Source of the DNA: Actinomycetota bacterium
Lineage (GTDB): Bacteria; Actinomycetota; Actinomycetes; Nanopelagicales; Nanopelagicaceae
Reading direction: 5' to 3'
Length of the DNA stretch: 52,519 nt
Assembly (NCBI GenBank): GCA_026392945.1
Contig: JAPLBB010000051.1
Coordinates: 1-52,519, forward strand
Position numbers and translations under genes: made by a program. Below are positions 1 to 52,519 of the stretch, piece by piece (position 1 is the stretch's first letter; the number at the start of each line of letters is the position of its first letter). The notes below the pieces were generated by a model that was not told the origin of the DNA, ran no database searches, and was given only the letters and a program-made list of their open reading frames with translations.

Positions 1-66
1 GAGTTACCCGATTTTTCTTGGGAAAAAACTGACCGAGCAAATGCGCTAAAGGCTCTAGTTAACTAA
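1..66 (+). CDS. metK: S-adenosylmethionine synthetase, C-terminal end (partial)
   Basis: The first 66 bases read in frame as 21 residues plus TAA. They begin ELPDFSWEKTDRANALKAL, the usual actinobacterial MetK C-terminus (LPxFxWExTDRxxALK). The enzyme makes S-adenosylmethionine from methionine and ATP in the cytosol. The 5' part lies outside the window. priA starts 3 nt after the stop, so the two are probably co-transcribed, and a metK-priA-fmt-rsmB-rpe neighbourhood is known from other Actinobacteria. The call rests only on this short tail. Confidence 0.8.
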   Translation, partial: ELPDFSWEKTDRANALKALVN

Positions 67-69
67 ACA

Positions 70-1974
70 GTGGCTGCTCCACTTAAATTAAGACGGCAAT
101 CAGTCGAAAAAGTACCCCAAAAGTTACTGAATGTTTCAAAGAATTTACCAGTAGCCTCAGTTTTAGTTGATACTCCAGTCTCTAGCTTGGAGGGAATTTA
201 CGACTATTTAGTTCCAGAGATCTTTGATGAGAGTGCAGTCACTGGAACTAAAGTATTAGTTGAATTTGGGTCTGGAAAAGCTGAAGGTTTAGTTGTTGGA
301 CGAAAAGATAAAAGTGATCAAACTCAGAAGTTAAAATCGATACTTGACCTAACTTCCCCAAGTGGGATGGTAAGTGAAACAGTAATTAGTCATATAGAGA
401 TGGTTAGAAATCGTTTCGGCGGCAGTTTTTGGGCAGTATTGAATTCAGCTGTTCCAAGTAGAGTGGCTAAAGAAGAAAAATTTATTGAATCTGCTGCTTC
501 AATAAATAAATCAAGTTCATTTGATTCGCCAGAGCTACGAGAGTTAATCGGTAGGGCAGATTTTGGACAATTGGTTAGTAAACAAAGACTTAAGTGGGGC
601 ATTAATTTTCCTATTGCGACCGATCCAAATTGGTTTCTTTTAGAAATTGTTAAATTAAGGGCACAGGTTAGCCAAATCTTGGTGATCGTCCCAGACGAAA
701 AGGATATTTCTACACTCTCAGAATTGCTTGCCAACCACTTCGGCGATCAATTCATTGAACTTGGTTCACATTTAAGTAAAAGCCTTCGCTATCGAAATTT
801 TTTGAAAACTCGGTATAAATCTCCCAAAGTAATAATAAGCACTCGAAGCGGAGTGTTTGCCCCGCTTGAAAAGAATGCCACAGTTATTGTTTTATCAGAT
901 TTAGATAGTTCGCATTACGAGTTGCACTCTCCAGGCTGGAACACAAGGGATGTTACATTGCTCAGAGACCATTTCACTTCTTTAATATTTATCTCACCTT
1001 CGCACTCCTTGGAGATTGCTCGGCTAATAGAGATAGGTTGGCTTGAAAAGAAGTTATATATGCAGAAAAATTCCCAGAGATTCTTAACCAATGAAAATGG
1101 CAACTCATATATTTCGTCCATCAAAAAAGGAATTTCTAACGGCAATGTGCTCGTTTCAGTTTCAGAAAAAGGTTATGCAAATCTATTCCTTTGCTCTAAA
1201 TGTCGAAATACGGCAAATTGTGAATGTGGCGGTAAATTACAAATCGATGGGTCAAAGAAGATTCCAAAATGTTATTTGTGCCACGCAGAGTATAAAAATT
1301 GGGCATGCTCTTTCTGTGCAGATAACCGTCCATTTGTAATTGCTAAAGGAATTGAAAGGACAGCTGAGGAAATTGGGCGAGCAATTCCCAAGACTGCAAT
1401 ATTAGTTTCATCTGGGAATAAACAAATTTCTTCCGTACCAAGCGGGCGCCATATAGTTGTTTCAACTGCTGGCTCTGAACCAAATGGAGTTTATTCATCC
1501 GTTGTTATGCTTGATGGCGAAAAAATATTTAATCGACCATCTTTAAGAGCGGAAGAGCTTGCAAAGTTTCACTGGTTTTCTTTATTAAGCAAGGCTAGTA
1601 ATTCTGCGGAAATTTCTTTGTCACTTCCAAATCATCACCCTTCGGTTCAATGTTTACTTAGGGGAGATTCGCTGGCAAATGCCACTGCGGAGTTAAACAG
1701 CAGAGATAAAGCAAAGTTACCACCGTTTTATCGAGTAGCTGTTGTTGTGGGGGATAAACCGGAGATTTCTAAGTTTGCGGAGAATTTGCGCAATGATAAA
1801 ACCTACGAGATTACTGGCCCAATCACGATCGATAGCTATCAGAGCAAAATATTGATAAGAGTTAAACTGGCTGATGGTTCGCTACTTGTTGACCTACTAG
1901 ATGATGTAATTAAGGTTCAAGCCTTAAAACGTCGGAAAATATTTAGCATTCGGTTTGATCCTTTTGATTTATAG
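70..1974 (+). CDS. priA: Primosomal protein N' (PriA-like), helicase motifs degenerate
   Basis: A 634-residue protein with the PriA layout: an N-terminal 3'BD-like part (PVASVLVDTPVSSLEGIYDY), a helicase-like core, a cysteine-rich zinc region at about residues 375-420 (CSKC, CEC, CYLC, CSFC) and a C-terminal domain (KAKLPPFYRVAVV). PriA rebuilds the replisome at collapsed forks. The ATPase motifs are missing: no GxTGSGKT where Walker A should be (ATDPNWFLLEI is there), and the DEEH box reads DLDSSHYEL. Actinobacterial PriA proteins are known to share this loss, so it probably acts as a structural loader without helicase activity. The start is GTG 3 nt after metK. It is followed by def after 27 nt. 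Confidence 0.85.
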   Translation: MAAPLKLRRQSVEKVPQKLLNVSKNLPVASVLVDTPVSSLEGIYDYLVPEIFDESAVTGTKVLVEFGSGKAEGLVVGRKDKSDQTQKLKSILDLTSPSGMVSETVISHIEMVRNRFGGSFWAVLNSAVPSRVAKEEKFIESAASINKSSSFDSPELRELIGRADFGQLVSKQRLKWGINFPIATDPNWFLLEIVKLRAQVSQILVIVPDEKDISTLSELLANHFGDQFIELGSHLSKSLRYRNFLKTRYKSPKVIISTRSGVFAPLEKNATVIVLSDLDSSHYELHSPGWNTRDVTLLRDHFTSLIFISPSHSLEIARLIEIGWLEKKLYMQKNSQRFLTNENGNSYISSIKKGISNGNVLVSVSEKGYANLFLCSKCRNTANCECGGKLQIDGSKKIPKCYLCHAEYKNWACSFCADNRPFVIAKGIERTAEEIGRAIPKTAILVSSGNKQISSVPSGRHIVVSTAGSEPNGVYSSVVMLDGEKIFNRPSLRAEELAKFHWFSLLSKASNSAEISLSLPNHHPSVQCLLRGDSLANATAELNSRDKAKLPPFYRVAVVVGDKPEISKFAENLRNDKTYEITGPITIDSYQSKILIRVKLADGSLLVDLLDDVIKVQALKRRKIFSIRFDPFDL

Positions 1975-1989
1975 CCCTTCCTTCTGAAG

Positions 1990-1995
1990 TATCAT
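1990..1995 (+). promoter_or_regulatory. -10 element of def (leaderless type)
   Basis: TATCAT ends 6 nt before the def ATG, so transcription would start at or next to the start codon. No convincing -35 element is visible. This may give def, fmt and rsmB their own promoter downstream of priA. Confidence 0.4.
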
Positions 1996-2001
1996 TTACT
2001 T

Positions 2002-2562
2002 ATGGCAATCCAACCAATTCGATTATTCGGCGATCCCGTTCTAGTCACTCCAGCCACGCCAGTAGTTGATTTTGATAAGGAACTTCGCCAACTCGTTGAA
2101 GATTTAACTCAAACAATGCAAGCAGCCCCTGGTGCTGGACTAGCCGCACCACAGATTGGTGTTCCATTGCGAGTTTTTGTTTGGGACATAGATGATGCAA
2201 TCGGTCATTTGATCAATCCAACCCTTGATCTAAGCGATGAGATGCAAGAGGGTGAAGAAGGCTGCTTATCTTTTCCAGATTTAGTATATGAAACTCCAAG
2301 AGCTTTTAGAGCAGTTGCTAAAGGTTTCAATATGCATGGCGAGCCAGTTATTGTCGAAGGCACTGAACTACTGGCTCGATGTCTTCAGCATGAAACAGAT
2401 CATCTTAATGGCGTACTTTTTATCGATCGAATGAAATCAGATCAGAGAAAAATAGCTATGAAAGAAATCCGTGAATCAGAATGGTTCGGAGTTGCAGCAA
2501 AAGATGGAAGTTCTCCAATTATCAAGGTTTCACCGCATTCAACTTTTGGTTTAGGTCTTTAG
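2002..2562 (+). CDS. def: Peptide deformylase
   Basis: This 186-residue enzyme removes the N-formyl group from nascent proteins. All three family motifs are present: GAGLAAPQIG, EEGCLSFP with metal ligand Cys88, and QHETDH with metal ligands His130 and His134 and catalytic Glu131. The length is normal. It precedes fmt, which adds the formyl group, so the two opposing steps of the formyl-Met cycle are paired as in many bacteria. The ATG has a -10-like TATCAT 6 nt upstream and no obvious Shine-Dalgarno, which suggests a leaderless message. Confidence 0.96.
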   Translation: MAIQPIRLFGDPVLVTPATPVVDFDKELRQLVEDLTQTMQAAPGAGLAAPQIGVPLRVFVWDIDDAIGHLINPTLDLSDEMQEGEEGCLSFPDLVYETPRAFRAVAKGFNMHGEPVIVEGTELLARCLQHETDHLNGVLFIDRMKSDQRKIAMKEIRESEWFGVAAKDGSSPIIKVSPHSTFGLGL

Positions 2563-2566
2563 TAAA

Positions 2567-3487
2567 TTGAAAGTGGTAATAGCTTCATCTTCCTATGTTT
2601 CAAAACCACTAATTTCTTTACTTTCCATCAGTAATGAGCATGAGTTAATTGGTTTGATTACAAACCCTGACAAGGCAACTGGACGCGGAATGAACATAGT
2701 TCCAAACGAGCTAGCATCTTGGGGAGTGTCAAATGGTATTAATGTCTTAAAGCCAGATAGTCGGGATCACCTTAAAGATTTAATTAAGACGTTGAATCCC
2801 GAAATAGTTATAACAATTGCATTTGGACAAATAATTCCAGAAGAACTTCTAAATTTACCAAAACATGGCTGGATAAATGTTCACTTCTCTTCTTTACCTC
2901 GATGGCGAGGAGCAGCTCCGGTGCAGTGGGCAATTCTTTCTGCTGACAAAGAAAGTGGCATAACAATATTTAAGCTGGACAAAGGAATGGATACTGGACC
3001 AGTATATTTAAGTAAAAGCGTTTTAATTGAACCAGATGAAACTACCGAGCTGTTGCTTACAAGGTTAAGTAATATTGGAGCAGATCTTGCTGTTCAATCC
3101 CTCGCTGTAATCCAGAGTGGTTCCGAACCTGTGGCACAATTAAATTCTGGAATAACACTTGCCCCTAAAATCACTAAAAATGACGGAAAAATTGATTGGC
3201 ATGAGAACACCAGTGAAATCTTTAATAGATACAGAGCTTTAGCTGGGAATCCTGGAATTTGGACATTACTTGGGGATCTAAGGTTAAAAATTGATTCATT
3301 AGAAGTCTCTAATAGAACCGCGAATCTGCCACCTAGTGAGGTTCTAATCACCGATGAGCATTTTTTAGTTGGCGCCAATAATGGTGTTATTGAAATCAAA
3401 ACTCTAACCCCAGCTGGAAGGTCTCAAATGAGTGCTGCTGAGTTTATTAGGGGATTACCAAATAGGTCAGGGCTGCAACTTGGGTAA
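2567..3487 (+). CDS. fmt: Methionyl-tRNA formyltransferase
   Basis: Transfers a formyl group from 10-formyltetrahydrofolate to Met-tRNA(fMet). The formyltransferase signature is clear: INVHFSSLPRWRGAAPVQ near residues 103-120, holding the catalytic Asn/His pair, followed by SGITIFKLDKGMDTG with the catalytic Asp. A C-terminal tRNA-binding-like domain follows, for 306 residues in all, a normal length. The start is TTG, 4 nt after the def stop; a GTG two codons later (2573) is a near-equal alternative and gives MVIASSSYVS. Its 3' end overlaps the proposed rsmB start by 8 nt, which indicates translational coupling. Confidence 0.95.
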   Translation: MKVVIASSSYVSKPLISLLSISNEHELIGLITNPDKATGRGMNIVPNELASWGVSNGINVLKPDSRDHLKDLIKTLNPEIVITIAFGQIIPEELLNLPKHGWINVHFSSLPRWRGAAPVQWAILSADKESGITIFKLDKGMDTGPVYLSKSVLIEPDETTELLLTRLSNIGADLAVQSLAVIQSGSEPVAQLNSGITLAPKITKNDGKIDWHENTSEIFNRYRALAGNPGIWTLLGDLRLKIDSLEVSNRTANLPPSEVLITDEHFLVGANNGVIEIKTLTPAGRSQMSAAEFIRGLPNRSGLQLG

Positions 3488-4802
3488 ACCAAATCCATCG
3501 CGCCTGACAGCTTATGAATTAGTTCATCAAGTGAATAACGATGGCGCTTACGCAAACATTCGTTTACCAGAGCTGTTGGCGAAATCGAAAATGAGTACTG
3601 CCGATAAGGCCTTCACTACTGAGCTGTCATATGGAACGCTGCGTATGCAAGGTCGACATGACTACATAATTAAAAAGTTTATAGATCGTCCATTTAATGA
3701 AATTGACGCAAAGATTATAGATCTGCTAAGAATTGGCACTCACCAGATTACTCAGATGCGAGTTGCTGATCATGCTGCAGTAGGAGAAACTGTTGAGGTA
3801 GCGAAATTGGTAACTGGTGAATCTAAAGCCTCCTACGTGAACGCCATATTAAGAAAGATTTCTGCAGATTCAAATGATCTTTCTGAATTAGAAAAACTAC
3901 CGATAATTGAGAAATTAGCGATTAAATACAGCCACCCGGAATGGATAATCTCATCATTTTTTGATCAGCTAAAGGATTGGGCAAAGGTTGAAGAATTACT
4001 TGTTGCGAATAATCTACCGGCAGCGCCAGATATTGTTGCGTGGCCTGGAAAATCAAATATTAATAAGTTAATTCAGCTAGGGGCAACAAAAATTATCGGT
4101 TACCCAAGCGGAGTGAATTTGCCCGGTATTCCATCTGAGTTTGCTCCGATTATTGAGAGAAGGGCGGGTGTCCAAGATCGAGGCTCACAATTAGTTGTTG
4201 AAAATTTCTTAGCAACCATAACGCCAGGTTTGTCTTGGCTAGATATGTGCGCTGGTCCAGGTGGCAAAGCTGCGTACCTGTTCCATTCATTATCTGAGCA
4301 AGATCCATCAGCTAAGTTCTTAGCAAATGAGCCAATCCCGCATCGTGCAGAATTAGTAAAGCGAGTTGTTAACAATCAGCAAGTCGTAAGTTTTGATGGA
4401 ACTAATCCTAATAATTTTGATCAATTATTTGATCGGATTTTAGTTGATGCTCCTTGTACCGGGCTCGGCGCCCTTAGACGGCGACCAGAATCGAGATGGC
4501 GTAAATCCCTTAAAGACTTAAAGGGATTGGTAGTTTTACAGAGAGATCTTTTATCAAGTGCGTACCAGTTATTATCACCTGGCGGAATAATTGCTTATGT
4601 GACATGCTCACCACACCTTGCTGAGACCCGTGGCCAGGTTATTGATTTCCTCGATACTCACTCAGATATGAAGATCTCACCGATTAACTCATTTGCACTG
4701 GCTCATGCGCAAGGTGTTCAAGATGATGGATCAGTTCAACTCTGGACACACCAAGACCAATCTGATGCAATGTTTATGGTTCTCTTTGAAAAGAAAGGTT
4801 AA
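3480..4802 (+). CDS. rsmB: 16S rRNA (cytosine(967)-C(5))-methyltransferase
   Basis: An RsmB/Sun/Fmu-type m5C methyltransferase with an N-terminal NusB-like RNA-binding domain (RLTAYELVHQ through LRIGTHQITQM) and a Rossmann methyltransferase domain. Visible motifs are the SAM loop LDMCAGPGGKAAYL, the catalytic DAPCTGLGALRRRPE (PC motif), and AYVTCSPHLAE, whose TC cysteine is the second catalytic residue. I chose TTG 3480 (MGKPNPSRLTAYEL) because homologues begin near this point; the frame is open upstream to a GTG at 3432, but those extra 16 residues lie inside fmt. It sits between fmt and rpe, as in other Actinobacteria. Confidence 0.93.
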   Translation: MGKPNPSRLTAYELVHQVNNDGAYANIRLPELLAKSKMSTADKAFTTELSYGTLRMQGRHDYIIKKFIDRPFNEIDAKIIDLLRIGTHQITQMRVADHAAVGETVEVAKLVTGESKASYVNAILRKISADSNDLSELEKLPIIEKLAIKYSHPEWIISSFFDQLKDWAKVEELLVANNLPAAPDIVAWPGKSNINKLIQLGATKIIGYPSGVNLPGIPSEFAPIIERRAGVQDRGSQLVVENFLATITPGLSWLDMCAGPGGKAAYLFHSLSEQDPSAKFLANEPIPHRAELVKRVVNNQQVVSFDGTNPNNFDQLFDRILVDAPCTGLGALRRRPESRWRKSLKDLKGLVVLQRDLLSSAYQLLSPGGIIAYVTCSPHLAETRGQVIDFLDTHSDMKISPINSFALAHAQGVQDDGSVQLWTHQDQSDAMFMVLFEKKG

Positions 4803-4810
4803 ATACTGTT

Positions 4811-5485
4811 ATGGGAAACCGTATCTTAATAAATCCAAGCATTTTAAATGCAAATTTTGATGACCTTGAAGGTGAAATCGAAAGGGTTGCAAAGGTCTCT
4901 GATCAGCTTCATTTGGACATAATGGATAATAAATTTGTTCCCAATTTCACTTTTCATTTTAAGCAAGCTTTAGAGATTATTGCATTTTCAAAACTTCCAG
5001 TTGATGCTCACCTTATGGTTGAAGATGCTGATGTTATAGCACCAAAGTATGCTGAAAATGGTTGTGAATCTGTAACCTTTCATTTTGAGGCTGCAAATAA
5101 TGTTAAACAAACAATTTCACACATTAAATCAAATGGGTCAAAAGTGGGATTGGCAATTAAGCCTGGAACAAAATTTGCTCAAGTCGAAGAATTTATTGAT
5201 GAATTGGACTTACTTTTAATTATGACGGTTGAGCCTGGTTTTGGTGGGCAATCATTTATGACTGACCAGATGGAAAAAGTTTCTCAAGCTAGAGCTTTCA
5301 TAAATGAAGGTAAAGCATTCCCGTTATTGCAGGTAGATGGTGGAATATCTGAATCTACAATCGAAACAGCGGCCAGCGCAGGTGCAAACTGTTTTGTGGC
5401 TGGTAGCGCTGTCTATAAATCTTCTGATCCGGCAGAAACCATTGTCAAACTTAGGAGTCTGGCTAGCAATAGTTTTAGAGGTTAG
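4811..5485 (+). CDS. rpe: Ribulose-phosphate 3-epimerase
   Basis: A 224-residue TIM-barrel enzyme that interconverts ribulose 5-phosphate and xylulose 5-phosphate in the pentose phosphate pathway. Family motifs are plain: INPSILNANF, QLHLDIMDNKFVPNFTF with the metal-binding His/Asp, DAHLMVE, TVEPGFGGQSF and LQVDGGIS. It starts 8 nt after rsmB and is the last gene of the rightward run. Its last 11 nt overlap the 3' end of the opposing serB, with no room for an intergenic terminator. Confidence 0.96.
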   Translation: MGNRILINPSILNANFDDLEGEIERVAKVSDQLHLDIMDNKFVPNFTFHFKQALEIIAFSKLPVDAHLMVEDADVIAPKYAENGCESVTFHFEAANNVKQTISHIKSNGSKVGLAIKPGTKFAQVEEFIDELDLLLIMTVEPGFGGQSFMTDQMEKVSQARAFINEGKAFPLLQVDGGISESTIETAASAGANCFVAGSAVYKSSDPAETIVKLRSLASNSFRG

Positions 5486-6653
5486 TTTGTATTCCCATTA
5501 AAAGTAGTACGGTCGAAAGATCTGAGGTACTTATAGTTGTTGCGGCAGCTGCGGCAACTTTAGGTTTAGCATTAAATGCAATTCCAAGACCGGCTGCTTC
5601 GATCATATCCAGATCATTTGCGCCGTCACCTATTGCAACTGTTTGTGATAGTTCGACTCCTTCAATTTTTGCAAACTCTTGTAAGGAATTTAATTTAGCG
5701 ACTCGATCAATAACCTCACCTTCGGTTTTGCCAGTCAGTTTTCCATTCACTATCTCTAATTTATTGGCCCGATAGAAGTCAATCTTTAAATTTTTGAGAA
5801 TTGGTTCAATTACATCCAGAAATCCACCAGAAACAACTCCAACCTTATGGCCTTGTTTATGAAGAGTCTCTATTAATCTCTTTGCTCCGTTTGTAAGTGA
5901 TATTTCCTTTCGGACCAATTCAATAACTGAGTCATTAAGTCCGGCGAGTAATGAAACTCTGGCTGACAGAGCCTGGGAGAAATCAAGTTCACCAGCCATG
6001 GCGCTTTCTGTAATTTGAGATACTTGGTCAAGTTTTCCAGCATGCTTTGCAAGTAGATCAATTACTTCTTGCTGGATCAATGTTGAATCCATATCAAGGA
6101 GGACTAATCGCTTAGCGTGGCGCGCCCGGGAACTTGGCTCTACTGCCAGATCAATACGATTTGTAATTGCTACTTTAGCTAGTGACCGTTGAACTTCTTT
6201 AATTGATTTATTAGGAATCTTTATATTTAATTCGATTGCTAAGACTGGGGTAGTAGCAGTGCGGCGTATTGCAATAATATTTCCACCTAAACGGGTAATT
6301 TCATCTGCTACGGCAGCAAGGCCAATTGGTTTTATGCTTTCGCCAATAATTACTACATTCAGTAGTTCTGAATTCTCATTCATTTGTTCATGGTGGACGA
6401 AATCGACCGCTATATCTAAGCCGATTTCCTCTTGTAAGATGTTTAAATCCGCAGCCACTGCCTCAGCATGATTTTCATCAAGTGTGATCAAAACAGTTAG
6501 AAGTAGACGATCTCTAATTATTAATTGCTCAACATCAATCACACTCACTGAAAATTGCGAAAGCACCTTCATGAGACTTTGCGTAATCCCAGGACGATCT
6601 TCGCCTGAAACCAGAATTAGTCCGGTAAAGGCAGGGGGATTTTTATTCGGCAT
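5475..6653 (-). CDS. serB: Phosphoserine phosphatase with N-terminal ACT domains
   Basis: Carries out the last step of serine synthesis, hydrolysing O-phosphoserine. The first ~180 residues look like two ACT domains (GLILVSGEDRPGITQSLMKV and a second repeat near LNVVIIGE), as in the SerB2 proteins of mycobacteria, suggesting amino-acid feedback control. The HAD phosphatase domain follows: LLDMDSTLIQQEVID with the nucleophile Asp, KVGVVSGGF, and GDGANDLDMIEAAGLGIAFNAKP. At 392 residues it is close to SerB2 in size. It runs back-to-back with an ABC ATPase gene across a 50-bp gap and convergent to rpe. Confidence 0.95.
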   Translation of the reverse strand: MPNKNPPAFTGLILVSGEDRPGITQSLMKVLSQFSVSVIDVEQLIIRDRLLLTVLITLDENHAEAVAADLNILQEEIGLDIAVDFVHHEQMNENSELLNVVIIGESIKPIGLAAVADEITRLGGNIIAIRRTATTPVLAIELNIKIPNKSIKEVQRSLAKVAITNRIDLAVEPSSRARHAKRLVLLDMDSTLIQQEVIDLLAKHAGKLDQVSQITESAMAGELDFSQALSARVSLLAGLNDSVIELVRKEISLTNGAKRLIETLHKQGHKVGVVSGGFLDVIEPILKNLKIDFYRANKLEIVNGKLTGKTEGEVIDRVAKLNSLQEFAKIEGVELSQTVAIGDGANDLDMIEAAGLGIAFNAKPKVAAAAATTISTSDLSTVLLLMGIQTNL

Positions 6654-6659
6654 TGGGTC

Positions 6660-6665
6660 AGATTA
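6660..6665 (-). promoter_or_regulatory. -10 element of serB (leaderless type)
   Basis: On the minus strand TAATCT ends 6 nt before the serB ATG, the spacing expected for a leaderless transcript. No strong -35 element is seen. Confidence 0.4.
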
Positions 6666-6689
6666 ACCATATTCACCACCTACACGGGG

Positions 6690-6695
6690 TATCTT
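6690..6695 (+). promoter_or_regulatory. Possible -10 element of the ABC ATPase gene
   Basis: TATCTT ends 8 nt before the proposed ATG at 6704, in the 50-bp divergent gap shared with serB. The spacing fits a leaderless or very short leader, and no Shine-Dalgarno is visible before that ATG. Confidence 0.3.
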
Positions 6696-6703
6696 TCACT
6701 CCT

Positions 6704-7486
6704 ATGAGCGCGATATTGGAGCTATCAAATGTCAGCGTCCGCAGAGGTGAACGAATAATTCTTGGTCCGCTTGATTGGCAAGTACTTGAGGGTCAGAGGT
6801 GGGTAATCCTGGGACCTAATGGCGCTGGTAAAACTACCTTGTTGCAAATTTGCTCCTCGTTAATTCATCCAACCACTGGAACAATTAAAATCTTAGGAGA
6901 GCAACTTGGCAGAGTTGATGTTTTTGAACTTCGAACAAGAATTGGATTAACCTCCTCAGCCTTGGTTGAACAATTACCGAATGATGAACTTGTTATGGAT
7001 GTAGTGCTGACCGCTGCTTACGCGATGTTAGGCAGATGGCAGGAGCGTTATGACCTATGGGATGAATCAAGAGCAATGGCCCTGCTAACTGCTCTTGGTG
7101 TTCGCGAGTTAGGTGATCGCTTATTTGGTTCATTAAGTGAAGGGGAGAAGAAGCGTGTACAAATTGCTCGGGCACTTATGGCTGATCCAGAGTTACTGTT
7201 ATTAGATGAGCCAGCATCTTCGCTCGATTTAGGTGGGCGAGAAGATCTATTGAAGCGAATTGAAACCTTTGCTAGAGATCCATTAGCCCCAGCTACTGTA
7301 ATTGTTACTCACCATATCGAAGAGATCCCAGTTGGTACGACTCATGCACTCTTATTACGAAATGGTTCCGTAATTTCTCAAGGTGAGGTTCGATCAGTTA
7401 TTACCGATACAAACTTATCAGAAGCGTATGGTCTAGAGATTTCAATACAAGAAGATGGTGGTCGGTTTTTTGCCCGTGCCCGTTGA
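6704..7486 (+). CDS. ABC transporter ATP-binding protein (orphan)
   Basis: A single ABC ATPase domain of 260 residues. Visible are Walker A GPNGAGKTT, signature LSEGEKKRVQIARALM, Walker B LLLLDEP with D-loop ASSLDL, and the H-loop TVIVTHH. It couples ATP hydrolysis to a transport or mechanical step. No permease or binding protein lies nearby, so the substrate cannot be told. It resembles the stand-alone ModF/YlmA-like ATPases sometimes found beside serB in Actinobacteria, though I am not certain of that. I preferred the ATG at 6704 (MSAILELSNV); the frame also opens at TTG 6653, which would overlap the serB start codon. ung begins inside its last codons. Confidence 0.85.
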   Translation: MSAILELSNVSVRRGERIILGPLDWQVLEGQRWVILGPNGAGKTTLLQICSSLIHPTTGTIKILGEQLGRVDVFELRTRIGLTSSALVEQLPNDELVMDVVLTAAYAMLGRWQERYDLWDESRAMALLTALGVRELGDRLFGSLSEGEKKRVQIARALMADPELLLLDEPASSLDLGGREDLLKRIETFARDPLAPATVIVTHHIEEIPVGTTHALLLRNGSVISQGEVRSVITDTNLSEAYGLEISIQEDGGRFFARAR

Positions 7487-8108
7487 TCTAGTTAGCCTAC
7501 TTCCAAAGATATGGCATGAATTCGTCGATTTAAATTTATTAGCGCAAATTTCAAAGAATCTTACAAATAGTTTTATCCCAGAACAAAAGAGTATTTTTCG
7601 TGCCTTACAAATACCACCTAATCAAGTAAAGGTTGTAATTGTTGGCCAAGATCCTTACCCAAATCCAAAATATGCGATGGGGTTAGCATTCTCAATACCA
7701 GCAGGCGTTGCGCCACTTCCTAAATCATTGAAAAATATTTTTACCGAGCTCAATAATGACTTAGGTATTGATAGGTCTGATGGCGATCTTTCAGATTGGG
7801 CCAGTCAGGGTGTTTTACTACTCAATAGATCATTAACGGTTGAGTCGGGTAAATCTGATTCGCATTCTAATCTTGGTTGGCAAGATTTCACTGAAAAAAT
7901 TATTCAAGCTGCTGCTAATAATGGCGCAGTAGCAATTTTATGGGGGAACGAAGCCCAGAAAGTAAGTAATCTTTTTGCGGATGCAGATGTCTTCAATTCT
8001 GCTCACCCAAGTCCACTTTCGGCTTATCGTGGCTTTTTTGATTCCAAACCTTTTAGTAAAGTAAATAATCGTTTGCAGGAAAAGGGATTAACTCCCGTTA
8101 AATGGTAA
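7455..8108 (+). CDS. ung: Uracil-DNA glycosylase (family 1)
   Basis: Removes uracil from DNA and so starts base-excision repair. The water-activating motif GQDPY lies at residues 64-68, followed by LLLNRSLTVESG, the AILWGNEAQ strand, and the HPSP leucine-loop motif near residue 183 (AHPSPLSAYRGFF). The length of 217 is normal. The ATG at 7455 overlaps the ABC ATPase gene by 32 nt; a GTG at 7476 is an alternative start that would remove seven poorly conserved residues. A strong hairpin terminator begins right at its stop codon. Confidence 0.95.
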   Translation: MVVGFLPVPVDLVSLLPKIWHEFVDLNLLAQISKNLTNSFIPEQKSIFRALQIPPNQVKVVIVGQDPYPNPKYAMGLAFSIPAGVAPLPKSLKNIFTELNNDLGIDRSDGDLSDWASQGVLLLNRSLTVESGKSDSHSNLGWQDFTEKIIQAAANNGAVAILWGNEAQKVSNLFADADVFNSAHPSPLSAYRGFFDSKPFSKVNNRLQEKGLTPVKW

Positions 8109-8136
8109 AGGGGCGAACCAATTGGTCCGCCCCTTT
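8107..8136. terminator. Bidirectional hairpin terminator between ung and the purine permease
   Basis: A 30-nt near-perfect palindrome. The arms AAAGGGGCG and CGCCCCTTT pair, and after one A/C mismatch the inner ACC/GGT pairs close an AATT loop. It overlaps the ung stop codon and is followed by ATTTG. With runs of A and T on both sides it should end transcription of both converging genes. It is the only strong intrinsic terminator found in the window. Confidence 0.85.
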
Positions 8137-8149
8137 ATTTGATTTATTC

Positions 8150-9613
8150 TTATGCAGTCCAGATATTAATTGGTGATTGCAAGAAGTAAACCATGAATAA
8201 TCCTGATACTAGGTACATCAAAGGATGGATTTCCTTTGAACGGCCCTGGAATACGCGAATTACTACGAATGAAACAAATCCTGCACCAATACCTACAGAA
8301 ATATTGTAAGTAAATGGCATCAAGATAATTGTTAAGAATGCAGGAATTGCTATTCCAAGATCATCCCAATCAATTCCCTTGATTTGAGACATCATTAAAA
8401 AGCCAACAATTACTAAAGCTGGGGTAGCAGCTTCGTAAGGGATGATGGCGACAAGAGGCGCTAAGAAGGTTGTAAGGAGGAACAGAACTCCAGTAACAAC
8501 TGAAGCTAGACCTGTTCTTGCACCTTCACCAACACCAGATGCTGATTCGATGTATGAAGTGTTAGATGAAACTGAACCAGCACCACCAGCGGCAGCTGCT
8601 AGTGAGTCAATAAGAAGAATGCGTTCAGCACCCTCAACATTGCCATCACGATCAACTAGACCTGCCTGGCTGCCGATTGCAGTCATTGTTCCCATAGTGT
8701 CAAAGAAGTCAGCTAGTAGAAGTGTAAATACTAGAAGAACTGCTGCAACTACTGAGATACGATCAAATCCACCTAAAAGGTTGAAATCACCAATGATGTC
8801 AAACTTTGGAGTTGCTGCAATTGCATCAGGAAGTGCAGGAACATTTAAGCCCCAGCCTTTTGGATTCACTGTTCCAGTTGCACCATCAAAGTTTGGACCA
8901 ATTTTAAATGCTGATTCAACTGCGATAGCAACCACAGTTGCTGCAAAGATTCCAATTAGAAGCGCACCCTTAACTTTTTTCACAGTTAATCCGATCATTA
9001 AGAACAGACCAAATGCGAAAACAATTACCGGCCAACCAACTAGATTTCCGTTGTCACCAAGAGTTACAGGAACTGGACCAGATCCGGTTCTACGAACGAA
9101 ACCGGCATCAACTAATCCAATTAATGCAATGAAAAGGCCGATACCAACAGAGATAGCGATCTTTAGTTGACTAGGTACAGCCTTGAAAACCGCAATACGG
9201 AATCCAGTGAGTACCAAGACAAGAATAATTAGGCCTTCAAGAACAATAAGACCCATGGCATCTGCCCAGGTCATCTTGGAGGCAATGCCAACGGCAACGA
9301 AGGTATTTAAACCTAGACCGGTAGCAAGAGCTAATGGAAAGTTTGCGACTACGCCCATCAGGATGGTCATAACGCCTGCGATAAGTGCGGTAGCAGCTGC
9401 AACTAATGCAAGATTAGGTGCGTCTCCTCCGCCAATGAATTTTCCATCAGCATCTTTTGCAAGACCGATGATTAATGGATTCAGCGCAACGATGTAAGCC
9501 ATTGTGAAAAATGTGACGACTCCGCCACGAACTTCACGAGCTACGGTTGAGCCACGCTGACTGATTTTAAAGAAGCTATCAAGCATGGAGGTACCTTTCT
9601 GTTTTTTAGACAT
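8150..9613 (-). CDS. NCS2-family purine permease (AzgA/GhxP-like)
   Basis: A multi-pass membrane protein of about 487 residues with the AzgA-branch pattern: FFKISQRGSTVAREVRGG, TFFTMAYIVALNP, the helix-breaking FPLALATGLGLNTF, and ADFFDTMGTMTAIGSQAG, followed by SSNTSYIESASGVGEGARTG. Members take up adenine, guanine or hypoxanthine by proton symport; which one cannot be read from sequence. With apt and tdk nearby it fits purine and nucleoside salvage. The start at 9613 gives MSKKQKGTSMLDSFF. The internal ATG at 9586 (MLDSFFKIS) has a better Shine-Dalgarno (AAAGG, 7 nt upstream) and may be the true start. It converges on ung across a shared terminator. Confidence 0.92.
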   Translation of the reverse strand: MSKKQKGTSMLDSFFKISQRGSTVAREVRGGVVTFFTMAYIVALNPLIIGLAKDADGKFIGGGDAPNLALVAAATALIAGVMTILMGVVANFPLALATGLGLNTFVAVGIASKMTWADAMGLIVLEGLIILVLVLTGFRIAVFKAVPSQLKIAISVGIGLFIALIGLVDAGFVRRTGSGPVPVTLGDNGNLVGWPVIVFAFGLFLMIGLTVKKVKGALLIGIFAATVVAIAVESAFKIGPNFDGATGTVNPKGWGLNVPALPDAIAATPKFDIIGDFNLLGGFDRISVVAAVLLVFTLLLADFFDTMGTMTAIGSQAGLVDRDGNVEGAERILLIDSLAAAAGGAGSVSSNTSYIESASGVGEGARTGLASVVTGVLFLLTTFLAPLVAIIPYEAATPALVIVGFLMMSQIKGIDWDDLGIAIPAFLTIILMPFTYNISVGIGAGFVSFVVIRVFQGRSKEIHPLMYLVSGLFMVYFLQSPINIWTA

Positions 9614-9630
9614 GGTGTTTTCGACATGTT

Positions 9631-9665
9631 GTCAGATTCGGTCTAACAAGCCGAGGGAATGGCTT
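9631..9665 (-). promoter_or_regulatory. Two adjacent small hairpins in the purine permease leader
   Basis: In the 63-bp gap upstream of the permease the minus strand can form AAGCC-loop-GGCTT followed directly by GTTAGA-CCGAA-TCTGAC (one G-T pair). A possible -10 box TAGATT lies at 9667-9672, which would make both hairpins the start of the leader. The stems are only 5-6 bp and could be chance. No known purine riboswitch consensus is recognised. Confidence 0.25.
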
Positions 9666-9676
9666 AAATCTATTGG

Positions 9677-10384
9677 CTACTTGGTAGTAAGGCGGTCTAC
9701 GACACCAAGAGAAATTGCCACCGATTGACCAATAAGTAGTGCAAATAGCAGGGTTCCGACGCCTAATGAGCCTCCAAGCACAGCTCCCGTACTGGCCGCG
9801 ATAATCTCAATTCCTAATCTCACCCTGCCAACTCGCACCCCGGTCCGGTAATGCAATCCAGTCATCAGGCCATCGCGAGGCCCGGTGCCAAGTCCGCAGG
9901 TTATGTAAAGCGATGAACCGGCGCCAACTAATGCAATTCCAAACAAAACATAGAAATATTTTAAAAAAATATTGTCAACTACCGGTATAAAAAATAGTCC
10001 GACCTCAATAGCCGCTGCGATTACGACGATATTTGCGATTGTGCCAAATCCCGGTCTTTGTTTAAGCGGAATCCAAAGTAAAAGTACCAGCACTGAAACC
10101 AAAAATGTTGATTCACCAATATTTAAAACAGTATGGACTGATATTCCTTCTGAAAGAACTACCCAAGGTGAATTACCAAGCCCAGTTACAACTAAAAATG
10201 CTTCGCCAATTCCAAATATTGTTAATCCCAAAAAAAGAATCGCAAGTCTTTGAATATGGTGTTTGCCAGCACCTAGTGACCAGGTTGAATCAGCTCGCCA
10301 CGGGGTGACTGGAATTGTTCGTGAGGGCCTTAACATATTAACTATTCTTTTGGACAAATTTTCACCGTTTGTTGGCATGCTCAC
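9677..10384 (-). CDS. YczE/YitT-like integral membrane protein
   Basis: A 235-residue protein with about five hydrophobic helices after a polar N-terminus (about 45 residues). The conserved YczE-type segments are FGIGEAFLVVTGLGNSPWVVLSEG and SLYITCGLGTGPRDGLMTGL, a repeated glycine-rich LGxxPxD/LGTGPRDG pattern. The function of the family is not established; some members sit near transport or antibiotic loci. I kept the GTG at 10384 because TAGAGT ends 6 nt upstream; an ATG lies two codons further in. It is transcribed away from uppP. Confidence 0.8.
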   Translation of the reverse strand: MSMPTNGENLSKRIVNMLRPSRTIPVTPWRADSTWSLGAGKHHIQRLAILFLGLTIFGIGEAFLVVTGLGNSPWVVLSEGISVHTVLNIGESTFLVSVLVLLLWIPLKQRPGFGTIANIVVIAAAIEVGLFFIPVVDNIFLKYFYVLFGIALVGAGSSLYITCGLGTGPRDGLMTGLHYRTGVRVGRVRLGIEIIAASTGAVLGGSLGVGTLLFALLIGQSVAISLGVVDRLTTK

Positions 10385-10400
10385 TGCTAAACTCTATCTC
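10372..10400 (+). promoter_or_regulatory. Promoter of uppP
   Basis: TTGGCA (10372-10377) and TATCTC (10395-10400) are separated by 17 nt, followed 24 nt later by the proposed uppP TTG start. The -35 box lies inside the first codons of the divergent YczE-like gene, so the two promoters overlap. Confidence 0.4.
10391..10396 (-). promoter_or_regulatory. -10 element of the YczE-like gene (leaderless type)
   Basis: On the minus strand TAGAGT ends 6 nt before the GTG at 10384. It overlaps the uppP promoter on the other strand, so the two genes may compete for polymerase. Confidence 0.3.
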
Positions 10401-10424
10401 ACAACAACTATCGATTGGGTTATC

Positions 10425-11288
10425 TTGAGTTTTACCTATGGCCAGGCAGTAATAACCGGTTTTATTCAGGGTATAACTGAGTTGTTTCCGATCTCAAGCC
10501 TCGGACATGCAATTTTGATACCAGCATGGATTGGGGGATCCTTCAGAGAGTTTATTAGTGAAGAAAATCAGGCATATCTGTTAATCACTATTGCTATGCA
10601 CCTTGCTAGTTCAGTTGCACTATTTATTGTGTTTAGAAAACGATGGCTGGGATTAATTGGCGGAACTGTTATTGCTTTAAAATCTAGAAATTTTCAAACA
10701 ACCCCATTTAGAGTTCTTGGCTACATTGTAATTGCAACTATTCCAGTTGGAATTCTTGGCGTTGTTTTTGGTGATTATTTTCAAAGTATTTTTGGGAAGC
10801 CTGCCTACTCTGCAATTTTTTTAACTATTAATGGTTTGTTGTTGATAACTGCAGAGCGCTTAGCAAGGCGCGATATTGCTCATGAGTACCATGATTCAGA
10901 TGCCGAGATTGATCATCGAGTTAATGCAAAGAGCGCGGTTGTAATTGGTTTCGGTCAGAGCCTGGCACTATTCGCCGGAATTAGTAGGTTCGGGGTAACA
11001 ATGAGCGCCGGCTTGCTTCGCAAGCTAAATCATTCAGTCGCCTCTGATTTTGCGTTCTTGCTTTCCTTGCCAGTAATTGTCGGAGCTGCAATTGTAAAAC
11101 TACCAGAACTATTTACTAGTGATGCGAGGCAGTTGCTTGGCCAAATACTAGTTGGGTCTCTAGTTTCATTTGTTGCTACCTATTTTAGTGTTTCATTTTT
11201 GGTTAGGTGGTTTAAGACTAAAACACTTTATCCTTTTGCGATCTACTGCTTAGTTTTTGGCATTGCATCATTTGTTAGGTTTGCTTAG
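10425..11288 (+). CDS. uppP: Undecaprenyl-diphosphate phosphatase (BacA/UppP family)
   Basis: Recycles the undecaprenyl carrier for cell wall synthesis by removing a phosphate from undecaprenyl diphosphate. It is an integral membrane protein with the two family motifs GITELFPISSLGHAIL and AGISRFGVTMSAGLLRK. The second usually reads GxSRSG; here Phe replaces the second Ser, while the catalytic Arg is kept. I chose TTG 10425 (MSFTYGQAVITGF) because family members start just before this helix. The frame is open back to ATG 10377 and beyond, but that part overlaps the YczE-like gene and its promoter. About 287 residues. The DUF554 gene follows with no gap. Confidence 0.87.
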   Translation: MSFTYGQAVITGFIQGITELFPISSLGHAILIPAWIGGSFREFISEENQAYLLITIAMHLASSVALFIVFRKRWLGLIGGTVIALKSRNFQTTPFRVLGYIVIATIPVGILGVVFGDYFQSIFGKPAYSAIFLTINGLLLITAERLARRDIAHEYHDSDAEIDHRVNAKSAVVIGFGQSLALFAGISRFGVTMSAGLLRKLNHSVASDFAFLLSLPVIVGAAIVKLPELFTSDARQLLGQILVGSLVSFVATYFSVSFLVRWFKTKTLYPFAIYCLVFGIASFVRFA

Positions 11289-12023
11289 ATGTTCCCGGGC
11301 TTTGGTACTGTTTTAAATATATTAACAATAATTATTGGTGGAACTCTAGGAGTTTTCATTGGCGGAAGAATAAGTGAAAAATTAAGGAATTTAATAACAG
11401 ATGTTTTAGGTTGTGTGACGATTATTTCCGCAGCTGATGCATTGTCTGCTTATTGGCATAAAGATTTGCAAGATTCTATGCCTAAAGGTTGGGTAATTTT
11501 AGTAGTTGTATTTTCACTGTTAGCTGGTGCAGTGCTTGGGTCAATGCTTCGCATTGAAGATAGACTTGAGAATTTTGGGCTAAATTTGAAAAAGAGGTTT
11601 AGCAAAGATGGTGGGTCTAATTTTGTTGATGGGTTTGTTTCTGCCTCATTAATTTTTGCAATTGGGCCGCTAGCAATTCTTGGCAGTATCTCTGATGGTA
11701 TGGGGACTGGAATTGATCAATTAGTTTTAAAAAGCACATTAGATGGTTTTACATCCCTTGCATTCGCTGCATCTCTTGGTTGGGGCGTAGCGCTTTCCAG
11801 TTTGCCAGTAGGAATTTACCAATTTGCTTGGACTGCAATCGGTTTATTTTTAGGTTCAATTTTGACCGACTATCAGGTCTCAGCAATGACAGCAGTGGGC
11901 GGTATTTTGCTAGTTGGTATTGCCCTTAGATTGCTTAGAATTAAACAGATTGCTGTTGGCGATCTTCTACCAGCCCTTGCCCTAGCGCCATTGCTAGCGC
12001 TAGCTGCTCATCAATTTGTTTAA
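11289..12023 (+). CDS. DUF554 family membrane protein
   Basis: A 244-residue membrane protein matching the YdfK/DUF554 pattern: an opening GFGTVLNILTIIIGGTLGVF, repeated glycine-rich helices (LAGAVLGSMLRIEDRLENFG) and a conserved FVDGFVSASLIFAIGPLAILGS segment. The function of the family is not known to me. It directly follows uppP, with ATG immediately after the TAG, so the two form one operon. Its stop codon interlocks with that of the opposing alcohol dehydrogenase through a shared TTAA. Confidence 0.85.
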   Translation: MFPGFGTVLNILTIIIGGTLGVFIGGRISEKLRNLITDVLGCVTIISAADALSAYWHKDLQDSMPKGWVILVVVFSLLAGAVLGSMLRIEDRLENFGLNLKKRFSKDGGSNFVDGFVSASLIFAIGPLAILGSISDGMGTGIDQLVLKSTLDGFTSLAFAASLGWGVALSSLPVGIYQFAWTAIGLFLGSILTDYQVSAMTAVGGILLVGIALRLLRIKQIAVGDLLPALALAPLLALAAHQFV

Positions 12024-13060
12024 AAAGTTTTAGCGTCAATCACAAAGCGGTACTTAACATCACTTGCAACTGTTCGATCGTATGCTTTATTAATATAATC
12101 AGACTTAATAACCTCAACATCACTGACAATGTTTTTCTGACCACAGAAGTTAAGCATCTCTTGGAGTTGAGCGATTCCACCAATCATTGAACCGGCAAGT
12201 GATCTTCTCTGGCCGAGTAATGTGCCAGCATTTATTGAATATGGCTTACCAGGTAGGCCGATCACAACCAAAGTTCCGTCTAGTTTTAATAGCTGTAAGT
12301 ATGGTTCAAGATCTAAGTCAGCTGAAACAGTGTTTAGAATTAAGTCATATGATTTGTTAAGTTTTTCTAAGTTCTTAATATCTTTCGTTACTACAAAGTG
12401 ATCAGCACCCATAGATTTAGCATCAGATTCTTTTTCAGGTGAATGAGAGAAAACTGTAGTTTCTGCTCCTAATGCATGAGCAAATTTAAGTCCCATATGA
12501 CCAAGTCCGCCTAAGCCCATGATGCCAACTTTTTTACCAGGTCCAGCATTCCAATTCTTAAGTGGTGAATAAAGAGTGATACCAGCGCACATAAGTGGTG
12601 CTACTCCGGCTAGATCAAGATTTGCCGGAACATGAACTGCGTAATCCTCATCAATAACAAACTTATCTGAATACCCACCCATCGCAACTGTCTTACCATC
12701 TCGCTCAAGGGTGTTGTAAGTACCAGTCATACCTTCAACGCAGTATTGCTCAAGGCCAGCATTACAGCTTGCACATTTACGACAAGAATCTACGAAAACT
12801 CCAACACCAATGATTTCGCCAACTTTAAACTTACTTACCTGCGAACCGATTTCAGTAACTTTTCCAACAATTTCATGACCAGGCACCATTGGAAATATTG
12901 ATGGACCCCACTCTTCCCGTGCTTGATGGATATCTGAGTGACAAATACCGGCATAGTAAATATCAAGTGCTACATCTCTAGGGCGAAGTTCTCTTCTATT
13001 AAATTCGTAGTTCTCAAGTAAAGCTCCAGCTGATTTTGCGGCATATCCCTTGGTTTTCAT
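12020..13060 (-). CDS. Zinc-dependent alcohol/aldehyde dehydrogenase (YahK/CAD type)
   Basis: A medium-chain dehydrogenase of 346 residues. The catalytic zinc site is seen in GICHSDIH and PGHEIVGKV, the structural zinc lobe as four cysteines in DSCRKCASCNAGLEQYC, and the nucleotide fold in GIMGLGGLGHMGLKFAHALG. This sub-type usually reduces aldehydes with NADPH; the natural substrate is unknown. AAAGG stands 5 nt before the ATG. It follows tdk by 12 nt on the same strand, though a metabolic link to salvage is not obvious. Its stop overlaps that of the convergent DUF554 gene. Confidence 0.92.
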   Translation of the reverse strand: MKTKGYAAKSAGALLENYEFNRRELRPRDVALDIYYAGICHSDIHQAREEWGPSIFPMVPGHEIVGKVTEIGSQVSKFKVGEIIGVGVFVDSCRKCASCNAGLEQYCVEGMTGTYNTLERDGKTVAMGGYSDKFVIDEDYAVHVPANLDLAGVAPLMCAGITLYSPLKNWNAGPGKKVGIMGLGGLGHMGLKFAHALGAETTVFSHSPEKESDAKSMGADHFVVTKDIKNLEKLNKSYDLILNTVSADLDLEPYLQLLKLDGTLVVIGLPGKPYSINAGTLLGQRRSLAGSMIGGIAQLQEMLNFCGQKNIVSDVEVIKSDYINKAYDRTVASDVKYRFVIDAKTF

Positions 13061-13072
13061 GTTGCCTTTCGA

Positions 13073-13711
13073 TTAGTTATTAAACGGCAGAGATTGTTCT
13101 GACGCTGGATTAGAAATTTTCGATGTCACTTTACGCATATGGTGACGGCGGCATAAAACTTCATAGGCAACTGTTGAGGTAGTGCTTACATCGCCAACAA
13201 CAACCTGTTCACCTTCCGTAACCATTTTCCCACCGACAGTTCTTGCGTTATGTGTTGCACGCTCACCACACCAACATAATGCTTCAACCTGCAATGTCTG
13301 AACCCGATCTGCTAACTCAACTAACCTCGCGCTGCCTGGGAATAATTTAGTTCGAAAATCAGAGAGAATTCCAAAAGCGAAAACATCGATCCCTAAACCA
13401 TCCACTATTTTTGCAAGCTGTTCGATCTGTTCTGCTGTATAAAACTGTGCTTCATCACAAATAATAAAACTGATGCGGCCACCGATTGATAATCGTTCAA
13501 TAATTAATTTATGAATATCTAGATCAACATCAACTTCTAATGCCTCAATTTGTAAACCTAATCGAGAAGAAATTAGACCTTTGCCAGCTCGATCCTTACT
13601 TGTAAAAATAACTCCATCACGGCCACGAGAGCGGTGATTATGGGCAGTCTGAAGTGCCAATGTGGATTTACCGCTATCCATTGTTCCGCAGTAGTAGATG
13701 AGTTCGGCCAT
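13073..13711 (-). CDS. tdk: Thymidine kinase
   Basis: A TK1-type kinase that phosphorylates thymidine with ATP for salvage. Visible are the P-loop GTMDSGKST near the N-terminus, the DEAQFYT Walker B/lasso region, and the zinc site made of LCWCGERATHNAR and VLCRRHHMRK. The frame is open 33 codons further upstream to 13810, but I chose ATG 13711 (MAELIYYCG) since the family starts a few residues before the P-loop and the extension runs into apt. Length 212. The start lies 4 nt after the apt stop, so apt, tdk and the dehydrogenase form one operon. Confidence 0.95.
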   Translation of the reverse strand: MAELIYYCGTMDSGKSTLALQTAHNHRSRGRDGVIFTSKDRAGKGLISSRLGLQIEALEVDVDLDIHKLIIERLSIGGRISFIICDEAQFYTAEQIEQLAKIVDGLGIDVFAFGILSDFRTKLFPGSARLVELADRVQTLQVEALCWCGERATHNARTVGGKMVTEGEQVVVGDVSTTSTVAYEVLCRRHHMRKVTSKISNPASEQSLPFNN

Positions 13712-13715
13712 GTGG

Positions 13716-14240
13716 TTATTCTGCCAATATTGTCTGGATTTGTAGACCACTGTGGGCTTGTTTGATCCGTGATCTTCCACCCAATGCGGGTATTTCAAGC
13801 AAAAAGACAAGAGAAGTTGGGATCAGGGATGCGGCGATTATCAAATCTGTTGCTGCCACAGCAGTTCCACCAGTAGCAAGCACATCATCCACAATTAAAA
13901 CTTTCTTGCCCGCTGGAATTAAATTGGCATGTATTTCAAGGGTGGCCTGGCCATACTCAAGGTCATAACTTGTTGAAATTGTTTCACCAGGGAGTTTGCC
14001 ACTTTTTCGGATTGGTATAAATCCTTTATTGCTCATCGTTGCAACTGCGGCTGCAAAAATAAATCCACGGGCTTCAATTCCGGCGATGTAATCTGCATCA
14101 GTTGCCAGATCAGAAATTGCTTGGCAGCACTGCTTAAATATTTTTGGATCAGCAAGCAGGGGAGTAATATCCTTAAAAAGGATGCCTGGTTTTGGAAAAT
14201 CTGGAATGTTCCGGATCAACTGCGCTGCTGATATATCCAC
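13716..14240 (-). CDS. apt: Adenine phosphoribosyltransferase
   Basis: Converts adenine and PRPP to AMP. The PRPP-binding loop VLIVDDVLATGGTA is complete, with the family pattern IPDFPKPGILFKDITPLL near the N-terminus and GIEARGFIFAAAVA in the middle. At 174 residues the length is normal. With the purine permease at 8.1-9.6 kb it would support adenine uptake and use. In many Actinobacteria apt lies between secF and relA; here it heads an apt-tdk operon next to a tRNA gene instead. Confidence 0.95.
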   Translation of the reverse strand: MDISAAQLIRNIPDFPKPGILFKDITPLLADPKIFKQCCQAISDLATDADYIAGIEARGFIFAAAVATMSNKGFIPIRKSGKLPGETISTSYDLEYGQATLEIHANLIPAGKKVLIVDDVLATGGTAVAATDLIIAASLIPTSLVFLLEIPALGGRSRIKQAHSGLQIQTILAE

Positions 14241-14276
14241 ATGCGGATTCTATTGATAACCATTGAAAATCAAGCG

Positions 14277-14360
14277 TGTCCGGGAGGGGAGTTGAACCCC
14301 TAAGCCCTTACGGGCACTAACACCTCAAGCTAGCGCGTCTGCCAATTCCGCCACCTGGAC
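14277..14360 (-). tRNA. tRNA-Leu (anticodon GAG)
   Basis: On the minus strand a class II tRNA of 84 nt folds. The acceptor pairs GTCCAGG with CCCGGAC, the anticodon stem CTAGC/GTTAG encloses the loop TTGAGGT (anticodon GAG, reading CUC and CUU), the long variable arm is GCCC-GTAA-GGGC, and the T arm AGGGG/CCCCT has the loop TTCAACT. The discriminator is A at 14277 and CCA is not encoded. One acceptor pair is an A5-C68 mismatch, where a G-C pair is common. Confidence 0.95.
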
Positions 14361-14368
14361 CTGATTTC

Positions 14369-14397
14369 ATTTTAACGCAAACTGAATTCAATGGAAA
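14369..14397 (-). promoter_or_regulatory. Promoter of tRNA-Leu
   Basis: On the minus strand TTTCCA (14392-14397) and TAAAAT (14369-14374) are 17 nt apart. The -10 ends 8 nt before the mature tRNA, so the leader would be only a nucleotide or two. Confidence 0.55.
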
Positions 14398-14423
14398 TCG
14401 CACTTATATAGGAGAATAGCCCT

Positions 14424-15743
14424 ATGAAATTGAGCAAAGAGCAGATCATTGAATTAGAGAATGAAACCATCACACTTTGCCAGGAAATGATTCGAATTCC
14501 AAGTGTTAATCATGGCGAAGGTAAAGGCGATGAGAAAGCAATGGCTGAGTATGTCGCTAGCAAGTTAGCTGAGGTTGGCATTAAGAGTGAATTAATTGAA
14601 ACTGCACCAAACCGAGTAAATGTGGTTGCAAAGGTTGAAGGAGCAGATCAAAGCCGGCCTGGACTTGTTTTGCATGGACACATCGATGTTGTTCCCGTCA
14701 ACGCCGCTGATTGGTCAGTTGACCCCTTTAGTGGCGTGATTAAAAATGGATTTATTTGGGGCCGTGGGGCAGTTGACATGAAAGATATGGATGCCATGAT
14801 TTTAGCAACAGTCAGAATGTGGCAGCGCATTGGTTATAAGCCACCAAGAAATATTTTATTAGCTTTCTTTGCTGATGAAGAAGCTGGTTCTAATTATGGA
14901 TCTCGTTGGCTAGTTAAACATCGTCCAGAAATTTTTGATGGTTATAGCGAAGCGGTCTCAGAGGTTGGTGGATTCTCAGTAACAATAACTGGCGAACATC
15001 GGCTTTATTTGATCGAAGCAGCTCAAAAAGGTATTCAATGGATGAAGTTGACCGCTAAGGGTACCGCCGGGCACGGTTCATTTATAAATCAAGATAATGC
15101 GGTAACAAAAGTTGCAGATGCTGTTGCAAGAATTGGTAAGTATGAGTGGCCTCAATTAGAAACGAAGACTAGTAATATCTTTTTCCGGAACATTGCTGAA
15201 CTAACCGGTGATAAATATGACCCAAAGAATGTTAAGTCGCTACTGCATCATCTTGGCGATGCGGTGAAGATGCTTGGTGCAACAATTTCAAATACTGCAA
15301 ATCCAACAATGCTAGAGGCTGGCTACAAAGTAAATGTGATCCCGCAGAGTGCAAGTGCGATGGTAGACGGAAGATTCCTTCCTGGTCATGAAAATCAGCT
15401 TCAAGAGACAGTTAGAAAACTTGCTGGCGATGATATTGAGATTGAAATATTAACTCGTGATATTGCACTCGAGGTTGAGTTTGCGGGCCCGTTAGTTAAA
15501 GCTATGTGTGATGCTATTTCTGGCGAGGATTCTGCCGGAATTCCAGTTCCTTACTTGATGAGCGGTGGCACAGATAATAAAGCGCTGCATGATTTAGGAA
15601 TTGTTGGTTATGGATTCTCTCCTCTTAAGTTACCAAAGGATCTTGATTTCTTTGCTCTTTTTCACGGAGTAGATGAACGGGTACCTATTGAAGGTTTAAA
15701 ATTTGGAGTTCGAGTTTTGTACGAATTTTTGGAGAATGTTTAA
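14424..15743 (+). CDS. M20/M28-type zinc peptidase (dipeptidase or deacylase)
   Basis: A 439-residue metallopeptidase of the M20 family. The zinc-binding pattern is HGHIDVVP, GRGAVDMKD and the acidic pair in ADEEAGSN; dimerisation-lid features include GTAGHGSF, and PYLMSGGTDNKAL is the C-terminal metal-site region. Such enzymes cleave dipeptides or N-acyl amino acids; the substrate is not predictable. GGAG lies about 9 nt before the ATG. There is no signal peptide, so it is cytosolic, and peptide uptake and recycling would suit a heterotroph. Its stop interlocks with the convergent aldo/keto reductase through TTAA. Confidence 0.9.
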   Translation: MKLSKEQIIELENETITLCQEMIRIPSVNHGEGKGDEKAMAEYVASKLAEVGIKSELIETAPNRVNVVAKVEGADQSRPGLVLHGHIDVVPVNAADWSVDPFSGVIKNGFIWGRGAVDMKDMDAMILATVRMWQRIGYKPPRNILLAFFADEEAGSNYGSRWLVKHRPEIFDGYSEAVSEVGGFSVTITGEHRLYLIEAAQKGIQWMKLTAKGTAGHGSFINQDNAVTKVADAVARIGKYEWPQLETKTSNIFFRNIAELTGDKYDPKNVKSLLHHLGDAVKMLGATISNTANPTMLEAGYKVNVIPQSASAMVDGRFLPGHENQLQETVRKLAGDDIEIEILTRDIALEVEFAGPLVKAMCDAISGEDSAGIPVPYLMSGGTDNKALHDLGIVGYGFSPLKLPKDLDFFALFHGVDERVPIEGLKFGVRVLYEFLENV

Positions 15744-16684
15744 CTAGAGGCTGAAACCTCATTTAATGCTTGTCTAACTTGCTCAGGCAGAGTAATTTGT
15801 TCAACAGTAAGAATTCCACGTAGTTGCGCGCCAGTTCTAGCTCCTATTAATGCGCTCGTTACTCCTGGTGCATCTCTAACCCAGGAGAGTGCAACTTCAA
15901 GAGGTGAGTAGCCCAATCCTTCAGCTGCTACACAAACAGCTTCCACAATTTGTTGGCATCGCTCAGAAAGATATGGCTCAACAAAGTTTGCAAAATGTGG
16001 TGAAGCGCCTCGAGAATCAGATGGCACGCCGCCTCGATACTTACCAGTCAAAACACCTCTTCCTAGGGGTGACCAAGCTAAGAAACCACAATTTAGTGCC
16101 GAAGATGCCGGAATTATCTCCTCCTCTGCTTTTCTATTTAGCAAAGAGTATTCATTCTGTGCCGCAATAATTGCAGCTTTACCAAAGATTGGATTTTGCA
16201 GCGTTGCACTTCTTGCAAGTTGCCAGCCATTGAAGTTGCAAACACTCACATAACGAGCTTTTCCAGAACTGGTTGCATAATCAAGTGCGGACAAAGTCTC
16301 TTCTAGGGGAGTATTTTTATCCCAAGTATGGATTTGCCAAAGATCTACATAATCAATATTTAATCTACTTAAAGATTTATCTAAATCAGAGATCAATTCA
16401 TTACGAGAGTTATTTACTTGGCGGTTACCATCTTTAAATGTTAAGCCACCTTTGGTTGCAATAAAAAGGTCATCTCTTTTTACTAACGTGCCAATAAAAC
16501 CACCGAGAACACGTTCAGCGTCACCATCACCATAAACGGCTGCGGTATCAACTAAATTTCCACCGGCTTCAACAAAGTACTGCAACTGTTGGGCAGCTTC
16601 ATTTTCATCAGTATCACGACCCCAGGTCATAGTTCCTAGTCCGAGTCGGGAGATCGATACTCCACCTAATTTGCGACGTTCCAT
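15740..16684 (-). CDS. Aldo/keto reductase
   Basis: A 314-residue NADPH-dependent oxidoreductase of the (alpha/beta)8-barrel type. Visible are the catalytic NLVDTAAVYG segment (Asp and Tyr of the tetrad), FIATKGGL with the catalytic Lys, DYVDLWQIHTWD with His, and a C-terminal cofactor region around SALIGARTGAQL. It resembles the YajO/Tas-like group. The substrate is unknown. It is a single gene, divergent from the phosphatase trio and convergent with the peptidase. Confidence 0.92.
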   Translation of the reverse strand: MERRKLGGVSISRLGLGTMTWGRDTDENEAAQQLQYFVEAGGNLVDTAAVYGDGDAERVLGGFIGTLVKRDDLFIATKGGLTFKDGNRQVNNSRNELISDLDKSLSRLNIDYVDLWQIHTWDKNTPLEETLSALDYATSSGKARYVSVCNFNGWQLARSATLQNPIFGKAAIIAAQNEYSLLNRKAEEEIIPASSALNCGFLAWSPLGRGVLTGKYRGGVPSDSRGASPHFANFVEPYLSERCQQIVEAVCVAAEGLGYSPLEVALSWVRDAPGVTSALIGARTGAQLRGILTVEQITLPEQVRQALNEVSASS

Positions 16685-16691
16685 GGCTGGC

Positions 16692-16697
16692 AGGCTA
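16692..16697 (-). promoter_or_regulatory. -10 element of the aldo/keto reductase gene
   Basis: On the minus strand TAGCCT ends 7 nt before the ATG. A second candidate, TATCTT, lies about 10 nt further upstream and cannot be excluded. Confidence 0.3.
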
Positions 16698-16721
16698 GCA
16701 ACAAGATAGGTAAAAGATCGG

Positions 16722-16727
16722 TAACCT
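16722..16727 (+). promoter_or_regulatory. -10 element of the phosphatase trio-mshC operon (leaderless type)
   Basis: TAACCT ends 6 nt before the ATG at 16734. The same hexamer and spacing occur before pafB. No strong -35 element is seen. Confidence 0.35.
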
Positions 16728-16733
16728 TGCCAA

Positions 16734-17405
16734 ATGCCGATTATCTATCTTTTGCGACATGCCCAGTCTGTGGCCAACACCAAAGGCATTTTAGCTGGCC
16801 AGGATGACTCAGTTGAGTTGTCAAAAGCCGGTTTTAAACAAGCTGAATCGCTTATTTCTTATCTTTCAGGAATCAAATTTTCTAAAGTTTATTCCAGTCC
16901 GCTTACTAGGTGTATACAAACAATTGCACCGTTTATGGAGAAAAATTCAAAAATTGATTTTCAGGTAGACAACAGAGTAATCGAAATGAATTATGGAAAA
17001 TGGTCTGGCCGTAAGCTTGCAGTGTTGAGTAAAGATCCCAAATGGAAGAATGTTCAAAATAATCCGGCCGCTTTCACTTTTCCGCAAGGAGAAAGTTTTA
17101 AAAGTATGCGCAAACGGGTAGATCTTGCACTTGCTGATCTGAAGACTAAGAAAGGCCCAATTTTAGTTGTAACCCATGGGGACATCATCAAGATGGCTAT
17201 AACTTCATCTCTTGGATTGCCAATTAATCGTTTTCAAAGCTTTGTAGTTGAGCCTGCGTCGCTTACGATAATCAATCTAGAAAAGTCTGGTACCACTATT
17301 TTGCAGAGTAATTTTAAGGTATCTCAAACAGTAATCTCAAAATTTAATTCAAATTTACTTGGTGGCGGAAACATCCTTACTGGTGGCCGCTGGTGGAGGA
17401 GATAG
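16734..17405 (+). CDS. Histidine phosphatase family protein (MSMEG_4193-type putative phosphomutase)
   Basis: A 223-residue member of the phosphoglycerate mutase-like superfamily. The catalytic LLRHAQSVANTKG motif (RHG variant RHA) lies at the N-terminus, VYSSPLTRCIQT follows, and the second catalytic His is in VVTHGDIIKMA. In many Actinobacteria a protein of this kind forms a conserved trio with a DUF3090 and an SCO1664-type protein, often beside mshC; the same order is seen here. Substrate and role are unknown. The C-terminal end (GGGNILTGGRWWRR) is glycine-rich and basic. Its stop overlaps the next start by one base (TAGTG). Confidence 0.88.
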   Translation: MPIIYLLRHAQSVANTKGILAGQDDSVELSKAGFKQAESLISYLSGIKFSKVYSSPLTRCIQTIAPFMEKNSKIDFQVDNRVIEMNYGKWSGRKLAVLSKDPKWKNVQNNPAAFTFPQGESFKSMRKRVDLALADLKTKKGPILVVTHGDIIKMAITSSLGLPINRFQSFVVEPASLTIINLEKSGTTILQSNFKVSQTVISKFNSNLLGGGNILTGGRWWRR

Positions 17406-17944
17406 TGCCGCGTATTATTTATCGTCACGAACCAGCAACTAGGTTTATTGTCAGTGCAATTGGTGACCCTGGCCAGCGTCAATTTTTCATTCAAGTAAAA
17501 TCTGTCGATGGACTAAACTCTGTAACTTTAGAAAAGAGTCAGGTGATTGCATTAACTGAGAGATTAGAAGAGTTAGTGCGTGAATTGCGTCGAGGTAAGT
17601 TAGCTTCGCCAGAAGTAATCTCTGCCGCACCTGATCTTGATAACCAACCTATGGAGTTGCCAATTGATGAGGATTTTCAAGTAGGAGTAATAAGTATTAC
17701 CTGGGAGAATGAGTTAGTAGTAGTGAATATACAGGCAGCTTCACAAGATGATGATCTTATTTTAGACGACATAGATACGGGCCCAGATCTTTTAATAGCC
17801 ACACTTAATATTGCGCAAGTAAAAGGTTTTTGTGAACGTGCGATGAGCATTGTGAATGCTGGCCGAGCAGCCTGTCCATTTTGTGGACTTCCAATTGATC
17901 CACTCGGTCATTTGTGTCCTCGGGCCAATGGTTATCGCAGATGA
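17405..17944 (+). CDS. DUF3090 family protein with C-terminal zinc-ribbon-like end
   Basis: About 179 residues, with the family pattern ATRFIVSAIGDPGQRQFFIQ at the N-terminus and LEKSQVIALTERLEELV after it. The C-terminus CPFCGLPIDPLGHLCPR has three cysteines and a His, consistent with a metal site, which is my inference. No enzymatic motif is recognised. GGAGG lies 5 nt before the GTG at 17405; GTG 17393 would add four residues. It overlaps the kinase-like gene by ATGA, so the trio is tightly coupled. Its function is unknown; its constant partnership with a phosphatase and a kinase-like protein suggests a shared pathway. Confidence 0.87.
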   Translation: MPRIIYRHEPATRFIVSAIGDPGQRQFFIQVKSVDGLNSVTLEKSQVIALTERLEELVRELRRGKLASPEVISAAPDLDNQPMELPIDEDFQVGVISITWENELVVVNIQAASQDDDLILDDIDTGPDLLIATLNIAQVKGFCERAMSIVNAGRAACPFCGLPIDPLGHLCPRANGYRR

Positions 17945-18636
17945 AAGATGTAACTGACTTAATTTTGAACGGAAACTTAATGGTAGTTGGCCGTTTAGTA
18001 GATGCTTCGAATGCAACCTTATTAGCTAATGTAGAAGGTAGCGATCCATTAATAGAAGTAATCTATAAACCAGTTGCTGGTGAGAGACCATTGTGGGATT
18101 TTCCAGATGGAAACCTTGCTAACCGAGAGTACTCCGCATATTTATTAAGCGATCTTGCAGAATTTAATATCGTTCCATACACAGTATTACGGGAAGGGCC
18201 ATTCGGATTTGGCATGGTTCAAGAGTGGATCAAGGTAGATCAGAACATTGATGTGGTTGAGTTCGGCCAAAGTTCCGATCATCAACTGCGCAAACTTGCT
18301 CTCTTTGATGCAATTATTAATAACACTGACCGTAAATTCGGGCATTTATTGGTTGATGAAAGTGGAGTACTTAAAGGATGTGACCATGGCGTGGCATTTC
18401 ATTCTGAGGACAAACTAAGAACAGTCCTATGGCAGTTTTCCGAACAGCCCTTTTTGCCAGAAGAGTTAAGTCTTTTAAATAATGTTAAATCAATTGACCT
18501 CGATGAAGCTTTTTCAAATTATCTAACTAAAGAAGAAATAGCTGCGATAACAAGTAGGACTGATAATCTAATTAGTAGTGCTAGGTTTCCGGAGCCAAGT
18601 GAGGCTTGGCCAGCAGTCCCATGGCCACCGGTTTAA
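17941..18636 (+). CDS. SCO1664-family protein, distant PI3/PI4-kinase-like fold
   Basis: About 231 residues. Kinase-like marks can be read: VIYKPVAGERPLWDFPDG with a candidate ATP-binding Lys, VPYTVLREGPFGFGMVQEWI, the catalytic-loop-like LFDAIINNTDRKFGHLLV, and CDHGVAFH in the place of a metal-binding DxG. This matches the known distant likeness of the family to phosphatidylinositol kinases and HipA. The substrate is unknown and could be protein, lipid or small molecule. ATG 17941 overlaps the DUF3090 stop (ATGA) and was chosen over an upstream ATG at 17914. mshC follows after 14 nt. Confidence 0.85.
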   Translation: MKDVTDLILNGNLMVVGRLVDASNATLLANVEGSDPLIEVIYKPVAGERPLWDFPDGNLANREYSAYLLSDLAEFNIVPYTVLREGPFGFGMVQEWIKVDQNIDVVEFGQSSDHQLRKLALFDAIINNTDRKFGHLLVDESGVLKGCDHGVAFHSEDKLRTVLWQFSEQPFLPEELSLLNNVKSIDLDEAFSNYLTKEEIAAITSRTDNLISSARFPEPSEAWPAVPWPPV

Positions 18637-18650
18637 GCGAGGTAGATAAC

Positions 18651-19874
18651 ATGAAAACATGGCCAGATCTTTATTTACCAACACTTGATTCTAACGATTT
18701 CCCGACTCTGAAATTGAAGGACTCTAATTCTGGTGATTTAAAAGCAATTATGGGTGATAGTTTTAAAATGTATGTCTGTGGAATTACTCCCTATGATGCT
18801 ACACATCTAGGGCATGCTGCTACTTACCTCAGTTTTGATCTAATAAATCGTTACAAACGTCTTTCTGGCTCAAAGGTAAGTTTTGTTGAGAATATTACCG
18901 ATATTGATGATCCACTTTTTGAACGTGCTAACCGAGATAAAATTGATTGGCAATTTCTTGCTAACGCTCAGATTGATCTTTATAAGTCTGATATGACAGC
19001 TCTTAGAATTTTACCTCCAACTAATTTTGCAAAGGTGACTGACTCAATCGATATCATTGAGAAATTTATTCAAAAGTTATCGCACAATGGACAACTTTAC
19101 GAAATATCTGGCGACCACTACTTCTCTGTTGAACCATTTTTAGAAAAATTGCCATTACAAGTTGATGCAGCAATAAGTATTTTTGCTGAGCGTGGGGGAG
19201 ATCCAACTAGAGCTGGTAAGAAGCACCCATTGGATCCAGTTATTTGGTTAGCCAATCGTAATAATGAACCAGGGTGGCAGAGCAACTTAGGATTTGGTCG
19301 TCCGGGATGGCATGTTGAGTGCACAGCTATCGCTTGTGAGTTCCTAGATGATAAAAATAGTGATCCAATAATTGATCTTCAAGGTGGTGGAAGTGATCTT
19401 ATTTTCCCACACCATTTTATGAGCGCACAAATAGTTAAAGCTGCATATGGTCGGGATTTCGCAAAATACTTTGTGCATGCGGCCATGATCGGTTTAGATG
19501 GTGAGAAAATGAGCAAGTCAAAGGGAAACCTAGTATTTGTATCAAAATTATTAGAAGCAAAAGTTGATCCAATGGCAATTAGGTGGGCGCTCCTAAAAGG
19601 TCATTATCAAGAAGATAGAGCTTGGAGTAATGAATTACTTAAAACAGCAGATTTAGAAATTAATCAGATTCGTCGTTCACTTTCTCAAAGTGAAGTTAGT
19701 GATTCAACGGAGTTAGTTAGTGGTTTGATTTTTGATATTTCAAATAACCTAGATACTCCGTCAGCTTTAAAACGATTATTAGATTGGTCGAGAAAATCTG
19801 ATAATAATGGAGATGTTAATCAAACCGGTTTAGTCTCTAGAGCAATTGATTCACTGCTTGGTTTAGCACTGTAA
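18651..19874 (+). CDS. mshC: Cysteine:GlcN-Ins ligase (mycothiol biosynthesis)
   Basis: Joins L-cysteine to glucosaminyl-inositol using ATP, a late step in making mycothiol, the main low-molecular-weight thiol of Actinobacteria. It is related to cysteinyl-tRNA synthetase. CGITPYDATHLGHAATYL carries the HIGH-like motif and a zinc Cys, HVECTAIACEF holds further zinc ligands, and KMSKSKGN is the KMSKS loop. What separates it from CysS is the GITPYDATHLGHA sequence and the shorter length of 407 residues. ATG 18651 has GAGG upstream and gives MKTWPDLYLP; the open frame upstream overlaps the previous gene. Its presence shows that the organism probably makes mycothiol. Confidence 0.95.
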   Translation: MKTWPDLYLPTLDSNDFPTLKLKDSNSGDLKAIMGDSFKMYVCGITPYDATHLGHAATYLSFDLINRYKRLSGSKVSFVENITDIDDPLFERANRDKIDWQFLANAQIDLYKSDMTALRILPPTNFAKVTDSIDIIEKFIQKLSHNGQLYEISGDHYFSVEPFLEKLPLQVDAAISIFAERGGDPTRAGKKHPLDPVIWLANRNNEPGWQSNLGFGRPGWHVECTAIACEFLDDKNSDPIIDLQGGGSDLIFPHHFMSAQIVKAAYGRDFAKYFVHAAMIGLDGEKMSKSKGNLVFVSKLLEAKVDPMAIRWALLKGHYQEDRAWSNELLKTADLEINQIRRSLSQSEVSDSTELVSGLIFDISNNLDTPSALKRLLDWSRKSDNNGDVNQTGLVSRAIDSLLGLAL

Positions 19875-19900
19875 TCGAGTTTGCTGCCGATTTATTAAGG

Positions 19901-19906
19901 TAAACT
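19901..19906 (+). promoter_or_regulatory. -10 element of metH (leaderless type)
   Basis: TAAACT ends 7 nt before the metH ATG. The whole mshC-metH gap is 39 bp, so there is no room for a cobalamin or SAM riboswitch. Confidence 0.45.
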
Positions 19907-19913
19907 AGGGCAA

Positions 19914-22900
19914 ATGAACTCTCTTCGCTCTGCTTTGAATCAGCGGGTTGTTATTGCCGATGGCGCAATGGGCACTATGTTGCAAGATCAAAATCCAAGC
20001 CTTGAAGATTTTCAAAATCATGAAGGCTGTAATGAAATTTTAAATATAACTAGGCCAGATATCGTTAAAGCTGTTCATGCTGAATATCTTGATGCTGGCG
20101 TTGACGCGATAGAAACAAATACATTTGGTGCAAATTTTGCTAATTTAGCTGAGTATGGAATTGAAGATCGAATTTATGAACTGGCTTTTGCAGGTGCAAA
20201 AATTGCAAGAGAGGCAGCAGATGAATATTCAACTAAAGAGAACCCAAGATGGGTACTGGGTTCACTTGGCCCCGGCACGAAACTACCAACACTTGGTCAC
20301 ACAACATATGAAATATTAAAGCAATCTTATGAAATAGCTTCAAAAGGTTTAATCGAAGGTGGCAGTGATGCGCTACTCATTGAAACAACACAAGATTTGT
20401 TACAGGCAAAGTCAGCCATAAACGGAGCACGGGAAGCGATCAAGAAATCAAAAAAAGATATAGTTTTGATTGCCCAGGTAACTGTTGAAACTACAGGCAC
20501 GATGCTCATGGGTTCAGAAATTGGAGCGGCTTTAAATGCACTTGAACCACTTGGAATTGATTTAATTGGTTTAAATTGTGCGACTGGTCCTGCAGAAATG
20601 AGTGAGCACTTAAGAGTTTTAAGTAAGGGCGCAACAGTAGGAATTTCGGTAATGCCAAATGCTGGTCTACCGATTCTCGGTGAAAATGGTGCACATTATC
20701 CATTATCACCAAGTGAGTTAGCTAAATCTTTAAAACAGTTTGTTGATGAGTACAAAGTAAACTTAGTTGGTGGATGCTGCGGCACAACACCAGCGCATCT
20801 AAAGGAAGTTGTCACACAACTGCGCGGTAGCAATAATACAGCGAGAATTGTAAATCGAGAATCCGGCGCCTCATCTCTCTATCAATTTGCACCATTTAGA
20901 CAACAAAATACCTATCTTTCAATTGGAGAGCGTACTAACGCAAATGGATCTAGGGCGTTTAGAGATGCACTACTAGCTGAAGATTGGCAAAGTTGCGTTG
21001 AGATTGCACGGGACCAGATAAGAGATGGTGCTCATATGTTAGATCTTTCAGTTGATTATGTTGGGCGCGATGGTGTTGCTGATATGAAGGAACTAGCATT
21101 TCGATTTGCAACAACTTCAACGCTACCAATTGTGTTGGACTCGACAGAGCCAGCAGTTCTAGAGGCCGGGCTAAAGCAATTGGGCGGTAGATCGGTAATT
21201 AATTCAGTCAACTATGAAGATGGAGATGGACCAACCTCAAGATTTGCAAGGATCATGCCGTTAGTAGTTGAGCACGGCGCAGCTGTAATAGCGCTGACTA
21301 TTGATGAAGATGGTCAAGCACGTGATTCAATGTGGAAATTAAAGGTTTCTAGGCGCTTAATCAATGATTTAACTAAAAATTGGAGCATGAAAGTAGAAGA
21401 CATACTTATTGATTGCTTAACTTTTCCAATTGCAACCGGACAAGAGGAAACGCGACGGGACGGCATCGAAACAATAAACGCGATTAAAGAGCTAAAAGAA
21501 GAGTTTCCTGGTGTACAGACAACTTTGGGTGTCAGTAATGTTTCTTTCGGACTTAACCCTGCTGCAAGAATCGTTTTAAATTCAGTTTTCCTATCAGAGG
21601 CTGTTAAAAACGGACTGGATTCAGCAATTGTTCATCCATCAAAAATTACACCGATTAGTCGTATTCCTAAGGAGCAACTAGATGTTGCGATGGATTTAGT
21701 TTACGACCGTAGAAGGTTCGATCAAAATGGAGATATCGAATATGACCCACTTTCAAAGTTTTTACAATTATTTGAGAATATTGAAGTTACCTCTACTAAG
21801 GAGAGCAGAGCCGCTGAACTTGCCGCGCTTCCACTTGATGAAAGATTGCAACGCCGAATAATTGATGGCGAAAAAGTTGGGTTAGCAGATGATCTGAAAA
21901 TCGCATTAGATTCAAAGATCCCAGCACTCACAATAATTAATGACTACCTACTTTCTGGAATGAAAACTGTAGGAGAGTTGTTTGGTAAGGGCGAGATGCA
22001 GCTTCCATTTGTTCTTCAGTCGGCAGAAGTTATGAAAACAGCTGTTGCCTATTTGGAGCCCTTTATTGAAAAAACTGATGATGAAGGTAGAGGAAAGATA
22101 CTTCTGGCCACCGTAAAAGGTGATGTTCACGATATTGGTAAAAATTTAGTAGATATTATTTTGTCTAATAACGGATATGAAACAGTTAATATCGGCATAA
22201 AGCAAACAGTAAATCAGATAATTGATGCAGCAGTAGCTCATAACGTTGATGTGATTGGTATGTCTGGTCTATTAGTTAAATCAACTGTAATTATGAAAGA
22301 GAATTTATTGGAGTTGGATTCAAGAGGGCTTTCAGAGAAGTGGCCGGTAGTTCTCGGCGGCGCCGCATTAACAAGATCTTTTGTTGAACAGGATCTAAAT
22401 GAAATATTTCCTGGAACAGTTCGCTATGCGAAAGACGCTTTCGAAGGTCTTAAATTGATGGATACTTTGATGGGAATTAAACGTGGCGTGCCTGGAGCTC
22501 AACTGCCATCACTTAAAGAAAGACGCACATTAAAGACTAATCGAAGTGAATCCACTGAGGTTGATTTGAAGAGAAGTGATGTGTCTGAGAATAACCCAGT
22601 TCCATCTGCGCCGTTTTATGGTTCTAAGGTAGTTAAAGGTGTTGCACTTGCCGATTATGTTGGGATGTTAGACGAACGAGCTTTATTCCTTGGTCAGTGG
22701 GGATTAAAAGGCAAAGATTTTGAAACTATGGCAGAGCAACAAGGTAGACCGCAATTAAGATCATTGTTAAATGATGTTCAATCTAATGGTTGGCTTAATG
22801 CTGCAGTTGTATATGGATATTTTCCTTGTTATAGCGATGGTAATGATTTAGTTGTTCTTCATCATGAAGGAAATTTAAAGGGAGAAGAGCGAGTTAGATT

Positions 22901-23387
22901 TACATTCCCACGGCAAAGTCGCGATCGTAGATTGTGCTTATCTGATTTCTTCCGAACCAAGCAAAGTGGTGAGATAGATGTTGTTAGTTTTCAATTTGTT
23001 ACTATGGGGCAGTCGATTAGTGATGCCATAAGTAAGTTATTTAATGCAAATTTGTATCGTGAGTATTTAGAGCTACATGGTCTTTCCGTTCAATTAACTG
23101 AGTCCTTAACGGAACACTGGCATTCAAGGGTCCGCGAGGAGCTTAAAATAAATGGATCAGACTCTAAGGATTTAAAAGCAATTTTTGACCAGGGATATCA
23201 GGGGTCTCGTTATTCATTTGGCTATCCAGCATGCCCAGACCTTGAGCAACAATTGCAAATGTGTGAATTGTTAGAGCCAGACCGAATTGGTATCTCGTTG
23301 TCTGAAGAGTTCCAACTTCATCCAGAGCAATCAACATCTTCGATAATTCTGCACCACCAAGAAGCTAAGTATTTCAACGCATCATGA
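19914..23387 (+). CDS. metH: Cobalamin-dependent methionine synthase
   Basis: A full-length 1157-residue enzyme that methylates homocysteine from 5-methyltetrahydrofolate via B12. The homocysteine domain opens with VVIADGAMGTMLQDQNP and carries the zinc cysteines in GLNCATG and VGGCCGTTPAHL. The pterin domain begins near YLSIGERTNANGSRAFRD. The B12 domain has GDVHDIGKN with axial His739, and the C-terminal activation domain ends in LSEEFQLHPEQSTSSI. No truncation is seen. The organism therefore needs B12 for this step; whether it also has metE is not visible here. The HAD gene overlaps its stop (ATGA). Confidence 0.97.
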   Translation: MNSLRSALNQRVVIADGAMGTMLQDQNPSLEDFQNHEGCNEILNITRPDIVKAVHAEYLDAGVDAIETNTFGANFANLAEYGIEDRIYELAFAGAKIAREAADEYSTKENPRWVLGSLGPGTKLPTLGHTTYEILKQSYEIASKGLIEGGSDALLIETTQDLLQAKSAINGAREAIKKSKKDIVLIAQVTVETTGTMLMGSEIGAALNALEPLGIDLIGLNCATGPAEMSEHLRVLSKGATVGISVMPNAGLPILGENGAHYPLSPSELAKSLKQFVDEYKVNLVGGCCGTTPAHLKEVVTQLRGSNNTARIVNRESGASSLYQFAPFRQQNTYLSIGERTNANGSRAFRDALLAEDWQSCVEIARDQIRDGAHMLDLSVDYVGRDGVADMKELAFRFATTSTLPIVLDSTEPAVLEAGLKQLGGRSVINSVNYEDGDGPTSRFARIMPLVVEHGAAVIALTIDEDGQARDSMWKLKVSRRLINDLTKNWSMKVEDILIDCLTFPIATGQEETRRDGIETINAIKELKEEFPGVQTTLGVSNVSFGLNPAARIVLNSVFLSEAVKNGLDSAIVHPSKITPISRIPKEQLDVAMDLVYDRRRFDQNGDIEYDPLSKFLQLFENIEVTSTKESRAAELAALPLDERLQRRIIDGEKVGLADDLKIALDSKIPALTIINDYLLSGMKTVGELFGKGEMQLPFVLQSAEVMKTAVAYLEPFIEKTDDEGRGKILLATVKGDVHDIGKNLVDIILSNNGYETVNIGIKQTVNQIIDAAVAHNVDVIGMSGLLVKSTVIMKENLLELDSRGLSEKWPVVLGGAALTRSFVEQDLNEIFPGTVRYAKDAFEGLKLMDTLMGIKRGVPGAQLPSLKERRTLKTNRSESTEVDLKRSDVSENNPVPSAPFYGSKVVKGVALADYVGMLDERALFLGQWGLKGKDFETMAEQQGRPQLRSLLNDVQSNGWLNAAVVYGYFPCYSDGNDLVVLHHEGNLKGEERVRFTFPRQSRDRRLCLSDFFRTKQSGEIDVVSFQFVTMGQSISDAISKLFNANLYREYLELHGLSVQLTESLTEHWHSRVREELKINGSDSKDLKAIFDQGYQGSRYSFGYPACPDLEQQLQMCELLEPDRIGISLSEEFQLHPEQSTSSIILHHQEAKYFNAS

Positions 23388-24055
23388 GTGCAATTCTTTT
23401 TGATATGGATGGGACATTAATTGACTCTGAGCCATTATGGTTACAGGCAGAGATCGAGGTAATGGCTGAACTCGGTTGCCATTGGGATCAACAAGATCAA
23501 ATAAATTGTCTTGGCGGTCCAACGGAGCGCACTGAAAAATACATGCAAGAGCGCAGTAATAATGTAAAACCATACGGGTATTTTGGGAAGAAACTGGATG
23601 AGATGATGGAGATCAAACTTGCGAATGAATTAGTAATTATTCCAAATGCACGAGAGCTTTTACAGGATTGCAGGTCTGCTGGCTTAAAAATCGCACTTGT
23701 AACTGCTAGCGCTGGAAATCTCATGAGAGCTGTACTTAAAAATTTTCCGCTCGGCTTTTTTGATGTAACTGTCTCAAGAGACGATGTAGAAAAGTCAAAA
23801 CCTGACCCAGCGCCATATTTACTTGCGGCAAAATTGCTAGGAGTTAAAAATGAATTTTGCGTTGTTTTTGAGGATTCTCCTACAGGAGTTGAATCTGGCT
23901 TACGATCCGGTGCTCAAGTTATCGGGATACCGCATTTAACCCAGTTGACTCCTCATGAGAATTTGCGAGCAGTAGAGGCAATAGCTGATGTAAATTTTGC
24001 GCAACTTGTTACCTGGTACCCATTTCTAACAAGTAGACTGAACTCAAATGATTGA
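23384..24055 (+). CDS. HAD-superfamily hydrolase (beta-phosphoglucomutase-like)
   Basis: A 223-residue phosphatase-type protein with HAD motif I ILFDMDGTLIDSEPLW, motif II KIALVTASA, motif III KSKPDPAPYLLAA and motif IV FEDSPTGVESGLRSG. The cap sits between motifs I and II, as in the beta-PGM/GPH subgroup. The substrate cannot be assigned. It starts at the ATGA overlap with metH and overlaps trmI by 8 nt. A HAD gene between metH and trmI is a recurrent actinobacterial order as I remember it. Confidence 0.9.
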   Translation: MSAILFDMDGTLIDSEPLWLQAEIEVMAELGCHWDQQDQINCLGGPTERTEKYMQERSNNVKPYGYFGKKLDEMMEIKLANELVIIPNARELLQDCRSAGLKIALVTASAGNLMRAVLKNFPLGFFDVTVSRDDVEKSKPDPAPYLLAAKLLGVKNEFCVVFEDSPTGVESGLRSGAQVIGIPHLTQLTPHENLRAVEAIADVNFAQLVTWYPFLTSRLNSND

Positions 24056-24893
24056 TCGTAATTTCAAATATGGAGACCGGGTTCAATTAACCGATGCTAA
24101 GGGAAAGTTATATTCAATTACATTAACAACTGGTGCTGAGTGGCACACTCATAAAGGCATGCTAAAACATGACGATTTAGTTGGGCTTCCAGAGGGATCC
24201 ATTGCGGCAACTAATGGTGAGTTGAAATTTCAGATTTTCCGACCTTTACTCGCTGATTATGTTCTTTCGATGCCAAGGGGAGCAACAATTGTCTACCCCA
24301 AAGATGCCGCAATGATTATCGGAATGGCAGATATTAAGCCTGGTGTAAGAGTATTAGAGGCTGGAGTTGGATCGGGTGCTCTCAGTATTTCAATTCTTCG
24401 TGCTATTGGTGAAAGTGGTTTTTTGCATTCTGTAGAAATTCGTGAAGATTTTGCAGAGATTTCGAAGAAAAACGTTCAGAGTTATTTTGGTTCAGAGCCA
24501 CAAAACTGGCAACTAACTATTAGTGCTTTACAAGATCAAAAATTTGAAGCTGATTTTGATCGGGTGATACTAGACATGCTCAGTCCTTGGGATTGTGTAG
24601 GAACCGCCTCAAATGCATTAGTACCGGGTGGTGTTTTCATGGCATATGTAGCAACTACAACGCAGTTATCAAAAATTGCAGAGGCAATAAAAGACTCTGG
24701 TAATTTCACTGAACCAGAATCCTCCGAAACAATTGTTCGCGGTTGGCATCATGAGGGCTTGGCGGTAAGGCCACAACACAGGATGATTGGGCACACTGGG
24801 TTCCTTATATTTGCGCGCCGGATGGCGCCCGGAGTTCCAGTTTTACAACGTCGCCGTCGCCCCTCAAAAGGGTCATACGACGTTATCGAATAA
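24048..24893 (+). CDS. trmI: tRNA (adenine(58)-N1)-methyltransferase
   Basis: Methylates A58 in the T loop of tRNAs. An N-terminal beta-domain (GDRVQLTDAKGKLYSITL, then HKGMLKHDDLVGLPEGS) leads into the Rossmann fold with the SAM motif VLEAGVGSGALSISILRA, the acidic loop HSVEIREDFAEISKKN, and FDRVILDMLSPWD. At 281 residues the length is typical. In most Actinobacteria this gene precedes the proteasome-activating ATPase gene; here it abuts the opposing FKBP gene with no base between the stops. Confidence 0.94.
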   Translation: MIDRNFKYGDRVQLTDAKGKLYSITLTTGAEWHTHKGMLKHDDLVGLPEGSIAATNGELKFQIFRPLLADYVLSMPRGATIVYPKDAAMIIGMADIKPGVRVLEAGVGSGALSISILRAIGESGFLHSVEIREDFAEISKKNVQSYFGSEPQNWQLTISALQDQKFEADFDRVILDMLSPWDCVGTASNALVPGGVFMAYVATTTQLSKIAEAIKDSGNFTEPESSETIVRGWHHEGLAVRPQHRMIGHTGFLIFARRMAPGVPVLQRRRRPSKGSYDVIE

Positions 24894-25397
24894 TTAGCTA
24901 ACTTTTACTAGATCAACTACGAAAATTAAAGTTTCGTTAGGCCCAATTGAAGATCCAGCACCACCAGCGCCATAGCCAAGATCTGGTGGAATAACTAATA
25001 AACGGCGTCCGCCTTCTTTCATACCAGGAATTCCTTGTTGCCAACCTGCAATAACGCCACTTAATGGGAAGGTTGCGGTCTGGCCAGAATCCCATGAAGA
25101 TTCAACTAATACTCCAGTACTCCAAGCCATTAATGTGTAGTGAACTTCTAAAGTAGATGTTGCGATAGCTTCCTTACCAGTTCCAACGAAAATATCTTTT
25201 TGCTCGAGAGTTTTTGGAGCATCCCCAGAAGGTGCTGAAATTGTTGGCTTTGAGCCTTTTGAGCCGCCAATCTCTGGAATTGATGCAGATGATGATTGTG
25301 TTGAACCGGTCATTGGATTTACGCCTCCATCAGTAGAACAGGCAGCTAAAAGCAGCATAGGAGCAATTAATAGGGTGACTTTCCGAAATTTATGCAT
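24894..25397 (-). CDS. FKBP-type peptidyl-prolyl isomerase lipoprotein
   Basis: A 167-residue secreted lipoprotein. The N-terminus MHKFRKVTLLIAPMLLLAAC is a signal peptide ending in a lipobox (LLAAC). A Ser/Gly/Pro-rich linker follows, then one FKBP domain: LEVHYTLMAWSTG, VIAGWQQGIPGMKEGGRR and IPPDLGYGAGG. It speeds proline isomerisation of exported proteins outside the membrane. Lipidation would be completed by the lnt product encoded at 32.4 kb. ATG 25397 is chosen over TTG 25412 because TAAGAT stands 5 nt before it. In relatives an FKBP gene sits between pafA and pafB. Confidence 0.92.
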   Translation of the reverse strand: MHKFRKVTLLIAPMLLLAACSTDGGVNPMTGSTQSSSASIPEIGGSKGSKPTISAPSGDAPKTLEQKDIFVGTGKEAIATSTLEVHYTLMAWSTGVLVESSWDSGQTATFPLSGVIAGWQQGIPGMKEGGRRLLVIPPDLGYGAGGAGSSIGPNETLIFVVDLVKVS

Positions 25398-25402
25398 AGT
25401 CA

Positions 25403-25431
25403 ATCTTATCAAAGATTTTACTAATGACTAA
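25403..25431 (-). promoter_or_regulatory. Promoter of the FKBP lipoprotein gene
   Basis: On the minus strand TTAGTC (25426-25431) and TAAGAT (25403-25408) are 17 nt apart, and the -10 ends 5 nt before the ATG. It overlaps the pafB promoter on the other strand. Confidence 0.5.
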
Positions 25432-25434
25432 CCT
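25406..25434 (+). promoter_or_regulatory. Promoter of pafB-pafC
   Basis: TTATCA (25406-25411) and TAACCT (25429-25434) are 17 nt apart; the -10 ends 6 nt before the pafB ATG. It is interleaved with the divergent FKBP promoter in a 43-bp gap. Confidence 0.45.
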
Positions 25435-25440
25435 ATCACC

Positions 25441-26358
25441 ATGAGTTCTCAGAAAACCGAAAGGTTAATCAATCTAACCTTGGCCTTATTGGCAACCAAA
25501 CGATACTTAACTAAATCAGAAATTTTTAAGAATGTGACTGGATATAGCGGCTCACCGGAAACAATGGAGCGGATGTTTGAACGGGATAAAGATGAGCTAA
25601 GAAGCATGGGTGTGGAGATCGAGGTTAAGGGGCTTGACTCACTTTTTGAGGATGACCAAGGATATTTGATTCGAACCGAAACCTTTCAACTAAATGGAAA
25701 TGAATTTGCATCTGATGAGCTTCTATATTTAACAATGGCTGCCAACTTATGGCATGACTCGGCTTTGAGTAATGATTCTAAGGGTGCACTTCTAAAAATT
25801 CAGTCTCTAAGCGGTCCAATCGAATTTAATGTATTCAACTCTCCGATAGTCAGAGATAATGAGAACTCCCAAATGCTAGCAACGGCTTTTGAAGCGATTG
25901 AAAAACATAAGAAAATTTCATTTAAATACAATGGTAGCCAGCGAAGTGTTGAGCCATTGGGCATGTTCATGAGATCTGGATTTTGGTATTTAGTTGCTCA
26001 AGATGAAAAAGTTATAAAATCGTTCAAGCTGGTAAGAATAGAAGCGAAAATTTCAATTGAGGATGGAGTCTTTCAAAAGCCAGAAGGTTTTGATCTAACT
26101 AATTATCTTAAGAAATATACCGAGGAAGAAGTATTTGAGGCAGAGATTCTTGTTAGAAAAGATCAGGCATATTCTCTAAGAAGTAAGCATGTAGTAAAAG
26201 AATATGATTCTGAGTGGGATTTAATGTTTGTTCCGTATAGTTACGAGCCAGAAATTATTGAGATCTTATTATGGCATGGTCAAAATATTATTGTTAAAAA
26301 ACCTCTATCGCTTCGCAACTCAATTGTTTCTCGGCTAGGGGAGTTTATTAATGGTTGA
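25441..26358 (+). CDS. pafB: WYL-domain transcriptional regulator PafB
   Basis: A 305-residue regulator with an N-terminal winged-helix region (ERLINLTLALLATKRYLTKSEIF) and a WYL domain around residues 145-220 (KKISFKYNGSQRSVEPLG, then FWYLVAQD). In mycobacteria PafB and PafC together activate the LexA-independent DNA damage response. The gene is followed by pafC with an 8-nt overlap, then by tatA, as in other Actinobacteria. The name refers to a proteasome accessory locus, but no proteasome gene lies nearby here. Confidence 0.92.
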   Translation: MSSQKTERLINLTLALLATKRYLTKSEIFKNVTGYSGSPETMERMFERDKDELRSMGVEIEVKGLDSLFEDDQGYLIRTETFQLNGNEFASDELLYLTMAANLWHDSALSNDSKGALLKIQSLSGPIEFNVFNSPIVRDNENSQMLATAFEAIEKHKKISFKYNGSQRSVEPLGMFMRSGFWYLVAQDEKVIKSFKLVRIEAKISIEDGVFQKPEGFDLTNYLKKYTEEEVFEAEILVRKDQAYSLRSKHVVKEYDSEWDLMFVPYSYEPEIIEILLWHGQNIIVKKPLSLRNSIVSRLGEFING

Positions 26359-27265
26359 TAATGCGGCAATACGAGCACTTCGAACTATGGATCTCATTCC
26401 TTACATCTTGGAAAATCCAGGGATATCAATTGGTAGTTTGGCCGTAAAGTTTTCGGTAACTGAGAAACAGGTCGAAAACGATTTGCAACTTATTTTTATG
26501 TGTGGCTTACCTGGTTATACGCCTTATGAGCTTATCGATATAGTCTTCGAAGATGGAGTTGTCTCAGTTATAGACCCTCAAGTTCTAGATAAGCCAAGAA
26601 GATTTAATAAGAGTGAATTAATCGTAATTGCATTAGGTCTTCAGATATTAATTGAAATCAATAAATCTAAGCCCGCACAATTGGCTAAGTTGCAGGCTTT
26701 ATCCAAAAAGATCTCAAAATTGGGAAGTAGCAACTTGATAACATTTAACCCTTTAGCAACTAATTCAGTTTTTCTTGATCTAATTGTGAAGGCCATATCT
26801 GAGAAAAAGCACTTAGAGATTCAATATAATTCGCTGATAAAGGATAAGAAGACAAGAAGAGCAATAGATCCTCAGAGTCTTTACTTTCTAAATGGTAACC
26901 TCTATTTATCTGCCTTTGATCTGGATGTCCGATCTGATCGTGTTTTTAAAGTTGATCTAATAGAAGATTGCTCGGTTATTGATTTCAAAGATCATAATAA
27001 TTCAAGTGAGCCGACAAAATTGTTCGAGGTGGTTTTAGATGTAAAGAAATCTCATCGCAATTTCATAGAGCGAAATTCTTCAGTGATTTCTTCGTCGCAA
27101 GAAAAAGGGGATAGATTTGAAGTTCATATTCAAATAAGTAATATTGAGTGGCTAAAGCGAAGTATTCTAAGTAATGCCCCAGGAATTACCGTTACCTCTC
27201 CAAGTCTGTTCGCCAGCGAATTGGTTGAATCCGCAAACTCGGTTCTAGCCCTATACCAGGCTTAA
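26351..27265 (+). CDS. pafC: WYL-domain transcriptional regulator PafC
   Basis: A 304-residue paralogue of the preceding protein, with an N-terminal helix-turn-helix (IRALRTMDLIPYILENPGISIGSLAVKFSVTEKQVENDL) split here for length: IGSLAVKFSVTEKQVENDL is the recognition region. The WYL domain (HLEIQYNSLIKDKKTRRAIDP, LYLSAFDLD) follows. It is expected to work as a heterodimer with PafB in DNA damage control; ung and recN in this window are the kind of repair gene such a system may control, although I see no site that proves it. The start overlaps pafB by 8 nt. Confidence 0.92.
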   Translation: MVDNAAIRALRTMDLIPYILENPGISIGSLAVKFSVTEKQVENDLQLIFMCGLPGYTPYELIDIVFEDGVVSVIDPQVLDKPRRFNKSELIVIALGLQILIEINKSKPAQLAKLQALSKKISKLGSSNLITFNPLATNSVFLDLIVKAISEKKHLEIQYNSLIKDKKTRRAIDPQSLYFLNGNLYLSAFDLDVRSDRVFKVDLIEDCSVIDFKDHNNSSEPTKLFEVVLDVKKSHRNFIERNSSVISSSQEKGDRFEVHIQISNIEWLKRSILSNAPGITVTSPSLFASELVESANSVLALYQA

Positions 27266-27279
27266 TTTCGTGTTTAGGG

Positions 27280-27285
27280 TAGGCT
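27280..27285 (+). promoter_or_regulatory. -10 element of tatA (leaderless type)
   Basis: TAGGCT ends 6 nt before the tatA ATG in the 26-bp gap after pafC. No clear -35 element is visible. Confidence 0.35.
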
Positions 27286-27291
27286 TCATCT

Positions 27292-27483
27292 ATGAACTCA
27301 CTTAAACCTTGGCACTTACTCGTTTTAGCAGTTGTTTTTGTCGTACTCTTTGGATCAAAGCGGTTACCAGATTCAGCTAGATCCCTTGGCAGATCACTTC
27401 GTATCTTCAAGAGCGAAGTAAGAGAGATGAACAAAGAAGACTCAGCTGGGGATAAAAAATCAGATCCAAACTCTGATAAGTAA
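27292..27483 (+). CDS. tatA: Sec-independent translocase protein TatA
   Basis: A 63-residue protein with one N-terminal membrane helix ([20 protein letters not shown]) containing the FG hinge, then an amphipathic helix ([17 protein letters not shown]) and a short charged tail. TatA forms the pore through which folded twin-arginine substrates cross the membrane. It is followed 5 nt later by tatC, with no tatB nearby, the usual minimal actinobacterial arrangement at this locus. Confidence 0.95.
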
Positions 27484-27488
27484 TTCTT

Positions 27489-28295
27489 ATGAGTAAACGC
27501 CGTGGCGGCAATATGCCACTGCTAGATCACATTCGGGAGTTTCGAGACCGATTAATCAAATCCTCTTTTGCGGTCATTCTGGGTTCTGTCTTTGGTTGGA
27601 TTTATTATCAGAAAATAATCCGCTTACTTACAATGCCATTTTGCGATATTGGAGTCTCGGCAACTCCAAATTTTGATAGCTGTGGTGATCTATATGTAAA
27701 TGGAATTCTTGGTCCGTTCAATTTGCAAGTTAAAATCGCATTATTATCCGGTTTAATATTTTCTGCACCGGTATGGATTTATCAAATTTGGGCATTCATA
27801 ACCCCTGCCTTGCACAAAAAAGAGCGAAGAGTCACGATCGCATTTGTATCCGTTGCAACACCTTTGTTTTCATCAGGAGCCTATCTTGCTTACCTAATTC
27901 TCCCGCATGCTGTAGATGTTTTGCTTGGATTCACACCTAATAACCTTGGAAACCTTATTCGCTTTGATGAGTATCTTGATTTCGTTCTAAGACTCATTCT
28001 TATATTCGGTATGGCATTTGTTTTGCCTCTCTTTCTAGTAGCGCTTAATCTTTTGGGTGTTCTATCTGGCAAAGCAATCCTTAAGCCTTGGCGTCTTGCA
28101 GTATTTCTCTGTTTTGTATTTACTGCATCCTTTACTCCAACTCCAGATCCAGTGACCATGACATTGTTAGCTATCCCTCTTTGTTTGTTGTATTTTGCTA
28201 GTGGCGTTTTTGCGCTGCTCGTTGATAAAAAGCGAAATAGAAAAGATAGAAATAAAACGGGACTATCCGCAATTAATGAACCTGAAGAAATATAA
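27489..28295 (+). CDS. tatC: Sec-independent translocase protein TatC
   Basis: A 268-residue six-helix membrane protein and receptor for twin-arginine signal peptides. The N-terminal MPLLDHIREFRDRL motif is conserved, with later segments FSAPVWIYQIWAFITPAL and FGMAFVLPLFLVAL. The C-terminus is basic and cytosolic (KKRNRKDRNK). It is coupled to the lipid kinase gene by a TAATG overlap. Confidence 0.95.
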   Translation: MSKRRGGNMPLLDHIREFRDRLIKSSFAVILGSVFGWIYYQKIIRLLTMPFCDIGVSATPNFDSCGDLYVNGILGPFNLQVKIALLSGLIFSAPVWIYQIWAFITPALHKKERRVTIAFVSVATPLFSSGAYLAYLILPHAVDVLLGFTPNNLGNLIRFDEYLDFVLRLILIFGMAFVLPLFLVALNLLGVLSGKAILKPWRLAVFLCFVFTASFTPTPDPVTMTLLAIPLCLLYFASGVFALLVDKKRNRKDRNKTGLSAINEPEEI

Positions 28296-29176
28296 TGTGG
28301 CTGGTAGTTTGTAACTCAAGTGCAGGCAAGGGAAAGGGAAGCACTCTTGCTCGAGAACTCATTGAATTGTTATCCAACAGTGGTCTAGAGAACAAGCTCA
28401 TTGATTGTGACACTTTTGCAGAAACAAGGATTTTGCTGGAAAAAGAGATTCAAACTAATCGTTATAACTACCTAATTGCAGTTGGTGGGGATGGCTTAGT
28501 TAATCTCTGTTTGCAGATGGTGGCTGAGAAACTGATCTGCCTTGGAGTAATTCCGGCCGGAACTGGTAATGATTTTGCAAGGGCTACGGGGTTTAATGGC
28601 AAATCAGTCGCTGAAATTTTTTCAATAATCTCTAAATCTAAACCTATAAAAATTGATCTTGGCAAAGCGGAATCGGCAGATGGGTCCAAATGGTTCGTAC
28701 AAGTTCTCAGTACTGGATTTGATGCAATTGTTAATTCGCTTGCAAATAAAATGGTTTGGCCGCGAGGTAAATCAAAATATACTATTGCAACAATTTTGAT
28801 TCTCTCAAGATTTAAATCAATACCTTATAAGGTTGAAATCGATAGAAAAGCTTTTGAACAAAATGCAATGTTGTTAGTTGTTGCTAACGGTGAGAGTTAT
28901 GGTGGGGGCATGAGGATATGTCCTGGAGCATCAAACTCAGACGGCATATTTGATATTTTAATAGTTAGGCCAGTCACTAAAATTGTGTTGCTAACAATTT
29001 TTCCAAAGGTATTTAGAGGTAACCATATTCCGCACCGAAAAATTGATGTGTATAAGGGCAAGCATGTAAAAATATCTGGCCCAACTGTTTCATATGCAGA
29101 TGGAGAATTTGTATCCCCCTTACCGATTGAAGTTACTAATGTTCCAAATGCTCTTACAACATGGCTTGCACCATGA
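28295..29176 (+). CDS. Diacylglycerol/lipid kinase family protein
   Basis: A 293-residue member of the DagK/YegS family, which phosphorylates diacylglycerol or related lipids using ATP. The nucleotide-binding motif reads VGGDGLVNLCLQ (GGDGT in many relatives; Leu is also found in actinobacterial members as I recall), followed by LGVIPAGTGNDFARATGF. The C-terminal half has NGESYGGGMRICPGASNSDG. It lies between tatC (TAATG overlap) and helY (ATGA overlap), a conserved neighbourhood. The exact lipid is unknown. Confidence 0.9.
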   Translation: MWLVVCNSSAGKGKGSTLARELIELLSNSGLENKLIDCDTFAETRILLEKEIQTNRYNYLIAVGGDGLVNLCLQMVAEKLICLGVIPAGTGNDFARATGFNGKSVAEIFSIISKSKPIKIDLGKAESADGSKWFVQVLSTGFDAIVNSLANKMVWPRGKSKYTIATILILSRFKSIPYKVEIDRKAFEQNAMLLVVANGESYGGGMRICPGASNSDGIFDILIVRPVTKIVLLTIFPKVFRGNHIPHRKIDVYKGKHVKISGPTVSYADGEFVSPLPIEVTNVPNALTTWLAP

Positions 29177-31515
29177 GTCTTTCACCTTCTGAAAGCTATG
29201 CTCGCGTGAAGGCTAATGGTAAATTTCCTAAAACGAGAAAATTTGCTGAAGGTTTTCCATTTGAATTAGATGAATTTCAGATCAACGCTTGCCACGCCCT
29301 TGAGAGCGGTAAGGGAGTTCTTGTCGCGGCTCCAACCGGTGCGGGCAAAACGATTGTTGGCGAATTCGCAGTTGACTTGGTGATAAATAGTGGCGGCAAG
29401 TGCTTCTATACGACACCAATCAAAGCTCTATCTAATCAAAAATACTCTGAGTTAGTTTTAAAATATGGTGAATCGAAGATCGGCCTTTTAACTGGTGATA
29501 CTTCCATTAATTCAGAAGCACAAATAGTTATTATGACAACAGAAGTGCTACGTAACATGATTTATGCTAATTCTAAAACGATTAGTGATCTTAAATATGT
29601 AGTAATGGATGAAGTTCATTATTTAGCTGATAAATTTAGGGGAGCGGTTTGGGAAGAGATTTTGATACATCTTTCCGATGCAGTACAGATTATTTCACTT
29701 TCTGCAACTGTTTCCAATGCTGAGGAGTTTGGTGAATGGCTTCAAACAGTGCGGGGTGACACAGAAGTAATTGTTAGTGAAATTAGACCTGTCCCGCTTT
29801 ATCAACATGTACTTTTTGGAAATCGCTTGCTTGATTTATTTGGTGAAAATCAGAAATTGAATCCTGAGCTAACAAGATTAGAAAGAGATTCTTACCGGCA
29901 GGTTAGAGGTAATTGGCGAGATAAACCTAAGGGCCCAAAACCTCTTTCGCGCTCAGAAATTGTAGAAAAACTTGATAGAGAAGGATTATTGCCAGCAATC
30001 ACCTTTATTTTTTCTAGAAATAATTGTGACGCTGCAGTTAGACAATGCTTAGCAGCAGGTTTGAGATTGACTAATTCTCGAGAAAGATCAGAAATTCGTG
30101 CTGTTATAGCAAAGAATATGAAGAATCTTGCCGAAGAAGATTTAGTTGTACTTGGCTACTATGAATGGGCAGATGCACTAGAGCGAGGTATCTCTGCTCA
30201 CCATGCTGGTTTGTTACCAGCTTTCAAAGTCACAGTTGAGGAGTTGTTCCAAAGAGGGCTTGTTAAAGCAGTTTTTGCAACTGAAACTTTGGCGCTAGGA
30301 ATTAATATGCCAGCACGCACTGTGGTACTAGAGAAGTTAAGTAAATGGAACGGTGAAGGACATGTGGCAATCTCACCAGGTGAATACACACAACTAACTG
30401 GACGGGCCGGGCGACGGGGAATTGATATCGAAGGAAATGCAGTAATTTTGTGGAACAACGATTTAGATTCAACCTCGGTTGGCGGTCTTGCATCTACTCG
30501 TACATATCCACTCAAAAGTTCATTCAAACCTACATACAATATGAGTATCAATTTAATATCCCAGTTTGGTTCATCTCGGGCTAGAACTTCGCTGGAGTTT
30601 TCACTCGCGCAATTTCAAGCCGATAAGGCAGTAGTTGGTTTAGCTAAGCAGATCCGCAAAAATGAAAGCGCTCGAGATGCTTTTCTCAGTGAGGCAAAAT
30701 GTCACCTTGGTGATTTTGTTCAATATGCACAGATGAGAGCTGATATTAAGAAACTTGAAACTGATAGTCGAAAAAATAGAAAAAAGCGCATTGAAATTGA
30801 AGAAGAAATTGGCAGTATTCGTAAAAGAATAAAAGCTCATCCATCAAATGACTGTCCAGATCGCGAAAACCACTCTCGATTAGCAGAGCGTGCCCATCGC
30901 TTACAGCGCGAGATTGATGGTTTGACTCAGCGAATTAATAGTAGAACTAATGTAATTGCGAAGAGATTTGATCGAATTAAGGTGATTTTGGATAAATTTG
31001 GTTATATAAATAATGATGAAATAGCAAAATCTGGAAAGATGTTAGCGAAGATATACGGTGAAACAGATTTGCTCATCGCTGAATCTATTCAGGCTGGTGT
31101 TTTTGATACTCTCACTCCTGCCGACCTAGTTTCAGTAATATCAAGTTGCGTATATGAATCTAGAAATGAAGAGGTTACGAAAATCCCTAGAGGTGATGTT
31201 CAGATCGCACTAGCAACAATATCTAAAATTTATGGAAAGATTTATGATGCAGAGAGTGATTTAAATTTGGAAACTATGCGTGCTCCAGATTTTGGTTTCT
31301 GTTGGGCATCAAATAGGTGGGCAAGCGGGCAATCTTTAACATCAATATTAAAAGGAAGTGAATTAACTGTGGGCGACTTCGTTAGGAACATGAAACAGAT
31401 TATTGATTTATTAAGACAATTAAGAGCTGCTGCTCCACAGCTTCAAGAAGTGATAGACCAAGCGCTGATAAAAATTGATCGGGGAGTTATCGCATACGCT
31501 GGGGCAGCTGTATGA
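29173..31515 (+). CDS. helY: Ski2-like DEAD/DEAH-box helicase HelY
   Basis: A superfamily 2 helicase of about 780 residues. Motifs in order: Q-region FELDEFQINACHALESG, Walker A APTGAGKT, TTPIKALSNQK, the DEVH box VMDEVHYLAD, SLSATVSN (SAT), FIFSRNNCD, LALGINMPART and QLTGRAGRRGID. The middle part is rich in charged helices (coiled-coil-like near residues 510-620), as in Mtr4/Ski2 relatives. It probably unwinds RNA. It is shorter than mycobacterial HelY (about 900 residues). ATG 29173 forms an ATGA overlap with the lipid kinase gene; the exonuclease gene overlaps its end in the same way. Confidence 0.92.
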   Translation: MSLSPSESYARVKANGKFPKTRKFAEGFPFELDEFQINACHALESGKGVLVAAPTGAGKTIVGEFAVDLVINSGGKCFYTTPIKALSNQKYSELVLKYGESKIGLLTGDTSINSEAQIVIMTTEVLRNMIYANSKTISDLKYVVMDEVHYLADKFRGAVWEEILIHLSDAVQIISLSATVSNAEEFGEWLQTVRGDTEVIVSEIRPVPLYQHVLFGNRLLDLFGENQKLNPELTRLERDSYRQVRGNWRDKPKGPKPLSRSEIVEKLDREGLLPAITFIFSRNNCDAAVRQCLAAGLRLTNSRERSEIRAVIAKNMKNLAEEDLVVLGYYEWADALERGISAHHAGLLPAFKVTVEELFQRGLVKAVFATETLALGINMPARTVVLEKLSKWNGEGHVAISPGEYTQLTGRAGRRGIDIEGNAVILWNNDLDSTSVGGLASTRTYPLKSSFKPTYNMSINLISQFGSSRARTSLEFSLAQFQADKAVVGLAKQIRKNESARDAFLSEAKCHLGDFVQYAQMRADIKKLETDSRKNRKKRIEIEEEIGSIRKRIKAHPSNDCPDRENHSRLAERAHRLQREIDGLTQRINSRTNVIAKRFDRIKVILDKFGYINNDEIAKSGKMLAKIYGETDLLIAESIQAGVFDTLTPADLVSVISSCVYESRNEEVTKIPRGDVQIALATISKIYGKIYDAESDLNLETMRAPDFGFCWASNRWASGQSLTSILKGSELTVGDFVRNMKQIIDLLRQLRAAAPQLQEVIDQALIKIDRGVIAYAGAAV

Positions 31516-32414
31516 CATTGATGCTTTTAGATAGTGCATCTCTTTGGTATCGCGCTTACTTTGGGATGCCAGATACTTTGGTTTCTCCATCTGGCTTACC
31601 AGTAAATGCCATTCGGGGTTATTTAGATATGACTTCAAGATTACTTGTTAAGTACAAACCAGATCGGTTGGTTGCATGTTTAGAAGGAGATTGGCGACCA
31701 TCTTGGCGGGTAGAACTATTTCCAGATTACAAACTTAATAGACTGGATGACGAAGGCGATGAGGAAGAGCCGGACACATTAGGCCCCCAGATACCAATTT
31801 TGCTAGATGTGATTGATGCTCTTGGTATAGCAATGGTCGGTGTCGATGACTATGAAGCTGATGATTTAATGGCAACTTTTAGTGTTAAGCAGCAAGGACC
31901 AATTCGAATCGTTACTGGCGACAGAGATCTATTCCAATTAGCAGATGACAAGCGAGATGTGAAAATCGTTTACCTTGCAAAAGGTATCTCAAATCATGAT
32001 CTAGTAGATTTAAAATGGATTGCAGAGAAATATCAAATACCTGGTGATCGGTACGCACTATTTGCAATGATCCGTGGTGATTCATCAGATGGATTGCCCG
32101 GAATCCGTGGAATCGGAGAAAAAGGAGCTGCCAACATTGCCAATCAGTTCACGACACTATCTGAGGTAATGCAAGCAGCGCGAGAAGGTGATGAGCGACT
32201 AACACCAAACATTCGTAAGAAGTTGCTAGAAAGTGCAGATTATGCGGCAATTGCTCCCAAATTAGTCAGTTGCGCACTTGATGTTGCTATACCAGAGATG
32301 CAAATAATGATTCCAAAGCAGCCAAAATCTATGAAAAAAATTGAAGACTTAAAAAACGAATATGGATTAGGTGCAAGTATTGATCGAATAATTAGTGCGC
32401 TGGGATGGACCTAA
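31512..32414 (+). CDS. 5'-3' exonuclease (FEN-like, PolA N-domain type)
   Basis: A 300-residue stand-alone flap nuclease. The metal-binding acids can be read in LMLLDSASLWYRAYFG, DDYEADDLMATF and VTGDRDLFQLA, and the helix-3-turn-helix DNA-binding part in GDSSDGLPGIRGIGEKGAAN. Such enzymes remove RNA primers or flaps; many Actinobacteria have one next to helY in addition to the domain in PolA. It starts at an ATGA overlap with helY and abuts lnt with no gap. Confidence 0.93.
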   Translation: MTLMLLDSASLWYRAYFGMPDTLVSPSGLPVNAIRGYLDMTSRLLVKYKPDRLVACLEGDWRPSWRVELFPDYKLNRLDDEGDEEEPDTLGPQIPILLDVIDALGIAMVGVDDYEADDLMATFSVKQQGPIRIVTGDRDLFQLADDKRDVKIVYLAKGISNHDLVDLKWIAEKYQIPGDRYALFAMIRGDSSDGLPGIRGIGEKGAANIANQFTTLSEVMQAAREGDERLTPNIRKKLLESADYAAIAPKLVSCALDVAIPEMQIMIPKQPKSMKKIEDLKNEYGLGASIDRIISALGWT

Positions 32415-33797
32415 ATGAATTACCTCTTAGCGGTTATATTTGGGTTGGTATCTTCTACAGCTTTTAAACCATCTTCTTTTTGGCCTTCAGCATTTATTGG
32501 CTTGGCCGGTTGGTACTTTTTACTAATACGTGCACGGCTGGGCTCTAGGGTTCTAATCTCATACATTTTCGGTTTATCACAGCTATTAGTTGTTCAACAT
32601 TGGACTGGTATATATGTTGGTAGCCTGCCGTGGCTAGTTCTTTGCTTCTGCCAGGCCGCATTCTTTATCTTTCCAGCTTATTTTGTTGGAAAATCAAAAC
32701 GATATAACCAATTTGCATTTGCAACGTCCTTTGTAATAGTTGAATTGTTACTTAGAACCGTTCCGTTCACCGGGTTCGGGTGGACTCGAATTAGTTTTAC
32801 ACAGGTTGATTCCCCATTATCTAATCTTTATAAATTTGGGGGAGTAGTGCTAATTGCCTTTTTTATTGCAGCAATCTCAGCTAGTAGAACACTCATTACT
32901 GGATCAATTTTACTAATTTTGGTAGCGCTATCTGCATTTATTCCAACCTCTGTTAGTAGTGGGCCTAACGTTAAAATTGCACTAATACAAGGTGGAGTGT
33001 CTAATCTAGGCTTAGATTTCAATGCGAAACCTATGGAAGTATTTAATCGTCACCTTTCACAAACGGCTAAATCGATAAAGCTAAGCGAGGTGAAACTTAT
33101 AATTTGGCCTGAAAATGCTGTTGATGTAGATATAAATACTTCACCAAGCGTGGCAAGTAAAATTACTCAAATTTCAACTGATTTAAGGACTCCTATATTG
33201 ATTGGGGGAGTTACCAAATCAACAGCTGGCTTAAGAAATCAATCCATCTTATTAAACCCTACTGCGCAGCAAATTTACACTAAACGTTATTTAACACCTT
33301 TTGGTGAGTATATACCGCTGCGAAATATAGCTACAAAATTCTCAAGTTATGCCAACAATGTTACAGATTTTGTTGGCGGGACTGATGATCATATATTCAC
33401 TGTAAATGGTTTAACCTTTCAAACACTAATTTGCTATGAGTTGTTAAATGATTCATTTCGAGACCAGATTTTAGGGGATTTCTTAACTGTTCAGACCAAT
33501 AATGCAACTTTTGGTGATACAGCTCAACTCGAACAAGAACTTAATATTGCAAAAGTAAGAGCGATTGAGACCGGCAGATTTATTCCATATGTTTCAACAA
33601 CTGGCGTAACTTCTTTTATCGATAATAATGGTCAAGTCTATAGCGAGTTATCTAAATTCAACTCGGCAACTTTAATCGATAATATTATATCAGTTGAGGG
33701 TAGAACATGGACTCAAATATATGGAAAGTATCTTGAAAGTATCAGTATTGTTTGGTTACTAATCATTCTGTTTTTAAGGAGAAAAATATCTCAATGA
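32415..33797 (+). CDS. lnt: Apolipoprotein N-acyltransferase
   Basis: Adds the third acyl chain to the N-terminal Cys of lipoproteins. The first ~165 residues form about six membrane helices (LLAVIFGLVSSTAFKPSSF onwards). The nitrilase-like domain follows with the Glu-Lys-Cys triad: LIIWPENAVD (Glu), YTKRYLTPFGEYIP (Lys) and TLICYELLND (Cys). A C-terminal helix returns to the membrane. Length 460. It overlaps ppm1 by ATGA; in mycobacteria the two functions are fused or adjacent. A lipoprotein substrate, the FKBP protein, is encoded upstream. Confidence 0.93.
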   Translation: MNYLLAVIFGLVSSTAFKPSSFWPSAFIGLAGWYFLLIRARLGSRVLISYIFGLSQLLVVQHWTGIYVGSLPWLVLCFCQAAFFIFPAYFVGKSKRYNQFAFATSFVIVELLLRTVPFTGFGWTRISFTQVDSPLSNLYKFGGVVLIAFFIAAISASRTLITGSILLILVALSAFIPTSVSSGPNVKIALIQGGVSNLGLDFNAKPMEVFNRHLSQTAKSIKLSEVKLIIWPENAVDVDINTSPSVASKITQISTDLRTPILIGGVTKSTAGLRNQSILLNPTAQQIYTKRYLTPFGEYIPLRNIATKFSSYANNVTDFVGGTDDHIFTVNGLTFQTLICYELLNDSFRDQILGDFLTVQTNNATFGDTAQLEQELNIAKVRAIETGRFIPYVSTTGVTSFIDNNGQVYSELSKFNSATLIDNIISVEGRTWTQIYGKYLESISIVWLLIILFLRRKISQ

Positions 33798-34522
33798 AAT
33801 CTGTTCTGATACTCATTCCAACATATAACGAGTCTGAAAATATTGAAAATTTGTTGGGGAGATTAGACGCAGCAAGAATTCACTTGTCCAAAGATTATGC
33901 AGTAGATTTTTTGGTTATAGATGACAGTTCACCGGATAAAACAGCGCAGATTGCAAAATCTATGACTATCGAAAGATTATCGGTGCTAATTAGAGATAGA
34001 AAGACTGGTTTAGGACCTGCTTATTTGGCTGGTTTTAAACAAGGATTAACTGGTAATTATGCTTATTTTGTTGAGATGGATGCCGATTTAAGCCACCAAC
34101 CTGAACAATTGGCTGACCTTTTACATGTAGCTAATGAGGAAAGTTTAGTAATCGGAACTAGGTGGATGGCAGGTGGGTCTGTTGTGAACTGGCCGGCACG
34201 AAGAAAACTTATTTCTAGAGTTGGCACCTGGTATGCATCCTTTATTTTGAAATTGCCATATCAGGATTTAACTTCAGGTTTTCGGGTATTACCTAGAGAG
34301 CTACTTGAAAAAATAAACTTTAATGAGATTGAAACGAGAGGGTATGGTTTCCAAATTGAGATGGCACTTAAAGCGGTTGAGTCTGGTTTTGGGATAAAGC
34401 AGGTACCAATAACATTTGTTGAGCGTGAGTATGGACGCTCCAAAATGAGCCTTTTGATCATTTGGGAGTCCTGGGTAATGGTCAGTAAGTATGGTTTTAA
34501 GCGTATATTTAATCGCCGATAA
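33794..34522 (+). CDS. ppm1: Polyprenol monophosphomannose synthase (GT2)
   Basis: A 242-residue family 2 glycosyltransferase that moves mannose from GDP-mannose to polyprenol phosphate, feeding lipoglycan and protein mannosylation. Motifs are ILIPTYNESENI, VIDDSSPDKT and the metal-binding FVEMDADLSHQPEQ, with GLGPAYLAGFKQGL between them and DLTSGFRVL downstream. No membrane helix is present at the C-terminus, so it matches the soluble synthase domain of mycobacterial Ppm1. ATG 33794 has AAGGAG upstream and overlaps the lnt stop. It converges on gcvP with a 26-bp gap. Confidence 0.93.
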   Translation: MKSVLILIPTYNESENIENLLGRLDAARIHLSKDYAVDFLVIDDSSPDKTAQIAKSMTIERLSVLIRDRKTGLGPAYLAGFKQGLTGNYAYFVEMDADLSHQPEQLADLLHVANEESLVIGTRWMAGGSVVNWPARRKLISRVGTWYASFILKLPYQDLTSGFRVLPRELLEKINFNEIETRGYGFQIEMALKAVESGFGIKQVPITFVEREYGRSKMSLLIIWESWVMVSKYGFKRIFNRR

Positions 34523-34548
34523 TCTACATTATGTAAAGTAGAAAAGAT

Positions 34549-37395
34549 CTAGTTAGAGGCTAACTCCTCGATCGGCAAACAACTGCACACTAGATTTCTA
34601 TCCCCATAAACGCCATCAATTCGTCCCACGGTTGGTAAATACTTACCAGATCTACCAATCCCAATATCTTCACCAGTTGGAAACGCCGCAACCTGCCGTG
34701 AGTACTTTCGATCCCAACCATCACTAACCAAATCACCCATTGTGTGCGGTGAATGGCGAAGCGGTGAGTCTTCAACAGTTATTTTGCCCGCTTCAACATC
34801 AGATATTTCACTGCGGATACTCTCCATTGCAGCTAAAAATCTATCTAACTCCCTTATATCTTCAGATTCAGTTGGTTCAATCATCATTGTTCCAGCTACT
34901 GGAAAACTCACTGTTGGTGCATGGAAACCATGATCCATTAATCTTTTTGCAATATCGTCAACAGTTACGCCAGTGTTTTTAGTTATTTCGCGAATATCGA
35001 TAATACATTCATGGGCAATATGTCCATTTTGACCGCGGTATAGAACCGGAAACAATGGATCAATCTTTTTAGCTAGGTAATTTGCTGAAAGTATTGCAAC
35101 TTCAGTTGCTTTAGTTAAGCCAGAGCCACCCATCATCCGGATATACATCCATGAGATTGGCAAAATCGACGCTGAACCAAAAGGTGAGCTAGATACTGGC
35201 CCAGGCCCAGTCGCCGGACCGGCTGCAGGATTTGCTGGATGATTTGGTAAAAATGGTGCAAGATGTGAGCGAGCAATTACTGGGCCGACACCTGGTCCCC
35301 CGCCGCCATGCGGAATACAAAATGTTTTATGTAAATTTAAATGTGAAACATCAGCCCCAAATTTTCCAGGTTTAACAACTCCAACCAAAGCATTTAAGTT
35401 TGCACCATCAACATAAACCTGACCACCAGCTTCATGGATTAATTCACAAATTTCAGAGATAGCTGATTCAAATACCCCATGTGTTGATGGGTAAGTAACC
35501 ATTAAAGCTGCAAGATTAGATCTGTATTCAGATATCTTTGCTTTCAGATCTGAAAGACTAACATTTCCATCTTCATCACAAGCAATTACAATCACTTTCA
35601 TTCCCGCCATGACGGCACTTGCTGCGTTTGTGCCATGCGCACTAGATGGAATCAAGCAAATATCTCTTGCGCTTTCACCTTTATTGTCTAGATAGTTTCT
35701 AATTGCTAATAAACCAGCGAACTCGCCCTGTGATCCGGCATTTGGCTGGAGTGAAACTGCGTCATATCCAGTTATAGAAGTAAGCCAATTACTTAGTAGC
35801 TCGATTAATTGTGTATAGCCAGCAGATTGATCAACTGGTGCGAATGGATGTATTGAATTAAATTCTGGCCAAGTTACTGGAATCATCTCTGATGTGGCAT
35901 TTAACTTCATAGTGCAAGAACCAAGTGGGATCATTGTGCGATCCAACGCTAAGTCACGGTCAGATAATGATCTTATATATCTCAACATGGAGGTTTCGGA
36001 GTGGTAGGTATTAAATAACGGATGAGTTAAAAAGCTACTCCCCCGTGCAATTTGCGCCTTCGGCAAAGCAATTTGGACACTCTTTAAACCAAATATATTC
36101 AGAATTGCTGCAAACTCTTCTAAGGTTGTAGTTTCATCAAAGCTTACGGAAATTTCATCTTTTGAAATTAATCTAAAATTAAAACCGCTTTCAACTGCTT
36201 TTTTCAGAAGTTCTTCCGCCTTAGGAGTTTTCATAAGCACGGTATCAAAGATTTCATACTCACCAACAGCAAAGCCGCCGTCTCTAGCAGCTGACCTTAA
36301 GTTATATGCAAAGCTCTGGATACGCTCTGCGATTGCTCTTAAACCCTCTGGTCCATGCCACATTGCATAGAAAGCTGAGATAACTGCAAGTAGAACTTGG
36401 GCGGTACAAATATTAGAGGTTGCTTTATCTCTTCTGATATGTTGTTCGCGGGTTTGAAGTGCTAATCTGAAAGCTAAATTGCCGTGTGAATCTACTGATT
36501 GACCAACTAAGCGTCCAGGCAACGATCTTTCTAAACCATTTCTAACTGCCATAAATCCGGCATGTGGTCCGCCAAAACCGACTGGAACACCAAATCTTTG
36601 CGCCGAACCCACTGCGATGTCCGCGCCGAACTCCCCTGGTGATTTAAAGAGCGTTAGAGCCAGTAGATCACAATCAACTATCGCAAGAGCGCCTGATTGT
36701 TGAACATTTTTCACAATATTTGATAAATCTTTAACTTTTCCAGTTGATTCCGGATATGCAATAACGGCAGCAAATATTTCAGATTCAAATTTAGCTTCAG
36801 CAAAATCACTCTCAATAACCTTAATTTTGAGGGGTTTTGCACGGGTTTTAATAACATCTTTAACATGAGGATGTAAATTTTTATCAATTACAAATGCCGC
36901 ATCATCACTTCCTTGCCAAACTCGTCTTGTTAATGTCATCGCTTCGGCTGCAGCAGTTGCCTCATCAAGCATTGAAGCATTTGAAATTGGCAAACCAGTA
37001 AGGTCAGCAACTGCAGTTTGGAATGCAAATATTGCTTCTAATCTTCCTTGACTAATTTCTGGTTGGTAAGGAGTGTATGCGGTATACCAGCCAGGATTTT
37101 CTAAAATATTTCGCAGAATTACTGCTGGCGTGATTGTTCCGTAGTATCCAGAACCGATTAAAGATTTCATTACGCGATTTTTTGAAGATATCTTTTTAAT
37201 TTCAGCAAGTGCTGCTACCTCAGAGATACCTGCTGGAATACTTTTTTCGATCTCACCTTTGATATGAATATTTTGTGGCACAACAGAAGAAATAAATGAA
37301 TCTAAATCTTTAAATCCAAGCTCAAGTAACATTGTTTCAACTTGATATTGATTGGGTCCGATGTGACGATCGACAAACTCAGACCGGTATGACAT
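34549..37395 (-). CDS. gcvP: Glycine dehydrogenase (decarboxylating), P protein
   Basis: The PLP enzyme of the glycine cleavage system, which decarboxylates glycine and loads the aminomethyl group on GcvH. About 948 residues with both homologous halves. The cofactor Lys690 is in LNLHKTFCIPHGGGGPGVGP. N-terminal marks are FVDRHIGPNQYQVETML and GSGYYGTITPAVI. The ATG at 37395 has GGGGGAG only 2 nt upstream; TTG 37410 would add five residues. gcvH lies 2.3 kb upstream on the same strand, separated by regulators, as in Mycobacterium. gcvT and the lipoamide dehydrogenase are not in the window. Confidence 0.96.
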   Translation of the reverse strand: MSYRSEFVDRHIGPNQYQVETMLLELGFKDLDSFISSVVPQNIHIKGEIEKSIPAGISEVAALAEIKKISSKNRVMKSLIGSGYYGTITPAVILRNILENPGWYTAYTPYQPEISQGRLEAIFAFQTAVADLTGLPISNASMLDEATAAAEAMTLTRRVWQGSDDAAFVIDKNLHPHVKDVIKTRAKPLKIKVIESDFAEAKFESEIFAAVIAYPESTGKVKDLSNIVKNVQQSGALAIVDCDLLALTLFKSPGEFGADIAVGSAQRFGVPVGFGGPHAGFMAVRNGLERSLPGRLVGQSVDSHGNLAFRLALQTREQHIRRDKATSNICTAQVLLAVISAFYAMWHGPEGLRAIAERIQSFAYNLRSAARDGGFAVGEYEIFDTVLMKTPKAEELLKKAVESGFNFRLISKDEISVSFDETTTLEEFAAILNIFGLKSVQIALPKAQIARGSSFLTHPLFNTYHSETSMLRYIRSLSDRDLALDRTMIPLGSCTMKLNATSEMIPVTWPEFNSIHPFAPVDQSAGYTQLIELLSNWLTSITGYDAVSLQPNAGSQGEFAGLLAIRNYLDNKGESARDICLIPSSAHGTNAASAVMAGMKVIVIACDEDGNVSLSDLKAKISEYRSNLAALMVTYPSTHGVFESAISEICELIHEAGGQVYVDGANLNALVGVVKPGKFGADVSHLNLHKTFCIPHGGGGPGVGPVIARSHLAPFLPNHPANPAAGPATGPGPVSSSPFGSASILPISWMYIRMMGGSGLTKATEVAILSANYLAKKIDPLFPVLYRGQNGHIAHECIIDIREITKNTGVTVDDIAKRLMDHGFHAPTVSFPVAGTMMIEPTESEDIRELDRFLAAMESIRSEISDVEAGKITVEDSPLRHSPHTMGDLVSDGWDRKYSRQVAAFPTGEDIGIGRSGKYLPTVGRIDGVYGDRNLVCSCLPIEELASN

Positions 37396-37410
37396 GGCTC
37401 CCCCAATCAA

Positions 37411-37440
37411 ACTATATTAGGGAAGAATTATATTGGTTAA
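37411..37440 (-). promoter_or_regulatory. Promoter of gcvP
   Basis: On the minus strand TTAACC (37435-37440) and TATAGT (37411-37416) are 18 nt apart. The leader is about 10 nt and includes the GGGGGAG ribosome site. The -35 lies over the merR stop codon. There is no space for a glycine riboswitch. Confidence 0.5.
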
Positions 37441-37943
37441 GCGCCTTTAAGCTTTCTGCGTTGGGCCAATTCATCGTTACTTTCACCACTAACCACAAGG
37501 CTGCCATCGATAAGATTCTCACCTTGCAGCGTCGAAAGTGAACCCTCAACCTCACTCCAAACCTTGCCAATTGCAATTCCAAATACGCCTTGACCGCCTT
37601 GAAGTAGGTCAACGATTTCATCTGGGCTGGTGCATTCATAGATTGATGCGCCATCGCTCATTAAAGTTATGCTTTCAAGATCTGAAACACCACGACCACG
37701 AAGATGTTCAACTGCAGTTCGGATATTTTGCAATGAAACACCAGTATCTAGAAGACGCTTAACAATTTTTAACACCAAAATATCGCGGAAACTATAAAGT
37801 CTTTGTGAGCCAGAACCTGCTGCGCCTCTAACACCTGGTTCAACTAAACCAGTGCGAGCCCAATAATCTAACTGACGGTATGAAATGCCAGCAGCAACAC
37901 ATGCGGTTGCTCCGCGGTAACCGATATCTGATGAGGTGTTCAT
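37437..37943 (-). CDS. MerR-family transcriptional regulator (Rv1830-like)
   Basis: A 168-residue regulator. The MerR winged helix reads GYRGATACVAAGISYRQLDY, then WARTGLVEPGVRG and QRLYSFRDILVLKIVKRLLD, with the dimerisation helix near VSLQNIRTAVEHLRGRG. The C-terminal domain shows no metal-binding Cys cluster, so the effector is unknown. The locus order gcvP-merR-DUF151-merR-garA-gcvH equals that of M. tuberculosis Rv1832-Rv1826, where this protein corresponds to Rv1830. It lies 99 nt downstream of the DUF151 gene and likely has its own promoter. Confidence 0.9.
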   Translation of the reverse strand: MNTSSDIGYRGATACVAAGISYRQLDYWARTGLVEPGVRGAAGSGSQRLYSFRDILVLKIVKRLLDTGVSLQNIRTAVEHLRGRGVSDLESITLMSDGASIYECTSPDEIVDLLQGGQGVFGIAIGKVWSEVEGSLSTLQGENLIDGSLVVSGESNDELAQRRKLKGA

Positions 37944-38019
37944 GGGGACTCAATTCTATGGGGAAGGCTTAATTGTAGAATAGGCCGCTTGCTGAGCGTA
38001 TGAGCGACACGAAATACTT

Positions 38020-38039
38020 CAACCCAAGGTTGAGGGTTG
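38020..38039 (-). terminator. Possible hairpin terminator after the DUF151 gene
   Basis: Directly after the DUF151 stop the minus strand has CAACCC, an 8-nt loop and GGGTTG, followed by AAGTATTTCG. The 6-bp GC-containing stem could be a terminator, but the T run is weak. It lies in the 99-bp gap before the downstream merR. Confidence 0.35.
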
Positions 38040-38042
38040 GAC

Positions 38043-38516
38043 TTAACCAAGGAAATCTTCTGGATTAATCTGGTCTAAGAACTCCTTGAACCGTTCAACT
38101 TCATCCTCGGCCTGATCTGGTATCTCAATCCCAGCCTCTGCCAGTAAATCCTCACTTGCCAAGATCGGTGCACCGATTCTTAAAGCAAGAGCAATCGCAT
38201 CACTTGGACGTGCAGATATAGCTGGGCTTGCTTCAAAATTTAATTGGGCGTAAAAGACGCCATCTTTTAATTCAGTCAGGTATACATTCTCTAATTTCGC
38301 ACCCAATTGCATCAGCACATCTTTAAATAGGTCATGGGTTAACGGCCTAGGTGGTGAAACCTCTTGTTGAGCAAAGGCGATAGCTGTGGCTTCAACTGCT
38401 CCTAGCCAAATTGGTAAATACCTCACTCCATCTAATTCTTTTAATAAAACAATTGGCTGATTGGAAGGCATTTCAACCCGAACACCCATCACCTCAACCG
38501 GGTGGTAATTTTTCAT
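38043..38516 (-). CDS. DUF151 / bifunctional nuclease family protein
   Basis: A 157-residue protein with the DUF151 pattern: VEMPSNQPIVLLKELDGVRYLPIWLG, then EATAIAFAQQEVSPPRPLTHDL and PSDAIALALRIGAPILASEDLL. The family is named after a plant nuclease; the bacterial role is not established. It is flanked on both sides by merR genes, as in mycobacteria (Rv1829). It starts 6 nt after the upstream merR and so is co-transcribed with garA-merR. Confidence 0.92.
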   Translation of the reverse strand: MKNYHPVEVMGVRVEMPSNQPIVLLKELDGVRYLPIWLGAVEATAIAFAQQEVSPPRPLTHDLFKDVLMQLGAKLENVYLTELKDGVFYAQLNFEASPAISARPSDAIALALRIGAPILASEDLLAEAGIEIPDQAEDEVERFKEFLDQINPEDFLG

Positions 38517-38522
38517 TAAAGA

Positions 38523-39236
38523 TTATTTAGCGCGGTGCAAGCCGGCGCGAACAAGAGAAGCATGCAATCTAATTGATAGTGATGCTAACTCACGTTCAAC
38601 CTCTTCCGCCCTAGCTTTTGATTCAGAACCTTTTTGGCGAATTAGCGGCGTTGTTACTTGTTCAACTAATCCGATTTCACGATCAGCAGCAGTTTTAAAA
38701 GCACGAAGATGTCTTGCGCCAATACCAAAGGCTGAAATCTCTGCAACCGCCTTAGCAACTGCAAGGCCATCACTGTCGTAATGTCGACCGCGAATTGTTA
38801 CTAATCCATAAGATTCAATCTCAGTTAGCTGCTCATCAGTTAAGTTTGAAGCAGCAAGCATCTCAGATCTAGTAAGGCGTAGATCATTATCACTGGCAAA
38901 CTGGTCAGCCGTTAATACGCCATCAGCTGCAGCAAGACGTGGGGTTGCAACTCCGCCAACTGCTTTTGCTGGTGTTAGGCCACGATCCATTGCATCTAAA
39001 TTCTCTTTAATTACCTTAAGCGGCAAATACTGATCGCGTTGAGCAAGCAAAACAAAACATAATCTTTCTAGATCATTTGTTGTAAATTTACGATATCCGC
39101 TTGGAGTACGTTGCGGTTCAATTAATCCCTCAGATTCTAAAAAACGGATTTTCGAGATAGTGATATCAGAAAACTCGGCCCGAAGCCTGGTTAAAACTTC
39201 ACCGATACTTAAATACGCTCGTGCTGGAACAGCCAT
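38523..39236 (-). CDS. MerR-family transcriptional regulator (Rv1828-like)
   Basis: A 237-residue regulator with a MerR helix-turn-helix (YLSIGEVLTRLRAEF, ITISKIRFLESEGLI, SGYRKFTTNDLERL) and a long C-terminal effector-like domain with VTIRGRHYDSDGLAVAKAVAE and FGIGARHLRAFKTAADREI. No metal ligands are evident. It overlaps the garA stop by one base and is followed by the DUF151 gene. Control of its own locus is plausible but not shown. Confidence 0.9.
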   Translation of the reverse strand: MAVPARAYLSIGEVLTRLRAEFSDITISKIRFLESEGLIEPQRTPSGYRKFTTNDLERLCFVLLAQRDQYLPLKVIKENLDAMDRGLTPAKAVGGVATPRLAAADGVLTADQFASDNDLRLTRSEMLAASNLTDEQLTEIESYGLVTIRGRHYDSDGLAVAKAVAEISAFGIGARHLRAFKTAADREIGLVEQVTTPLIRQKGSESKARAEEVERELASLSIRLHASLVRAGLHRAK

Positions 39237-39676
39237 TACTTATCCCCCACAAATAGAGTGAAATGGTACTTACCAATCTGAACTTCATCACCTGGATTAA
39301 TCTTTGATTCACGAACCGCAACTGCATTTATATAAGTGCCATTTAAGCTTCCTAGATCCTTGATTGAATAACCATCAGATTTAGAAACTAATGCGTGTGA
39401 TCTAGAAACGGTAATGTCATCTAGACATATTTCATTGTTAATATCTCTACCAATTTTAACTTCAGCGCCATCTAGTAAATATCTGCCGCCAATTCCAGCA
39501 CCTTTAAGCACTAACAGAATTCCCACACCGCTTGGCAGTTTGCTAACAACATCTTGTTGCTCATTTGATAATGATTTATACAGTTCATCAGTTCTAACTG
39601 ACTCAGGAATAGCGCGTAATTGACGAAGATTGAGCGTTGAGGTTAGGTCATTTGGTGGTGTTACTTTGTCTGCCAT
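39236..39676 (-). CDS. garA: FHA-domain signalling protein (GarA/OdhI-like)
   Basis: About 146 residues: a short N-terminal tail and one FHA domain at about residues 70-130 (YLLDGAEVKIGRDINNE, DDITVSRSHALV, LGSLNGTYIN). GarA and OdhI bind phosphothreonine and, when unphosphorylated, restrain 2-oxoglutarate metabolism; their tail has an ETTSVF phosphorylation motif. Here the matching place reads NDLTSTLNLRQL, a shifted or altered version. The start may be ATG 39676 (MADKVTPP, GGGGGAG 2 nt before it), ATG 39691 (AAGG upstream) or TTG 39703. The position between gcvH and merR supports the call. Confidence 0.85.
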   Translation of the reverse strand: MADKVTPPNDLTSTLNLRQLRAIPESVRTDELYKSLSNEQQDVVSKLPSGVGILLVLKGAGIGGRYLLDGAEVKIGRDINNEICLDDITVSRSHALVSKSDGYSIKDLGSLNGTYINAVAVRESKINPGDEVQIGKYHFTLFVGDK

Positions 39677-39713
39677 CACTCCCCCAACCATTGTTACCTT
39701 CAACTATAGGCTG

Positions 39714-39742
39714 ACACTATTGCCTGACTGGAATACGGTCAA
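39714..39742 (-). promoter_or_regulatory. Promoter of the garA-merR-DUF151 operon
   Basis: On the minus strand TTGACC (39737-39742) and TAGTGT (39714-39719) are 17 nt apart. The -35 overlaps the gcvH stop codon. A second -10-like TATAGT at 39705-39710 lies closer to the start codons. Confidence 0.45.
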
Positions 39743-40122
39743 GCGGTCAAATTTTGGTATTCCTGCGCAGAAAGTAGGGTTTCAGAGAGGGCGGCCCCTG
39801 GAATTTCAATCTCAGCAATCCAGCCTTCACCATAAGGATCAGCATTAATAACCTCAGGGTTTGACTCTAATTTCTTATTAACTGCAACAACCTTGCCAGT
39901 AATTGGGGCATAGATTTCTGAAACCGATTTAGTTGATTCAACCTCCCCGCAAACAGAGTTGGCATTTACTGAAGAATCTGACTTTGGTAGCTGAATATAA
40001 ACAATGTCACCTAAAGCACCCTGCGCAAAATCTGTAATACCAATCCGAAATTTGGTAGGAGTAATCTCCTGAACCCATTCGTGCTCTTTGGTATAGCGCA
40101 GATCATCTGGAACTTTTGACAT
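39739..40122 (-). CDS. gcvH: Glycine cleavage system H protein
   Basis: A 127-residue lipoyl carrier. The lipoylated Lys lies in CGEVESTKSVSEIYAP, with EHEWVQEI near the N-terminus and GEGWIAEIEIPG further on. It carries the aminomethyl group from GcvP to the T protein. GGGGAG lies 3 nt before its ATG, like the sites before gcvP and garA. The start overlaps the stop of the upstream CDP-alcohol phosphotransferase gene. Confidence 0.96.
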   Translation of the reverse strand: MSKVPDDLRYTKEHEWVQEITPTKFRIGITDFAQGALGDIVYIQLPKSDSSVNANSVCGEVESTKSVSEIYAPITGKVVAVNKKLESNPEVINADPYGEGWIAEIEIPGAALSETLLSAQEYQNLTA

Positions 40123-40676
40123 TATCTCCCCTTTTTAACTGCACTGTTCGATGTTAATCCTCGATAAAGGTATTGCAAGCCAGTATAAAAGTATAGTGCC
40201 ACTCCCCAGATAGCAAAGGCCCAACCTAAAATTGAACACCATGGACCGATTAAATTAGTATCTTTTAGTAGCAAGAAAGGGAACGCATAGAGAAGATTAA
40301 ATGTGGCAGCCTTACCAAGGTATGTAACCTCAAGAAATGGCATTTTCCGAATCTTTTGATAAACAACTACCAAGAGCAGAATCACGTCCCGGGCAATAAT
40401 GGCGATCACAAGTGACCAGGGTAGATAATCTTTACTAGCTAAGGCCAAGATAACTGCCCCGATATATAGCCGGTCTACTGATGGATCAAATTTTGCGCCG
40501 AACTCAGAGGTTTGATTAAGCGCTCTAGCTACTTTGCCATCTAGATAATCAGTTACGCCACCAACTGCAATAACTATAAAACTAAGCACTGGTTTATCAG
40601 CAATTAGAAATAGATAGAGAAATAATGGGACTCCTAGCGCTCTTAGCAAGGTCAGCGCATTTGGAATATTAATCAT
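40122..40676 (-). CDS. CDP-alcohol phosphatidyltransferase family protein
   Basis: A 184-residue integral membrane enzyme. The signature D-x2-D-G-x2-A-R-x8-G-x3-D-x3-D is complete: [20 protein letters not shown] followed by FDPSVD. Members join a CDP-lipid to an alcohol to make phospholipids such as phosphatidylglycerol phosphate; the substrate here is open. It corresponds in place to mycobacterial pgsA2 (Rv1822). ATG 40676 ([18 protein letters not shown]) is chosen; the longer frame to 40835 is only cmk-der read in another frame. It overlaps the der end by 8 nt and the gcvH start by one. Confidence 0.9.
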
Positions 40677-42639
40677 TGTCACGATCCTTGAGCTTAACTG
40701 CAACCTCGATTGGGGTTCCATCAAAGCCAAACTCCTCTCGCAAACGCCTTTCAATAAATCTGCGGTAGGCAGTTTCCAGAAATCCAGTAGCGAAAACAAC
40801 AAACTTTGGCGGACAAGTTCCAGCCTGGGTCGCAAATTTAATCTTAGGCTGCTTGCCAGAACGAACTGGTGGCGGGTTTGCCCCTACCAATTCACCCAAG
40901 AAGGCATTCAACTTTGCGGTTGGAATTCTCTTCTCCCAATTTGTTAGGGCAGTTCTAAGTGCCGGAGCTAGGCGATCTCGATGCCAGCCAGTTTTTGCCG
41001 AAAGGTTTACTCGCTGAGCCCAGGGGTATCGCTCAAGCTGGCGTTCAATCTCTTTATCTAAAACTAATTGACGCTCTTCATCTACCAAATCCCACTTATT
41101 CATTACTACTACTAATGCTTTACCAGCCTCATCTGCCATGCTGACAATTCGAATATCCTGTTCAGTTAAAATTTGGGAAGCGTCAAAAATAACTAATGCA
41201 ACCTCTGCTCGTTCAAGTGCAATCTGAGTTCGAAGTGATGCGTAGTAATCAGTTCCACTTGCTTGATGAGCTCTACGGCGAATTCCGGCGGTGTCGATAA
41301 ATCTCCAAGTTGATCCACCAAATTCAATTAACTCATCTACTGCATCTCTAGTTGTTCCTTCAGCATCGTCAACTAAAACTCTTGGAGCTCCGGCTAAAAC
41401 ATTTAACAAACTTGATTTACCAACATTTGGCCGGCCAACCAATGCAACTCTTCTAAAACCATCATCTACCTGTTCAGAGCCGACCTCAGGAAGTTGAGCA
41501 ATTAGTAAATCAAGTAAATCTCCACTGCCTCTACCGTGTAGCGCTGATACAAATCGTGGTTCACCTAAACCTAAATTCCATAATGCATATCCATCTGCTT
41601 CATCCTCAGCGTTATCGATCTTGTTAGCAACCAAAATAACTTTTTTGCCACTTTTGCGAAGCAAATCAACTAATGATTGATCTTCATCTAATGCACCAAC
41701 CTGAACATCTACTACAAACATGACTAAGTCTGCTTCAGCAATTGCTGCCTCAGCACCTGCCGTAATCTTCTCGCTTATTCCCTCTGGTTTTACTTCCCAG
41801 CCGCCAGTATCAATTAAGAAAAACCTTCGTCCATTCCACTCAGCTTCATACTTAACCCGATCTCTCGTAACACCGGGCGTATCTTCGACAATCGCCTCAC
41901 GGCGACCAATCATTCGATTCACTAAAGTTGATTTGCCAACATTGGGCCTGCCAATTACAGCAATTGTCGGTAATCCAATTAAATTTCTCTGTTTAAGCCA
42001 TTTCCAGATTTGATCTGTTACCTCTTGCAATGTCAATCTTGTTGAATCAATTACTGCCGCATCATCTGCTTGCATAAGAGGTGAAATCTTCCGTGTTGAA
42101 TCAATCTCATCTCGGTTCGCTAATGATTTTCCAACCCCTTCAGAGCCAATGTTTTCGCTCATTTCAAGCTCTCGTCGCTCAGCTCTAGTTGAAATATCTG
42201 CGTGTAAATAAATTTTTAATTGCGCACCAGGTGCAACTACTGTGCCAATATCCCTGCCCTCAACCACAATACCAATCGGAGCTTCAGCAATATATTTGCG
42301 CTGCATATCCAGTAATATTTTTCTTACCCCAACCATTGAACTAATTTGGCTAACTAAATCATTAATTCTTTGAAATCGTATCTCCTCAGAAATATCTTTA
42401 CCGTCAAGATATATTTTTGGTTCAACTGGGTTTGTTTGAAATGTAATCTCGTGTGAATTCAGTAAATTAGTTACTTCATCTTCGGTTTCCACTTTATTAT
42501 CTAGCGCAAGGTAGGTGACAGCGCGATACAAGGCACCGGTATCTAAATAACTCCAGTTAGCGCGTATTGCAATTGCTTTTGCAGTTGAAGATTTACCGGA
42601 TCCGCTTGGACCATCTATTGCTAATACCAACCCTGACAT
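40669..42639 (-). CDS. cmk-der: Fused cytidylate kinase and GTPase Der
   Basis: A 656-residue fusion. Residues 1 to about 218 are (d)CMP kinase: [31 protein letters not shown] and [15 protein letters not shown]. The rest is the double GTPase Der (EngA) needed for 50S ribosome assembly: first domain [27 protein letters not shown] and ANKID; second domain [20 protein letters not shown] and MNKWD; then a KH-like end. The two genes are adjacent in most Actinobacteria and fused in some. No stop or frameshift lies between the halves. TAGACT 7 nt before the ATG suggests a leaderless start. Confidence 0.95.
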
Positions 42640-42646
42640 GAGCGTA

Positions 42647-42652
42647 AGTCTA
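42647..42652 (-). promoter_or_regulatory. -10 element of cmk-der (leaderless type)
   Basis: On the minus strand TAGACT ends 7 nt before the ATG, within the 32-bp gap after tyrA. No clear -35 is seen. Confidence 0.35.
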
Positions 42653-42671
42653 TCTTTGCCAGTAAATATAT

Positions 42672-43733
42672 TTATCGATTTTTAGCTGGATGCACCTTAA
42701 AACCTAGTTTTTCTAAGTGATCAGAAAGTTTTGCGCAATCCGCGCTTGAAAGGGCCAGTGTGATCAAGCCAGTCTCCTGCCCTGGTGAGTGCTCAATACT
42801 TAAATCCTCAATATTTACAGCAGCTTTGGCACACTCATTAAAAATTCTTGCTAATTCACCAGGTTTATCATCAATCACAATTGGCAAAAATGAATACTCC
42901 CGGGCTTTAGCACCATGCTTACCAGGTATTTTTGCTTTTCCAGATTTACCTTTGGTAAGAAAATCTCTCATTTTATCAGCATTATTTTGAGATAAATTTT
43001 CTTGAACTGCTTCTAATTGCGACACTAACTCAGAAATAATCGGAGTTAATCGCTCCCGATTTTCTAGAAGTATCTGACTCCATAACTTTGAATCAGCATC
43101 TGCTAACCGAGTTAAATCCCGTAAGCCTTGGCCTGATAAATTTAATTTTTCCTCTGAAATATTCAGTAAAGATGCAGCTAATGCAGTACTTAATATCTGT
43201 GGAATATGGGAAATTTTTGCAACTATTTCATCATGTTCAGAGGCACTCATCCAATAGACACTTCCGCCACAAATTGAGATTAACTCCGAAGCAATCTCCT
43301 TAGCTTTTTTACTGCTCTTATTCTCATCAATAGCTATCCAAGCCCGACCAGTGAAAAGATCTGCTCTGGCACTTTGCGCACCACTCATCTCTCGTCCTGA
43401 CATTGGATGTAGTGAAACAAAATTTGCAGCATTATCTGATAATTCTGCAACCTTAAGTAGAAGATCAGACTTTACGCTAGCTAAATCACAAACTATCGAT
43501 GATTGGTTTGCATTCAATTGTTTAATAACTTCACTTTGATTAACATCGATTGACACTGCAACAATAATTAGATCTGGAGTTGATATTGGCGTGCTTTTAA
43601 CTAAATCCTGAGCTAATTTGGCGGTACTAGGGTCAATATCGACCATATCAACATTTATGCCGGCAGTTTTTAGACATAACCCAATTGAGGTACCGATCAA
43701 GCCGGAGCCAACGATGCGTACTGAGCTAATCAT
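42672..43733 (-). CDS. tyrA: Prephenate dehydrogenase with C-terminal ACT domain
   Basis: Converts prephenate to 4-hydroxyphenylpyruvate for tyrosine synthesis. It has an N-terminal NAD-binding [13 protein letters not shown], the active-site [18 protein letters not shown] and a conserved [12 protein letters not shown] helix. From about residue 280 a C-terminal ACT-like domain follows ([20 protein letters not shown]), which fits feedback control by an aromatic amino acid. Length 353. It starts 5 nt after aroH, which makes prephenate, so two consecutive pathway steps share an operon. Confidence 0.94.
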
Positions 43734-43738
43734 TTAAG

Positions 43739-44101
43739 TTATTGTGCTAAATCTTTACGTAATACTGCAGCACCTCGAAGATAAACATGCTTTATATCGG
43801 CTAAATCTCGGTCTAGATGAGCGTGCATAAGCACTCTAACTACCTTTGGCAGCGAACCCTTTACATCTATCTCAACAGCGCAAAGCAGCGGCACACTCCC
43901 CAGCCCAATCTTTCGAGCAGCCACAGCAGGAAACTCAGAGGTTAGATCCGGAGTTGAGGTAAGGATGATTGAGATTAAATCATCAGTTTTAACGCCATTG
44001 GCTGAGAGCATTTCAGAGAGCAACTGACTGACGGCATCGATCATCTCCGCAGATGAGTCTGCCTCTAGCTGGGTAGCTCCCCTGATTCCTCGCACGCGCA
44101 T
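43739..44101 (-). CDS. aroH: Chorismate mutase (AroH class, monofunctional)
   Basis: A 120-residue trimeric-type chorismate mutase that turns chorismate into prephenate. The AroH pattern is visible: VRGIRGATQLEADSSAEM, ISIILTSTPDLTSEFPA, AARKIGLGSVPLLCAVEI and the C-terminal HVYLRGAAVLRKDL with active-site Arg. It heads the aroH-tyrA operon. In other Actinobacteria rluB lies directly upstream; here a 246-bp AT-rich gap separates them. Confidence 0.94.
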   Translation of the reverse strand: MRVRGIRGATQLEADSSAEMIDAVSQLLSEMLSANGVKTDDLISIILTSTPDLTSEFPAVAARKIGLGSVPLLCAVEIDVKGSLPKVVRVLMHAHLDRDLADIKHVYLRGAAVLRKDLAQ

Positions 44102-44347
44102 TTAGCAATAGTACCGACTCATATCTCATTGATGATTGAGGTTAAATCATTAAATATAGATGTCGCTTTATTGTGAAACCGAGATATTAAAAAACGATTT
44201 GTAGAGAAATATCTTTTCAGGTTAACCACCTAAATATCAATATATTGATTTATCGGTCGTAATTGGCTCATTGGAAAGTCGATTTATAGGTATTAGAAAA
44301 AGATTATAAAATAGATTTATCGATAAATAGATTCAAGAAAAATCGGT
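44102..44347. other. 246-bp AT-rich gap with iteron-like GATTTAT motifs and palindromes
   Basis: This is the longest gene-free stretch in the window and clearly richer in A and T than its flanks. GATTTAT starts at 44247, 44281 and 44314; a GATTTGT at 44196 and a GGTTTAT at 44345 are related. The spacings 51, 34, 33 and 31 are near whole helical turns. Two perfect palindromes occur: TCAATATATTGA (44237-44248) and ATTTATCGATAAAT (44315-44328). No open reading frame of more than a few codons is seen. It also holds the aroH promoter at its left end. The function is unknown. Confidence 0.6.
44108..44113 (-). promoter_or_regulatory. -10 element of aroH-tyrA (leaderless type)
   Basis: On the minus strand TACTAT ends 6 nt before the aroH ATG. 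A weak TCATCA lies 16 nt further upstream. Confidence 0.4.
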
Positions 44348-45082
44348 TTATTTATTTAACTTTAAAAGGGTAAACAGATTTGTCATTTCTTGTGAATTTA
44401 ACACCCTATGACGCCCAGCCTTCATATCTCCCAGATTGATCGGGCCGAAGTCAAGGCGAATCAGCCTGAGCACCTTAAGGCCGAGGGACTCGATCAACCG
44501 CCGGATAATGTGAAAGCGACCCTCATGGATTGTTATCTCTACCCAGTGGTGGTTCTTGCTGACCGCTCTGGCATGGACAACCTTCATAGCTCGAGCCAAT
44601 CCATCTTCAAGCCTTACCCCCTGCAAAAGCTGGTCAGACATCTGCTTATTAAACTCCCCTTCAACCTCCACTAAATATCGCTTTTCTAAACCATATGAAG
44701 GATGAGTTGCTCGATGGGCTAAATCCCCATCATTAGTTAGCAGGATTATTCCTTCTGAATCCTTATCTAATCTTCCAACGTGATAAAGCCGGTCTTTTCG
44801 GTCCTTAAAGTAATCACCTAAATTCGCTCGACCTTCTGGATCTGACATGGTTGAAATAATGCCTGCTGGTTTATGAAAGGCAAGGTAAGTCTTAGACTTA
44901 TTTATACTTAAACTCTCACCATCGACTTTAACGTCATTAATTTCCGGATCATACTTACCACCAAGCTCAATAATGATTTCACCATCAACACTTACGCGAC
45001 CTTCAAGAATTAATTGGTCAGCAGCCCGCCTACTGGCAATGCCAGCATCAGCAATGATTTTATTTAAACGAGAAAGGCTCAC
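44348..45082 (-). CDS. rluB: 23S rRNA pseudouridine synthase (RluB-like)
   Basis: A 244-residue enzyme that makes a pseudouridine in 23S rRNA. An N-terminal S4 RNA-binding domain (RLNKIIADAGIASRRAADQL) precedes the catalytic domain, with the active-site Asp in YHVGRLDKDSEGIILLTNDG and a conserved HIIRRLIESLGLKVLRLIR. Conserved actinobacterial order scpA-scpB-rluB is kept. The start is GTG 45082; TAAACT ends 5 nt before it, so it may also be transcribed independently of scpAB. Confidence 0.93.
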   Translation of the reverse strand: MSLSRLNKIIADAGIASRRAADQLILEGRVSVDGEIIIELGGKYDPEINDVKVDGESLSINKSKTYLAFHKPAGIISTMSDPEGRANLGDYFKDRKDRLYHVGRLDKDSEGIILLTNDGDLAHRATHPSYGLEKRYLVEVEGEFNKQMSDQLLQGVRLEDGLARAMKVVHARAVSKNHHWVEITIHEGRFHIIRRLIESLGLKVLRLIRLDFGPINLGDMKAGRHRVLNSQEMTNLFTLLKLNK

Positions 45083-45087
45083 GCATA

Positions 45088-45093
45088 AGTTTA
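45088..45093 (-). promoter_or_regulatory. -10 element of rluB (leaderless type)
   Basis: On the minus strand TAAACT, the same hexamer as before metH, ends 5 nt before the GTG start. Confidence 0.4.
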
Positions 45094-45125
45094 GCGTGAT
45101 GTGAAGTAATTAAGAAATGTTTTAC

Positions 45126-45683
45126 TTACTCAGTTAAAGTTGAAAGCAACTCATCCAAACCATCGATATCAGGCAGGAATGGGGCTAATGCGGGTAGATC
45201 GGAGATGGAGTTAAGCCCTAACTTCTCAAGGAAGAATGAGGTTGTTTGATACAAAATTGCGCCTGACTCCCCTTCAACACCTGCCTCTTCAACCAAACCT
45301 CGATTAACTAGAGTCTTCATTACCGCTTCAACATTAACTCCTCGAATTGCAGAGACCCTTGCTCGTGATACCGGTTGCCGGTAAGCAATCACCGCTAATG
45401 TTTCAAGGGCTGCTTGCGTAAGTCGAGCTTGTTGACCATCTAAAACAAATTTTTCAACCAGGGGCGCCATCTCTGGGTGACTGTAGTAACGCCATCCGCC
45501 GGAAACCTGGCGTAATTCAAAACCTCGTTGTTCAACTTCATACTTTGTAGCTAACGATGTGAGAGCTGTGATGATCTCTTCCGTTGGAACCTCGATGATT
45601 TGGGCTAAAACAAGCTCGGTTACCGGCTCATCAACCACCATCAGGATCGCCTCTAGGCAACGCTGCAGTTCAACTTCAGACAT
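45126..45683 (-). CDS. scpB: Segregation and condensation protein B
   Basis: A 185-residue winged-helix protein that pairs with ScpA and SMC in chromosome condensation. The ScpB pattern is seen in RCLEAILMVVDEPVTELVLA, VSGGWRYYSHPEM, QAALETLAVIAYRQPVSRA and RGLVEEAG. ATG 45683 (MSEVELQRCLEA) overlaps the scpA end by 8 nt, and I prefer it to a start four codons upstream. smc is not in the window. Confidence 0.93.
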   Translation of the reverse strand: MSEVELQRCLEAILMVVDEPVTELVLAQIIEVPTEEIITALTSLATKYEVEQRGFELRQVSGGWRYYSHPEMAPLVEKFVLDGQQARLTQAALETLAVIAYRQPVSRARVSAIRGVNVEAVMKTLVNRGLVEEAGVEGESGAILYQTTSFFLEKLGLNSISDLPALAPFLPDIDGLDELLSTLTE

Positions 45684-46551
45684 TATCGGCCTCATCTATT
45701 GTTTGTACTGGCACATCAAACTCATCACTAACTTTAACCTCACCATGGGCAGTTCCAATCCAGGTTATCTGAAGCTCACCGAGTGAAACCATCTGTTCAA
45801 ACCGCACAACTCCCTCGCGATATAACTCAAGCAACGATAAGAACCGAGCCACAACCACCAATGTTGAGTCTGCATCTGCGATTAGGGCTCTAAATGTGAC
45901 ACGACCAGCGCGCCGCAGGTGTTCCACAACCTTGGCTGCCTGCTCGGCTACGCTTACCAGAGGTTGATGTAGGTGATCGATGTTAAAGGTGGGCGCAGTT
46001 TTCGGGGTTAAAACTCGATTAGCAATTGCGGCAAATCTTTGAGCACCAACACCTATTAAAACTTCTGGCAGCAATTGTGCGAAGTGAGGCTCTAGCGCCA
46101 CTAACCTGGCAAAAGATTTCTCTTCGCGATCAATTCGATCGGAAAATATTGCTGAAATCTCTTTAAATGCTCGGTACTGAAGTAACCTGGCAAATAGAAG
46201 ATCTCTTGCTTCAAGCAGTGCAAGGTCTGCTTCATCATCGATCTCCCCTGATGGTAGAAGTTTTGCTGCCTTTAAATCTAAAAGTGTGGCAGCAACAACT
46301 AAGAACTCAGTAGTTTTATCTAAATCCCAGCCATTTTCACTGTTTTCAAGCTGTTTTATATATGAGATGAACTCATCAGTTACTGCGCCAAGTGCTATGT
46401 CGGTTATATCCATCTTGTGGCGAGAGATAAGTTGCAGCAAAAGATCAAACGGGCCATCAAAATTAGCTAGGTGCAGGGAAAATCCAGCCACGCGGCCATC
46501 GGTAATCGAGGCAGCAGGCACCGCGGCGGTGGATAAATTTTCTTGCGACAT
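45676..46551 (-). CDS. scpA: Segregation and condensation protein A
   Basis: The kleisin of the SMC-ScpAB complex. The conserved opening FSLHLANFDGPFDLLLQLI and KMDITDIALGAVTDEFI lie near the N-terminus, KTTEFLVVAATLLDLKAAKL follows, and a C-terminal winged helix is present around VTFRALIADADSTLVVVARF. 291 residues from ATG 46551 (MSQENLSTAAV). That start has TATCTT 6 nt upstream and is preferred to TTG 46596, which would almost touch the divergent parA start. Confidence 0.93.
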   Translation of the reverse strand: MSQENLSTAAVPAASITDGRVAGFSLHLANFDGPFDLLLQLISRHKMDITDIALGAVTDEFISYIKQLENSENGWDLDKTTEFLVVAATLLDLKAAKLLPSGEIDDEADLALLEARDLLFARLLQYRAFKEISAIFSDRIDREEKSFARLVALEPHFAQLLPEVLIGVGAQRFAAIANRVLTPKTAPTFNIDHLHQPLVSVAEQAAKVVEHLRRAGRVTFRALIADADSTLVVVARFLSLLELYREGVVRFEQMVSLGELQITWIGTAHGEVKVSDEFDVPVQTIDEADNV

Positions 46552-46557
46552 GCGCAC

Positions 46558-46563
46558 AAGATA
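46558..46563 (-). promoter_or_regulatory. -10 element of scpA-scpB (leaderless type)
   Basis: On the minus strand TATCTT ends 6 nt before the scpA ATG. It lies in the 59-bp gap shared with the divergent parA promoter. Confidence 0.4.
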
Positions 46564-46575
46564 CTTCACACATCC

Positions 46576-46604
46576 TTGCCTTTGCACTTGCCCCACCGTA
46601 GGTT
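46576..46604 (+). promoter_or_regulatory. Promoter of parA and the RHH-like gene
   Basis: TTGCCT (46576-46581) and TAGGTT (46599-46604) are 17 nt apart, and the -10 ends 6 nt before the parA ATG. Confidence 0.45.
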
Positions 46605-46610
46605 GCGGTC

Positions 46611-47552
46611 ATGGCAAAAAACGCTAGAAAGACTTCTCTCTATAACGCTAAATCGACAAACAAGCCTGCCCTTTCTCGTGCGCGAGAAGAAGGCTTAGCA
46701 ACTACCTCTGATGTTTTGGGCAAGAAACTCCAAAATTTTCCAGAACCAAACCGGACTCCGGAAGCTGGAAGCGCAAGAGTTATCTCAGTAGTAAATCAAA
46801 AGGGTGGCGTTGGCAAAACAACGACTGCAATCAACTTAGGTGCTGCCTTAGCCGAGGTTGGCCGCCGGGTACTACTAATTGATTTTGATTCTCAAGCCTC
46901 TATGACCACAGGTCTTGGCATAAAAGGAACAGCGCTACGCGAGCAGTATGGATCTATCTGGTATTTATTAAATGACTCTGAAGCAAAGTTAGAAGATTTT
47001 ATTCTTAAGTCCTCTACCCCAGGTCTTGATTTCATTAGAGGCCATGAAGATTTAGCTGCTGCTGAAGCCGCTTTCGTTTCTGAAATTGCGAAAGAACATA
47101 AGCTTCGTAAATTACTAGCACCTGTGTTAGATAAATACGATGTAATTTTAATTGATTGCTCACCATCACTTGGAACATTGACTGTCAATGCCCTTACCGC
47201 TTCAAATGGCGTAATTATCCCGATGGAGTGTGAGTATTTTGCAGTTCTTGGTCTTTCACTTGTGAAAAAGACAATTCAAAAGATCAAAGAAAACACTAAT
47301 CCTGAGCTAGAAATTCTAGGTATTTTGGCAACAATGTTTGAGAAGAAGACAAGTCACTCCCGTGAGGTGCTAGAGCTCATTGATAAAGAGTTTCCAGATG
47401 AAGTCTTTGACACAATCATTTCCCGAACTGTTAGATTCTCAGAATCAACTGTTGCCGGCTTGCCAGTAACAGCTTATGCAAGCAGTAGTAGTGGCTCAGC
47501 TTCATACCGTCGCTTAGCTAGAGAGTTAATCGCAAGAGGAGGATCTAAGTGA
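46611..47552 (+). CDS. parA: ParA/Soj-family partition ATPase (scpAB-linked)
   Basis: A 313-residue deviant-Walker ATPase: VVNQKGGVGKTTTAINLG near residues 60-77, IDFDSQASMTTGLGI, and VILIDCSPSLGTLTVNAL. The first ~50 residues are a basic, poorly conserved tail. ParA ATPases position DNA together with a site-binding partner. This copy is not the oriC-linked ParA, because no ParB, dnaA or rpmH is near; it equals the scpA-adjacent paralogue of other Actinobacteria (Rv1708 in M. tuberculosis). The next gene overlaps its stop (GTGA) and is the likely partner. Confidence 0.92.
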   Translation: MAKNARKTSLYNAKSTNKPALSRAREEGLATTSDVLGKKLQNFPEPNRTPEAGSARVISVVNQKGGVGKTTTAINLGAALAEVGRRVLLIDFDSQASMTTGLGIKGTALREQYGSIWYLLNDSEAKLEDFILKSSTPGLDFIRGHEDLAAAEAAFVSEIAKEHKLRKLLAPVLDKYDVILIDCSPSLGTLTVNALTASNGVIIPMECEYFAVLGLSLVKKTIQKIKENTNPELEILGILATMFEKKTSHSREVLELIDKEFPDEVFDTIISRTVRFSESTVAGLPVTAYASSSSGSASYRRLARELIARGGSK

Positions 47553-47947
47553 GTCGTCGCGTAAGTTTGCCTGGTGCAGATGAGTTATTTAGAAATACTG
47601 CCACACTAAGTGCGGTACCTTCTCAACGAGAAAACGCAGAAGAGATAACACAAGCACCGGTTGCTGCTGCAACACCAAAGAATTCAGTACGCCAAACTCC
47701 AAGAAGAAGAGTTAATGCATTTGATCGTGCGCCATCTGGTAGAGAAAAACATGATGAGAAAATAACTGTTTATCTCTCCCCTGATGAACTTTATGATTTA
47801 GATCAAGCTCGTCTTGCACTTCGTGGTGATCTTGGCTTAGCAGTTGACCGAGGCAGAATTGTTAGAGAATCACTTGCAATTATTATTGCTGACCTTGAAG
47901 CAAAGGGTGACCAAAGTATTATTGCTCGCAGATTGCGCGGACGGTAA
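47549..47947 (+). CDS. Conserved ParA-linked protein, ribbon-helix-helix-like
   Basis: 132 residues of unknown function. The first ~65 are variable, polar and Pro/Arg-rich. The conserved C-terminal part begins GREKHDEKITVYLSPDELYD and continues with a helix LDQARLALRG and GRIVRESLAIIIADLEAKG. A beta strand followed by two helices with ITVYLS and RxxIVRESL resembles CopG/ParG-type ribbon-helix-helix DNA binding; this is my reading of the pattern and not a database match. The GTG start lies inside the parA stop, with GGAGG about 8 nt upstream. A DNA-site adaptor for ParA is the simplest guess. It converges on xerD with a 2-nt gap. Confidence 0.82.
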   Translation: MSRRVSLPGADELFRNTATLSAVPSQRENAEEITQAPVAAATPKNSVRQTPRRRVNAFDRAPSGREKHDEKITVYLSPDELYDLDQARLALRGDLGLAVDRGRIVRESLAIIIADLEAKGDQSIIARRLRGR

Positions 47948-47949
47948 AA

Positions 47950-50500
<2,551 letters not shown>

Positions 50501-50508
50501 CTAGATTA

Positions 50509-52227
50509 TCATGAATTTCTAACTATCGCTAATAACTCAGTTGCGTGTTCTTGCGCCGTCTTTGAATCCTCCTGCCCGCTTAACATCCTGGCGATTTCAA
50601 TTTTTCGAGCATCTTCACTCATTTCAATCACATCACTTTGTGTTACTAATCCACTTTCACTCTTCTTAACAACTAAATGATTATCAGCCCAGACTGCAAC
50701 TTGTGGCAGGTGAGTAATCACAATAACTTGAGCAGATTTTGCAAGCTTTGCTAGGCGCCGGCCAACTTCAACTGCTGCTTTTCCGCCAACTCCTGCATCA
50801 ACCTCATCAAAAATATATGTGCCAATTGGTTCGGCTTCAGCAATGACTACTTCAAGAGCTAACATAACCCGTGATAATTCACCACCACTTGCAACCTTAC
50901 TTAGTGAAAGAGGTGCAGCGCCAACGTGACCAGCAAATAGAATCGCAATCTCATCTAAGCCGGTGCTGGTGTAATTTTTTGGAATAGTACTATCTGCCAC
51001 CTTTTGTTCAATCACAAACTTAGCATTTGGCATTGCCAGGTTATTTATCTCGGCAGTTACCAATTTTGCCAGCTTCTCGCCACTTGCTTTTCTATCCTTC
51101 GAAATTTCTAGCGCTAGAGTCTTCAACTGAGTAAATAACTTCTCAGCCTCTTTTTCTAACTCCTTCACTCGTTCATCTCCCCCAGATAAATCTGCCATCT
51201 TTGCCTTGGCATTTTGGCCATCAATAATTAATTGTTCAAAGGCTGCATCTCGCTCACTACCCTTGCCATACCTTTTAAGTAGCGAATTCAAAGAAGCTTT
51301 GCGCTCCTGCAGAGTGGCAAATCGATTTGGATCAGCCTCGAGATTTGAAAGATAGGTAGTTAAATCACTACCCACATCGGAGAGATTAAGTAGTGACTCA
51401 GTGAAGCGCTCAGCTAATTTATCTAACTCACTATCCTTGCCACCAACTTGATCAAGGTTTTTTCGGATCTGTTGCAGCAGATTAATTGCAGAGATCTCAT
51501 CATCTTCTAAGAGATTAAGGCTGGCACTGACCGCCTGATTCAACTGCTCAACTGAACCCAGTTTTGCAATCTCATTTTCAATTTGTGACAACTCCCCGGA
51601 TTTTGGGGTCAGTTTGGCAAATTCAGCTGCAAACTCTGAGAGCAAAGCCATCTCTTTATCTCGCTGATTTAATTGGGATTGCAGGTCTGCTATTCGATCA
51701 ATCAACTGTTGATATTGATTAAAAATATTTTGATACTCAGCTAGATCAACGCCAGCAAAGCGATCGAGTAACTCACGGCTTACCGCCGGTTTTGTTAACT
51801 TCGAAGAGGATGACTGGGCATGAATCTCAACTAGGCTTTGGGAAAATTGATTTACCGCCGATGTTGAACTAACTGCCCCGCCAACTAATACACGAGATTT
51901 ACCAGCGGTGCTAAGTGTTCTAGTTATAACCACGCTCTCATCTTCAACCTCACCACCAGATTCAGTAATCAAATCAGCAATATCTTTAGGGACTGCAAAT
52001 TTACCAGTTATAACTGCCCGCTCTTGTCCCTGCCGAACTAAATCAGAGTCACTTTTACTTCCAAGAACTAATCCGAGCGCGGTTAAAACCATTGTTTTAC
52101 CAGCACCGGTTTCACCAGTTAAAACTGTTAAACCGGATTTGAATTCAATATTTGTGCTTTCAATTACGCCAAGACCGCGAATGGAAATTTCTTCTAAGCT
52201 GCTTTTACTAACCTTCTTACTCGCCAC
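50509..52227 (-). CDS. recN: DNA repair protein RecN
   Basis: An SMC-like ATPase for double-strand break repair. Walker A is GETGAGKTMVLTALGLVLGS near the N-terminus; a long coiled-coil-rich centre holds many Leu/Glu/Lys repeats. The signature ASGGELSRVMLALEV and Walker B YIFDEVDAGVGGKAA lie near the C-terminus. 572 residues from GTG 52227 (MASKKVSKSSLEEISIRGLG). This start overlaps the nadK end by 11 nt and has GAGGG upstream; the frame is open 12 codons further. recN next to nadK is common in Actinobacteria. Confidence 0.95.
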   Translation of the reverse strand: MASKKVSKSSLEEISIRGLGVIESTNIEFKSGLTVLTGETGAGKTMVLTALGLVLGSKSDSDLVRQGQERAVITGKFAVPKDIADLITESGGEVEDESVVITRTLSTAGKSRVLVGGAVSSTSAVNQFSQSLVEIHAQSSSSKLTKPAVSRELLDRFAGVDLAEYQNIFNQYQQLIDRIADLQSQLNQRDKEMALLSEFAAEFAKLTPKSGELSQIENEIAKLGSVEQLNQAVSASLNLLEDDEISAINLLQQIRKNLDQVGGKDSELDKLAERFTESLLNLSDVGSDLTTYLSNLEADPNRFATLQERKASLNSLLKRYGKGSERDAAFEQLIIDGQNAKAKMADLSGGDERVKELEKEAEKLFTQLKTLALEISKDRKASGEKLAKLVTAEINNLAMPNAKFVIEQKVADSTIPKNYTSTGLDEIAILFAGHVGAAPLSLSKVASGGELSRVMLALEVVIAEAEPIGTYIFDEVDAGVGGKAAVEVGRRLAKLAKSAQVIVITHLPQVAVWADNHLVVKKSESGLVTQSDVIEMSEDARKIEIARMLSGQEDSKTAQEHATELLAIVRNS

Positions 52228-52519
52228 GCCAACCCTCAACTGGCAACTTAAATTTTGCAACAATTCGATCGGTAAAGGTAGCAGGCTTAATATGTGCCAG
52301 CAAAATATCTTCCTTATCGCTAGTTAAAACAATCCGATCATTTTTCTGCAATTTAGTTCTTCTAATTCCATCAGCATTTAAATCCGCTGAATCACTCTCT
52401 AAATCAATTGCAATCTCTGAATGAGGTGAAACCACCATCGGCTTTGAAAAAAGGGCGTGTGCGGCAAGCGGTAGAAGTACTAACGCATCTACTTCAGGCC
52501 ATACAACTGGCCCACCTGC
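52217..52519 (-). CDS. nadK: NAD kinase, C-terminal part (partial)
   Basis: The 100 C-terminal residues of NAD kinase, which makes NADP from NAD. Recognised pieces are GGPVVWPEVDALVLLPLAAH, SKPMVVSPHSEIAI and HIKPATFTDRIVAKFKLPVE, then GW and a short end. The N-terminal half with the GGDG site lies beyond the right edge. Its stop overlaps the proposed recN start, so nadK and recN are co-transcribed. Confidence 0.92.
   Translation of the reverse strand, partial: AGGPVVWPEVDALVLLPLAAHALFSKPMVVSPHSEIAIDLESDSADLNADGIRRTKLQKNDRIVLTSDKEDILLAHIKPATFTDRIVAKFKLPVEGWRGE

Follow-up and report, generated by a model that had tools for sequence, protein, structure and literature searches.

A co-inherited trio of histidine phosphatase, DUF3090 protein and SCO1664-family kinase in Actinomycetota: predicted type II PI4-kinase-class fold and independence from mycothiol

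Three overlapping genes in the window, the whole 52,519-nucleotide stretch of DNA analysed here, encode a histidine phosphatase, a DUF3090 protein and a SCO1664-family kinase, and they belong to a unit that is inherited together across the phylum Actinomycetota. One interpretation, for which we see about as much reason to believe as to doubt, is that the trio works as a single functional unit, namely a kinase/phosphatase phospho-switch with the DUF3090 protein as its adaptor. The kinase, as a minimal soluble relative of the type II phosphatidylinositol 4-kinases (PI4-kinases) and FAM20, would use ATP to phosphorylate a hydroxyl of the target, and the phosphatase would take the phosphate off the same target. 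The DUF3090 protein would hold or sense this target through its zinc ribbon and PUR-like domain, in the role of an adaptor or regulatory subunit. We infer both the action of the two enzymes on the same phosphate and this adaptor role, the latter from the fold resemblance of a model and from gene order.

The three genes and mshC lie on the forward strand. The phosphatase reading frame (16,734–17,405) ends, as read on the sequence, with a TAG at 17,403–17,405, and the DUF3090 gene (17,405–17,944) starts with a GTG at 17,405, overlapping this stop by 1 nt, and ends with a TGA at 17,942–17,944. The kinase gene (17,941–18,636) starts at the ATG at 17,941 within an ATGA, giving a 4-nt overlap. The neighbour outside the trio, mshC (18,651–19,874), which encodes the mycothiol cysteine ligase, starts with an ATG at 18,651, 14 nt from the end of the kinase gene. 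The overlaps and the 14-nt distance given in the sequence-only reading were exact.

All three families are named but uncharacterised. The DUF3090 protein matched TIGR03847 with 160.2 bits, above the cut-off of 117.25, and PF11290 with 144.7 bits. The kinase matched TIGR03843 (“SCO1664 family”) with 262.7 bits, above the cut-off of 172.4, and PF00454 (PI3/PI4-kinase) weakly (E = 2e-5). The phosphatase, a TIGR03848-like protein (Rv2135c-like, “RHA” variant), matched PF00300 with 158 bits (E = 2.9e-46), but despite its position in the trio it scored 172 bits with TIGR03848 (MSMEG_4193 phosphatase), below the curated cut-off of 203.85; about one quarter of the trio genomes also miss this cut-off. 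MshC scored 462 bits with TIGR03447, slightly below the cut-off of 485. The window comes from a 1.03-Mb draft genome that is 85% complete, and “Candidatus Planktophila” is among the nearest named relatives of the kinase.

The sequence-only reading had named the families as a recurring actinobacterial trio, and profiling across the phylum, with 198 genomes, agreed with this. The kinase and DUF3090 were found in the identical 90 of the 198 genomes after two discrepancies were settled, one being a contig end (G172) and the other a weak, below-cut-off kinase match that was set aside (G174). All 42 of the trio genomes that were tested had the phosphatase, and four clade members that lack the kinase and DUF3090 (G039, G045, G057 and G177) had no phosphatase either, so that the three genes strictly co-occur. 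Their order is also kept across the phylum, far beyond chance: in each of the 58 loci of other classes the phosphatase gene is found immediately upstream, with DUF3090 beside the kinase and extra space in one locus, and the trio order was kept in 30 of 30 inspected loci of the window's order. These co-occurrence statistics are naive in that phylogeny is uncorrected. The distribution of the unrelated pafA gene is nearly the same as that of the trio (Jaccard 0.94, above the 0.87 of MshA-like genes), so that within-phylum profiling mostly reports clade history. A functional link to the Pup ligase encoded by pafA was rejected: the window's genome, an 85% complete draft, keeps the trio without a pafA match, and we take the overlap as a clade signal.

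The suggestion that the genes are kept in a reduced genome was also borne out, as streamlined relatives retain the kinase (145 of 151 genomes of the window's order, including complete genomes of 1.2–1.5 Mb). According to database notes, the trio may also be present in Chloroflexota. In Mycobacterium tuberculosis, the Rv2133c, Rv2134c and Rv2135c region (TIGR03843/TIGR03847/TIGR03848) shares with the window its three families, their order and, as in other Actinomycetia, the coupling to mshC; the window differs from this system in its below-cut-off phosphatase and is otherwise an ordinary member.

Corynebacterium glutamicum has the kinase and phosphatase without DUF3090, and the actinomycete genome G008 carries, beside a full trio elsewhere, a second phosphatase-kinase pair without DUF3090 (L158, G008:C17:152948-154262). 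Such pairs survive without DUF3090, which makes the two enzymes the core of the unit. In Pseudonocardiales (L208, L209, L211 and L213) the trio is split, with the phosphatase adjoining the undecaprenyl-diphosphatase gene uppP and the DUF3090-kinase pair elsewhere; the displaced phosphatase was found in every genome tested. UppP was considered as a functional partner and rejected, its adjacency to the phosphatase being a local arrangement in Pseudonocardiales.

Other conserved neighbours, whose names were read from the sequences and not from a library scan, were rejected as partners since they recur only in Actinomycetia (an aldo/keto reductase, a PAC2 protein, CorA, MetH and an F420-type reductase). 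Outside Actinomycetia no gene was fixed near the trio, no neighbour being common to more than 14 of the 58 loci. No relatives of the trio were found in viral contigs. The single match in a phage collection (MT835969.1, “Bacteriophage sp.”, L244) was not accepted as viral: it is a piece of actinobacterial chromosome with 71% GC that carries the trio together with a small fragment of mshC.

A model of the kinase, built from an alignment of 46 relatives, had a pLDDT of 91 and a pTM of 0.89. Its best fold matches in the PDB were type II PI4-kinases (Z 17–18, best 18.3; 215–218 of 231 residues; rmsd 3.2–3.4), and lower matches were FAM20 (Z 14.7), CtkA (13.5), HipA (10.2) and PI3-kinases (8.6). Invariant in the family are K43, E63, D130-R131-K132, H135 and D148 (motifs DRKxxH and DHG). 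By analogy with the superfamily, K43 would be the ATP lysine, E63 the helix-C glutamate, D130-R131-K132-x-x-H135 the catalytic loop and D148 in DHG the metal-binding residue. The sequence-only reading had guessed at a kinase and named structure prediction as a check; with the type II PI4-kinase fold present in the model (Z 18) and the catalytic residues invariant, the guess holds. Neither of the outcomes that this reading had named as refuting it, a predicted structure without a kinase fold and profiles in which the three genes fail to co-occur, was seen. On these predicted features, the SCO1664-family kinase should be active as a kinase.

The whole kinase domain superposes on that of PI4KIIalpha/beta over about 218 residues, and the lysine, DRxxx and D-x-G motifs match. 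The window kinase differs in its length of 231 residues, its identity of about 20%, an invariant LWDFP that follows the ATP lysine in the N lobe and a Lys two residues past the catalytic Asp (D+2). It has a single Cys, in CDHG, and the Cys-rich membrane insert of PI4KII, its site of palmitoylation, is absent. The protein (or sugar) kinases FAM20, CtkA and HipA share the superfamily by fold (Z 10–15), and weak Pfam matches to HipA_2 and Fam20C were seen, but their structural scores against the window kinase are lower than those of PI4KII. A PDB sequence search with the kinase gave only weak FAM20A and PI4K matches. Ser/Thr protein kinases, rather than lipid kinases, characteristically have a Lys at D+2, and for this reason we lean slightly to a protein target. 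A literature search on the locus tags of the kinase and DUF3090 found no functional study of either.

These features bear on the possibility that the trio runs an inositol-lipid cycle, in which the bacterial kinase genuinely phosphorylates phosphoinositides or inositol and the phosphatase removes the phosphate, for example from a phosphatidylinositol phosphate. The closest solved folds of the kinase, type II PI4-kinases, score clearly above FAM20 and HipA, and a PI-phosphate-synthase-like gene was found in 90 of 90 trio genomes and inositol-1-phosphate synthase in 86. In addition, the M. tuberculosis phosphatase Rv2135c was found in membrane fractions (PMC3866925). However, the missing palmitoylation insert and the Lys at D+2 speak against such a cycle, and the PI-phosphate-synthase-like gene also occurs in 53 genomes without the trio, which argues that inositol lipids do not need it. 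Since these inositol genes are present in about half of the non-trio genomes as well, their distribution is compatible with an inositol-lipid substrate but does not prove it, and we regard this cycle as rather doubtful.

The phosphatase was recognised as such from the letters, rightly: it falls in branch 1 of the histidine phosphatase superfamily (PF00300) and keeps all of the catalytic residues (R8, H9, R59, E84 and H148), which are conserved in 99–100% of 130 relatives. It has the RHA motif and the catalytic residues in common with Rv2135c, as well as its place in the operon; Rv2135c was reported as an acid phosphatase without mutase activity (PMC3866925).

Co-inheritance alone does not prove that the kinase and phosphatase oppose each other, as the two might also serve separate steps in the same pathway. 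In a biosynthetic relay, for which CobU and CobC in cobalamin synthesis are the model, the kinase would make a phosphorylated intermediate, another enzyme would use it and the phosphatase would act later on the product. The closest match of the window phosphatase after its own family is indeed CobC (TIGR03162, 123 bits), and with no further gene fixed beside the trio the middle enzyme could lie elsewhere. Against the relay, a third pathway enzyme is not conserved near the trio outside Actinomycetia. Rv2135c moreover acts weakly on common metabolites (Km about 10 mM) and not at all on G6P, ADP or 3PG (PMC3866925), and we consider the relay unlikely. The phospho-switch, in which the two enzymes would act on one phosphate, is the reading we prefer.

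The DUF3090 model (pLDDT 88) shows two beta4-alpha repeats. Its best fold match was PUR-alpha (PURA; Z 9.4, rmsd 3.1, 108 residues), with Whirly proteins below it (Z 5–6). The Cys-rich end that had looked like a metal site corresponds to a C-terminal C-x2-C-x8-H-x-C motif, a predicted Cys2-His-Cys zinc ribbon in which C157, C160, H169 and C171 are invariant; the spacing is kept in 131 of 136 family members, and the exceptions include truncated reading frames. The presence of a Cys/His motif at this C-terminus was noted before (PMC9425974). BCG transposon mutants of the DUF3090 gene (BCG_2151c, Rv2134c) were reported to be viable and mildly sensitised to rifampicin (PMC11329110), which contradicts, for BCG, the earlier supposition that the phospho-cycle is essential.

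With its PUR-alpha and lower Whirly matches followed by a zinc ribbon, DUF3090 might be a PUR-type protein that binds single-stranded nucleic acids, with the kinase and phosphatase as the switch of this binding. However, unlike PUR-alpha and Whirly proteins, the DUF3090 proteins are strongly acidic (129 members, median pI 4.55), which disfavours plain nucleic-acid binding; they also have the added zinc ribbon, and a sequence relationship is not detectable. PurA was absent from the Pfam matches listed for 40 members. Since C. glutamicum also keeps the two enzymes without DUF3090, a switched nucleic-acid binder seems quite improbable. The PUR resemblance, being that of a model, is a lead on fold and not on function; for the phospho-switch it would serve as the adaptor domain.

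The position of mshC had led to the idea that the trio takes part in mycothiol chemistry, and a link from the SCO1664-mshC neighbourhood was also proposed by Chandra and Chater (PMC4255298). In Actinomycetia, mshC comes after the trio in at least 52 of 74 loci, as it does in 29 of 29 loci of the window's order that have room for it. In other classes it follows in 0 of 53 loci, and thus the neighbourhood is class-specific. Among the trio genomes, at least 15 possess just one CysS-family gene, from which we conclude that they lack MshC; 8 of these have no MshD match and 3 no MshA. Therefore, the trio does not need mycothiol and is inherited independently of it, and the proposed link failed.

A more specific form of the idea is that the phosphatase is MshA2, the GlcNAc-Ins-P phosphatase, and that the trio serves mycothiol synthesis. 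MshA2 is named in reviews, and we know of no gene assigned to it. The tight linkage in Actinomycetia, the overlap of MshA-like genes with the trio (Jaccard 0.87) and the presence of mshA, mshC and mshD in the window's own genome would fit such a role. Against it, mycothiol synthesis has no kinase step, G039 has MshA-, MshC- and MshD-like genes without the trio, and the trio genomes without MshC, together with the other-class loci without mshC, rule it out as the general function of the trio. We therefore give this assignment very little weight.

Some observations on mycothiol genes stand apart from the trio. Genomes of other classes (L185-L204) carry divergent MshC-like genes beside a normal CysS, with 369–446 bits and thus under the TIGR03447 cut-off. 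In some of the genomes in which mshC does not follow the trio, such a gene lies elsewhere, recognised as a shorter second CysS-like gene with 382–446 bits, and mshD accompanies it. In 18 trio genomes with such a gene that were checked, MshA-like matches were found alongside, and MshD was above its cut-off in 17; these matches suggest that mycothiol may be made outside Actinomycetia. An MshA-like glycosyltransferase without MshC (one CysS-family gene) was seen in G001, G009, G021, G024, G032, G046, G051, G075, G081, G097, G124 and G167. Two more CysS-like genes are present in the genome of the window (G000:C10:8105-9229 and G000:C53:4510-5712), one with an in-frame TAA; a pseudogene, a sequencing error or contamination are possible explanations.

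As the target of the phospho-switch, a protein is our tentative first choice. An inositol lipid or inositol phosphate is a weaker candidate, and another small molecule is an equally weak one. A target outside all of the named groups seems improbable, and the mycothiol intermediate GlcNAc-Ins-P is the least credible of all.

The families and the linkage of the trio were already on record, which makes the window an ordinary representative of a kind that is known but unsolved. New here are the assignment of the kinase to the PI4KII class from its predicted structure, the predicted PUR-like fold of DUF3090, the finding that the genes are co-inherited exactly, and their uncoupling from mycothiol. 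Inheritance apart from mycothiol steers work away from the mshC neighbour, the basis of the only published suggestion that we found (PMC4255298). With a kinase of predicted PI4KII class, an intact partner phosphatase and a predicted fold for DUF3090, the “unknown trio” becomes testable biochemistry. Across a large part of the phylum the trio is found almost universally, and this part takes in the M. tuberculosis and Streptomyces lineages and the streamlined freshwater lineage that the window resembles. A more far-reaching and speculative possibility, which we hold to be doubtful, is that the trio represents an ancient actinobacterial switch that phosphorylates phosphoinositides or proteins, with a PUR-fold zinc protein through which the PI4KII-class kinase and the histidine phosphatase work. 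If true, this would be a kind of signalling or lipid control not described in bacteria.
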